A DNA stretch of 42,783 nucleotides from Chloroflexota bacterium. GTDB lineage: Bacteria; Chloroflexota; Dehalococcoidia; Lucifugimonadales; Australimonadaceae. Both the position numbers and the translations under genes were made by a program. Below are positions 1 to 42,783 of this stretch, one piece after another. The notes under the pieces were generated by a model. It was given only the letters and a program-made list of their open reading frames with translations. It did not search any database and had not been told where the DNA came from. How positions within the stretch are numbered: position 1 is the first letter of the stretch; every line of letters begins with the position of its first letter. The stretch covers positions 1 to 42,783 of the forward strand of contig JADFQE010000006.1 of assembly GCA_022561985.1 (NCBI GenBank), in the 5' to 3' direction.

Positions 1-2
1 AG

Positions 3-860
3 GACAGGCTCTGGGACATCGGCATGGCCGTCGTGCCGTGCAACTGGCTCCAGGTCATGGAGAACTCGATGGACCCCGTCCACACCGAGTGGCTCCACCG
101 CTACTTCACCAACTACGTGCTCCAGCGCCTCGAAGAGCAGGGCAAGCGCGACAAGGACGACTGGCGCCCCCGCCCCCGGGTGATCCCCCACGCGAAGATC
201 GGGTTCGACGTCTACCGCCACGGCATCATCAAGCGCCGGGTCATGAAGGGCGGGTCCGAGGAGGACGTCTCGTGGCGGATCGGGCACCCGGTGGTCTTCC
301 CGAACAGCCTCAGCGCCATGCAGATCCGCGTGCCCGTCGACGACACGCACACGCTCTACATCTGGTACGCCGACCACCCCATGCAGCCCGGCGACGAGCC
401 GCAGAAGTGGGACGAGATCCCCGTGTACGACGTGCCGCTCCCCGGCTACGACGAGAAGGGGCTGCCGACGTGGGAGCTGATCGACAACAACAGCGGCCAG
501 GACAACATGGCCTGGACCTCTCAGGGCCCGATCTCCGAGCGGAACAAGGAGAAGCTGGGCGAGTCGGACAAGGGGCTCATCATGTACCGGCGCCTGCTCC
601 AGGAGCAGATGAAGATCGTCGCGGACGGCGGCGACCCCATGAACACCTTCCGCGAGGAAGGGAGCAACCTGAACCTCTATGTGCCGAATGAGATGGAGGA
701 AGGCGACGTGAACTGGAAGAGCGCGCACAACCTCACCCTCAAGGGCGGTCTGAGCACCGGGAGCTCGGGGAAGTACAGCGTGATCGGGCGCGCCCAGGCC
801 AAGAACGCCGGGCTCCCGATCCCCGAGGGCAAGCCGGAGGTCACCACGACCACGACGTGA
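3..860 (+). CDS. Rieske-type ring-hydroxylating oxygenase, large subunit, C-terminal part (5' truncated by window edge)
   Basis: The reading frame is open from the first bases of the window, so the N-terminal Rieske [2Fe-2S] domain lies upstream; the ATG at 24 is internal. The visible part is the catalytic domain of phthalate-4,5-dioxygenase-like oxygenases. Near residue 15 it has NWLQVMENSMDP followed by HTEWLH, the D-P-x-H-x(4)-H segment that supplies the mononuclear iron ligands. Around residue 170 it has QDNMAWTSQGPISER and LGESDKGL, typical of this subfamily. These enzymes hydroxylate or O-demethylate aromatic substrates using O2 and electrons from a reductase; no reductase gene is in view. 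The C-terminus ends in a run of threonines. The next gene is convergent, with a large hairpin between them. The family is secure; the substrate cannot be told. Confidence 0.88.
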   Translation, partial: DRLWDIGMAVVPCNWLQVMENSMDPVHTEWLHRYFTNYVLQRLEEQGKRDKDDWRPRPRVIPHAKIGFDVYRHGIIKRRVMKGGSEEDVSWRIGHPVVFPNSLSAMQIRVPVDDTHTLYIWYADHPMQPGDEPQKWDEIPVYDVPLPGYDEKGLPTWELIDNNSGQDNMAWTSQGPISERNKEKLGESDKGLIMYRRLLQEQMKIVADGGDPMNTFREEGSNLNLYVPNEMEEGDVNWKSAHNLTLKGGLSTGSSGKYSVIGRAQAKNAGLPIPEGKPEVTTTTT

Positions 861-877
861 GCGCCCGAGCCCCCCGG

Positions 878-928
878 GCCCGCTCGTCCCTTCGACTAGG
901 GGCCGACCTAGGGGGCCGACGAGCGGGC
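878..928. terminator. Nested hairpin between convergent genes, probable bidirectional terminator
   Basis: An 11-bp perfect inverted repeat (arms 878-888 and 918-928, core CCCGCTCGTC/GACGAGCGGG) encloses a second small inverted repeat, CTAGG/CCTAG (896-900, 907-911). It lies in the 70-bp gap between two genes that end toward each other. There is no U-tract on either strand, so it may act as an RNA 3'-end stabiliser rather than a classical intrinsic terminator. Confidence 0.55.
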
Positions 929-930
929 GG

Positions 931-1824
931 CTAGCGGGTCCGGACGAACTTCTGGAGCCGCGCGCCCTTCAGGACCTCGGAGACGTACATCGCACCCTGG
1001 GAATCGACGTAGATACCGTGCGGCGCGGTGAATTTGCCCGGATCGTGGCTCGCCTCCCCACCCCAACGCCAGAGCACGTTCCCCTGCAGATCGAGGATGC
1101 TCACTCGGGCGCCTAGCTCCGCCACGTACATGACGTCTTCTTTGTCGATGTAGATCTTGCAGGGCCGTTCGAAGCCGGGCCACGTCTCGAGATGCTCGCC
1201 CGTGGGGGTGAATATCTGGATGCGGTTGTTGGCGCGGTCGCATACGTAGACCTTGCCCTTGTGCTCCCAGACACTGTGGACCAGATTGAACTGGCCCGGG
1301 CCTTCGCCCGGCTCGCCCCACGAAAACAGCAGCTTGCCGTCCGCGCTGTATTTGTGGACGCGCGAGTTGCGGTAGCCGTCTGAAACGTAGAACTCCCCGT
1401 TGGGAGAGAGGCCCACGTTGGTTGGGTGATGGAACGGAGGCCCTGCGTACTTCACGGTGGGACTCTCCTCGGTGTAGCCCGTGTCGGAGGGCTTCCCGCG
1501 ATCACCCAGGGTGAATACATGCCGCCCGTCGGGGGTGAACTTCAGCACGATCTGGGAGCCGCGGTCGGTCAGGTAGACCATGTCGTCGGGACCGATGCAG
1601 ATGCCGTGGGCGTCCTCGAAGATGCCATAGCCCCACGAGTGCAACAGCTTGCCGGAGCTGTCGTAGATCCGGTAGGGAGGGTTCGCACTGCGGGTGAACA
1701 CGTGGACGTGATCGTGTGAATCGACGGCGACATCGCCCACGAGACCCCAGACCCAATCCGGTTTGAGCTCTCCCCAATCCGGGACCAATTCATAGGTACG
1801 TTCGCCCGCGTTGATGCTGATCAT
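931..1824 (-). CDS. NHL-repeat six-bladed beta-propeller protein (peptidyl-alpha-hydroxyglycine lyase-like)
   Basis: The 297-residue product is built of NHL blades. Recurring units have the form GxxGxFxxPxxVxVDxxGxxYVxDxxNxRIxxF, for example ADGKLLFSWGEPGEGPGQFN, VCDRANNRIQIF and APHGIYVDSQGAMYVSE. The fold is that of the eukaryotic PAL domain, and bacterial homologues are common beside catabolic amidohydrolase and oxygenase genes; their role is unproven. I start at the ATG at 1824 because GGGAGGA sits 5 bases upstream; a start at 1911 would add 29 residues that do not look like protein. No signal peptide is visible, so the product is probably cytoplasmic. It could be a lyase or a binding scaffold. 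Confidence 0.85.
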   Translation of the reverse strand: MISINAGERTYELVPDWGELKPDWVWGLVGDVAVDSHDHVHVFTRSANPPYRIYDSSGKLLHSWGYGIFEDAHGICIGPDDMVYLTDRGSQIVLKFTPDGRHVFTLGDRGKPSDTGYTEESPTVKYAGPPFHHPTNVGLSPNGEFYVSDGYRNSRVHKYSADGKLLFSWGEPGEGPGQFNLVHSVWEHKGKVYVCDRANNRIQIFTPTGEHLETWPGFERPCKIYIDKEDVMYVAELGARVSILDLQGNVLWRWGGEASHDPGKFTAPHGIYVDSQGAMYVSEVLKGARLQKFVRTR

Positions 1825-2045
1825 CGATTCCTCCCGATATTTCGACCTTGGTACACCAATCGCGTCCGTTGCGTCAACTCGCATCGACACGATCCGGCAA
1901 CGGTCTCGCACGCTGCCGAGGCCCGCTCATCGCCTGTCCAACACGCGTGCTGCTTGAACACAAGCAGGCCTCTTCCCGCCCAAGTAAACTGACGGTTATA
2001 CTCTCTTCGCCGAGAATTGTTACAACTCTGTTTCGGGGGACTTTC

Positions 2046-2297
2046 ATGCCAGGATTCCGTCGGGTGTCGAGAGAAGAGATCAGCAGCAGGCGGCCAGCGG
2101 TTAACCCCGCCCTCGCCCGGCTCAAGCAGTACCAGGCCTACATCAAGAAGGTAGGCGCTGGAGAAACAGGCCGCCTGACGCCCTCCAAGGGAGAATCGTC
2201 CGCTGCGGTTCGCCGGAGGTTGGGCGCGGCTGCGAGGGCGCTGGGGGTCCAGCTCACCGTGAAGCGCGTGGGCGATCAGGTGTTTTTCTGGCGGTAA
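2046..2297 (+). CDS. Small basic protein of unknown function
   Basis: This is an 83-residue, strongly basic protein, rich in Arg and Lys. Its C-terminal block (AAVRRRLGAAARALGVQLTV, ending in a Gln-Val-Phe-Phe-Trp-Arg tail) looks like a helix followed by a beta strand, as in small nucleic-acid-binding proteins. I chose the ATG at 2046, preceded by GGGGGA; the frame is open further upstream but without a better start. It is divergent from the NHL gene and convergent with the recombinase. I do not recognise a family, and nucleic-acid binding is only a guess from composition. Confidence 0.5.
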   Translation: MPGFRRVSREEISSRRPAVNPALARLKQYQAYIKKVGAGETGRLTPSKGESSAAVRRRLGAAARALGVQLTVKRVGDQVFFWR

Positions 2298-2305
2298 GCT
2301 GACCT

Positions 2306-2321
2306 CTCCCCAGCGGGGGAG
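2306..2321. terminator. Short GC hairpin between convergent genes
   Basis: A perfect 6-bp inverted repeat (CTCCCC-AGCG-GGGGAG) lies in the 25-bp gap between the small basic gene and the recombinase gene, which converge here. No U-tract is present. It could be a weak bidirectional terminator. Confidence 0.35.
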
Positions 2322-2322
2322 C

Positions 2323-2928
2323 CTACGGGGCATACCGCCTGGACGTGGAGGCTGGGTCTTCGTGCCGCATGCGCGCAGCGACCGCGGTTATGGACTCTCC
2401 GGCCTGCACCAGATGCGTCGCAAGCGTGTCCCGCAAGTGATGGAACCGGAGCCCTGGGAAGCCGGCGCGCTCCGCGACATCGCGGAACGCCTTCTCGAAT
2501 TCACTCAGGACGAAGGGCGCCCCGTCGGCGCGGGCAAAGAGGAGCCGGTCCGGGGCGATGCGGGAGCCGCTCTTGGCAAGGCCGGCCTCAAGATCCGCGA
2601 TGTGCCCACGGAGCAGCTCGACGGCGGTCTCGTCGAGGTGGATAGGCTCCCTGGCCACGGGTGATTTCGGTTCCGCGAAACGCGGGGTTTCACCCGGAGG
2701 AACATCCTCGATGATCCGCCGCACCCGCACCAGGTGCGCCACGTCATCGACGTCACCGAGTGAGAGGGCACAGATCTCATCGCGCCTGAGCCCGGTGCGG
2801 GCTGCCAGCGCCACGGGCACGTCGTACGGCGTTCCCTCGAACGCCTTGAGCAGTCGTTCCAGCTCCTCGCTGGTGAGCGCCACGATCTCACCCGTGCGAG
2901 GCACCTCCGGCGGATCGACGTGCTGCAT
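2323..2928 (-). CDS. Tyrosine recombinase catalytic domain only (truncated phage-type integrase)
   Basis: The product of about 201 residues carries the complete catalytic set of tyrosine recombinases: Arg in TGLRRDE (48/49), Lys in AEPKS (88), HHLRDT (His163/His164, Arg166), His189 in MRHED, and the nucleophile Tyr199 in RRYAP. The protein stops two residues after that Tyr. The N-terminal SAM-like core-binding domain is absent, so this is either a remnant of a mobile element or a catalytic-domain-only protein. The ATG at 2928 has AAGGGGGTG upstream; an upstream ATG at 2982 would add 18 residues. No att repeats or cargo genes are evident nearby. Catalysis without the arm domain is doubtful. 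Confidence 0.75.
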   Translation of the reverse strand: MQHVDPPEVPRTGEIVALTSEELERLLKAFEGTPYDVPVALAARTGLRRDEICALSLGDVDDVAHLVRVRRIIEDVPPGETPRFAEPKSPVAREPIHLDETAVELLRGHIADLEAGLAKSGSRIAPDRLLFARADGAPFVLSEFEKAFRDVAERAGFPGLRFHHLRDTLATHLVQAGESITAVAARMRHEDPASTSRRYAP

Positions 2929-3043
2929 GGGATTCACCCCCTTGGAGATATGGCGCTCTCGGTCGTGGGCTAACTGTAGCACTCACCTCTCAGCACCATC
3001 GAAGAGGCCGGCGGCCGCCCGATCGCGCGGACGGGCCCGTTTC

Positions 3044-3072
3044 TTGACACGCCTGAGAGCCACTCCTACGAT
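3044..3072 (+). promoter_or_regulatory. Sigma70-type promoter of the amidohydrolase-RidA-TPP-amidase operon
   Basis: The perfect -35 hexamer TTGACA (3044-3049) is separated by 17 bases from TACGAT (3067-3072), a 4/6 match to the -10 consensus. The expected transcript start is near 3079, about 58 bases before the amidohydrolase start codon. Confidence 0.65.
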
Positions 3073-3136
3073 GCCCGCGCGGCGCGACGGCGCAACACAC
3101 GGGCTTGGCCTCCGACCGCGGGAGCGAGGTGGCGCG

Positions 3137-4336
3137 ATGGTGCTTCGGGAGGACAGGCTCGGTGGTACCGCCCGGCGGCGGCAGGCCGGCGACGCACCCG
3201 CCCGGCGGGACGGGCCCATCGCCTACACGTACATCTCCGCCGACAACCACATGGACCTGGCGTGGTACCCCAAAGACATCATCCAGTCCCGCATCGCCAA
3301 GAAATATCGCGCCGCCGCCCCGAAGGTCGTCGAGACCGAGCAAGGCACCGGCTGGGAGTGGGAGGGCGCGGTCCATGCCTTCGCCGCCGATGGCCGCGAC
3401 TGGGCCAAGCGCGTCCGGCGCTTCGACCCCATCGAGGTGCCGGAGGGCAAACTGCCGCCGACGGACCCCGAGATCCTGCTGAGCCACATGGACATCGGCG
3501 GGATGTACGCCGGCGTCTTCTACGGGAACACCCGCAAGTGGACCTTCAAGGACAAGGGGATGGAGAAGGAGGTCTACCGCGTCTTCAACGACTGGGCGAT
3601 GGAGCAGTGCGCCCACGCCCCCGACCGCATCCTCGCGCTGCCATGGCTGCACGCGGCGTTCCCCGAGGGGTGCGTCGACGAGCTCCACCGGCTCGTGAGG
3701 ATGGGCGCGCGGGCCGTCGAGCTCAGCCCCCACGACGCGGGCGAGCCCGTCTGGTCCCCCGTCTGGGAGCCGCTGTGGGCAGCCGCGGAGGAGACGGGCA
3801 CCGTGATCTGCTCGCACATCGGCGACGCGGCCGGCACGCCCTATCCGCCGAACGAGTACGGCGAGTCGCTCGCCCACTTCTCGCAGGTCCCCTTCAACCC
3901 CATGGGCAAGCACATCGCCCAGTACGTCTTCAGCGGCATGTTCGAGCGGCACCCCCGCTTGCACGTCTCGATCGGGGAGTGCCGTATCGGCTGGCTGCCC
4001 TTCCTGTTCCAGTGGATGGACCGCTGCTACGCCGACCGGCTGCCGGACACCAAGACGCCGCTCCACGAGAAGCCGTCGCACTACGTCAACCGCAACATGA
4101 GCTTCACCTTCGAGGAGGACTACGTCGGCGCCAAGATGCTCGCCGACCCGGAGCTCATGATCCAGGACTGCACGGTCTGGGGCTCCGACTACCCCCACGA
4201 GCAGGGGCAGACGTGGCCGGACGCGGAGCCCGCCATGCAGAAGATGTTCGGTGGCCTGGACCCCGCGCTCAAGCACGAGATCGTGTGGGGGCGGTCGCAG
4301 CGCATCTTCGGCATCAAGGGCCCTGATGGGGGTTGA
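3137..4336 (+). CDS. Amidohydrolase family 2 metal-dependent hydrolase (ACMSD-like TIM barrel)
   Basis: This 399-residue protein belongs to amidohydrolase family 2, which hydrolyses or decarboxylates ring-cleavage products and similar acids. The strand-1 metal motif reads SADNHMD, with D-x-H in place of H-x-H. A central His appears in ICSHIGD and the conserved acidic ligand in WGSDYPHEQG near the C-terminus. The start is the ATG at 3137, preceded by GAGGTGG; the frame is open far upstream but that stretch is not protein-like. It is the first gene downstream of a good promoter and is followed by RidA, TPP-enzyme and amidase genes on the same strand, which suggests one degradation pathway. The substrate is unknown. 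Confidence 0.88.
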   Translation: MVLREDRLGGTARRRQAGDAPARRDGPIAYTYISADNHMDLAWYPKDIIQSRIAKKYRAAAPKVVETEQGTGWEWEGAVHAFAADGRDWAKRVRRFDPIEVPEGKLPPTDPEILLSHMDIGGMYAGVFYGNTRKWTFKDKGMEKEVYRVFNDWAMEQCAHAPDRILALPWLHAAFPEGCVDELHRLVRMGARAVELSPHDAGEPVWSPVWEPLWAAAEETGTVICSHIGDAAGTPYPPNEYGESLAHFSQVPFNPMGKHIAQYVFSGMFERHPRLHVSIGECRIGWLPFLFQWMDRCYADRLPDTKTPLHEKPSHYVNRNMSFTFEEDYVGAKMLADPELMIQDCTVWGSDYPHEQGQTWPDAEPAMQKMFGGLDPALKHEIVWGRSQRIFGIKGPDGG

Positions 4337-4441
4337 CCGCCGCCTGGACGCGGCTCGCACCCACCCCGCCCGTGGGCTCCCATCGGACGAGGGATGGACA
4401 CGGATCGGCGATCGGACGCCTGATCGCCTGGCGGAGGAGTG

Positions 4442-5617
4442 ATGCCCCAGGACCGGTTCAAGAAGGAGACCCTCCTCGAGGACGAGCGCGGACGGAACAT
4501 GGCCGCGGTGCTGCGCTACGGCCCTTACCTCTTCCTCTCCAGCTCCGACGGCCACCGCGACATCGTCACGGAGCGCGTCGTCCCGGAGCTCGACGGCCAG
4601 GCCGTCCCGCAGTGCAACAACGCCTATGGCCGCCAGGCCCTCCGCCTCCAGAAGGCCGGGTACCGCGGCGACGACGCCATCTGGATCGAGAACTTCACCT
4701 CCGGCCAGTCCTGGCGGCTGGAGCGCATGGCGACGTGGCCCGATCACTTCGGCGAGGTCGGCCACGCGCAGGCGGTGAGCTTCGGCGCCCAGGTCAAGAT
4801 GGCCGGCGTCAACATGCTCACCGCCGTCGTGCAGGCGCTGACGCCGGATATCGAGCGTGAGGTGATCGTCCCCCAGCCCGCGCGCGGGCGAGCGTCGCGC
4901 ATCACGCGCGCGGGCGACTTCACCTACGTGATCGGCGTGCGTGGGCGAACGGACCCGTTCACGGAGGCCGAAGCGCCCGAGGAGGTCCCCGAGCAGCTCG
5001 ACGCCGAGCACCACAACACCTACGAGTGGCTGCGGTCGCACATCGAGACGGGCGGCGGAAGCTTGGACGACTTCGTGCGGACGGACTGCGCGCTGCTCCG
5101 CATCGGCGATGCGCCACACTACCGTGCGGGCCTCAAGCGCCGTTTCGGGACCAAGGTGCCCTTCGCCGCCTATGCGGTGGGCACCCTGCTCGGCGGGCGC
5201 GGCGTGATGGAGGTCGGCGGTATCGCGGTCAATCCCGGAGGGACCAAGGAGGTCGCCTGGCTCGCCGAGGACCCCGGCGAGGCGCAGGCGGTGCGGGCGA
5301 ACGGCCTCGTGTTCTGCTCCGGCGCATCGGGGCTCGCCGACGAGCGCACAGGCGCCGTCAAGCAGGAGCTCTACGGCGACCAGCTCGGCCAGACGAAGCA
5401 GGCATTCCGGCGATTGGAGGCGGGCCTCAACCGCTTCGACTCCAGCCTCGACCGGGTGCTGCGGCTCGATGTGTTCCTGGACGACATCTACTTCGAGGAT
5501 GCGTTCATCGAGGCCGCCAGGGAGTTCTTCGGTGCCAGTCCGCCGACCATGAACATCGTCGGCGTCGACCTCGAGCACAACGCCGAGGTCGAGCTGACCG
5601 CGATCGCAGGAGCGTAG
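4442..5617 (+). CDS. Triple RidA (YjgF/YER057c/UK114) domain protein
   Basis: The 391-residue protein holds three RidA-like units: about 20-145 (YGPYLFLSSSDGHRD start), 155-275 (SRITRAGDFTYVIGVRGRTD start), and 285-391 (VRANGLVFCSGASGLADERT start, ending PPTMNIVGVDLEHNAEVELT). Single-domain RidA proteins are about 130 residues and deaminate reactive enamine/imine intermediates as trimers. A tandem of three could form a pseudo-trimer in one chain. The ATG at 4442 follows GGAGGAG; a GTG lies directly in front at 4439. It sits between the amidohydrolase and the TPP decarboxylase genes, so it may clear an imine or act as a hydrolase in the same pathway. The domain assignment is firm and the reaction is inferred. 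Confidence 0.82.
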   Translation: MPQDRFKKETLLEDERGRNMAAVLRYGPYLFLSSSDGHRDIVTERVVPELDGQAVPQCNNAYGRQALRLQKAGYRGDDAIWIENFTSGQSWRLERMATWPDHFGEVGHAQAVSFGAQVKMAGVNMLTAVVQALTPDIEREVIVPQPARGRASRITRAGDFTYVIGVRGRTDPFTEAEAPEEVPEQLDAEHHNTYEWLRSHIETGGGSLDDFVRTDCALLRIGDAPHYRAGLKRRFGTKVPFAAYAVGTLLGGRGVMEVGGIAVNPGGTKEVAWLAEDPGEAQAVRANGLVFCSGASGLADERTGAVKQELYGDQLGQTKQAFRRLEAGLNRFDSSLDRVLRLDVFLDDIYFEDAFIEAAREFFGASPPTMNIVGVDLEHNAEVELTAIAGA

Positions 5618-5619
5618 CG

Positions 5620-6141
5620 ATGACGAACGCAGAGCCCGTCGCGCGGCCGGTCGATGCCGAGGCCATCGTCGCCGAGATCCTCAAGCTGGGGATCACCCAC
5701 GTCATCTGCGTCCCCGACACGTTCCAGAAGACGTTGATCGCGCGGCTCGCCGAGCTGGAGGTGCCCCGCACCCTCATCGTATGCACGGAGGACGAGGCGA
5801 TGGGGATCAACGCCGGCCTCTACATCGGCGGACAGAACCCCATGATGCTGATCCAGAACAACGGCATCCACGCGTCGATCAACACGATGAAGGCCATCGC
5901 ACTGGACGCGAAGGTGCCGACGTTCATCGTGGCCGGGCAGTTCCTGCGCGACGCCACCAAGCCGCCGGAGGAGCAGCGCGCACGCGCGGTCCGCCTGCTC
6001 GAGCCGACGCTCGAAGTCTGGGGCGTGCCGTATTTCCGGCTCGAGGGCCCCGAGGACATCGGCGCCTTCGCGCAGGCCTACCACCGCGCACACGAAGACA
6101 AAGGACCGGCCGTCGTCATCGTCGGCACGCCGACCAGCTAG
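5620..6141 (+). CDS. Thiamine-diphosphate decarboxylase, alpha subunit (sulfopyruvate/phosphonopyruvate decarboxylase ComD-like)
   Basis: This 173-residue protein matches the N-terminal (pyrimidine-binding) TPP domain as a free subunit. It opens with a helix and then GITHVICVPDTFQK, like ComD of coenzyme M synthesis. It has a conserved Glu in VCTEDEAMGINAGLYIGG and then MLIQNNGIHASINTMKAI. The start codon ATG at 5620 lies 3 bases after the RidA stop, and the beta subunit begins 17 bases downstream, so the genes are co-transcribed. The pair should decarboxylate a 2-oxo acid in the cytoplasm. Whether the substrate is sulfopyruvate, phosphonopyruvate or another oxo acid cannot be read from sequence; the neighbours suggest a catabolic role rather than coenzyme M synthesis. 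Confidence 0.85.
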   Translation: MTNAEPVARPVDAEAIVAEILKLGITHVICVPDTFQKTLIARLAELEVPRTLIVCTEDEAMGINAGLYIGGQNPMMLIQNNGIHASINTMKAIALDAKVPTFIVAGQFLRDATKPPEEQRARAVRLLEPTLEVWGVPYFRLEGPEDIGAFAQAYHRAHEDKGPAVVIVGTPTS

Positions 6142-6158
6142 GCGAAGCGAGGAGCAGC

Positions 6159-6722
6159 GTGGAACGCCAAGAAGCCATCGACGTCCTGGCCAGGAGCCGC
6201 GAGGGGGTCGTCAGCGTCGTGACGATGCAGTCGGTGGCGCCCTGGCACGACGCGGGCCAGGGCGAGATCGACCACATCGACGCAACCCAGTGCATGGGCA
6301 GCGCCTCGTCCATCGCGCTCGGCATCGCGCTCGCGCGGCCCGACCGCAAGGTCATGGTGCTCGACGGCGACGGCAGCCTGCTGATGCAGCTCGGGTCGCT
6401 GGTCACGATCGCGGGCGCCGCGCCGGCGAACCTCTACCACTTCGTGTTCGCGAACGGCCTCCACCAGAGCACCGGCAACCAGCCGCTCCCCGCCCAGGGC
6501 GTGCTCGATTGGTGCGCGATGGCCAGCGCGGCCGGATACCGCAAGGCGGTACGCATCGAGGAGGCCGAAGATCTGATCGAGCAGCTGCCGGGCATCTGGG
6601 CCACGGACGGTCCGGTGCTCGTCGAGCTCGTTATCGCGCGCGAGGAGGGGGAGCCACGCTGGGCCGGCGTGCCGATGGCCGGCCAGGTCGTAGCCTTGAA
6701 GGAGCGGCTGGCGGCGGGATGA
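6159..6722 (+). CDS. Thiamine-diphosphate decarboxylase, beta subunit (ComE-like)
   Basis: The 187-residue product carries the pyrophosphate-binding TPP domain: CMGSASSIALGIALA, then the GDG...N cofactor motif (LDGDGSLLMQLG to FANGLHQSTGNQ). It starts at a GTG at 6159 preceded by GGAG. With the alpha subunit just upstream it forms the split decarboxylase; both cofactor halves are therefore present and look intact. The amidase gene begins 77 bases downstream. It could alternatively serve as a phosphonopyruvate-type decarboxylase. Confidence 0.86.
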   Translation: MERQEAIDVLARSREGVVSVVTMQSVAPWHDAGQGEIDHIDATQCMGSASSIALGIALARPDRKVMVLDGDGSLLMQLGSLVTIAGAAPANLYHFVFANGLHQSTGNQPLPAQGVLDWCAMASAAGYRKAVRIEEAEDLIEQLPGIWATDGPVLVELVIAREEGEPRWAGVPMAGQVVALKERLAAG

Positions 6723-6799
6723 CATGATGGTCCCCGGCGTGCGCCGCGATGGAGCGCAAGGGGGTCTGTAGCCGGTCGAGACGTATGAGGAGGGGTCCG

Positions 6800-8218
6800 A
6801 TGGCCGACGCCGGGTATTGGCGCATGTCCGCCAGCGAGCTGCTCGCCGGCTACGCGCGGCACGACTTCTCGCCGGTCGAGGTCCTGCGCGAGCTCTACGA
6901 GCGCATCGAGCGCCTGAACCCCAAGCTGAGCTCCTTCCTCGCGCTCAATACGGACGACGCCTTCGAGGCCGCCCAAGCCGCCGAGAACGCCTGGCGCTCG
7001 CCCGGCGAGAAGCCACCGCTCTGCGGCGTGCCCGTCTCCATCAAGGACAGCATCGAGGTCGACGGGATGCCCACGACCTACGGATCGCTGCCATTCAAGG
7101 ACAACCGCCAGCCCGACTCCGAGATCGCCCGCCGCGTTCGGCGTGCCGGCGGCGTGATCACCGGCAAGACGAATCTGCCCGAGTTCGCGCTCTATTCAGG
7201 GGTGGACAACAAGCTCAGCCCGCCGGGGCGCAACCCCTGGGACCTCGAGCGCACCTGCGGCGGGTCGAGCGGCGGCGCCGGGTCGTCCGTCGCGGCGGGG
7301 CTCGGACCCCTCGCCATCGGGACCGACTCCGGCGGCTCGGTCCGCACGCCGGCCGCGGTGAACGGCATCTTCGGCCTGAAGCCGACGTACCAGCGCATCC
7401 CCGCGGTGCAGACGTGGCGCGCGGCACCGGGCCGCTCCCACAACGGGCCCATGACGCGCACGGTGCGCGACAGCGCCCTGCTGCTCCAGGCGCTCTCCGG
7501 GGCCCACGCCCAGGACGCCGAATCGAACCTGCCGCCGGTCCACGACTACCAGGCGTTCGCGCAAGGCGGCCTCCGGGGGCTGCGCGTCGCCGTCAGCTAC
7601 GACTTCGGGCAGGGATACAGCGCGAACCCGGAGGCGCTGGCGCTCGTCGAGCAGGCGGCGGAGCTGTTCGCCGCGCTCGGCTGCGAGGTCGTGGAGGCCG
7701 ACCCGCCGACGCTCGAGGAGCCCGAGGAGCTCGAGCCGGGCGTCTGGGCGTACGCCGGGGACCACTACGCGGCTGCCGAGGCGATGATCCCGAACTTCCT
7801 CGAGAAGCACCTGGACGATCTCACCGTGTACACGCGGCCGATCTACGAAGCCGCGCCCCAAGCCAAGGCGTGGCAGTACCGGCGCATCGTGCGGCGCAAC
7901 CGCGCGTTCGGCCATCGCATGCAGGCGTGGTTCCAGGACTACGACTTCCTGCTGTCGCCGGTGGTCGGGCCCGCCGTGCGCCTTGCGGACGCCAAGCCCC
8001 GCGACCGCGGCAAGCCACCGCGGAGCTTCGTCGTACCCTTCAACCACACGTACAACCCGGCGGCGGCGGTGCCCTTCGGCTTCAGCGCGGGCGCGCTTCC
8101 GCTGTCGGTCCAGGTCGTGGGCCGGCTCCACGACGACGTCGGCGTGCTGCGGATGGCTGCGGCCATCGAGCAGGCCCGCCCCTGGAGCCACCGCTGGCCA
8201 CCGCTCGCCGAGGCGTAG
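6800..8218 (+). CDS. Amidase signature family enzyme
   Basis: The 472-residue protein shows the complete Ser-cisSer-Lys apparatus of amidase signature enzymes: Lys82 in VSIKDSIEV, the Gly-rich CGGSSGGAGSSVAAG (Ser156/157), and the nucleophile Ser180 in TDSGGSVRTPA. These enzymes hydrolyse C-N bonds of amides or carbamates. It is not GatA: there are no gatB or gatC genes nearby, and the C-terminal half is of the catabolic type. The start is the ATG at 6800, after GAGGAGGGG. It is the last gene of the operon starting at 3137; the pathway may release ammonia and an acid that the other enzymes process. The exact substrate is unknown. Confidence 0.88.
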   Translation: MADAGYWRMSASELLAGYARHDFSPVEVLRELYERIERLNPKLSSFLALNTDDAFEAAQAAENAWRSPGEKPPLCGVPVSIKDSIEVDGMPTTYGSLPFKDNRQPDSEIARRVRRAGGVITGKTNLPEFALYSGVDNKLSPPGRNPWDLERTCGGSSGGAGSSVAAGLGPLAIGTDSGGSVRTPAAVNGIFGLKPTYQRIPAVQTWRAAPGRSHNGPMTRTVRDSALLLQALSGAHAQDAESNLPPVHDYQAFAQGGLRGLRVAVSYDFGQGYSANPEALALVEQAAELFAALGCEVVEADPPTLEEPEELEPGVWAYAGDHYAAAEAMIPNFLEKHLDDLTVYTRPIYEAAPQAKAWQYRRIVRRNRAFGHRMQAWFQDYDFLLSPVVGPAVRLADAKPRDRGKPPRSFVVPFNHTYNPAAAVPFGFSAGALPLSVQVVGRLHDDVGVLRMAAAIEQARPWSHRWPPLAEA

Positions 8219-8266
8219 CCCCGCCGGCTATCCGCCGATCGGATCCCCTCGAAGCCAGGGTGCTTC

Positions 8267-9841
8267 TCAGTCGCGACGCTTCGTGATGGCGGCGGTCATG
8301 TTCCAGCGCAGCCGCTCGTCGTGCTTCTCGAGATCGATGACGGCCGTGTAGGTGACGGCGCCCTGCTTCTCCTCACCGAACGCTCCGATGCTCACGACCG
8401 TGCCCACGATCTCAAGCTCGGGAAGGGCGTCGAAGGTGACCGTGACACGGTCGTTCTCCCGGAGGTTGACCACGCTTAATTCGTCGAGGTTCTCGGTTTC
8501 GAGACGCCATGCCGAGAGGTCGGCGATCCTGACGACGACCACGCCGGGCGAGACGCGTTCCCCCACGCGCGCATCGAGCGAGCCGATGGTCCCCGCGAAC
8601 GGCGCGCGCAGGTCGCGCTCCTCCAGCGGCACGCGCACGAGTGCAAGCCTCGCCTCGGCCGATGCGACGTTGGCCTCGGCCGAGGCCAGCTCAGCTGCTG
8701 AGAGCGCCACATCCAGCGGGTCGCGACCCTGCTCCAGCGCGGCGGCCTCACGCTCGGCCGCGGCCAGCTCCGCTTGGGCCAGCGCGATACCGAGAGACAG
8801 GCGCTCGGTCCCCAGGTCATCGAGTGCCGTTCGGGCATCATCGAGGGCTCGTTCTGCTTCGATGACGGCGTTCTCGGCCGTGGCAACGGCAGTAGCCGCG
8901 CCAGCCCGCGCCGATTCGAGGCGGTTCCCCGCTTGGTCGAACTCGTCCCACGCATCGTCGAACTCCCGCTCGATGCACACCTTGCCGGGCGAGAGCTCTC
9001 CGGCATCGCAGGTCCTATCCAGCGACTGGTCACCCGCCCAGATGAAAACGATCAATTCGTTCCAAACGGTGGAAGGGTCGTTCGCGACCGCGAGATCTCC
9101 CGACGTCAGGTTCGCCCGGTCGAAGACAATCTCCAGGTCCAGACCCCACGCCGAAAAGAGCGCGTCTGGGTCCTGACTCGATTCCGCTTCGCTCGGCGTG
9201 ACCCCAAGCCACTTGGCGTACACGTCGCGGTAACCCTCCGCGGCCTCGTCGTAGCTCTTCTGCGCCCCCTCGGTCTCCGCGTTCCCATCCAGCCGGGCAA
9301 CGGTCACGTCCCGCTCCGCACTGGCAACATCCCTCTCCGCGGCGCTCGCGGTGTCCTGGGCTTCCTCGGTGATCCCTGATGTGTCCTCCGCATCCTCGAG
9401 GGCCCGCCGGGCGTCAAGCACCGCGGTCCTGGCGGCTGCAAGCTCCGCGGGGCGGGCGTCCTCCTCGTCGGCTTCCTCCTTCGCCTGAGCCGCCCGCAGC
9501 TGGGCCAGCGCGGCCCGGGCGCTTGCCAGCGCCGCCTCGGCCTCCGCGAGGGCGGCAGCCTCCCGCTCCGCGTCAATCCGGATGAGGAGTTGACCGGCCT
9601 CGACCCGCTCGCCCACGGCGACCAGAAGCTCGACGACCGTGCCAGCGGCCGGCAGACTGAGCCCGGCGCTCCGAACAGGGACGACGACCGCGTCGGCCTC
9701 GACCAGGTCACCCGTGTTCACAGGCGGCAGGGTCGCCGCCGCGCCGTCCTCTCCACCGTTCCCCCCGCCGAGCCCAAAAACGACGAATGCGCCCGCTGCG
9801 ACCACGGCGAGCACCCCGATCCCGAACACGAGCTTCTTCAT
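8267..9841 (-). CDS. Periplasmic/extracytoplasmic adaptor (HlyD/MacA-like membrane fusion protein)
   Basis: This 524-residue protein has an N-terminal membrane anchor (about 4-27) and a split biotinyl-lipoyl hairpin (AAGTVVELLVAVGERVEAGQ ... LRAPFAGTIGSLDARVGERV). Between them lies a very long Ala/Glu-rich coiled coil (about 90-420), followed by a beta-barrel with a conserved DRVTVTFDALP segment. It is the adaptor of the ABC exporter encoded just upstream (permease, ATPase). Typical MacA proteins have about 370-400 residues; the excess lies in the hairpin, which holds an insert around 190-300 with two Cys. The ATG at 9841 is preceded by AAGGTGG. In a monoderm cell it would extend into the wall. 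Confidence 0.82.
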   Translation of the reverse strand: MKKLVFGIGVLAVVAAGAFVVFGLGGGNGGEDGAAATLPPVNTGDLVEADAVVVPVRSAGLSLPAAGTVVELLVAVGERVEAGQLLIRIDAEREAAALAEAEAALASARAALAQLRAAQAKEEADEEDARPAELAAARTAVLDARRALEDAEDTSGITEEAQDTASAAERDVASAERDVTVARLDGNAETEGAQKSYDEAAEGYRDVYAKWLGVTPSEAESSQDPDALFSAWGLDLEIVFDRANLTSGDLAVANDPSTVWNELIVFIWAGDQSLDRTCDAGELSPGKVCIEREFDDAWDEFDQAGNRLESARAGAATAVATAENAVIEAERALDDARTALDDLGTERLSLGIALAQAELAAAEREAAALEQGRDPLDVALSAAELASAEANVASAEARLALVRVPLEERDLRAPFAGTIGSLDARVGERVSPGVVVVRIADLSAWRLETENLDELSVVNLRENDRVTVTFDALPELEIVGTVVSIGAFGEEKQGAVTYTAVIDLEKHDERLRWNMTAAITKRRD

Positions 9842-9896
9842 GGCCACCTTGCTCTTTCTAGAGATGAAACGGTCCGTGTTGCTGAGAAGCCGAGCG

Positions 9897-12296
9897 CTAC
9901 CCGTAGGACAGGACCTCGCGCACGCTCGTCCGTGTGGCGCGCCAGGCGGGCATCCCGCTGGCCGTGACGGACAGCACGACCACCACGACGAGCCAGATCG
10001 CAGCTCCCTCCGGAGCGTAGCTATAGCCGAACTGGAAGTCGATGGCATCCGCGATGAGCTGGCTGAACGCGATGCCGAGAGGGATGCTGAGTGGAACGGC
10101 GATCAGCCAGCTGAACAGACCGATCATCAGCCCCTCGCCCACGAAGATGCCGCCCACCGCGCGTCCTGATGCGCCGATGGCCCTCATCACGCCGATCTCC
10201 GTCTGACGCTCCAGCGCGCCGATGGATAACGCGCCCGACAGGCCGACACCGCCGACCACCGCGATCAGCACCGCGATCACCAGCAGCAGGTAGACGATGA
10301 TGATGAGCCCGCCGGAATTCCGTTCCGCGAACCGCGCCGACGTCAACGAGAAGCTCACATCCTTGCCGTGGGCGTCGAGCCAGTCGCTCAGCTCCTGGGC
10401 GAGGTCGTCCAGGCTGGCCTCGTCTTGGGCCGACGTACCCACGAACAGCGTGGTCCCGCGCCCCACCCTGTTCATCTCGCGCGCCAGGACATCGAGCCAG
10501 ACCACCGAGGCTGTCTGATTGGCGTTGGCATCGACGAGCAGGCCAACCACGGTCCATAGACGCTCGGTATCGCCGATCTCGATGACGACGTCGTCTCCAA
10601 CCGAGGTGCCCAGCTCCTCGGCGAGGTGCTCGTTGAGCACGATGGCGCGCTGGTCCTCGGGCAGCAGGTACCGGCCCGCCGTGACCACCGGCCCGTATGC
10701 GTTCCCGGCCTTTGCCACGCCGATGAGCTGGAGGCTCTCCTCGTCGAGCCCTTCCGCATCGTCGATGCGGCGTACCGAGACGCCGCCCTGGAACTGAAGC
10801 ATCTCCGCGTACTCGATGCCGGGGAGGCCCCCCACCATCGTTTCGGTGGACGCGATGCGCTGAGGACGCTCGAAGCCGATCATGATGTTGAAGCGATACG
10901 TCTCCAGGAAGCCGTCGAAGAAGCCGAACATCGAGGCACGCACGGTGATCACCATCATGAAGATCGCACCGCCGAAGACCAGCGCGGCGAGCGTCATCGC
11001 CAAGCGCCCCTTATGGCGGAAGGTGTTGCTGACCGTCATGACCACGAGCGGTGGGAGCCCCTCAAGGCGGGAGAGCCCTCGCTCGACCAGCCCCGCGCCC
11101 ACACTCAGGCCGTATCCGCTGATCGCGTCGCGGACGGTGGTGCGCGCTGCGGCCCGCACCGGCCACAGAGCGGCTGCCAGCGGCGCCACCAACCCCACGC
11201 CAAGCTGCGTGACCACCGCCGTCAAGGGGAACTTGAAATCCTCGGCCGGCACGTTGAACAGACCGAGCATCACGGCTGAGAGCTGAAGCGCGCCGAGGAC
11301 CCCGAGAGGGATGGCGATCGCCAGCGCGAGCACCACGTAGATCATCACGTTGCTCAGGTATATCCGGAAGATCTCCCGCGGACCCGCGCCGATAGCCTTC
11401 ATGACGCCGATCTGCGGCACCTGCTCCGTGACGATCGCCGTGATCGTGTTGACCACCAGGAACAGGCTCAGGGCGAGGGTCAGGAAGGACATCACCACGA
11501 GGAGCAGGAAGATGCCATTGATGGTGTCTTGAAAGAAATGGCGCTCGGGGTCGAAGGTCTCCGCGGTACCGTGGGGGCGGATACCCAAACGGTCCAGGCG
11601 GTCGGTGACCGCCAGCGCCCTCTCTTTCGCGACCTCCTCGTCGTACTGGGGGAGAGCAGCCTTGATCTGATTGAAGCTCGTTGGCCCACCGAGTTTCGCC
11701 ATGTCGCGGCGGGTGACGTAGAACGCCGCGTCGCCGCCGAAGATCACCGGTTCCGCCAGGACGTCGTAGGCCACCCCGACCACCCGCATCGCCCGTGGCC
11801 GCTCGTTGACCTCGAAGTAGACGGTGGAGTTCAGGGGGACATCGAAATTCCCAGCGGTGCCTCGTTCCGAGATCACCCCGCCGCCGACGGGCCAGGTCCC
11901 CTCGTCGAGGGTCAGCACGTCGTACGTCTGGTTGCCATAGTCGGCGCGAGCGGTGAGCCTCGCCGGCTCCCATTCGTCCTCGAGACGCAGCTTCCAGCGG
12001 ATACGGGTCGAGATCTGGCCCTCCGCGCCATCGATGCCCGGCATGTTGCCTATGGCGCGGATGGTGTCGTCGTCCACCCCCGGGCCGATCCGCGACCCGA
12101 AGAAGGGGCCTCCGATCCAGATGTGGGCCGGAGTTGCGGACCGCCAGGTCGCGGTCATCCGGTCCTCCATGATGTCCAGCAGACCCATGGTGAGCCCGAT
12201 GGCGAAGACGCCAACCCCGATGCTGAGCACCACCTGGAACGTGCGGGCCTTGCGGGTCCAGACATCCCGCCAGACCTTCCTCCAGAGCACCTGCAT
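9897..12296 (-). CDS. ABC transporter permease, MacB/FtsX type with two core domains
   Basis: The 799-residue protein has the layout of the eight-TM FtsX-like permeases. It has TM1 at about 20-40, a large extracellular MacB-type core domain, and a three-TM FtsX block around 265-390 (SFLTLALSLFLVVNTITAIV, QIGVMKAIGA). A second TM near 440 is followed by another core domain and a final FtsX block at about 680-795 (GVGLSGALSIGALERQTEIG, VMRAIGASGR). The repeated E/Q-IGVMKAIGA/RAIGA motif is the coupling helix that touches the ATPase. The ATPase gene ends 91 bases upstream and the adaptor gene starts 55 bases downstream. The system probably exports a lipid, peptide or lipoprotein; no substrate gene is adjacent. 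Confidence 0.88.
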   Translation of the reverse strand: MQVLWRKVWRDVWTRKARTFQVVLSIGVGVFAIGLTMGLLDIMEDRMTATWRSATPAHIWIGGPFFGSRIGPGVDDDTIRAIGNMPGIDGAEGQISTRIRWKLRLEDEWEPARLTARADYGNQTYDVLTLDEGTWPVGGGVISERGTAGNFDVPLNSTVYFEVNERPRAMRVVGVAYDVLAEPVIFGGDAAFYVTRRDMAKLGGPTSFNQIKAALPQYDEEVAKERALAVTDRLDRLGIRPHGTAETFDPERHFFQDTINGIFLLLVVMSFLTLALSLFLVVNTITAIVTEQVPQIGVMKAIGAGPREIFRIYLSNVMIYVVLALAIAIPLGVLGALQLSAVMLGLFNVPAEDFKFPLTAVVTQLGVGLVAPLAAALWPVRAAARTTVRDAISGYGLSVGAGLVERGLSRLEGLPPLVVMTVSNTFRHKGRLAMTLAALVFGGAIFMMVITVRASMFGFFDGFLETYRFNIMIGFERPQRIASTETMVGGLPGIEYAEMLQFQGGVSVRRIDDAEGLDEESLQLIGVAKAGNAYGPVVTAGRYLLPEDQRAIVLNEHLAEELGTSVGDDVVIEIGDTERLWTVVGLLVDANANQTASVVWLDVLAREMNRVGRGTTLFVGTSAQDEASLDDLAQELSDWLDAHGKDVSFSLTSARFAERNSGGLIIIVYLLLVIAVLIAVVGGVGLSGALSIGALERQTEIGVMRAIGASGRAVGGIFVGEGLMIGLFSWLIAVPLSIPLGIAFSQLIADAIDFQFGYSYAPEGAAIWLVVVVVLSVTASGMPAWRATRTSVREVLSYG

Positions 12297-12387
12297 GGTC
12301 TAAGCGCCTCTGCCCACGTCCACCGGCCTCACTCCGAGCCCGCGGCCAAGGACCTCAGGACGGGCATCTTCAAGAGCGATCACCCCA

Positions 12388-13116
12388 TCAGCTCCGTGAC
12401 CCGCTGTCACCGTCGATCCGCCCGTCTTCGAGTCGCAGCACCCGGGGCGCCCGGCTCGCGAGCTCCTGGTTGTGCGTGACCATGACCATGGTCTTCCCCT
12501 CCTGCACCAGCCGGAGGAAGAGCTCGAACATACGCAACGTCGCCGCGCTGTCCAGGTTCCCCGTCGGCTCGTCAGCGACGAGCAAGGGAGGGTCGTTGGC
12601 CATCGCGCGGGCGATGGCTGAGCGCTGCTGCTCCCCGCCGCTGACCATGCTGGGAAGCTTCTGCGCCTGGTCCGCCAAGCCCACGATCTCAAGCAGGTGG
12701 AGCGCCCGCTCTCTGCGCTCGCGCCGGCTGTACTTGTCCGCGAAGATCATGGGAAGCATCACGTTGTCCACGAGGCTGAGCGCCGGGAGTAGCTGGAAGA
12801 ACTGGAAAACGAGTCCCAGGTTTCGCCCCCGCCACTTGGCGAGCTCGCCCTCGGTCATCGTATCGATGCGAGACTCAGCGACCTCGACTTCGCCCTCGCT
12901 GGGACGGTCGATCCCCGTGATCAGATTCAGCAGCGTCGACTTGCCGCTCCCCGATGGCCCGACGATCGTGACGAACTCACCCTGCTTGACCTGAAACGAG
13001 ATGTCCCGAAGCACGGTTACTTCGCCATCGCCCACGGGGAAGCGCTTGGCGACGCCGCGGACGTCGACGATGATCCCTTCACGCGCGCCCTCGTCACGGA
13101 TAGGCAGCTCTCCCAT
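12388..13116 (-). CDS. ABC transporter ATPase, LolD/MacB family
   Basis: The 242-residue protein has all ATPase motifs: Walker A GPSGSGKST (53-61), the Q-loop in VFQFFQLLPALS, signature VSGGEQQR, Walker B LLVADEPTGNLDS, and H-loop VTHNQ. The LVFQFFQLLP and DEPTGNLD versions are typical of the LolD/MacB/FtsE group. The ATG at 13116 is preceded by GGAGGGAG at good spacing; the 24 in-frame residues upstream are not conserved-looking. It leads the three-gene exporter operon on the minus strand, divergent from the amidohydrolase gene at 13447. Confidence 0.9.
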   Translation of the reverse strand: MGELPIRDEGAREGIIVDVRGVAKRFPVGDGEVTVLRDISFQVKQGEFVTIVGPSGSGKSTLLNLITGIDRPSEGEVEVAESRIDTMTEGELAKWRGRNLGLVFQFFQLLPALSLVDNVMLPMIFADKYSRRERRERALHLLEIVGLADQAQKLPSMVSGGEQQRSAIARAMANDPPLLVADEPTGNLDSAATLRMFELFLRLVQEGKTMVMVTHNQELASRAPRVLRLEDGRIDGDSGSRS

Positions 13117-13339
13117 GAGCTCACTCCCTCCACGGTTCTGCGGCGCTATTCTACGCACCATCGCCCGATGGCGCCGATGCTTCCACACTTCCTAGTCTCT
13201 CGATGTGCGACGAGGCACGTGTAGCGACGGCGATGGGCTCACAGGCCCGGTGTCCTGCCCACCCGCATGGGCTCAGCCACAGCTCGAGGCCGGTGGCCGA
13301 GGTGGAGCTTGCACGTGGCCACGAAGCGCCGCCCGCGCC

Positions 13340-13367
13340 TTGACAGGGCCAATCATAGGTGTAGGCT
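13340..13367 (+). promoter_or_regulatory. Probable promoter of the paired amidohydrolase genes
   Basis: TTGACA (13340-13345), a 16-base spacer and TAGGCT (13362-13367) fit a sigma70-type promoter. The expected start is about 73 bases ahead of the amidohydrolase start at 13447. It lies in the 330-bp gap between the divergent ABC ATPase and amidohydrolase genes; I see no gene in the rest of that gap. Confidence 0.5.
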
Positions 13368-13446
13368 CCGCCTCGGCGCTCTTGAAACGACGCGCACCGG
13401 CACGCCTGGGCCGGATGGCGGACTCCTTCGGTAACGGGAGGTGCGG

Positions 13447-14565
13447 ATGATGCCTATCCAGATCGACTGCGACTCCCATTTCTGTCCGCGGGACATTTTC
13501 GACGACATCGACCCCCGGTTCGGAGACCGGCGGCCGGCCGTCTCGTTCGATGCGGTGGGACGCTCAGCCATGCGGTACCCCGAGCGCGAGGCGCACATGT
13601 CGCCCCACCAGCGGCACGTCTTGGCCAACGGGTTCCGCTTCTCGTTCCAGGCAGCCGGCTTCTGGGACCCGGAGCCACGGATCGAGTTCCTCGACCGCGC
13701 GGGCATCGACATGCAGGTCCTCGTGCCCTCCAACGAGCCCTTCCACTACGACGTCGAGCCGGAGCTCGCGGCCGCGGTGTGCCAGTCGTACAACAACGCG
13801 ATCGCACGCGTGGTGAGCAAGTACCCGGACCGGTTCATCGGACTCGCGCACGTCCCGATGCAGAGCCCCGAGCGGGCCGTGATCGAGGTCGAGCGCGCCG
13901 TGAAGGAGCTTGGTTTCAAGGCCATCACGATGTTCACCAACGTGAACGGGCGCAATCTGGACGAGCCCGAGTTCTGGCCCGTGTACGCCAAGGCGGAGGA
14001 GTTGGGCGTTCCCATCGTGGTCCACCCCAGCCGCAGCGGCACGCTCGTCGGCCTCGACCGCCTGACCAAATACCACCTGGACAACGCGCTTGGCTTCCTC
14101 TGGGAGGGCACCTCCGCGATCACGGCCTTCATCATCGGGGGCGTGCTGGACCTCTTCCCGAAGCTGCGCGTGGGGGTGCTGGAGACGATGTGCGGCTACC
14201 TGCCCCACCTCATGGACCGGCTCACCGAGGTCTACGAGATGGAGGGCGTCGACAAGCTGATCAAGAAGCCACCGGCCGAATACCTGGACCAGATCTGGCT
14301 GTCGGCCAACGTCTCGGCCGAACGGGCCACGCTCCGCCACGTGATCGACCGGTACGGGTCCGAGCGCCTCATGCTGGCGGTCGACTTCCCGCACGGTCTC
14401 GGTGGCGCGGGCGAGTCCGCCACGGACGACGTGAGCAACAACCCCGACCTGAGTCAGCACGACAAGGAACGTATCCTCGGGCTCAATGCGGCCGAGCTGT
14501 TCGCGGTGGGGCCTGCAGCGCCCGAAGACTCGACAAGGAAGACAAGCGCCGCGGCGAAGGCATAA
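13447..14565 (+). CDS. Amidohydrolase family 2 protein
   Basis: The 372-residue metal-dependent hydrolase has the strand-1 motif QIDCDSHF (D-x-H form), the central His in VVHPSRSG, and the acidic ligand in LAVDFPHGLGG. A GGGAGG precedes an ATG pair at 13447/13450. It is followed 30 bases later by a paralogue and, beyond it, by an inverted relic of a third copy. These enzymes act as decarboxylases or hydrolases on catabolic acids such as resorcylate- or ACMS-type compounds; here the substrate is not known. The C-terminal 20 residues are low-complexity (Ala/Lys/Thr) and probably disordered. Confidence 0.88.
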   Translation: MMPIQIDCDSHFCPRDIFDDIDPRFGDRRPAVSFDAVGRSAMRYPEREAHMSPHQRHVLANGFRFSFQAAGFWDPEPRIEFLDRAGIDMQVLVPSNEPFHYDVEPELAAAVCQSYNNAIARVVSKYPDRFIGLAHVPMQSPERAVIEVERAVKELGFKAITMFTNVNGRNLDEPEFWPVYAKAEELGVPIVVHPSRSGTLVGLDRLTKYHLDNALGFLWEGTSAITAFIIGGVLDLFPKLRVGVLETMCGYLPHLMDRLTEVYEMEGVDKLIKKPPAEYLDQIWLSANVSAERATLRHVIDRYGSERLMLAVDFPHGLGGAGESATDDVSNNPDLSQHDKERILGLNAAELFAVGPAAPEDSTRKTSAAAKA

Positions 14566-14595
14566 GCAGACCTTCACGGCGGAGAAAGGGTGGGC

Positions 14596-15663
14596 ATGTC
14601 CATCAAGATCGACTGCGATTCCCATTTCAGCCCCCACGATGCGTTCGATGAGGTCGATCCGAAGTTCGCCGGACGCGGGCCGCGGATCGTCTACGACGGC
14701 TCGGGCAGGGAGGCGACGGTCTACCCCGAGAGGACCGCGAAGCTACTGCCGTACATGTGGAACTACCCCACGCAGTTCACGATGGGCCGGCGGCCGCGCG
14801 GGCTCTGGGATGCCGATGCGCGCGTGAAAGACCTGGGCAAGATCGGCTTCGACCGCCAGGTGCTCATCCCGCAGGGCGCCCCCTTCGCGTACGACGTCGA
14901 CCCTGAGCTCGGCGCGAGCGTCTGCCGCTCCTACAACAATGCCGTCGGGCGGGTCATCAAGAAGTATCCCGACGACTTCCTCGGACTGGCTGTGTTCCCC
15001 ATGCAGGACATGGGTCTCGCCCTGGAGGAGCTGGAGCGCACGGCCGCGATGGGCCTCTATCCCCACATCCAGACGCACATCCAGGACCGGAACTTGGATG
15101 AGTACGAATTCTGGCCCTTCTACGCCCGCGCCGAAGAGCTCAATCTGCCGATCATCCTGCACTCCTCCCACGTGTCGATCACCGCAGGCGGTCACCGGTT
15201 CCAGCGCTACCGGTTCGGGAACGCACTCCAATTCCCGATGGAGTCCTGGATCGCGATCGGGTCGCTCATCTGCAGCGGCGTGATGGACGCCTTCCCGAAG
15301 CTCCGCGTGGCGACGGTGGAAGCGGGCGCCGGACACATCCCGTACCTCTTCCAGCGGCTCGACGAGGTCGCGGTCGAGGAGCCCCAATACACGAAGGTGT
15401 CCATCAAGAAGCGGCCGTACGAGTACCTCGACCAGTTCTGGTTCACCTTCAACGTCGTCACGGAGGCCCCGCTGCTGCCCTTCCTCATCCAGTACATGGG
15501 TGGGGCGGACCATCTGCTGCTCACGAGCGACTACCCCCACTCCCTGGCAGGCTCGGGAGAGAACCCGGTTGCCTTGCTCGAAGCGCTCGAGACGGTCTCG
15601 CCAGCGGATAAAGAGAAGATGATGGGGACGAACGCGGCGAAGCTCTTCGCCCTCGAGATCTGA
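14596..15663 (+). CDS. Amidohydrolase family 2 protein (paralogue of the preceding gene)
   Basis: The 355-residue paralogue shares the plan of its upstream neighbour: KIDCDSHFSPHD, a His in IILHSSHVS, and LLTSDYPHSLAGSGE near the C-terminus. It also shares segments such as DPELGASVCRSYNNAVGRVI. The ATG at 14596 is preceded by GGAGAAAGGG; an upstream GTG at 14590 is a less likely start. The two genes look like a tandem duplication that has diverged well beyond recent copying, and they could form a heteromeric enzyme or act on successive intermediates. Confidence 0.88.
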   Translation: MSIKIDCDSHFSPHDAFDEVDPKFAGRGPRIVYDGSGREATVYPERTAKLLPYMWNYPTQFTMGRRPRGLWDADARVKDLGKIGFDRQVLIPQGAPFAYDVDPELGASVCRSYNNAVGRVIKKYPDDFLGLAVFPMQDMGLALEELERTAAMGLYPHIQTHIQDRNLDEYEFWPFYARAEELNLPIILHSSHVSITAGGHRFQRYRFGNALQFPMESWIAIGSLICSGVMDAFPKLRVATVEAGAGHIPYLFQRLDEVAVEEPQYTKVSIKKRPYEYLDQFWFTFNVVTEAPLLPFLIQYMGGADHLLLTSDYPHSLAGSGENPVALLEALETVSPADKEKMMGTNAAKLFALEI

Positions 15664-15682
15664 CCTCGATGAGCGAACGCGG

Positions 15683-16141
15683 TAGCCGTTCCGCGCCGTA
15701 CCGCTGTACCACGTATCCCAGTGTCTCCTTCTCGGCGCTCACGTTGGCGGTGATCCAGATCTGGTCGAGGTACTCGTGCGGCCGCTTCTTGATGAGCCGG
15801 TCCACCCCTTCGTGGTCATAGACTTCGTTCAGCCGATCCATGAGGCACGGAAGATAGCCGCATCCCACCTCCAGCAGCCCGATCCGGAGCTTCGGGAAGA
15901 GATCGAGGACCCCACCTGTGATGAACGAGGTGATCGCCAGGGTCCCTTCGTAAAGGAAGCCCAGGGCGTTATCCAGATGGAACTTCTCCAACCGCTCGAG
16001 GCCGAGGAGATTTCCGTTGCGGCTCGGATGCACGATGAGCGGCACGCCCAACTCCTCGATCCGCGCAGACGGGCCACACCGCGGATCTACATCGTCGAAG
16101 ATGTCCTTCGGCAGGAAGTGCGAATCGCAGTCTATCCTCAT
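15683..16141 (-). pseudogene. Internally deleted amidohydrolase relic
   Basis: This frame starts cleanly with GAGGAG and ATG and reads MRIDCDSHFLPKDIFDDVDP, like the gene at 13447. It then jumps in frame to RIEELGVPLIVHPSRNG, losing about 158 residues, continues through YLDQIWITANVSAEKET, and loses homology after RYGAERL at 15683. The metal-binding Asp motif and the last 50 or so residues are gone. The frame then stays open by chance into antisense of the neighbouring gene, to 15521. A promoter-like sequence is still in front, so a truncated product may be made. It is inverted relative to its two paralogues. Confidence 0.78.
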
Positions 16142-16184
16142 CGCAGTGAGCTCCTCGTAGCACGACTCCGACGGCGACCGACGG

Positions 16185-16213
16185 ATTCTATGTATCCTAA
16201 GTGGCCGGCGCAA
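16185..16213 (-). promoter_or_regulatory. Residual promoter in front of the amidohydrolase relic
   Basis: On the minus strand TTGCGC (16213-16208), a 17-base spacer and TAGAAT (16190-16185) form a plausible promoter about 45 bases ahead of the relic's start codon. It suggests decay was by deletion inside the gene rather than loss of expression signals. Confidence 0.4.
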
Positions 16214-16322
16214 GTAGCCTGGGGGCGGCAAGGAAGACTACAGCCCGGGGCGCTCGGCCGGCACGCCGCGGCCGAGGCCGTGGCCGCCAAGAGATGGAAG
16301 AGCAAAGGAGCACCGCGCCCAG

Positions 16323-17087
16323 ATGAGTAACCAAACGATGGAAGAGTTGCGGGAGAAGGTTGCGATCTCCTGTCGGATCATGGGGTCCCAAGGGATCACC
16401 AGGGGCTCCCTTGGGCATGTCAGCGCCCGGATCCCCGGCACCGATCACGTCCTCATCAAGGCGAAGGGTCCCGAGGACGAGGCATTGGAATTCGTCTCTC
16501 TTGGAGACATCATCCTCATCGACCTCGACGGCCGGGTCGTGGAGGCGCCCGAAGGGCTCGACCCGCCCGCCGAAACGGCCATGCACCTCGCGGTCTACCG
16601 CAAGAGGCCGGAGGTCGGGAGCGTGATCCACACGCATCCATTCTGGGCCATCCCGTTGCTCGCAGCGGGCAAGCCGCTGGTCCCCATCTTCGGCGGTTAC
16701 GATGGCGGATGGAGCATCCGGATGCTGACCGCGGGCATCCCCGTCTATCCGAAGAGCAAGACCATCACGGACAACGAGCTCGGTGCGGATTTCATCAGTG
16801 TGATGGGCGACAAGGACGCCTGTCTCCTCGTGGGCCATGGGATGACCACGGCGGGCGCGAGCGTCGAGGCCGCGACGTCGAACAGCGTCAAGCTCTTCGA
16901 GCTGCTGCGGCTGAACTACATGACGTATGCCATCGGCACGCCGAGCCCGGTGCCAGACCTCAAGGAGCAGCAGGACCGCATCGCTCAAGGGACCGGCCCG
17001 AGGCGTGTTCGGACGAACGCTGCCGGCGAGCCCGCCGACTGGCGGCACTACAAGAAGATGTTGAGCAAGGCGGGGCAGGGCCTGTAG
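16323..17087 (+). CDS. Class II aldolase/adducin family protein
   Basis: The 254-residue cytosolic enzyme has the zinc site of class II aldolases: HTHPF (His103, His105) and His172 in VGHGMTT, with the catalytic Glu84 in PPAETAMH. The N-terminal GSQGITRGSLGHVSARIPGT is the substrate-phosphate loop region, though the usual Asn of GNxS is Arg here, as in several non-sugar family members. Such enzymes cleave or decarboxylate hydroxy- or oxo-acids. The ribosome site is a weak GGAG 12 bases ahead of the ATG. It is divergent from the amidohydrolase relic and may have shared a pathway with it. Confidence 0.86.
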   Translation: MSNQTMEELREKVAISCRIMGSQGITRGSLGHVSARIPGTDHVLIKAKGPEDEALEFVSLGDIILIDLDGRVVEAPEGLDPPAETAMHLAVYRKRPEVGSVIHTHPFWAIPLLAAGKPLVPIFGGYDGGWSIRMLTAGIPVYPKSKTITDNELGADFISVMGDKDACLLVGHGMTTAGASVEAATSNSVKLFELLRLNYMTYAIGTPSPVPDLKEQQDRIAQGTGPRRVRTNAAGEPADWRHYKKMLSKAGQGL

Positions 17088-17138
17088 GAACGCCGCGCAC
17101 GGCTGGCTCGTGGGCACCCTGCCAAGGGAAGGCTCCGG

Positions 17139-17300
17139 ATGCCGACGCAAGAAGGGAACGAGCAGCCGACGAAGTTCGTCCGGGTCCTCGGCGAGGACCT
17201 CGTGCTGTTCAAGGACCGCTCGGGACGCATCGGGCTCTTGGCCGCCACCACCGTCGCAGTCGACCGCCGCCAGGATGTTCGGGTTTCGCGACGCTACGGG
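17139..17300 (+). pseudogene. Relic of a Rieske oxygenase N-terminus
   Basis: The stretch reading TKFVRVLGEDLVLFKDRSGR followed by IGLLA (about 17169-17243) is the segment that just precedes the CPHR cluster motif in phthalate-dioxygenase-like Rieske proteins. The expected CPHRG is absent, and after some 20 unrelated residues a YGWIFE echo of the YHGWxF motif appears. No full gene can be assembled in any frame. I infer a decayed fragment with an internal deletion; its start and end are approximate. Confidence 0.5.
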
Positions 17301-17352
17301 TGGATCTTCGAGACGGCGTCGGTAGACCGCCCGAGGCCCCCCGAGCACCTTG

Positions 17353-18240
17353 CTATCGAGTCGACAATGGCACGGAGCCCGGGTTGTCCCCGCGATCCCC
17401 GAAGTAGACCTTCACGTGCGGGAAGGCGATCTCGATGCCATCAATTTCAAACTGCGCGAGCAAGCGTTTCCTGAATTCCCCCGAGACGCCCCATTGCGTG
17501 CCTGGCTTCGTGTCCCCCATGATCCGTATCTCAATGGCTGGATCGCCCAGGTTGTTGACCCGCACCGCCACGGGCGCGGTCAGCAGGCTTGGGCCCCAGG
17601 TCTCATCCGCCTTTAGCTCCCTGCCCACGAGGTTGATCGCAGCGAACGCCTTTTCGACATCGGTTTCATAGGCGACGGGAACGTTCATGTTGAGTCGCGA
17701 CCAGTCCCGGGCCATGTTGCTGGCTTTTGTGACCATGCTATTGGGAATGATGATGCGAGTGCCGTCGGAGTTGCGGAGCATGGTTCGGCGCAAGCTTAGC
17801 TCTTCGACCGTTCCTTCCTCGCCATCGATCTTCACCCACTCGCCGACCCGGTACCAGTCCTCGATGAGGAGGAACATACCGTGGATGTAGTCGCGGACGA
17901 TCCCTTGCGCGGCGAATCCTAGTGCCAGGCCAACAACGCCAACGGCTCCCAACATAGGCGCTATTTGTATCCCAAACTCCGCCAAGATAGCCAGAAGTGC
18001 GAGGATAACGAGGACGACCTTCACCACCTGGTTCAAAGCACCACTGACGGTCCTGGCCCGTGCACTCAGCTGCTGCCGGGTCTCCTCTTGCAATCTGGGG
18101 ATCCGGAACTCAACCGCTTTCCGCGTAGCGCGAGTCACGACGAGATGGGCGAACCACGACATGAACAAGATGAGGAGTACCCTCAACAGGCTTGCCACCA
18201 ATGCGGACCCATCGATGTAAAAATCAAACTCAGGCATCAT
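17353..18240 (-). CDS. MscS-family small-conductance mechanosensitive channel
   Basis: The 295-residue membrane protein has an N-terminal TM around 13-32, a second TM near 70-90, and the pore helix VVGLALGFAAQGIVRDYIHG. This leads into the MscS beta domain (LIEDWYRVGEWVKIDGEEGT, RRTMLRNSDGTRIIIPNS), then the alpha/beta cage and a short tail. The length matches the E. coli MscS class (about 286). It releases osmolytes on hypo-osmotic shock. The start is an ATG pair (18240/18237) behind GGAGG; an upstream frame extension to 18609 is not protein-like. Confidence 0.92.
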   Translation of the reverse strand: MMPEFDFYIDGSALVASLLRVLLILFMSWFAHLVVTRATRKAVEFRIPRLQEETRQQLSARARTVSGALNQVVKVVLVILALLAILAEFGIQIAPMLGAVGVVGLALGFAAQGIVRDYIHGMFLLIEDWYRVGEWVKIDGEEGTVEELSLRRTMLRNSDGTRIIIPNSMVTKASNMARDWSRLNMNVPVAYETDVEKAFAAINLVGRELKADETWGPSLLTAPVAVRVNNLGDPAIEIRIMGDTKPGTQWGVSGEFRKRLLAQFEIDGIEIAFPHVKVYFGDRGDNPGSVPLSTR

Positions 18241-18768
18241 TAGCCTCCGCTGCCGTGGTCGACTCGGTGATCGGAAGGGGCGAAAAACGTGCGGGGTCCG
18301 GCATTGAAGACCTCCGTGGAGAGTTACGAACACAGTGCTCGTAGAGGGAGGGAGTATAGCCATGCGGGAACTCGTGCGAGAAGACGACGACAGATGGCCA
18401 GCGTCCGCGAGGTTCCCATCCGCCATCGCTATGCGAACAAGCTGGCGAGGGCCATCCACCGCTCCGGTCGACGACCGGCTCGCGAGATCAGAACCTGCGG
18501 TTGACGCGTCGTTATCTTTGGCGTCGATAGGGAGCGTCGCCGCGCGACGAGTTGCATCCTGGTGGCACGTCTCAGCTGCCCGGCGCAACATCGGGCGCAA
18601 GGCGTGCACCCTCGCTACGTCCTGTTCCTAGCCGGTAAGACCACCGTGTGAACGCCCGGGCGTGCTGTTGAGCTTTTCAAGCGCGTAGGCGAGCGCCATC
18701 GGGGCTCTCTCCCCCTCCAAGCGCCCCGTCGCCGCAACGCCATCCTGCCGGGGGTCGCCGTGCACCCC
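18241..18768. other. 528-bp stretch without a supportable gene
   Basis: Several frames are open here but none has protein-like composition or a ribosome site. It presumably holds the promoter of the MscS gene and the 3' end of the cupredoxin transcript. I see no repeats or hairpins of note. Confidence 0.5.
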
Positions 18769-19206
18769 CTACCCGGTAACGGTCAGTGTCGCCGTCATGT
18801 TCGGGTGGATCGTGCAGAAGTAGGCGAATGTCCCTGTCTCGGTGAACGTGATCCCTTCGGCCGACTGATCTCTCCCCAGGACGTCCGTGCCCCAGTCACC
18901 GTCTGCGGCGGGCGACGCGCCAGAGGTCGCCGTATGCGGGACCGAGTCCAGGTTCTTCCAAACCACGGTCGTCCCGGCCTTGATCGTGAGGTCCTCGAGC
19001 GTCAAATCTGCGATCTCGGACGTGACCGTCGCGCCCGGCTCCGTTGCGCCGCCGTCTTCGCTGACTCCTTCGGCCGTAGGAGTGGCGGCAGGTTCAGGTG
19101 TCGGGGTAGATTCTGGTGCCGGGGTAGGAGTCGGGTCTGAGCCGCATCCCACGGCGAGAGCTGTCGTCAGCATGAGGAAGATGAGAAACACGACGGCGTG
19201 ACGCAT
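18769..19206 (-). CDS. Cupredoxin-domain lipoprotein (plastocyanin-like)
   Basis: The 145-residue precursor starts with a lipoprotein signal ending VGC (Cys21), followed by a Thr/Pro-rich tether (about 22-60) and one cupredoxin domain. All four type I copper ligands are visible: His91 (VPHTA), Cys131, His134 and Met137 (YFCTIHPNM). It would be a membrane-anchored electron carrier or copper-holding protein outside the cytoplasm. GGGAGGA lies 8 bases before the ATG. The next lipoprotein upstream has a similar TP-rich tether and a thioredoxin fold, so the two may act together in redox or copper handling. Confidence 0.9.
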   Translation of the reverse strand: MRHAVVFLIFLMLTTALAVGCGSDPTPTPAPESTPTPEPAATPTAEGVSEDGGATEPGATVTSEIADLTLEDLTIKAGTTVVWKNLDSVPHTATSGASPAADGDWGTDVLGRDQSAEGITFTETGTFAYFCTIHPNMTATLTVTG

Positions 19207-19401
19207 GGAACGGTCCTCCCGAAGCGCGTTATTCAGACGATGGGGGCCGCCCGCTCAGGAACTCGCGGACGAGGTCGTCACGAGCAGTCCGTGCCCGCTC
19301 TTACTACGCGGCCTCCTCTCGCGCAGTTTCATGCGCCGATGGACCTGGTGGATCGGCTGGACATGACGCCTAAGAGGGGGGGCAGCGCCGCTGGCGGGGC
19401 G

Positions 19402-20376
19402 TCACAGCAGCGGCTCAAGCGCGGCCGCGACCTCCTCCCTCGTCACGAGCCCCTCGAACCGCCTCGCCACCCGGCCGTCCGCGCCGACGACGAACGTCCA
19501 CGGCTCGGTCACGAGCTTCCATTCAGCCATCTCGGCCGAGCGCACCAGACGGCCTTCGTTACGAGCGGCGTCGAGGTCCCACGGCTCGATGTGGATGACG
19601 TCGGCGCGCCCCAGGAACTGCTCGGACACAGCCGCGATCTCATTGGTGATCGGGCCGCACATCGCGCTGACACAGAATTGAGGGGAGGAGAAGAGGACGA
19701 CGAACGGCCTGCCCGTTCCGAGCGCCTGGGCGACAGACAGCTCATGCATGTGGTCCGCGACCTCTCGGGTCGACAGATCAGCGAACGATTCGACATCGTG
19801 GATCGTCGCGTTCCTCGTCGCTGGCACTCGCTCCCCCAGGCCCGGCGCGGTCGGCTCCGCGTCCACCACGAAGGTGACGGTCTTCACCAGCGGGCTGCCC
19901 TCGATGCCCGAGACCTGGAACTGAGCGGCCCATGGGCCCGGTTTCGGCAGCGTGACCGGGTCCACGACGTAGACACCCCGAAAATCAAGGTGCAGGTGGA
20001 CCGTGCCGTCCGCGTGCTCGTGGGGCAGCGCCAAGCCTTCAAGGGTGCGCCAGACGCCCGACTCCTGCGCCAACAACTCCCCGACAGAGCCGTCGAGCGC
20101 GTAGAACCGCACGACCACGGTCGCCGCGTCTAGGAACGCACCGTCGTCGGCCACGAGGCCGAAGGGGAACCGGTTCTCCCCCACGACGAACTCGGATGCG
20201 GCGATGAGCGCGCTGTATGACCCGTCCGGTGGAGTCGACGTTGGAGACGCGGTCGGCTGGGGCGCGGTCTCTTCGGGCGTCGGTGTCCCACCGTCCGCTC
20301 CGCAAGCGACCGCGACGATCGTCAGGAACAGGCTCATGCTGCGACCGAACCAGACGCGCGATCGGACCTGCCTCAT
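19402..20376 (-). CDS. Lipoprotein with a C-terminal thioredoxin-like domain (CX4C)
   Basis: The 324-residue precursor has a lipobox VACGAD (Cys25), a TP-rich tether, and a beta-sandwich-like middle (about 60-175; segments such as WAAQFQVSG suggest an Ig-like domain). Its C-terminal thioredoxin-like domain has the redox pair in SSPQFCVSAMCGP (Cys235, Cys240). Classical thioredoxins have CX2C and SCO proteins CX3C; here four residues separate the Cys. The ATG at 20376 is preceded by GGAG; 29 residues of upstream open frame are not used. It probably acts as an extracytoplasmic thiol/disulfide or copper-transfer protein. Confidence 0.82.
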   Translation of the reverse strand: MRQVRSRVWFGRSMSLFLTIVAVACGADGGTPTPEETAPQPTASPTSTPPDGSYSALIAASEFVVGENRFPFGLVADDGAFLDAATVVVRFYALDGSVGELLAQESGVWRTLEGLALPHEHADGTVHLHLDFRGVYVVDPVTLPKPGPWAAQFQVSGIEGSPLVKTVTFVVDAEPTAPGLGERVPATRNATIHDVESFADLSTREVADHMHELSVAQALGTGRPFVVLFSSPQFCVSAMCGPITNEIAAVSEQFLGRADVIHIEPWDLDAARNEGRLVRSAEMAEWKLVTEPWTFVVGADGRVARRFEGLVTREEVAAALEPLL

Positions 20377-20660
20377 GTTCCACAACTCCAAGTCTAACGA
20401 AGCGTCCAGGCACACCAAGGGGCGCGAGCGACAGCGCCCCGTCGTCCTGCGACGCGCGTCCATCGGTCACTGCGCGGTGATGAAGACTTTCCCGTGAGCC
20501 TCTGGTTCCGGGCTTGTGCGGAGCAGTAGAGGCCGTCCTGCTAGGCACGGATCGCACGCGCGGCGAGGGTACAAGCTCGGGCGGGTGCTCGCAACCGAAC
20601 GAAACGTGAGCTGCGGCTCGCCCTACCCGTCCGGATCAAGTCGTTCCTCTGGGCGGTTTG

Positions 20661-22676
20661 CTACGAGCCGTCGGAGCCAACGTTCTCAGCAGCTTCACCG
20701 ACCAGCGCTGCCTCGGGGTGCCTCGACGCCCAAGCCTTCGGAGCGAGCCAGCGTGCAAGATGCAGCCGCCGATACAGGCTGAACGGCATCTCGAGCGCCA
20801 TCTCGTCGAGAGCGATGCGGAAAAGGGGCCCGCGGCGCATGGGGCATGAGGCCAGATATGCGATCCCGCCCACGACGGGCAGCAGCGCCAGGACCATCAC
20901 CAACGGCGTATGGATCCTCGCTGCGTCACCGGCCCCGGGGCGCCTGAGCAGACGTCCGACCTGAGCCTTGAGGAAGAAACTGAATGTCCAGAGGAAACGC
21001 GCCAGGCTCCGCAGCCCCGGAATCGGGATGGCGATCGCAACGCTCAGGACGAGATGCGCGCCGAGGTGGTGGAGGGTGCCCCGGACCGATCGATCGGCAA
21101 GAGTGGCCCGCAGCTCGGCCGCCTGCGCCGCGCTCACCCCGTTCTGGGCCTCCCAGCGGGCGATGCCCCGGTTCAGGAGACGCTCGGCGGCCCGGTCGGC
21201 ACCGTCAAGCGCATAGGCCAGGTGCATGATCGCGCCCTTCTGGTTGAACAGCCGGTACAACGCCCTGATGACGTAACCCCAAAGACGCGGCTCAGACGCT
21301 TGCCACGCGAGGATCGCTTCTTCGCCCCCGTCCACCGCCGCCCGGAGCTCGGCCAGTCCTTTCTGCCCGAGGCTTATCCGCAGCTCTGACTCTCGGCTGT
21401 CGACGTAGCTCCGCAGCCGCCCGAAGTCGATGTCGTCGAAGATGGGCAAGCTACCCCTGCTGAGCGACGACCGCCATTGGCCGTGGGCGGGGAACGGCGT
21501 GGCCACCGCGGATTCGAGATCGATGATGATGAAGTCCCCATCGAGGTTGCGAATAATATTGGTGTGCGCGTGGGGGTTCAGCGGGTTGATCTGCCACACG
21601 CCGAGGCCCGCTTCTGCGAACGTCTCGGCCACCTGACCAAGGAATCGCTTGGCCTCGTCGTCGTTCTCAACCTTGTCGCCCGGTATGAACTCTGTGACGA
21701 AGGTGCAGCTGCCGTGGTTGCAGTTCTCGTAGGTGACATGCGCCACCAGGTCCTTTCCGAACCTGTTGACGGTCAAGAGACTGGCGATCGTCCGGCGGAA
21801 GGCGGCTGCTCTCAGCGCGTCGGGGTTGCTCTCATACGGGAACCGGGCCTGGAATGAAAGCCAATAGATCAGGCGCACGATGGGTGGCGGTCGATACGTC
21901 TTGGTTGCCGTGCCCTCCTCGGGATTGAGGACGACCGTGCTCGCTATCGAGTGCTCCACACGGCAGCTTTCGCAACTCGCGACGAGGAGGTGGTCGTAGC
22001 GGCTCGTGGGAGCGAACCACGAGCGCCTTTCAACGAACAGAAAGAATGGCACGAGCACGAGAAGGCCGATGCCACCGATCAGATAACCGGCTGCCACGTC
22101 ACTCGGCCAATGCGCCTGCTCGAAAACACGTGAGAAGCCGACTCCAACGATCAGGAATGCCGCGAGACCGACGGCGCCAACCAGCGCCTTGCCCTTCAGC
22201 CCCATGTGGAACGCGAGGAACGCAATGAACCCAAAGAGGACCGTGGTCCCGAACGTGTGCCCGCTGGGAAAGCTGCTGGCGGCCACGTCCGAGAACGGCC
22301 TGGAGCGCCCAACGTATTCGCCGAGCAGCTCGTCACCGGCAAGAGCGACGACGGCCGCGACGCCGCCCACGATGGTGAACCCGAACGCAGCCCGAGCCAT
22401 GCCCAGGAGCCAGAGGAAGAATATCCCCGAAGCGGCTATCGCCAAGACCGGATAGTTGCTCGTCACCGCGCTCAGTGCGGTGGAAAAACCTGATAGTCCG
22501 GTGAATTCTCGATCGGCAATCCACAGCAGCACCGTCTCGTCCAACGATGGTCGCGGGTCGTTCTTGATGGCGATGGTCAGCAGGGTCAGCAAGGTCGCCA
22601 GCACGGCGATCGCCGCGAGCCAGAGGACCGCGATGTATCGCGGGATTGAGTTGATCGACCGGGCGATTGTCACCAT
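20661..22676 (-). CDS. PAP2 phosphatase fused to a kinase-like domain
   Basis: The 671-residue protein begins with a PAP2 (type 2 phosphatidate phosphatase) membrane domain (1-215) with six TMs and its motifs: GRSRP (123-127), PSGH (137-140) and SRx5H (182-189). From about 250 it continues as a soluble region resembling a protein/LPS-kinase fold. This has a Lys in TATKTYRP (259), PHAHTN (368-373) like a catalytic-loop HxN, and IIDLES (384-389) like the metal-binding D-x-E. A final hydrophobic stretch (about 560-630) follows. It may process an undecaprenyl or other lipid phosphate and phosphorylate a glycan or lipid. The kinase assignment is inferred from motifs. It is the last gene on the minus strand after the SDR and SnoaL genes. 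Confidence 0.78.
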   Translation of the reverse strand: MVTIARSINSIPRYIAVLWLAAIAVLATLLTLLTIAIKNDPRPSLDETVLLWIADREFTGLSGFSTALSAVTSNYPVLAIAASGIFFLWLLGMARAAFGFTIVGGVAAVVALAGDELLGEYVGRSRPFSDVAASSFPSGHTFGTTVLFGFIAFLAFHMGLKGKALVGAVGLAAFLIVGVGFSRVFEQAHWPSDVAAGYLIGGIGLLVLVPFFLFVERRSWFAPTSRYDHLLVASCESCRVEHSIASTVVLNPEEGTATKTYRPPPIVRLIYWLSFQARFPYESNPDALRAAAFRRTIASLLTVNRFGKDLVAHVTYENCNHGSCTFVTEFIPGDKVENDDEAKRFLGQVAETFAEAGLGVWQINPLNPHAHTNIIRNLDGDFIIIDLESAVATPFPAHGQWRSSLSRGSLPIFDDIDFGRLRSYVDSRESELRISLGQKGLAELRAAVDGGEEAILAWQASEPRLWGYVIRALYRLFNQKGAIMHLAYALDGADRAAERLLNRGIARWEAQNGVSAAQAAELRATLADRSVRGTLHHLGAHLVLSVAIAIPIPGLRSLARFLWTFSFFLKAQVGRLLRRPGAGDAARIHTPLVMVLALLPVVGGIAYLASCPMRRGPLFRIALDEMALEMPFSLYRRLHLARWLAPKAWASRHPEAALVGEAAENVGSDGS

Positions 22677-22798
22677 GGGTTCTCCCTACGTGATCCGACC
22701 TAGGCGTCTCGATCCGCTCCGCAAGCATCCGCGGGTTGTAACAGGTTTGATGCTACGGGGCCGAAGAGCGATGGGCGAACGGCAGCGATTGCGTGTGC

Positions 22799-23239
22799 CT
22801 ATCGGGCGCCGGTTCGATCCGCCGCACCAGGGGGCGCCGTGCCGCCGCTGTGCTCCGCAGTACAGTCGACGTACTCCCGCCAGTAGATGAGCTTCCCCCC
22901 CGCGACTCTCAGGACGATGGCGTCCTGCACGCGCGCCGTCGCTCCCGTCTTCTTGTCCGTGTCGGTCCACGTCCACTCCACGGCCGCACTGTCGTCCTGG
23001 GAAATGATTCGCTCCACCTCCACGCGGACGTCTCTGTATCGGGCCCGATGGTCTTCCGCAGCCCGCTGGATCTCGTGGGGGTGCGTGAGCCGCATCCCGG
23101 GCACGATGAACTCGCAAGGATCGGAGAATGCACCCGCGATGGCTTCGGCATCTCCTGCGGCCCAAGCCGAAGCTTGTGCGTGAACCAGAGCCCTGATATC
23201 CGCCGCGGCATCGAGTGAGGTCCCTTGTGATTGGCTCAT
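22799..23239 (-). CDS. SnoaL-like/NTF2-fold protein
   Basis: This is a 146-residue single NTF2-like domain. It has an N-terminal helix (IRALVHAQASAWAAGDAEAI) with the typical F-x-x-P after it, then strands with RVEVERIISQDDSAAVEWTW, and the terminal KLIYWREYVDC. Family members are small-molecule isomerases/hydrolases or ligand-binding proteins. Its ATG is 6 bases downstream of the SDR stop, so it is co-translated with it and may act on the same compound. No catalytic residues can be assigned with certainty. Confidence 0.8.
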   Translation of the reverse strand: MSQSQGTSLDAAADIRALVHAQASAWAAGDAEAIAGAFSDPCEFIVPGMRLTHPHEIQRAAEDHRARYRDVRVEVERIISQDDSAAVEWTWTDTDKKTGATARVQDAIVLRVAGGKLIYWREYVDCTAEHSGGTAPPGAADRTGAR

Positions 23240-23245
23240 CGGTCG

Positions 23246-23944
23246 CTACCCCTTCCCGTACACCGGTACAACTCCTCCCGAGATGATCCGCGCGGCATCG
23301 CTGACAAGAAACGCCACGACGTCGGCCACTTCTCGGGTGGTGGGCCAGCGTGAGAAATCCGCATCTGGCATGTCGCGACGGTTCGCAGGAGTGTCCATCG
23401 TGGACGGCAGGATGGCATTGACCGTGATCCCATCCTCGAGCCACTCCTGCGACAGCGACAGCGCCAGGTTTGCGATCCCCGCCTTGGCGGCGCTGTAGAG
23501 CGCAGCCCCCGGCCCCCCCGCTGCTGCTCCGCGCGCACTCACGAGCACCACGCGTGCCCCATCCGGGTGCGCTTTGAGGAGAGGATAGGCGTGGCGCAAC
23601 GTATGCACGGCATTGGTGAGGTTGAGGGCGATGAGCCGGTCCACGTCTGCTTCGGTCAGCGCAGAGAGGGGCCCGCCTAGGAACCCACCGAGCGTTGCAA
23701 CGAGGGCACCCAGTGGCGCACCGACCTCATCCATCAACATCTTCGTTCTGTCGAAATCGAACAGGTCAGCGACGTGGACCGTAAGACCGCGGTTCTCCGG
23801 CATCTCCGCGAACGACGACGCCATGTCCGCGTCAAGCGCGGTCACGTGGACCTCGAACCCGGCCTCGCGCAGCACTCGCCCCACCTCCGATCCGAGCGCG
23901 CCGGTGCCACCTGTAACCAGCGCCTTCGTCTTGCCCGTGGTCAT
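23246..23944 (-). CDS. Short-chain dehydrogenase/reductase
   Basis: The 232-residue classical SDR has the Rossmann motif TGGTGALG (11-18), an active-site Ser136 (LVSARG), and Tyr150/Lys154 in LYSAAK. The C-terminus runs through VAFLVSDAARIISGGVVPV. It should oxidise or reduce an alcohol/ketone with NAD(P)H. The ATG at 23944 is preceded by GGAGGCGG. It is divergent from an LLM oxidoreductase, with a palindrome between them, and upstream of the SnoaL-like gene. Confidence 0.9.
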   Translation of the reverse strand: MTTGKTKALVTGGTGALGSEVGRVLREAGFEVHVTALDADMASSFAEMPENRGLTVHVADLFDFDRTKMLMDEVGAPLGALVATLGGFLGGPLSALTEADVDRLIALNLTNAVHTLRHAYPLLKAHPDGARVVLVSARGAAAGGPGAALYSAAKAGIANLALSLSQEWLEDGITVNAILPSTMDTPANRRDMPDADFSRWPTTREVADVVAFLVSDAARIISGGVVPVYGKG

Positions 23945-23969
23945 CTCCGCCTCCTCCACCGATGCCTGA

Positions 23970-23984
23970 CCGGTATCATACCGG
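23970..23984. promoter_or_regulatory. Perfect palindrome and overlapping divergent -10 elements
   Basis: CCGGTAT-C-ATACCGG is a 7-bp perfect inverted repeat around one base, in the 41-bp gap between the divergent SDR and LLM genes. It contains TATCAT on the plus strand and TATGAT on the minus strand, both -10 like. For the plus gene the transcript start would fall at or next to the ATG at 23986, i.e. a leaderless mRNA. It could equally be a repressor operator. No good -35 elements are seen. Confidence 0.5.
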
Positions 23985-23985
23985 C

Positions 23986-24948
23986 ATGCCCTTCGAGATC
24001 CACATCGGCGGTCCGGCCAGCGCACCGCTAGCCCGGCAAGTAGCGTTCATCAGGCGTGCGGAGGATCTCGGGTTCGACGGAGTGGGGATCGCCGACGACG
24101 TCGGGCACGGGCACGATGTGTACGTGGCTCTCGCGCTGGCCGCGGCACAGACCAGCACGATCCAACTCTATCCGGCGATAACGAACCCGGTCACCCGACA
24201 TCCGTTCGTGCTCGCCAGTCTCGCCAACTCACTGGCTGAGCTGGCGCCGGGACGGGTCAAGCTGGCCATCGGGCCCGGTGACACGGGAGTAGCCCAAGCC
24301 GGTCTCAAACCAGCGACCATCAACGAGTTGCGCGAGGCCGTCCAAACCATCCGCCGGTTGCTCCGGGGCGACGCTGTTCACTTTGGCGCCGGAGGGGAGA
24401 GCCGCCTCCGCGAGCCGATCACGCCCACGCCTCCCGTTGTGGTCGCCGCCAGCGGTCCGCGTGCCCTGGAGCTGGCCGCCGAGGTCGGCGACGAAGCGCT
24501 GCTCACCGTGGGACTCGACCCGCGGATCATCCAGGCCGTCGAGCTCCATCTGGCCAAGGGAGCAGAGAAGGCCGGTCGGTCCATCGGCGACCTCCCGGTC
24601 ACCTACTACACGATCGTCTCAATCGATCCCGACGGAGAACTCGCACGAGAGCGCGTGTATCCAACGCTTCTGAAGTGGCTGCGGAAGGGTATGTTTCGCG
24701 TCGGTCTCGGTGCCCTCGGGATCCAGAGCCCCACACTCTCGCCGCCGTCCGAGCTGTCCCAGGACACGCTCGCCGAGCTGTGCGGTCTGCTGTCCATCGC
24801 AGGTACACCGGGGGAAGTGCGGGAACGATTCACCCGCCTCGCGAGCGACGGCGTGCAGCGCGTGTTCTGCATGGCGCTCGGCGATGAAGCGAGCCACGAG
24901 CACACCATGGAGCTGCTCGGGGAGCATGTGATTCCGGGGGCCAAGTAG
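23986..24948 (+). CDS. LLM-class flavin- or F420-dependent oxidoreductase
   Basis: The 320-residue TIM-barrel protein belongs to the bacterial luciferase-like family. It opens with FEIHIGGPASAPLARQVAFI and AEDLGFDGVGIADDVGHG, then LYPAITNPVTRHPFVLASL and GRVKLAIGPGDTG, and later VVVAASGPRALELAAEVGDE, the usual cofactor-binding strand. The order resembles methylene-H4MPT reductase-like F420 enzymes. I prefer the ATG at 23986, since the alternative at 23962 would put the palindrome inside the gene; neither has a ribosome site, which fits a leaderless transcript. The cofactor (FMN or F420) cannot be decided. Confidence 0.86.
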   Translation: MPFEIHIGGPASAPLARQVAFIRRAEDLGFDGVGIADDVGHGHDVYVALALAAAQTSTIQLYPAITNPVTRHPFVLASLANSLAELAPGRVKLAIGPGDTGVAQAGLKPATINELREAVQTIRRLLRGDAVHFGAGGESRLREPITPTPPVVVAASGPRALELAAEVGDEALLTVGLDPRIIQAVELHLAKGAEKAGRSIGDLPVTYYTIVSIDPDGELARERVYPTLLKWLRKGMFRVGLGALGIQSPTLSPPSELSQDTLAELCGLLSIAGTPGEVRERFTRLASDGVQRVFCMALGDEASHEHTMELLGEHVIPGAK

Positions 24949-24959
24949 GCGGCCCCCGG
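24934..24959. terminator. GC-rich hairpin overlapping the LLM stop codon
   Basis: A perfect 9-bp inverted repeat (CCGGGGGCC/GGCCCCCGG, 8-base loop) spans the TAG at 24946. It lies at a convergent junction with dnaE2, whose stop is 136 bases away. There is no U-tract, so it may act as a 3'-end stabiliser or bidirectional terminator. Confidence 0.5.
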
Positions 24960-25095
24960 CCGTCGAGTGGCCTGTGCGGGTTCGTCGCGCTACTCCCCGG
25001 ATCAGGTCCAGGGATACCTAGAGTCCGACCGGCGTTCCCCGAGCGCTCAGCGTTGGCTTGCTTCGTGGATTCCGTGGGGAGTGCGCGCGTCTCGG

Positions 25096-28000
25096 CTATC
25101 GCCAGTCCTTGGAGGGCGGGGAAGCCGCCCCGAGGCCTTCGATGGGCTCGACGTGGCGGACGACGACGTTCATCGTGCCCTCGCGGTGCGAGACGGTGCC
25201 CGTGATCAGCAGGACCGGCGCGCGGATGACGTGGCGGTACCGCTTGTAAATCGCGGGCCACACCACGACCGGCGTGTGGCCGAGCTCGTCCTCCAGCGTG
25301 AGGAAGTAGGCGGCGGCCTGCGGGTGCTGGCGGCGGACGACGAGGCCGGCGACGCGCACTTCCGCGCCGTCCGCCAACCCCCACAGCTCGGCGCTCATGG
25401 TCACGTCCGGCAGGCGGTCGCGCAGATACGCCATGAGGTGCGAGCGCGGGTGGATGCCCATGGTGCGGTACTCGCCCTCCATGGTCTCCCAGGGGGTCTG
25501 CGCGGGAAGCGCGGCCATGTCCTGCTCGACGGGCAGCGGCAGCGCGAGCTGGGCCCCGGTCCGCCGATAGCGCAGGCCGATCTCCCACCTGGTGTCCCGC
25601 CTGGTGTCTCGCTGGGCACCTCGATCTAGCTCGTCCAGCGCGCCGGCGTCGGCCAGGTTGTCCAGCGGCTCCTGCCGGATGGAGGTGCGCGCCATGAGGT
25701 CCGCGACGGAGGAGTACGGCCCGTTGGCGTCGCGCTCCGCCACGATGCCCTCGGCGACGCTTGGGCCGACCGCCTCGACGTTCAGCAGGCCGAGCAGGAG
25801 CGCGTCTCCTTTAACTACTCCCTCGCCTGAGCGGGCTCCGCCCAGCGGCTCACACTGGATCACGCACCGCTCGCGGCTGCGGTTCACGTCGGGGTTGAGC
25901 ACCGGGACCCCGTGGCGCTTGGCGTCCTCCTTGAGCGTCTCCAGGTTGTAGAAGCCCATCGGCTGCTCGTTGAACAATCCCACGTAGAACTCCAGCGGGT
26001 AGTGGTACTTGAGCCAGGCCATCTGGTAGGCCGTGACGCCGAAGGCGTAGGCGTGGGACTCCGGGAACATGTAGTGGCCGTTGAACTTCGCGAAGATGCG
26101 CGCGGCCGTCGCCTCGTCCACGCCACGGTCGTGTGCGCCGTCGCGGAAGCGGGGCCACCAGTACGTGAGGATGGACTCCTGCTCGTCGAGCCGGCCGTGG
26201 GCGCGCCGGAACTCCTCGGCCTCGGTGGGCGAGAAGCCCGCCACGTGGACCGCCAGCTCGTTGAACTGGTCCTGGAAGAGGACGACGCCGCGCGTGCGCT
26301 TCAGGGCGGGGGCCTCCAGCGGGTGCTCGTAGCGCTCGATGCCCGCGGTGCGCCGGCGGATGAACTCGCTCACGCCGTCGTTCGCGCCGACGCCGGGGCG
26401 GACGGCCGCGACCTCGAAGGCCATGTCCACGAGGTTGCGGGGCTTGATGCGCGTGATGGTCTGCATCTGGGCCGCGGACTCGATCTGGAAGATGCCGATG
26501 GTGTCGGCCCGGTGCATCATCGCGTAGACACCCTCGTCCTCGAAGTCGATCTGCGAGAGGTCGAGCAGCTCGCCGGTGCGCTCCTCGATCAGCCGCACCG
26601 CCTCCTGCATCTGCGAGAGCGCACCGAGGGCCAGGAAGTCGATCTTCACGAACCCCGCGTCCTCGATCGAGTGCTTGTCCCACTGGCAGATGTAGCGGCC
26701 GTCGATCGCGCTCGGCTGAACGGGCACCGAGTCCAGGAGCGGCGTGGACGAGAGCACCATCCCGCCGGGGTGCTGCGCGATGCCGCGCGGGAAGCCGTCG
26801 AGCTGCGCGGCGAGGTCGATCAGGTCGCGCCAGACCGGGGAGCCGGCCTTGTCCCGGAAATCTGGCATCGCTCCCATCTCCTCGCGCAGCTGCCCTGGTC
26901 CGGCGTGCTCGGTCTGCTTGGCCAGCTTGTCCAGCTGGTCCTTCGGCAGGCCGAGGGCGAGGCCCAGGTCGCGGATCGCACCGCGTATCTTGTAGGTGGG
27001 GAAGGCCGCGGTCAGCGCCGCGCGCTCCCAGCCGTAGCGCGCGTGCACGCGCTTGATCAGCTCCTCCCGGATGTCCCGTGGGAAGTCGAGGTCGATGTCC
27101 GGCACGGTGACCAACTCCTCCGGCAGGAAGCGGTCGAGGCCCAGGTCGTAGGTGAGCGGGTCGATGTGCGAGAGGCCGAGCAGGTAGGCGGCGAGCAAGG
27201 CGACGGAGGAGCCGCGGCCGCGGCCCGGCGGCGCCGCCTCGATGGGCGTCTCCGGGTCGACCAACCCCAGGTCGACCTGCACCTCGCGGGCGATCCCGAT
27301 GATCTCGTGGTACATGAGCAGCAGGCCAGCGAGGCCGTGGCGCTCGATGCGGCGCATCTCCTCCCGCAGGCGTGCGTCGGCCTCCGGCGTGAGCGAGCCG
27401 TAGCGGCGCCGGGCGGCCTCCCGGCAGAGGTGGTCGAGGTAGGTGATGGGCGTGTGGCCCGGCGGCACGGGGGGGTCCGGGAAGCGGTACGCGAGGCCGC
27501 CCGTCGGATCGAAGGCGCACCGCTCGGCGATGGCCATCGTGGCGGCCAGCGCCTCGGGCAGCTCGCGGAAGAGCCGGGCCATCTGCGCGGGCGACTTGAG
27601 GTAGAACTCGGCGTTGGCCCGCCGCTCTCGATGCGACTCTTCGAGGCTCTTGCGGTGGCGGATCGCGACCAGGCAGTCCTGGAGGCGGTGGCGGTCCCGC
27701 ACGTGGTAGTGGACGTTGTTGGTGGCAACGAGCGGGACGCCGGTCTCCCGCCCGAGCGCAACGAGTGCCTTGATGCGAGACGTGTCGCCGTGCACCAGGT
27801 TCTGCTGGAGCTCCAGGTAGACGTTCCCCTCGCCGAACCACTCGGCGTACCGCCGGAGCAGGGCCGCGGCCTCCTCGTGCCTGCCGTCCACGAGCAGCCG
27901 AGGCACGGGGCCGTCGGCGCACCCCGTGAGCAGGACCAGCCCCTCGGCGTGCTCGGGCAGGAGCGCTGGGTCCATCTCCGGTGCGCGGCGGTCGCTGAAG

Positions 28001-28398
28001 GCGTGGGAGAGCGAGATCAGGTTGCAGAGGTTGCGGTAGCCCGCCGGCGTGGCGGCAAGCAGTGTGAGGTGCAAGGGCACGGCCCTTGACCCACTCGCCA
28101 GCGCCGGCCGGGGGGACTGCGCGGAGGCGGCTGAGCGCTGGCCGGGCTGCCGTTGTGGAGCGGCAGCGGGTGCCTGCGCGGGGCCCGCCAGCGTGACCTC
28201 GGCCCCGGTGATCGGCTTAACGCCGGCACGCTTGGCCTTGCGGGCGAAGCGCAGCGCCCCGCACAGGTTGTCGTGGTCGGTGAGCGCGAGCGCCGGGTAG
28301 CCCAGCTCGGCCGCGCGGCCCACCAGCTCCTCGATGGTGGAGGCGCCGTTCTGGAAGGAGAAGTTGGAGTGGGCGTGGAGCTCGACGTACTCAGCCAT
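25096..28398 (-). CDS. dnaE2: Error-prone DNA polymerase DnaE2 (ImuC)
   Basis: The 1100-residue C-family polymerase starts with an intact PHP domain (VELHAHSNFSFQNGAS). It has the catalytic Asp pair in VPDIDLDFPRD, the third Asp in FVKIDFLALGAL, and the C-terminal HhH and OB-fold parts (EVRVAGLVVRRQHPQAAAYF). The length and the absence of a beta-binding/tau-binding long tail fit DnaE2 rather than replicative DnaE1 (about 1150-1200). It copies past DNA damage as part of a mutasome with ImuB, encoded in the same operon. Its ATG overlaps the DUF6504 gene by 8 bases, implying translational coupling. The ribosome site itself is weak. Confidence 0.94.
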   Translation of the reverse strand: MAEYVELHAHSNFSFQNGASTIEELVGRAAELGYPALALTDHDNLCGALRFARKAKRAGVKPITGAEVTLAGPAQAPAAAPQRQPGQRSAASAQSPRPALASGSRAVPLHLTLLAATPAGYRNLCNLISLSHAFSDRRAPEMDPALLPEHAEGLVLLTGCADGPVPRLLVDGRHEEAAALLRRYAEWFGEGNVYLELQQNLVHGDTSRIKALVALGRETGVPLVATNNVHYHVRDRHRLQDCLVAIRHRKSLEESHRERRANAEFYLKSPAQMARLFRELPEALAATMAIAERCAFDPTGGLAYRFPDPPVPPGHTPITYLDHLCREAARRRYGSLTPEADARLREEMRRIERHGLAGLLLMYHEIIGIAREVQVDLGLVDPETPIEAAPPGRGRGSSVALLAAYLLGLSHIDPLTYDLGLDRFLPEELVTVPDIDLDFPRDIREELIKRVHARYGWERAALTAAFPTYKIRGAIRDLGLALGLPKDQLDKLAKQTEHAGPGQLREEMGAMPDFRDKAGSPVWRDLIDLAAQLDGFPRGIAQHPGGMVLSSTPLLDSVPVQPSAIDGRYICQWDKHSIEDAGFVKIDFLALGALSQMQEAVRLIEERTGELLDLSQIDFEDEGVYAMMHRADTIGIFQIESAAQMQTITRIKPRNLVDMAFEVAAVRPGVGANDGVSEFIRRRTAGIERYEHPLEAPALKRTRGVVLFQDQFNELAVHVAGFSPTEAEEFRRAHGRLDEQESILTYWWPRFRDGAHDRGVDEATAARIFAKFNGHYMFPESHAYAFGVTAYQMAWLKYHYPLEFYVGLFNEQPMGFYNLETLKEDAKRHGVPVLNPDVNRSRERCVIQCEPLGGARSGEGVVKGDALLLGLLNVEAVGPSVAEGIVAERDANGPYSSVADLMARTSIRQEPLDNLADAGALDELDRGAQRDTRRDTRWEIGLRYRRTGAQLALPLPVEQDMAALPAQTPWETMEGEYRTMGIHPRSHLMAYLRDRLPDVTMSAELWGLADGAEVRVAGLVVRRQHPQAAAYFLTLEDELGHTPVVVWPAIYKRYRHVIRAPVLLITGTVSHREGTMNVVVRHVEPIEGLGAASPPSKDWR

Positions 28399-28699
28399 CG
28401 CGCTGCCGGTACCACCGCCCCGTCGCACGATCCCCCGTCGCACGATCAAAGAAAAGCGTGAGCCGCCTCCCTCCCTCCAGCAGCACCTCGAAGTAGGTCC
28501 GCGCGACGCTCACCTCGCGCCACCACTCGTCGTCGATGCGCCAGACGTCCTCGACTCGGGCCACCGGCAGCCGCACGCCCCGCTCCCACACAGCGATGGG
28601 CCGCTCGCCGTCGGCCTCGGCCTCGACGCGCACGGGCTGCGGTTGGTTCAGGGGACGAAAGGCACCAGCGCCCGACGCCGCTCCGGCATCCGCGACCAT
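28391..28699 (-). CDS. DUF6504-like small protein of the ImuB-DnaE2 operon
   Basis: The 102-residue protein carries PVRVEAEADGERPIAVWERG, then VEDVWRIDDEWWRE, YFEVLLEGG and a terminal ATGRWYRQ. This matches the DUF6504 family, usually found between imuB and dnaE2 in actinobacteria and related lineages. A strong GGAGGTGGAG precedes the ATG. The gene overlaps imuB by 52 bases and dnaE2 by 8 bases, so all three are translated together. The function is not established; a mutasome accessory role is inferred from the fixed context. In this operon it stands where other bacteria have imuA elsewhere in the cassette. Confidence 0.8.
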   Translation of the reverse strand: MVADAGAASGAGAFRPLNQPQPVRVEAEADGERPIAVWERGVRLPVARVEDVWRIDDEWWREVSVARTYFEVLLEGGRRLTLFFDRATGDRATGRWYRQRDG

Positions 28700-29844
28700 G
28701 GCTCCACCTCCCTGATGTGATAGATGGGCGGCTGCACGCCGAGCCGCTCCCGCAGCTGGCGCACCGCCTCCTCGAGGTTCTGCTGCCGGCGGACGTCGAG
28801 GAACAAGCTCTCCTGCCGGCCGCCCTCGCCGGTGATGGCCGAGAGCGTCAGCCGCAGGTCCTCCAGCGGCCCCGGCGGCGGACGGCCCTCAAGCGTGGTG
28901 CGCACGAGGGGGAGGGCGTGCTCGCGGCTGCCGATGGGTGCGCGGAAGACCATGCGCTTGCTCCACCGTGGCCCGCTCAGCACCTCACCACTCAGGACAC
29001 ACACCCGCGCGAAGCGGCCGCGCATCGACGGCGCGGCGAAGACCCGCCCCAGCAGGCTGTCCACGGCGGCGACGATGGACTCCACCGTGCCCAGGGGGAT
29101 GGCGAAGTCGATGCCGGCTGTCACCGTCTCCTGGGAGACGCGCGGCACGAAGGGGCGCCGGTCGGTCCCGTTCGCCAGCTCCCACATCCGCATGCCCTCG
29201 CGGCCGAACTGGGCCTGGACGCTCCCGAGCGGGAGGGCGGCGATCTGGCCGAGCGTGCGCAGACCGAAGCGCTTCAGCCGCTCGGCGGTGGCCCAGGGCA
29301 CGGGCAGGAGGTCCACCGGGAGCGGCCCGAGGAACCCGGCTGCGGGATCGGGCGCGCGCCGGACGCACCCCGGCTCCGCCTGCTCCGCGGCCACCGATGC
29401 GACGAAGCGGCTGCTCCCCACCCCGACGCGCGGGCCCAGGTGGGCCGGGACGGTGCGCAGGAGCGCCTCGGCCAGCTGGTCGAGGCCGCCGAAGAGCAGC
29501 TCGAGGCCGGTGACCCGAACGTCCGCATGCCCCAGGCTCTCCTCCTGCACATCAGCGCTCAGGGCCTCGATGGCCGAAAGCACCGCGTCGAACACCGCCC
29601 GGTAGTGCACGGGGTCGGGCTCGACGAGCGTCGCGCCCGCACACACGCTCAGCGCCTCGGACAGCCCCATGCCGGCCACGACGCCCGTGGCCTCGGGCGA
29701 TGCGTCGAGCACGACACGCTGCGACCCGGAGAGCTTGGCGACGACCACCGGCCGTCCCCTGAGGGACGGCTGCCGCTGGACCTCTGCTTTGACCGGCAGG
29801 TGGTCGATGAGCACACATGCGAACACTGGAACACCCCGCGCCAT
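28648..29844 (-). CDS. imuB: ImuB, catalytically inactive Y-family polymerase-like mutasome hub
   Basis: The 398-residue protein has the Y-family fold. The first acidic residue is kept (Asp14 in LIDHLPVKAEV), but the catalytic Asp-Glu pair is replaced by Gly105-His106 (QEESLGHADVRVTG), so it cannot polymerise. This is the hallmark of ImuB, which links DnaE2 to the sliding clamp. A helix-hairpin-helix region follows (ERLKRFGLRTLGQIAALPLG), then the little-finger-like C-terminal domain. No clear clamp-binding QxxLxxF is seen, although RQESLFLDV near the C-terminus is a candidate. A LexA-type box lies 22 bases ahead of the ATG; no good ribosome site is visible. Confidence 0.88.
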   Translation of the reverse strand: MARGVPVFACVLIDHLPVKAEVQRQPSLRGRPVVVAKLSGSQRVVLDASPEATGVVAGMGLSEALSVCAGATLVEPDPVHYRAVFDAVLSAIEALSADVQEESLGHADVRVTGLELLFGGLDQLAEALLRTVPAHLGPRVGVGSSRFVASVAAEQAEPGCVRRAPDPAAGFLGPLPVDLLPVPWATAERLKRFGLRTLGQIAALPLGSVQAQFGREGMRMWELANGTDRRPFVPRVSQETVTAGIDFAIPLGTVESIVAAVDSLLGRVFAAPSMRGRFARVCVLSGEVLSGPRWSKRMVFRAPIGSREHALPLVRTTLEGRPPPGPLEDLRLTLSAITGEGGRQESLFLDVRRQQNLEEAVRQLRERLGVQPPIYHIREVEPWSRMPERRRALVPFVP

Positions 29845-29866
29845 CGGGTGGAGGCCGAAGGGTATG

Positions 29867-29880
29867 AGAACTGTCGTTCT
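29867..29880. promoter_or_regulatory. LexA-type SOS operator of the imuB operon
   Basis: AGAAC-TGTC-GTTCT is a perfect palindromic GAAC-N4-GTTC box, the LexA/DinR recognition pattern of Gram-positive and actinobacterial-type LexA. It sits 23-36 bases upstream of the imuB start and inside the spacer of a possible promoter (TTGTCT, 17 bases, ATACCC on the minus strand). A repressor bound here would block transcription until DNA damage. Confidence 0.75.
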
Positions 29881-30123
29881 AAAGACAACGGGGAGTTGTC
29901 AGCCCAATAGCAAACAGGCTAAAGCTGGTCGTCGTCCGGGATTAGCCGTAAACTGCAGTCCTCCCATCCGAGCCGTGCTGGCCTGCGCGCGGAATCCGAT
30001 CGGGAGGGCCGTTGATCGAGAAGGCCGCGGGCGGCGATCGGGAAGAGATCGCTCGTGAAATCGGATTAGCCTAAACAATCCCGCAAGACGGGCAAGCCGT
30101 CTGGGCGGACAGGGAGGAAGAGA

Positions 30124-30984
30124 ATGATTCTGGTTACGGGCGCAACGGGAAACGTGGCGAGCGTCTTGATACCGATGCTACTCCAGTCCGGCCAGCAGGT
30201 GCGGGGGCTGGTGCACGAGGAGGCCAAGGCCTCGGGGCTGAGGGACCAGGGGGCCGAGGTGGTGGTGGCCGATCTGGAGAAGCCCGAGACCCTGGACGCG
30301 GCGGTGGCCGGCGTCGAAAGGATCTACCTCATCATCGACAACGGGCCGAACGGCGCGCAGCACGGCATCAACCTCATCGACGCGGTGAAGCGGTCCGGGG
30401 GCCGGCCCCAGGTCGTCAGGCAGGGCATGTTCGGCGACAGCCGCAGCCGTCTCAACCACCAACACGAGCAGGTAGCGGCGGCGCTGGCCGAGTCCGGGCT
30501 GCCGGTGACGACCCTGAGGCCCACGTTCTTCATGCAGAACACGCTGGCCGGGGCACAGACCGTCGCATCAGCGGGCCAGCTCTACTGGGCCATGAACGAC
30601 GCCAAGCTGGCGATGATAGACATCCGCGACATAGCCGAGTGCGCGACGGCCGTGCTGACCTCGGATGGCCACGCCGGCGAGGCTTATGTCCTCACCGGCC
30701 CGCAGGCGGTCTCGTTCCACGACGTCGCCAATGCCCTGTCCGGTGCGCTCAACAAGCCGGTGACCTACATAAACGTACCCAACGAGGCCTTGGTTCAGTC
30801 GATGACCGAGATGGGCATCCCCGAGTGGACGGCGCAGGGCTTCGCCGAGCTCATGGACGGCTTCAAAGACGGTTTCGCCAAGGAGGCGACCGACAACGTA
30901 GAGCGGCTCACCGGCCACCCGGCCCGCTCTGTTGAAACATTCGCACACGACTTCGCCGGGTTCTTCGGCGGCGGCCAGGGCTAG
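30124..30984 (+). CDS. NmrA-like NAD(P)-binding atypical SDR
   Basis: The 286-residue protein begins MILVTGATGNVASVLIPMLL, the G-x-x-G-x-x-x Rossmann variant of NmrA/QOR2/isoflavone-reductase-like proteins. VVRQGMFGDSRS and TTLRPTFFMQNTLAG follow, where classical SDRs have Ser-Tyr-Lys. Members are NAD(P)H quinone or azo reductases, or redox sensors without catalysis. A GGGAGGAAG ribosome site precedes the ATG. It is divergent from the imuB operon, and its upstream region contains two imperfect copies of GGATTAGCC(G)TAAAC. Confidence 0.86.
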   Translation: MILVTGATGNVASVLIPMLLQSGQQVRGLVHEEAKASGLRDQGAEVVVADLEKPETLDAAVAGVERIYLIIDNGPNGAQHGINLIDAVKRSGGRPQVVRQGMFGDSRSRLNHQHEQVAAALAESGLPVTTLRPTFFMQNTLAGAQTVASAGQLYWAMNDAKLAMIDIRDIAECATAVLTSDGHAGEAYVLTGPQAVSFHDVANALSGALNKPVTYINVPNEALVQSMTEMGIPEWTAQGFAELMDGFKDGFAKEATDNVERLTGHPARSVETFAHDFAGFFGGGQG

Positions 30985-31174
30985 GCGCCGAGCCGCGTGC
31001 CAAAGAGGGGCGCGGCGCCATCTTGCAGCGACGAGCACCTGCGGGTTCGCCGACACTGCAATCAGCTACAGCTAGTTCGGGTCCGCCTCAGTGGGATCAG
31101 CGTGAGTCTCGTGAGCCGGCTTCGGCCGCTTGCCGCACACGAACTGCATTCCGTCTCGCCGCTCCCCGATCCAC

Positions 31175-31867
31175 TTAGCCGCCCAGGAACCGATAGCCGA
31201 TCGAAGGCTCCGTCTTGATGTAGCGCGGGGCGTTGGCATCGTCGCCGAGCTTCTGGCGCAGGCGGTTGATGAAGACGCGGACGTACTCGCGCTCCTCCCC
31301 GTACTCCGGCCCCCACACCTGGTGCAGCAGCGTGCGATACGTCAGCACTTTCCCGCGGTTCGAGATCAGCTCGCGCAGCAGGTTGAACTCCGTCGCCGTG
31401 AGCTCTACCAGCCTCCCGCCGACGGTCGTCGTGCGGGTCGCCATGTTCACTTCGAGGTCGCCGCTTGTGTAGGTGGCCTCGCCGGAGGGCTCGTTGGCAC
31501 GGTCGCTGCGGCGGAGCACAGCGGCGATCCGTGCGAGCAGCTCCGGCGTGCTGAACGGCTTCACCACATAGTCGTCAGCTCCGGCCAACAGGATGCGGGT
31601 CTTCACCTCCTGGTCGTCGAGACCGCTCAGCATGATGATTGGCACCTGCGACCACGCTCGCACGCGGCGGCACACCTCCAGGCCGCTCAGCCGGGGCATC
31701 AGCACGTCGAGGAGCACCAGATCGAACGGCTCGCTGCGAAGGAGATCGATCGCCTCCTGGCCGTCGCGGGCAGCCGATGGCAGCGCGCCCCCGCTGCGTA
31801 ACGCCTCACTCACCTCTCGGATAAGCCCTGGGTCGTCGTCGACGACCAGGATCCGCTTGCCTTCCAC
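31175..31867 (-). CDS. OmpR/PhoB-family response regulator
   Basis: The 230-residue regulator has an N-terminal receiver (ILVVDDDPG acidic pocket, phospho-acceptor Asp54 in VLLDVLMP, Lys in VVKPFS). Its winged-helix DNA-binding domain (TATEFNLLRELISNRGKVLT, YVRVFINRLRQKLG) ends in GYRFLGG. I start at a GTG at 31867 behind GAGGGAGG, which gives the typical family length; the frame extends to 32092 but that sequence is not receiver-like. It is divergent from the SipW-type peptidase. A partner kinase could be the CHASE kinase at 32817, though on the opposite strand. Confidence 0.9.
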   Translation of the reverse strand: MEGKRILVVDDDPGLIREVSEALRSGGALPSAARDGQEAIDLLRSEPFDLVLLDVLMPRLSGLEVCRRVRAWSQVPIIMLSGLDDQEVKTRILLAGADDYVVKPFSTPELLARIAAVLRRSDRANEPSGEATYTSGDLEVNMATRTTTVGGRLVELTATEFNLLRELISNRGKVLTYRTLLHQVWGPEYGEEREYVRVFINRLRQKLGDDANAPRYIKTEPSIGYRFLGG

Positions 31868-32085
31868 AGCCTCCCTCTCATCGGCGCCGGTCAGCCCGAG
31901 CCCCAACCAGTCTCGGCCAAGACCAAGGGGCACGCAAGCGATCCGGTAGTCGTTAATCCACCTTCGATGCATCCGGGCGCTAGGCTCGCTCGGCGGACTC
32001 ACACACGATCCACACAGAACGCCGGCGGCATCCACACCAGAGGCCGTCATTGTTGGACACGGCAGAACGCAAGCAGAGGTGTTCA

Positions 32086-32646
32086 ATGGCACTTCCTGGC
32101 ATCTCGCATCGCGGCATTACCCTGCGGAGTAGCAACGTCCGCATGGTGGTCCGCAGGGCGACCGTGGTGGCGCTCATCGCCATCGTCCTCGCGATCGTGT
32201 ACAGCGTCTCGCAGGGGCTCCGGCCGCTCATCGTCTACAGCGGCAGCATGGAGCCCACGATCCCCACCGGCTCCGTCGTCGTCGTGAAGCCAACGAGCCC
32301 CGAAAACCTCTACGTGGGTGACGTTATCACCGTCAACCGGCCCGGCGGTCTGGGCATCGTCACGCACCGAATCCAATCGATGCAGGTGGTCAACGGCCGA
32401 AACGTGTTTCAGACGAAGGGAGACGCCAACGACTTCCCCGATCCTCAGCTATTCACCCTGGAGCACCAGGCGGGCCGCGTCGTGGGGCGCGTGCCGTACC
32501 TCGGCTACGCCATGGTGTACGCAAGCAGCCCACTCATACGTATGGCCCTCGTGGCCGTATCGGTCTACTCCGTGCTCATGGTGTCCTCGAAGCGGCGCGC
32601 GCGCCCGAGCGCTCTCGGACCGGGCGAGGGAGGACGACATGCCTGA
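32086..32646 (+). CDS. sipW: Signal peptidase I, SipW/ER type
   Basis: The 186-residue membrane protein has TM1 at 25-45, then VYSGSMEPTIPTGSVVVV with nucleophile Ser54, and a His94 in IVTHRIQ in place of the Lys of bacterial Lep. TKGDAND (Asp113) and a second TM near 155-172 follow. The Ser-His pair places it with SipW of Bacillus and the archaeal/ER enzymes, which cleave TasA/camelysin-like precursors. The ATG at 32086 is preceded by AGAGGTG. A TasA-like protein is encoded 8.1 kb downstream on the same strand and is the probable substrate. The stop overlaps the start of a small ORF. Confidence 0.85.
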   Translation: MALPGISHRGITLRSSNVRMVVRRATVVALIAIVLAIVYSVSQGLRPLIVYSGSMEPTIPTGSVVVVKPTSPENLYVGDVITVNRPGGLGIVTHRIQSMQVVNGRNVFQTKGDANDFPDPQLFTLEHQAGRVVGRVPYLGYAMVYASSPLIRMALVAVSVYSVLMVSSKRRARPSALGPGEGGRHA

Positions 32647-32785
32647 GGAACCCTCGATGGACGCACGTATCGACGAGGCGAATGAGCGACGCGAGTGGGC
32701 TCGCGAGGTGCTGCAGCGATGGCTCATCGACCTCGGCTACGCCCCGCTCCGTTGGGCGCAGGAGCTGCGGGCGCAGCGGAATTAG
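32639..32785 (+). CDS. Small protein of 48 residues overlapping the signal peptidase gene
   Basis: GGGAGGACGAC precedes an ATG located inside the last codons of the SipW gene (8-base overlap), which suggests coupled translation. The product (MPEEPSMDARIDEANERREW to APLRWAQELRAQRN) is predicted helical and charged, with no TM. I recognise no family. Its position suggests a role with the peptidase or with the kinase that starts 31 bases later. Confidence 0.55.
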   Translation: MPEEPSMDARIDEANERREWAREVLQRWLIDLGYAPLRWAQELRAQRN

Positions 32786-32816
32786 CAGCGGCCACGCTAC
32801 AATCCAGGGAGGGAAA

Positions 32817-35003
32817 ATGGGGATGGCGGGGATCATGGCTGCCAGCGGCTGGAGGCATCAGGACGAGGGGCTGAGCCTGGGCGCCCAATTCCGGAGCCGC
32901 TTCTCCAACACGCACCTCATGGTCGCCGTGGGGATCTTGGTGGTCGCCCTCGCGATCACCGTCGGCACATCCATCGCGGCGCGATCGCACTTCCGCTCGC
33001 TGAGCGAAGACGAGTTCGAGCACGCGGTGCTCACGGCCGCCGCCGCTATCGAAAAGAGCGTGAGCGAGAAGCTGGTCATCCTTCAATCCATCCAGGGCCT
33101 GTTCGCAACCCGCGACGACGTGACCCGCGACCAGTTCGATTCTTTCGTGATGCTCCTCGCCCGTGATGACAGCGCCATCCAGGCGCTCGAGTGGATACCG
33201 CGCATCGAGCGAGATGCCCTCGACGCTTACGTCAGACGCACGCAGGCGGAGGGATTCGCCGACTTCGCCCTCCATCCGGCCGGGGAGCGCGACGTGTACT
33301 TCCCGGTCGACTACGTGTTCCCGATGGATCCGAACCGAGCGGCGTTCGGGTTCGACCTGGCGAGCAACCCGGAGCGCCTCGCGGCACTGAACGAGTCGAG
33401 GGACACCGGTAAGTTGGTCGCCACCGCTCCGATCACCCTGGTCCAGGAGACCGGGTCACAGGCGGGGTTCTTGGTGTTCGCCCCGGTCTATCGGGGTGGC
33501 GGCGTGCCATCGACGGTGGCCGAACGCCGAGACAAGCTTGCCGGCTTCGGACTAGCCGTGTTCCGCGTCGGCGATTTCATCGACAACAGCGTCCCGGCGC
33601 CGTCGCAAGAGGAGTTCAACCTCGTCGTGTTCGACACGTTGGTGAGCGACGACACGAAGATCCATGCAGCGACCGATGCGCACCGGGGGTTGCTGGAGGC
33701 CGACGCGCTCCTCATCCAGCGCGAGCTCGACGTTGCGGGGCGCACGTGGGTGCTGTGTTTCCTCGTGCCCCGCGGATTCGGCCTTGGGGCGCTCTCCCAG
33801 AGCGCCTGGCTGCTGATCCTGATCGCGGGGTCCCTCGTCAGCCTGCTTGGTTTCGGCTTCTCGTTCCTCCTCCTCACCGGACGCGACCGGGCAATCGCAT
33901 TGGCCGGGAGAATGAACGAATCGCTGGCTGCCTCGGAGTCGCAGCGAGACCAGATGTTCGAGCTCTCCCAGGACCTCATCATCACGGCCGATGCACAGGG
34001 CAACTTCGTGTTCGTGAGCGAGGCATCACGCCGGCTCCTCGGACGTGACCCGGCGGACATGGTCGGGAAGCCCTATCTCGATTTCGTTCACCCCGAAGAT
34101 CGGGCCTCGGTGGCCAGAGCCGCGGCCCAAGTGGTGGAGGGCGACGAATTGACCGCGTTCGATTGCCGCTTCCTGCGCGCCGACGGCGAGGCGGTGTGGC
34201 TCAGCTGGAACGCGCACTGGCTCCCCGGTCTTGTATTCGCCGTTGGCCGCGACGTCACGGAGCGGCGGGAGATCGAGCGCATGAAGGATGAGTTCGTGGC
34301 GACCGTCTCCCACGAGCTCCGCACTCCCGTCACGTCGATCAAGGGCTTCTTGGAGATGCTGACGGACGATCTCGATGCGTCCATGGGCGAAGAGCAGCGC
34401 TCCTACCTGCAAGCCGCTGGGCGCAACGCCGAGCGGATGGAGCGCCTGGTCAGCGACCTCCTCGACCTCTCCAGCCTCGAAGCGGGGAGGCTGGCCGTCG
34501 AACCGGCGTTGTTCGATCTGAGGTCCGCTGTCAACGACGTCCTCTCGGCGTTGCAGCCCGATCTCGAAGAGCGGACGATCGACGTGACCATCGAGATTCC
34601 CGAGGTCCCCACGCCCCAGGCGTGGGGCGACCAACGGCGCGTGGAGCAGGTGCTCACCAACCTGCTGAGCAACGCGGTCAAGTACTCTCAGCCGGGCGCC
34701 CGGATCGAGGTCGTCGTCGCCTCGGACGACGAGGGGGACGATCCCTCGATGCTGCGGGTCGAGGTTCGGGACAACGGCATCGGCATCCCCCCCGAAGCGA
34801 TCGAGCACCTGTTCGAAAAATTCTATCGCGTCGACAATTCGTCCACGCGGTCATCGACCGGCACCGGGTTGGGGCTCGCGATCAGCAAAGCGTTGGTGGA
34901 GCTTCTGGGTGGACGGCTGTGGGTCGAGAGCGAGCTTGGGCGCGGGAGCACCTTCAGCTTCACTTTGCCGAGGGGTGCCGCTGACGCTCACGGTCCCGCG
35001 TAG
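32817..35003 (+). CDS. CHASE-PAS-HisKA-HATPase sensor histidine kinase
   Basis: The 728-residue membrane kinase has TM1 at 33-53 and an extracytoplasmic CHASE domain (about 60-310; ALEWIPRIERD, FPVDYVFPMDPNRAAFGFDL). TM2 is near 330-355 and a PAS domain (FELSQDLIITADAQGNFVFV) at about 380-480. HisKA has the phospho-acceptor His499 (TVSHELRTP), and HATPase has N, G1 and G2 boxes (NLLSNAVKYS, DNGIGIP, GTGLGLAI). CHASE domains bind small extracellular ligands. The start is the ATG at 32817 behind GGGAGGG. A second, related CHASE kinase lies at 36904-39132; shared blocks such as RGGGVPSTVAERRDKLAGFG show they are paralogues. Confidence 0.93.
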   Translation: MGMAGIMAASGWRHQDEGLSLGAQFRSRFSNTHLMVAVGILVVALAITVGTSIAARSHFRSLSEDEFEHAVLTAAAAIEKSVSEKLVILQSIQGLFATRDDVTRDQFDSFVMLLARDDSAIQALEWIPRIERDALDAYVRRTQAEGFADFALHPAGERDVYFPVDYVFPMDPNRAAFGFDLASNPERLAALNESRDTGKLVATAPITLVQETGSQAGFLVFAPVYRGGGVPSTVAERRDKLAGFGLAVFRVGDFIDNSVPAPSQEEFNLVVFDTLVSDDTKIHAATDAHRGLLEADALLIQRELDVAGRTWVLCFLVPRGFGLGALSQSAWLLILIAGSLVSLLGFGFSFLLLTGRDRAIALAGRMNESLAASESQRDQMFELSQDLIITADAQGNFVFVSEASRRLLGRDPADMVGKPYLDFVHPEDRASVARAAAQVVEGDELTAFDCRFLRADGEAVWLSWNAHWLPGLVFAVGRDVTERREIERMKDEFVATVSHELRTPVTSIKGFLEMLTDDLDASMGEEQRSYLQAAGRNAERMERLVSDLLDLSSLEAGRLAVEPALFDLRSAVNDVLSALQPDLEERTIDVTIEIPEVPTPQAWGDQRRVEQVLTNLLSNAVKYSQPGARIEVVVASDDEGDDPSMLRVEVRDNGIGIPPEAIEHLFEKFYRVDNSSTRSSTGTGLGLAISKALVELLGGRLWVESELGRGSTFSFTLPRGAADAHGPA

Positions 35004-35069
35004 GGGGCTCGAACACCGTTCGGCTCGTGATCGATGGCCCCACTGGCACGAGCATCCGTTCGTTCGGGG

Positions 35070-35205
35070 CTAGCGCGTGGTTCGCCGCGGGCGCGAGAAA
35101 GCCCGACAGACCCCTGAGGACCGCTTCGTCGTATTCGGCGATGGCCCGTTCGTAGTGGCCGGCCTCATGCAGAGCGACGCCAGACCAGTTCGTACCTGAA
35201 GCCAC
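35070..35205 (-). pseudogene. Lone TPR-like fragment
   Basis: In the 354-bp gap between the two signalling blocks, one frame reads GVALHEAGHYERAIAEYDEA, followed by VLRGL, which is a single good tetratricopeptide repeat. It begins with a GTG and is followed by unrelated residues. Nothing else of a TPR protein is present. It is probably the remnant of a deleted gene; its limits are approximate. Confidence 0.35.
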
Positions 35206-35356
35206 GCCGTCCCTCGCACTGTGTCAACCTGCGCTCGCGTTCGGCCCCGTCGCTCGGCCGCAAGGTCGGTGGTGCCGACGGGCACAAGCTTCGGCCTCCC
35301 GGACCGCAGAGCGCGTCGCCCTGTCCGCCACAGGTGCTGCGCACCTGCCCTGAGCG

Positions 35357-36373
35357 CTAGAGCTGCGCTCTTCTCAGGATCCGAAGGAGAGCGTCCTTGA
35401 ACTCATCGACGGATGAGAGGGGTTTCTGAAGCTCGGGCGGGAGGCGGGCGATCGAAAGCTGTTTGCCTGACGCTGAGGCGTCCTCCGTCCCGAACAGCAT
35501 CCGATGCTCGCGGGCCAGCGCACGGACAAGCTCCGCGAAATTCTGCTCCCCGCGCTCGACGAGCTCTCCGAGCCGTATCTGCAAGCCTTCGCGGATCTCC
35601 TTCTCCTGCAGGGCTAGCGTCATGTCGCGGAGGATCGCCAGCGTGGCCCGCTGGCCTTCGAAGACGGTGGCCACGGACGAGGCCTGGACCCGGCGCACCT
35701 CTCCGTTCGTACGCTGCACGCGATACTCATAAACGGCCGGCGCGACTTCGCCGCCCTGCTGGGCAAGGGACCGCTGGATCACCAGCTCGCGGTCGTCGGG
35801 CAGGACGTGCTTGTCGATGGGCACTCCGACGGCTTGGGTCTCGTCCTCAAGCCCGATGAGCTCGAGGTACGCGCGGTTCACGAACACCCGCATCTCTCCC
35901 ACATTCACCACGATGGCGTCGTTGACGTTGTCGACCAAGGCCCGGTATTTCGCCTCGCTTGCGCGGAGCGCCGCATCCACCTGCCGGCGCTCCCGGCGCA
36001 GCCGCTTCTGCTCGACCGCCTGAGAAACCGCCTGTCCCAAGCGCCCGAGCCGGTCCTTCAGGAGGAAGTCGGCTGCGCCCATCCTGATGCATTCGGCCGC
36101 CTTTTCATCGCCCAGGGCTCCGGTGACGATGATCGCCGGGATGTCCAGCTCCCGTTCCTGCAGGACACGCAGCGCCTTCAAGCCATCCCAGTGCGGCATC
36201 GCGTAGTCGGCGAGAACGATCTCAGGCGCATGGACCAGAGCGGCGACAAAGTCCGCCTCCGTGTCTACCAAGTCCCATTCGGGCTCGAACCCCGCGCGCC
36301 GGAGCTCGGCGACCATCAGCTCCGCATCGGCCCGGCGGTCTTCCAGGATCAACACCCGTATCGGATCAGCCAT
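35357..36373 (-). CDS. Response regulator with receiver and PAS domains
   Basis: The 338-residue protein has a receiver domain (LILEDRRADAELM, phospho-acceptor Asp56 in VLADYAMP, Lys106 in LLKDRLG), a helical linker, and a PAS domain at about 145-270 (ASEAKYRALVDNVNDAIVVN, RDMTLALQEKE with PAC end). The C-terminal helical segment of about 70 residues has no catalytic motif. It lacks an output enzyme, so it may relay a signal to a partner or regulate a kinase. GGGAGGGG precedes the ATG at 36373. It is the last gene of the four-gene minus-strand signalling operon. Confidence 0.85.
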   Translation of the reverse strand: MADPIRVLILEDRRADAELMVAELRRAGFEPEWDLVDTEADFVAALVHAPEIVLADYAMPHWDGLKALRVLQERELDIPAIIVTGALGDEKAAECIRMGAADFLLKDRLGRLGQAVSQAVEQKRLRRERRQVDAALRASEAKYRALVDNVNDAIVVNVGEMRVFVNRAYLELIGLEDETQAVGVPIDKHVLPDDRELVIQRSLAQQGGEVAPAVYEYRVQRTNGEVRRVQASSVATVFEGQRATLAILRDMTLALQEKEIREGLQIRLGELVERGEQNFAELVRALAREHRMLFGTEDASASGKQLSIARLPPELQKPLSSVDEFKDALLRILRRAQL

Positions 36374-36449
36374 GTCCCCTCCCCGCACGCAGCAGCTGAG
36401 CATCCTGCTCCGAGTCGTCCACGATCAACACAACGAGCGCATCGCCCAT
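36366..36449 (-). pseudogene. 27-codon receiver-domain fragment
   Basis: A complete short frame from ATG at 36449 reads MGDALVVLIVDDSEQDAQLL and ends 6 codons later, overlapping the start of the REC-PAS gene. The LIVDDSEQDAQLL segment is the first strand and acidic pocket of a response-regulator receiver domain. The Asp and Lys of a functional receiver are missing. It is probably the leftover start of a deleted receiver gene, now perhaps a leader peptide coupling translation to the next gene. Confidence 0.5.
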
Positions 36450-36454
36450 CCGGC

Positions 36455-36907
36455 TCACCTCCGAGGGATCCGATCAGTCGTCGGCTGTGGCACTTGGTTC
36501 AGACCAAGCCAGTAGCGAGCCAGTAGCTGAACCGCCTCGGTGAACTCGGTGAAGTCCACGGGTTTGCGTATGTAGCTGTTCGTGCCGGCCTCGTACGCCC
36601 CTTGCAGGTCTCGCTGCTCGATCGACGAAGTCATCATGACCACTGGGATCCTCTGTCCCGCAGGCTCGCTTCGCATGCGGCGGACCACCTCGATCCCGTT
36701 GAGCTTGGGCAATTTCAGGTCGAGCAGCACGAGGGAGGGCGGGTCGTTCTGAGCACAGCCGTGCTCGCCGAAGAGGTAATCGATCGCCTCGGCGCCGTCG
36801 CGGCGGGTATCGACCCGCTCGACGGCCGCGACGCCCCGCAACGCTTTGAGCGCCAAGGCCTCGTCATAGGGACTGTCTTCGACCAACAGTATCTTCGCGG
36901 GCCTCAT
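36455..36907 (-). CDS. Single-domain response regulator, Rcp1-like
   Basis: The 150-residue stand-alone receiver has the acidic pocket in ILLVEDSPYDEAL, phospho-acceptor Asp63 (VLLDLKLPKLNG), Thr/Ser in MMTSSIEQRD and Lys115 in YIRKPVDF. The YDEALALKAL and DLKLPKLNGIEV forms are typical of regulators that partner with phytochrome-like kinases. Its ATG overlaps the stop of the kinase gene (ATGA), a sure sign of co-translation, so the kinase at 36904 is its likely donor. There is no output domain, so it acts by protein contact. Confidence 0.92.
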   Translation of the reverse strand: MRPAKILLVEDSPYDEALALKALRGVAAVERVDTRRDGAEAIDYLFGEHGCAQNDPPSLVLLDLKLPKLNGIEVVRRMRSEPAGQRIPVVMMTSSIEQRDLQGAYEAGTNSYIRKPVDFTEFTEAVQLLARYWLGLNQVPQPTTDRIPRR

Positions 36908-39132
36908 GCCGTTCCTCCTTGGTTGCCCTCTGGGAGGGTGAAATAGAACGTGGCGCCCTCTTCCACCGCTCCCTCGGCCCAGATCTTCCCGCCATGCCGG
37001 GCGATGATCCGATGCACGATGGCAAGGCCGACGCCCGTTCCTTCGAACTCACCGACGCTGTGCAGCCTTTGGAACGGCTGAAAGAGCTTGTCGGCGTAGT
37101 CCATATCGAACCCTGCGCCGTCGTCGCGGACGAAGTAGACCGGACCGCCCTCACGCGCCTCGACGCCGAACTCGATCCCCGCGTGCTCGTGCCGGCTCGT
37201 GAACTTCCAGGCGTTGCGCAGCAGGTTCTCGAGGGCGATGTGGATCAAACGCTCGTCCGCGACGGCGACGGCAGACTCGACGATGGTGAACTCGACGGCC
37301 CGCGCTCCGTCCGTCTCGCGCAGCTCGTCGGCGATCCCACGGGCGATGGCCCCGAGGTCCACCGGCTCGATGATCATGTCGCTGCGGAACACGCGGGAGA
37401 GCCGCAGGATGTCGTCGATCAGGCGCCCCATCTCCTGGCTGGCGTCGCGCACCCAGTGCAGGTACTCCTTGCCGGTGTCGTCGAGCTTGTCCTCGTACTC
37501 CCGAAGGAGCGCGAGGCTGAAGCCATCGATGCCGCGAAGCGGCGCGCGCAGGTCGTGGGAAACGGAGTAAGCGAAGGACTCGAGCTCCGCGTTGGCAGCC
37601 TCGAGCTGCGACGTGCGCTCCTCCACGCGGTGCTCCAGCGTGGCGTTGAGGGCGGTCAGATCAGCCTCGGCCCGCATGCGCGCCGTGACGTCCTTGAGGT
37701 AGGTCTGCGTGACGGGGGGGCCGTCCGGTCGGGTCCGTATGCTTCCGACGCCCTCAACCTCGATGGGTGTCCCGTCCTTCGCTTGAAACGTTGCACGGAA
37801 CTCGCGGACGTCCCCGGTCATGATCCCAGCGAATACCCCGCGGCAATGCTCGAGCGAGTCTGGGTGAATGACGTCCCACACGGTCATGGCGTGCGTTTCC
37901 CGCTCGGTGTAGCCGAGCCGCTCTATCCACGCGCGGTTCACGAACTGCAGCTTCGCCTCCGCATCGGAGCTCTGGATCAGGTCGTGCGTGCCGTGGAGCA
38001 GCGCGGCGTACGCGGTTTCTCGTTGTCCGATCTCATCGTTGGAGAGCTGAAGCTTCGCGGCGGCGAGCAACGCCCGCTGCCTGCCTCTCATGAGGAGACG
38101 ACCCGAGGCAAAAACAACGCCCGCGAATACCACCCCACCCACCAGCACGACCAGCCAGCCGTAGAGAAGGATGCCGCTGACCCCGAAACCTCTGGGCCCC
38201 ACGAACGTGAGGTCGAGTCGCTGCCCGGCGATCTCGATGGAGCGCTCGACGGTCACATCGGCGGCATCGAGCAGGCGCTCGGCGTCCTCCTCGGTCGAGA
38301 ATAAGCGGTGGGGGACTCCATCGACTGCTCGGTCGCTGACCACCAGGCCCAGCTCGGAATGGAACGAGGGGGGAAGGGCCGCCTCCAGGAAATCGCCGAA
38401 CCGGAAGACGCCAAGAGAGAAGCCAGCAAGCGCCTCGCGGCGCTCGCCCACGGTCGCTGGCACGCCGCCGCCTTCGTACACGGGCACGAATAGCAGGAAC
38501 GCGAACTGCGCCTCCGCCTCTTGCACCAGGGTGATGTGTTCCGTCGCGGTGGGCCGACCAGAGTCCCTCGCTTCGTTCAGCGCCGCCATCCTGGCGGGGT
38601 TGGACCCCAGATCGAATCCGACAGCGCTCTCGTTGCCCGCGAGCGGCTCCACGAAGGCAACGGGGAAATACTCATCCGCGGCCCTCTCGGGATGGATCGA
38701 CGCCTCGGCGATCCCGAGGCTAGCACGGAGCTCCATCTCGAAGGCCTCCCGATCGGCGGCCAACACCCTGGGGATCCACTCCAGCGCTTGGACCCCCTGT
38801 GCCTCGTTCAAGAACCCGGACACGAACGCCCTGAATTCATGCCGTGTGACCTGCTCGCTGGCGTCGAAGAGGGACCGGATCGCGGTCACCTCCCCGATGC
38901 TCGCTTGCACCTGGAGATTGATCGCGTCCATGGCGGATCCGACCGCATGCTCGATCGCTTCGCGATTCTCCTCGGCCAGCACGGATCGCATGGCGAGCGT
39001 GCCCACGGCGGTCAACGCTAGGAGGACGATGGTTACAGAGGCGAGCACCACCGAAGGGAACAGGCGCCACGCGCCGGTCTCCGGCGCTGCCGGGTCCTCC
39101 GATCCACGTCCCGACACCCTCGACACAAGCAT
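36904..39132 (-). CDS. CHASE-PAS sensor kinase with phytochrome-type kinase core
   Basis: The 742-residue protein has TM1 at about 28-48, a CHASE domain (ALEWIPRVLAADREAF, EYFPVAFVEPLAGNESAVGF), TM2 near 325-350, and a PAS/PAC domain (about 370-480, KLQFVNRAWIERLGYTERET). A coiled coil (ATLEHRVEERTSQLEAANAE) follows. HisKA has His526 in YSVSHDLRAPLRGIDG, and the HATPase has N, G1 and G2 boxes (LENLLRNAWKFTS, DDGAGFD, GTGVGLAI). The SHDLRAPLRG form and long coiled coil resemble cyanobacterial phytochrome kinases. I chose the ATG at 39132 behind GGAG. It overlaps the Rcp1-like regulator and is a paralogue of the kinase at 32817. Confidence 0.92.
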   Translation of the reverse strand: MLVSRVSGRGSEDPAAPETGAWRLFPSVVLASVTIVLLALTAVGTLAMRSVLAEENREAIEHAVGSAMDAINLQVQASIGEVTAIRSLFDASEQVTRHEFRAFVSGFLNEAQGVQALEWIPRVLAADREAFEMELRASLGIAEASIHPERAADEYFPVAFVEPLAGNESAVGFDLGSNPARMAALNEARDSGRPTATEHITLVQEAEAQFAFLLFVPVYEGGGVPATVGERREALAGFSLGVFRFGDFLEAALPPSFHSELGLVVSDRAVDGVPHRLFSTEEDAERLLDAADVTVERSIEIAGQRLDLTFVGPRGFGVSGILLYGWLVVLVGGVVFAGVVFASGRLLMRGRQRALLAAAKLQLSNDEIGQRETAYAALLHGTHDLIQSSDAEAKLQFVNRAWIERLGYTERETHAMTVWDVIHPDSLEHCRGVFAGIMTGDVREFRATFQAKDGTPIEVEGVGSIRTRPDGPPVTQTYLKDVTARMRAEADLTALNATLEHRVEERTSQLEAANAELESFAYSVSHDLRAPLRGIDGFSLALLREYEDKLDDTGKEYLHWVRDASQEMGRLIDDILRLSRVFRSDMIIEPVDLGAIARGIADELRETDGARAVEFTIVESAVAVADERLIHIALENLLRNAWKFTSRHEHAGIEFGVEAREGGPVYFVRDDGAGFDMDYADKLFQPFQRLHSVGEFEGTGVGLAIVHRIIARHGGKIWAEGAVEEGATFYFTLPEGNQGGTA

Positions 39133-39437
39133 CACGCGCTCCTTCGACCCGTTCTTCGCTTACGGCCGATTCTAGGAGGTTGCAAGGCCGGCGGCGTAAA
39201 CAAGACATAAATTCTTGGGGCCATATCGCGTGCACCGAGCAGGCCGAAGCGCAGGAAAGGGCAAGGCCTCGTCGCCGCACTCTACGAGGGGGCCACCGAG
39301 GTCGGGTGCATGGAGGGGGAGATCACACGGCTGTTGCTGGACGGCGTCGGGTACGGGCTGCGCCCAGGCCTCAGCCGAGCGTGCAGTTGCGCTACGTGCA
39401 GGCTGCGGCGAGCCGGGGCGGCGCATAGCCACCCCCG
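39133..39437. other. 305-bp gap without a supportable gene
   Basis: This lies between two minus-strand signalling genes. A TAGAAT at 39174-39169 on the minus strand could be the -10 of the kinase promoter, with no convincing -35. I see nothing else. Confidence 0.35.
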
Positions 39438-40148
39438 CTAGACGGTGGGCGGCTTGCGGTAGCGATAGCCGAAGCCGCGCACCGTGTCGATCAGCGTGGG
39501 CTTGGCCGGGTCGGCCTCGATCTTGCGCCGCAGGTAGCCGATGTACAGCCGGACCACGTCGAGCGACTCGGCGTACTCCTCGCCCCAAACGCGGTCGAGT
39601 AGCTGTTCTTGCGTGAGCACCTGTCCGGGGTGGGCGATCAGTGCGGCGAGCAGACGGAATTCGGTTGGGCTGAGGTCGATCCGCTCACCACGCGCGACGA
39701 CCTCATGGTGCGGGAAGTCGACCGACAGCTCGCCGTCGTTGAAAACGGTCAGTTCGGTCTCATCGGGAGCCATGGCCGCTCGCCGGAGGGCGGCTTCCAC
39801 TCGGGCTTCCAGCTCATCGCCGCTGAAGGGTTTGGCGATGTAATCGTCGGCGCCGGACTTGAGTCCTTTGATCTTGTCCCGCTCCTCAGCTCTGGCGGAC
39901 AGCATGATCACGGGCACCGTCGAGACCTCCCGGAGGCGCCGGAGCACCTCCCAGCCATCCATGACGGGCATGGCCAGGTCGAGGACGACAAGGTCGGGGC
40001 GCTCTCGGTAGAACAGCCGGATCCCCTCCTGACCGTCCGCGGCACCGATGGTCTCGTAGCCCGCGCGCTTGAGGCGCGACGTCACAAGGAGCCGGACATC
40101 GTCCTCATCGTCGATAACGAGCACTCGCTTCTTGGTGGCGCCAACCAC
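39438..40148 (-). CDS. OmpR/PhoB-family response regulator
   Basis: The 236-residue protein has a receiver with acidic pocket VLVIDDEDDV, Asp57 (VVLDLAMPVMDG), MLSAR and Lys in YIAKPFSGDE. The winged helix has LSPTEFRLLAALIAHPGQVL, VVRLYIGYLRRKIE and a terminal VRGFGYRYRKP. The start is a GTG at 40148 behind GGGAGG. It is transcribed in the same direction as the CHASE kinase downstream at 36904, 305 bases away, and may be its DNA-binding partner or respond to the kinase at 32817. Confidence 0.92.
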   Translation of the reverse strand: MVGATKKRVLVIDDEDDVRLLVTSRLKRAGYETIGAADGQEGIRLFYRERPDLVVLDLAMPVMDGWEVLRRLREVSTVPVIMLSARAEERDKIKGLKSGADDYIAKPFSGDELEARVEAALRRAAMAPDETELTVFNDGELSVDFPHHEVVARGERIDLSPTEFRLLAALIAHPGQVLTQEQLLDRVWGEEYAESLDVVRLYIGYLRRKIEADPAKPTLIDTVRGFGYRYRKPPTV

Positions 40149-40299
40149 GGCATCCTCCCAGTGGATCGCTCCGATTGTAGCAGCGCACGCGACCCGGTCG
40201 ACTCATACGCGAACCTCACGCGGTCGCGCGCTCACTCTCACGAGGCTTCTCCACACTCGTGGTGAAGCTTTTCGAGCAGGTCGCCGAGGGAGGTGCCCC

Positions 40300-40428
40300 A
40301 TGGTCGCGAAAAGAGTGAAGCCATTCCTACTGAACGCCTGCCCGCGGTGCGGCGGGACGCTGATCCGCAAGGATGCGGCGGACGGGACCTACTTCGCTTG
40401 TTTCCAATGCGGAAAGCACATCGGCTAA
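40300..40428 (+). CDS. Zinc-ribbon mini-protein
   Basis: This 42-residue protein has two CXXC knuckles (Cys14/Cys17 in CPRCGG, Cys34/Cys37 in CFQCGK) spaced as in a zinc ribbon, with a basic N-terminus (MVAKRVKP). GAGGGAGGTG lies in front of the ATG, which supports expression. It is too short for a domain partner and may bind nucleic acid or a protein. It is divergent from the response regulator and followed by an intrinsic-terminator-like hairpin. Confidence 0.72.
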   Translation: MVAKRVKPFLLNACPRCGGTLIRKDAADGTYFACFQCGKHIG

Positions 40429-40453
40429 CCCAGCAGGATCCCAAACGCCCCGG

Positions 40454-40492
40454 AGCCCTCTCGCTTCCCCTTCAGCAAGAGGGCTCTTCTTC
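40454..40492 (+). terminator. Intrinsic-type terminator after the zinc-ribbon gene
   Basis: Arms AGCCCTCT (40454-40461) and AGAGGGCT (40478-40485) enclose GCT/AGC (40463-40465, 40474-40476) with one C-A mismatch and an 8-base loop. CTTCTTC follows. It is located 26 bases after the stop of the zinc-ribbon gene. Confidence 0.7.
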
Positions 40493-40757
40493 GCTCTCGA
40501 TCTCGTTCGCAACCGGTCCACGCAACCCTTTCGTTAACGGAATGTTGATGGTGGGGGCTTTGCGATTTATGCGGTATTGAGCCCTGGGGCGCGAGACTGG
40601 TAGCGTGGGCGGGTCCGCAGGGGCCGGTCAACTCACACACAGCACCTACACGACACCACGCGCGGTCTCACCCGCGCTGCTTAACGTTGCTCTTGTCAGC
40701 CAAATCTATCCCGTGGCCGGCAAGCACGCAGAGAGTGGCAGCGCAAAGGAGCGAGTG
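40493..40757 (+). other. Leader region of the TasA-like gene
   Basis: The 265 bases between the terminator and the TasA-like start hold no credible gene. A weak promoter (TTGATG 40545-40550, 17 bases, TATGCG 40568-40573) would leave a leader of about 180 bases with several GC-rich segments. I could not match it to a known riboswitch. Confidence 0.3.
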
Positions 40758-41324
40758 ATGGTCGCAATGGCAGCAAGGAACGTCGAAGGATTCCTGAACC
40801 TGAAGATGGTGTTGGTGGCGCTGGTGTTGGCAGTCGCGGTGGCGATCCCGTCGATCGGCGGAACGTTCGCTGACTTCACGGCCTCGACGAGCAACCCGGG
40901 CAACGTCTTCCAGACGGCGACCCTCACGATGACGACCGACCACCCGGCAGCGGACTTCGTGCAGATCGGCGACATGATCCCCGGCGACAGCGCGACGCGC
41001 ACGGTCACGGTCTCGAACACGGGCTCGGTGCCCTTCACCTACGCGGTGACCATGGCCAACGAGGGGGGCCCCGCCTCTGCGATGTGGACGAACGGTGTCA
41101 ATGGGCTCCAGGTTGAGCTGTCGAACGCCGTTGGCGTGCTCTACGACGGCCCTGTCGCCAGCCTCAGCTCCGTCGAGACAGGCATCGAAGTGGCGGCGGG
41201 TAGCACCGAGGTGCTGACCTACGTCTTCTCCATGCCCAACTCCGCAGGCAACTCCTTCCAGGGTCTGTCCCAGGGCGTTGGCATCACCTACGACGCCACC
41301 CAGCTCGCCGGCGCGGCCCGATAA
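40758..41324 (+). CDS. TasA/camelysin-like secreted protein with SipW-type signal
   Basis: The 188-residue precursor has a basic N-terminus, a hydrophobic core (about 17-35) and the cleavage region GGTFADFTASTSNPGNVFQT, which follows the TxAxFxDxxxxxGNxFxxG pattern of SipW-processed proteins. The rest is a beta-rich domain (DMIPGDSATRTVTVSNTGSV) like TasA/CalY fibre subunits. GGAG precedes the ATG at good spacing. A strong terminator follows directly, so it is transcribed alone and probably abundant. With the SipW-type peptidase at 32086 it suggests a surface fibre or biofilm matrix component; assembly into fibres is inferred. Confidence 0.82.
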   Translation: MVAMAARNVEGFLNLKMVLVALVLAVAVAIPSIGGTFADFTASTSNPGNVFQTATLTMTTDHPAADFVQIGDMIPGDSATRTVTVSNTGSVPFTYAVTMANEGGPASAMWTNGVNGLQVELSNAVGVLYDGPVASLSSVETGIEVAAGSTEVLTYVFSMPNSAGNSFQGLSQGVGITYDATQLAGAAR

Positions 41325-41353
41325 CGACCGAAGCAAGGCGAGTGGCTTGATGA

Positions 41354-41380
41354 GGGGGCGGCCGATCGGCCGCCCCCTTT
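41354..41380 (+). terminator. Strong terminator after the TasA-like gene
   Basis: A perfect 10-bp stem (GGGGGCGGCC/GGCCGCCCCC) with a GATC loop is followed by TTT. It starts 30 bases after the stop codon, and is the most stable hairpin in the window. Confidence 0.85.
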
Positions 41381-41607
41381 AGCGTTCGCGCAACGAGCTA
41401 CAGCTCGCGCTGCTCAAGCGCGACGTGCTCGACGAGGCGGAGTTCCGCACCGCCAACTCGCTTAGAACGTCCAACGGCTCAATCACCATCCGCTAGGAAT
41501 GGCGCTGTTAGAGCCGGCGGCTGGAGCGAGCTCTCGCACCATGAGATGGTCGGAGCGGGGCGCCAGGCAAGCTAATGCTAGTCACGGCGGACGGGAGAGA
41601 ATCTCGC

Positions 41608-42678
41608 CTATTGCGTCAGGGGTGGATAGAACTCGGTCCGTGGGTGGTGGAGCGCCCAGGCCCAGTCGAAGGCGGACGAGTGCGGCAAGACCCGGAGCGC
41701 TTCGCCCGCCAGCGCTCCCTCGATCGCGATGCCGAGACCGCCGTTCCACACGCTCCCCGTGGTCGTGTCCACGAGCCGCCCATCCGCCCACTTGAACTCC
41801 AGCGTGCCCTCGGCCGTCTCTCGCAGAAAGATGTGGACCGAGCCTTCGTCGGGGTTCGCGTAGACGAGCACGGGCCTCTCACCGATGGTGTCGTTGAGCG
41901 CGACCAACTCGCCCACTGCGTCGACGTACCACGCCTTGGAATCGTCGCCAAGCATGACTCCCGCCACCTCGCCACCCCGGGGCCTCGCGAAGGGGTCCGC
42001 GGCCGCCCGCGGGGGCGGGAGGCCGTCGGGGTCAGCGAGCACCACCGTGTCCGGGTGCTCGCTGACCCACGCCGACCAAGTCTCCACGGCTGCGGGGATG
42101 CCCTCCAGCCGCACTCCGGCGTAGTCCCCGAGGATGCTCAAGCCCGTCGGCTGCGACCAGAAGCTCTCTGTTTCGTGATCCCACCAGACCATAGCCTGGA
42201 GGAACAGCCCGCCCTGGTTGCCAAAGGTGTGGGGCACCCCGTCGATCCTCCGGTCGTGCACGAGACCGGTGGCGCAGATCGGTCACCAGGTTGCCAAGAT
42301 CGGCACGCCCCCAACGACGTCGTTGACCATCTCCCGCCGCCGCAAGATATGCACCGGGTAGGCGCGCGGATCGCCGTTGATCGATAGGCCGATGACGAGA
42401 TCCGCGTCCTTCAGTCCCGCCTCGGACGGACTGATGAACGTCGGTTCGTAGATCGGTTTGATGGAATCCCGGGGTATGAGCGTGTGCAGCGAGCCGCCCA
42501 CTTCGAGCGCGTAGCGCACCTCGGACGTCGTACCGCCGCCCTCGAACGCCCGCGCGGCAGACGCGCCGGGTGCCGCAGGCGTTGCGCCGAACGGCGCGAC
42601 CCGCTGGCCACAACCGGACAAGGCGATGGCTGCAACCGCCGCGAGTAACAGACCCGCGGACCACCTGCGGCCATTCAC
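41608..42678 (-). CDS. DUF3179 lipoprotein, probable selenoprotein (in-frame UGA = Sec132)
   Basis: Read through one UGA (42285-42283), this frame gives a continuous 356-residue protein. It has a lipoprotein signal (LSGC, Cys23), IPRDSIKPIYEPTFISPSEA, DPRAYPVHILRRREMVNDVV, then ILATW-U-PICATGLVHDRR, and on through DHETESFWSQPTG and AAVETWSAWVSEHPDTVVL. That is the DUF3179 pattern, in which the family has TYCPLC; the UGA falls on the first Cys and Cys135 is retained (UxxC). A SECIS-like hairpin follows. The GTG start overlaps the stop of the upstream frame (GTGA) and has GAGGGAG. The function of DUF3179 is unknown; a UxxC site suggests an extracytoplasmic redox role. The alternative is a nonsense mutation. 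Confidence 0.82.
42247..42272 (-). promoter_or_regulatory. Bacterial SECIS-like hairpin downstream of the in-frame UGA
   Basis: Starting 11 bases after the UGA, CC-A-CCGGTC pairs with GACCGG-A-GG: 6 perfect base pairs, one A-A mismatch, then 2 more. The apical loop is UCGUGCAC, with GU at bases 22-23 after the UGA. In E. coli fdhF the loop GU lies at 20-21. Such apical-loop G/U residues contact SelB. Confidence 0.65.
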
Positions 42679-42782
42679 CGGGCCAGCTCCCTCAAGACGG
42701 GTCTCAATGCCATACCTATCCGATGCCGGAGCGCGCGCTGCCGGTGCCGCTTGAAGGCTGCGATCGGCTCATGCCACGCGTC
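42675..42782 (-). CDS. C-terminal end of an unidentified gene (runs off the window)
   Basis: An open frame from the window edge ends with a TGA that overlaps the GTG start of the DUF3179 gene (GTGA). The 35 visible residues (DAWHEPIAAFKRHRQRALRH, RIGMALRPVLRELAR) are basic and helical and look like the tail of a real protein. The overlap implies an operon with the DUF3179 gene. No family can be named from so short a piece. Confidence 0.4.
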   Translation of the reverse strand, partial: DAWHEPIAAFKRHRQRALRHRIGMALRPVLRELAR

Positions 42783-42783
42783 T

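Follow-up and report, generated by a model that had tools for sequence, protein, structure and literature searches.

A DUF3179 gene for a predicted lipoprotein, with an in-frame UGA very probably read as selenocysteine, in a SAR202-type Chloroflexota bacterium

A gene of the DUF3179 family was found at positions 41608–42678 on the minus strand of the window, that is, of the whole 42,783-nucleotide stretch of DNA that was analysed. The gene was delimited by translation with TGA read as U and by its match to PF11376; it starts with GTG at 42678 and comprises 356 codons followed by TAG. From 42678 to 41608 the frame contains a single in-frame TGA, codon 132 (42285–42283), and is otherwise open. 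This codon occupies the first position of a UPIC motif, in the context TW-U-PIC, and both the translation and the corresponding column in homologues suggest that it is read as selenocysteine (Sec). Its predicted resolving partner in the UxxC pair, Cys135 (42274–42276), is invariant in the alignment. The product is a predicted lipoprotein, as an earlier note on this DNA had proposed. Inspection of the translation revealed a putative signal peptide encoded at 42610–42678 (minus strand), in which residues 20–23, LSGC, satisfy the lipobox pattern [LVI][ASTVI][GAS]C with Cys23. Cys23, Sec132 and Cys135 are the only Cys or Sec residues in the protein.

The earlier note had joined two adjacent minus-strand frames into one gene with DUF3179 homology running across the UGA, and the profile comparisons bore this out. 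The joined protein matched PF11376 with E 1.3e-56 and 192.7 bits, the gathering cut-off being 27 bits. The 131 aa piece upstream of the UGA alone covered profile positions 1–64 (E 4.8e-14), and the 217 aa piece downstream alone covered positions 75–152 and beyond (E 5.6e-30). Both pieces, which lie in the same frame, were separately above the cut-off and in the correct order. GC3 was 0.84 upstream and 0.88 downstream of the TGA, indicating that codon structure is kept downstream, and no decay was seen elsewhere in the gene. No NCBIfam model matched the protein; such genes are thus likely to be entered as broken or truncated in standard annotation.

Only 105 bases of the contig precede the start codon, so the promoter and the upstream neighbour lie outside the view. 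Adjoining the gene on its other side is a plus-strand frame (40605–41324) with a weak Camelysin (Peptidase_M73) match. Farther downstream of the gene, the window has a cluster at 32682–40148 that comprises histidine kinases with CHASE domains, encoded on both strands, together with receiver/PAS proteins and a regulator of the OmpR type. Across 79 DUF3179 loci, leu genes, named by eye from sequence, were near 10–13, which is probably lineage synteny; beyond these, no conserved functional neighbour pointing to a substrate was found at the 79 loci.

The predicted structure of the protein consists of two half-domains. The AlphaFold2 model had an overall pLDDT of 83, exceeding 90 across most of the domain, and the N-terminal half alone gave 94.8. 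The N-terminal half-domain (residues 66–222; 42013–42483, minus strand) carries the Sec motif and is Rieske-like in the model, without Fe-S ligands. The C-terminal half-domain (residues 228–356; 41611–41997, minus strand) is a duplicate of the first without the Sec/Cys motif. The two halves aligned with each other in hhalign (probability 99.9, E 1.4e-33), and DUF3179 is therefore an internal duplication in which only the first half has the Sec motif. With VIA-align, the N-terminal half gave Z 8.4 to 3c0d over 97 residues (rmsd 3.6), and the C-terminal half, from the whole model, gave a best Z of 8.2 to Rieske ferredoxins over 92 residues. The matches listed for both halves were Rieske-fold chains, at rmsd 3–3.6. 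Foldseek matches to the Rieske fold were weak (E 0.035 and 0.1), and when the profiles of the two halves were compared with Rieske sequences from this lineage, neither reached significance (probability 1.7 and 6.2). The halves thus resemble the Rieske fold to a moderate degree, and a similar predicted fold, not Rieske homology, is claimed. The CxH/CxxH cluster ligands of Rieske proteins are absent from the window protein; by the order of secondary-structure elements in the model, the UPxC turn would precede the place of the Rieske CxH. No solved structure of a sequence relative was found. Matches to the Rieske domain itself numbered 54 in the 2.4 Mb genome of the window and 66–85 in some relatives, a very large expansion.

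DUF3179 occurs at six places in the genome of the window, three with exactly one TGA and three without (C44, C87 and C33). The TGA falls at the same codon in all three UGA paralogues, the motifs being TWUPIC in the window gene, TWUPLC in C34 and TYUIKC in C102. The earlier note had placed the UGA at the family Cys position and had called for a search for UGA/Cys alternation among relatives, and this alternation was found. In 116 distinct genes from the same genome and its order, the column held TGA in 76, TGC in 33, TGT in seven and no other codon; the sample favoured TGA-flagged rows, so 76 of 116 is not a frequency, but such a choice does not account for the lack of a fourth codon. The second Cys (Cys135) was kept throughout the 116 genes. 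Elsewhere in the domain, one TGA and three TAA/TAG codons were found among 34,453 residues of these homologues. The concentration of TGA at the Sec column is thus beyond chance.

A set of genes from named genomes that was not selected by TGA had TGA at this column in 64 of 89 and Cys in 25 of 89. One of the two patterns used in that scan required Cys at the column, so the 64 TGA genes would, if anything, be too low a count; the filter on motifs kept only C or U where a motif was found, which makes the set a weaker test for other residues. A protein-only scan of the named-genome contigs gave no match, and the matches came from an alignment scan. The contig titles were mostly those of SAR202, Dehalococcoidia, Anaerolineales and Caldilineae metagenome-assembled genomes (MAGs), and UGA forms were also present in Acidimicrobiia, Nitriliruptorales and Actinomycetes MAGs.

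A tree of 205 rows built with FastTree needed 11 Sec/Cys changes, of which starred branches force at least five. The neighbours of the window gene in this tree were Sec genes plus two of the Cys type; its nearest relatives are 50–62% identical. Selection was measured on a paralogue rather than on the window gene itself: among the UGA genes available, C34 and the gene of genome G002 were the closest pair (89% identical). This pair gave dN 0.062 and dS 0.23 before the UGA and dN 0.063 and dS 0.31 after it. Purifying selection thus continues past the UGA in the C34 paralogue.

Some DUF3179 genes carry a second in-frame UGA. In two Sec-DUF3179 orthologues, L169 (around 6237; CP046147.1, Candidatus Lucifugimonas marina JH1073) and L065, it precedes the Sec codon by eight codons (EVGULPVLVSWUPIC), where relatives have Gly. 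The JH1073 genome is described as closed PacBio; a paralogue in it, at about 283.2 kb of CP046147.1, contains one UGA. The second UGA in L169 and L065 could mean that the gene is broken, that there is an error or that a second codon is recoded. In another DUF3179 gene (L188, 6001–6837), the second UGA falls in frame within the C-terminal half (TLTFUWEEG) and not near the Sec motif. In an Acidimicrobiaceae MAG (L206), Cys and Sec copies of DUF3179 stand in tandem at 5043 and 6195.

Downstream of the UGA, a hairpin resembling a bacterial selenocysteine insertion element (SECIS) was identified by folding and covariation at 42250–42269 (minus strand). It has a 6-bp stem, CCGGUC/GACCGG, and an 8-nt loop, UCGUGCAC. 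Counted from the U of the UGA, the hairpin spans nt 17–36, with nt 17–22 paired with nt 31–36. Among the distinct UGA genes, 114 of 126 had the complete 6-bp stem, but a single one of the 60 Cys genes did; Fisher's test gave p 4e-35, which is not a true probability because the genes are related. Alternative pairing registers gave a stem in 0–2 genes, and synonymous codon resampling gave one in a mean of 3.3 and a maximum of 9 of 126. The sole Cys gene with the stem was the Cys copy of L206, which has the UGA copy adjoining it in the same contig and therefore looks like a recent Sec-to-Cys change.

Two hairpin registers, one loop base apart, were found among relatives. Covariation was examined in 20 rows picked for fitting one of these registers; there, four of the six pairs had changes on both sides with all cells pairing, the covariation score was 0.529 against 0.214 +/- 0.033 for shuffled rows, and shifting the partner along destroyed the pairing. 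The folding energy of the window hairpin showed no excess stability over shuffles (z -0.09), so the case for the hairpin rests on covariation, not energy. The published bSECIS model has a G in the first two positions of the apical loop, a UGA-loop spacing of 16–37 nt and an MFE <= -7.5 kcal/mol (PMC13188914). The window hairpin fits this model in spacing and energy. Of 76 UGA genes, 75 retain the loop G at nt 25; it is the third of the 8 loop nt when the strict 6-bp stem of the window is counted, where the model wants the first two, and the second or first position in relatives with longer stems. A scan of the window for frames with a UGA plus a hairpin was positive for 12 of 50 candidates, the window gene included, and is therefore unspecific.

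The genome of the window (2.39 Mb in 153 contigs, 89% complete) contains the selenocysteine machinery for which the earlier note had suggested a search. A tRNA-Sec (selC) with anticodon TCA scored 68.2 bits, above the Rfam cut-off. The genes selB (335 bits, cut-off 242), selA (515 bits, cut-off 268) and selD (390 bits, cut-off 125) were all present, and selA was above its cut-off in 127 of 147 relatives. The selD gene (L019, G000:C37:6788-7708) is itself a UGA-containing selenoprotein gene, with one in-frame TGA in the N-terminal active-site motif CAG-U-AGK. Among the matches listed for Rieske proteins, selA and selB, there were zero internal stops, so UGA does not serve as a sense codon in general.

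The alternation of UGA with Cys codons, the covarying hairpin and the Sec machinery in the genome uphold the earlier proposal of a probable selenoprotein. On strong comparative evidence, UGA 132 is very probably decoded as selenocysteine, and the gene, although apparently interrupted by a stop codon, very probably yields an intact envelope protein that contains selenium. In the mechanism that we propose for this DUF3179 selenoprotein of a SAR202-type Chloroflexota bacterium (Dehalococcoidia), tRNA-Sec and SelB would decode UGA 132, directed by the stem-loop lying 16 nt beyond the first UGA base. The product would be a lipoprotein composed of two duplicated Rieske-like half-domains, the first of which has the UxxC redox pair at a beta-hairpin turn, and a Sec132-Cys135 selenenylsulfide may form in the working step of an oxidoreductase. 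The UxxC motif suggests a selenoenzyme and the lipobox an extracytoplasmic location; motif, Sec/Cys exchange and location together favour, with some reserve, an extracytoplasmic thiol/selenol-disulfide oxidoreductase. More tentatively, and against a slight balance of doubt, DUF3179 may be a tandem Rieske-fold scaffold that lost its Fe-S ligands, the selenol/thiol pair at a neighbouring hairpin turn having become the redox centre. To our knowledge, the Rieske-type fold is not known to carry Sec.

The most durable competing explanation accepts the selenoprotein and differs on its function: the UxxC pair would bind a metal or metalloid, for example in Cu or Hg capture, instead of catalysing thiol-disulfide exchange. 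UxxC is also found in metal-handling selenoproteins of the published lists (PMC9312934, PMC13188914), and the fold matches of DUF3179 are not thioredoxin-like. However, the protein has a single Cys/Sec pair besides the lipobox Cys, and the recurring neighbours, in so far as they were annotated, included no recognisable metal-resistance genes. Metal binding is rather unlikely, and the oxidoreductase reading is preferred. Much less probable is that UGA is read as Cys or Trp, through a changed genetic code or plain readthrough. That UGA alternates with Cys codons only would agree with such decoding, but no UGA occurs within the matches listed for Rieske proteins, selA and selB, the Sec pathway is complete, and the covarying hairpin of the UGA genes is missing from the Cys genes. 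Finally, the nonsense mutation that the earlier note had named as the competing explanation, whether a TGC-to-TGA change (a single base) or a sequencing error in a decaying or truncated gene, would suit a lone in-frame stop near a contig end in a fragmented draft assembly of 153 contigs, but is excluded for practical purposes by the recurrence of TGA at this codon (76 of 116 order genes, 64 of 89 named-genome genes), by a hairpin specific to UGA genes, and by kept downstream codon structure with no further interior stops.

A DUF3179 selenoprotein was reportedly found by Zhang and Gladyshev in 2007 in an Olavius algarvensis symbiont. The earlier note had mentioned, as unverified, that some annotations label DUF3179 a possible selenoprotein, and this proved correct. 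One published list gives DUF3179, pfam11376, with the motif UxxC/T, citing Zhang and Gladyshev 2007 (PMC9312934), and a second also lists it as a predicted selenoprotein (PMC13188914). The window gene therefore adds a member to a known predicted selenoprotein family, not a new family. In the three papers found to mention DUF3179, no function for the family was seen. Compared by listing, the window gene and the listed selenoprotein share the Pfam family, the UxxC motif and Sec at the first Cys. The listed case is hosted by a deltaproteobacterial symbiont, whereas the window gene belongs to SAR202/Dehalococcoidia, where three Sec paralogues occur together in one genome and the covarying SECIS set is large.

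Cys-form DUF3179 proteins of the same genomes (TFCPLC/TWCPVC) share the family and the motif, with Cys in place of Sec. They differ in lacking the SECIS hairpin, and a widespread Cys paralogue has CPLCNSA where the Sec form has UPIC-TG. Rieske [2Fe-2S] ferredoxins and NirD-type Rieske-fold proteins moderately resemble the half-domains in predicted fold (Z 8.2–8.4 over 92–97 residues), but DUF3179 differs in its tandem duplication, in having no CxH...CxxH ligands and in its non-significant profile similarity. The UxxC thioredoxin-like and Prx-like selenoproteins of the GOS lists (PMC2398784) have the UxxC redox motif and Sec/Cys exchange in common with DUF3179; their fold is different, and no thioredoxin-like match was among the top structural matches.

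The present analysis adds that Sec-DUF3179 is abundant in SAR202/Dehalococcoidia and present in Acidimicrobiia, with three in one genome, and that the arrangement of a stop codon plus an RNA hairpin is widespread in the lineage. Sec and Cys DUF3179 paralogues coexist in one genome. The cultured SAR202 isolate Candidatus Lucifugimonas marina JH1073 has Sec-DUF3179 genes, and Sec incorporation and function are therefore directly testable. DUF3179 selenoproteins previously had one line in review tables; here they emerge as a large family that uses Sec in a widespread marine lineage. If the tandem Rieske-fold reading is true, a surface-anchored Sec redox protein would be a main user of the SAR202 Sec machinery and would have expanded there.
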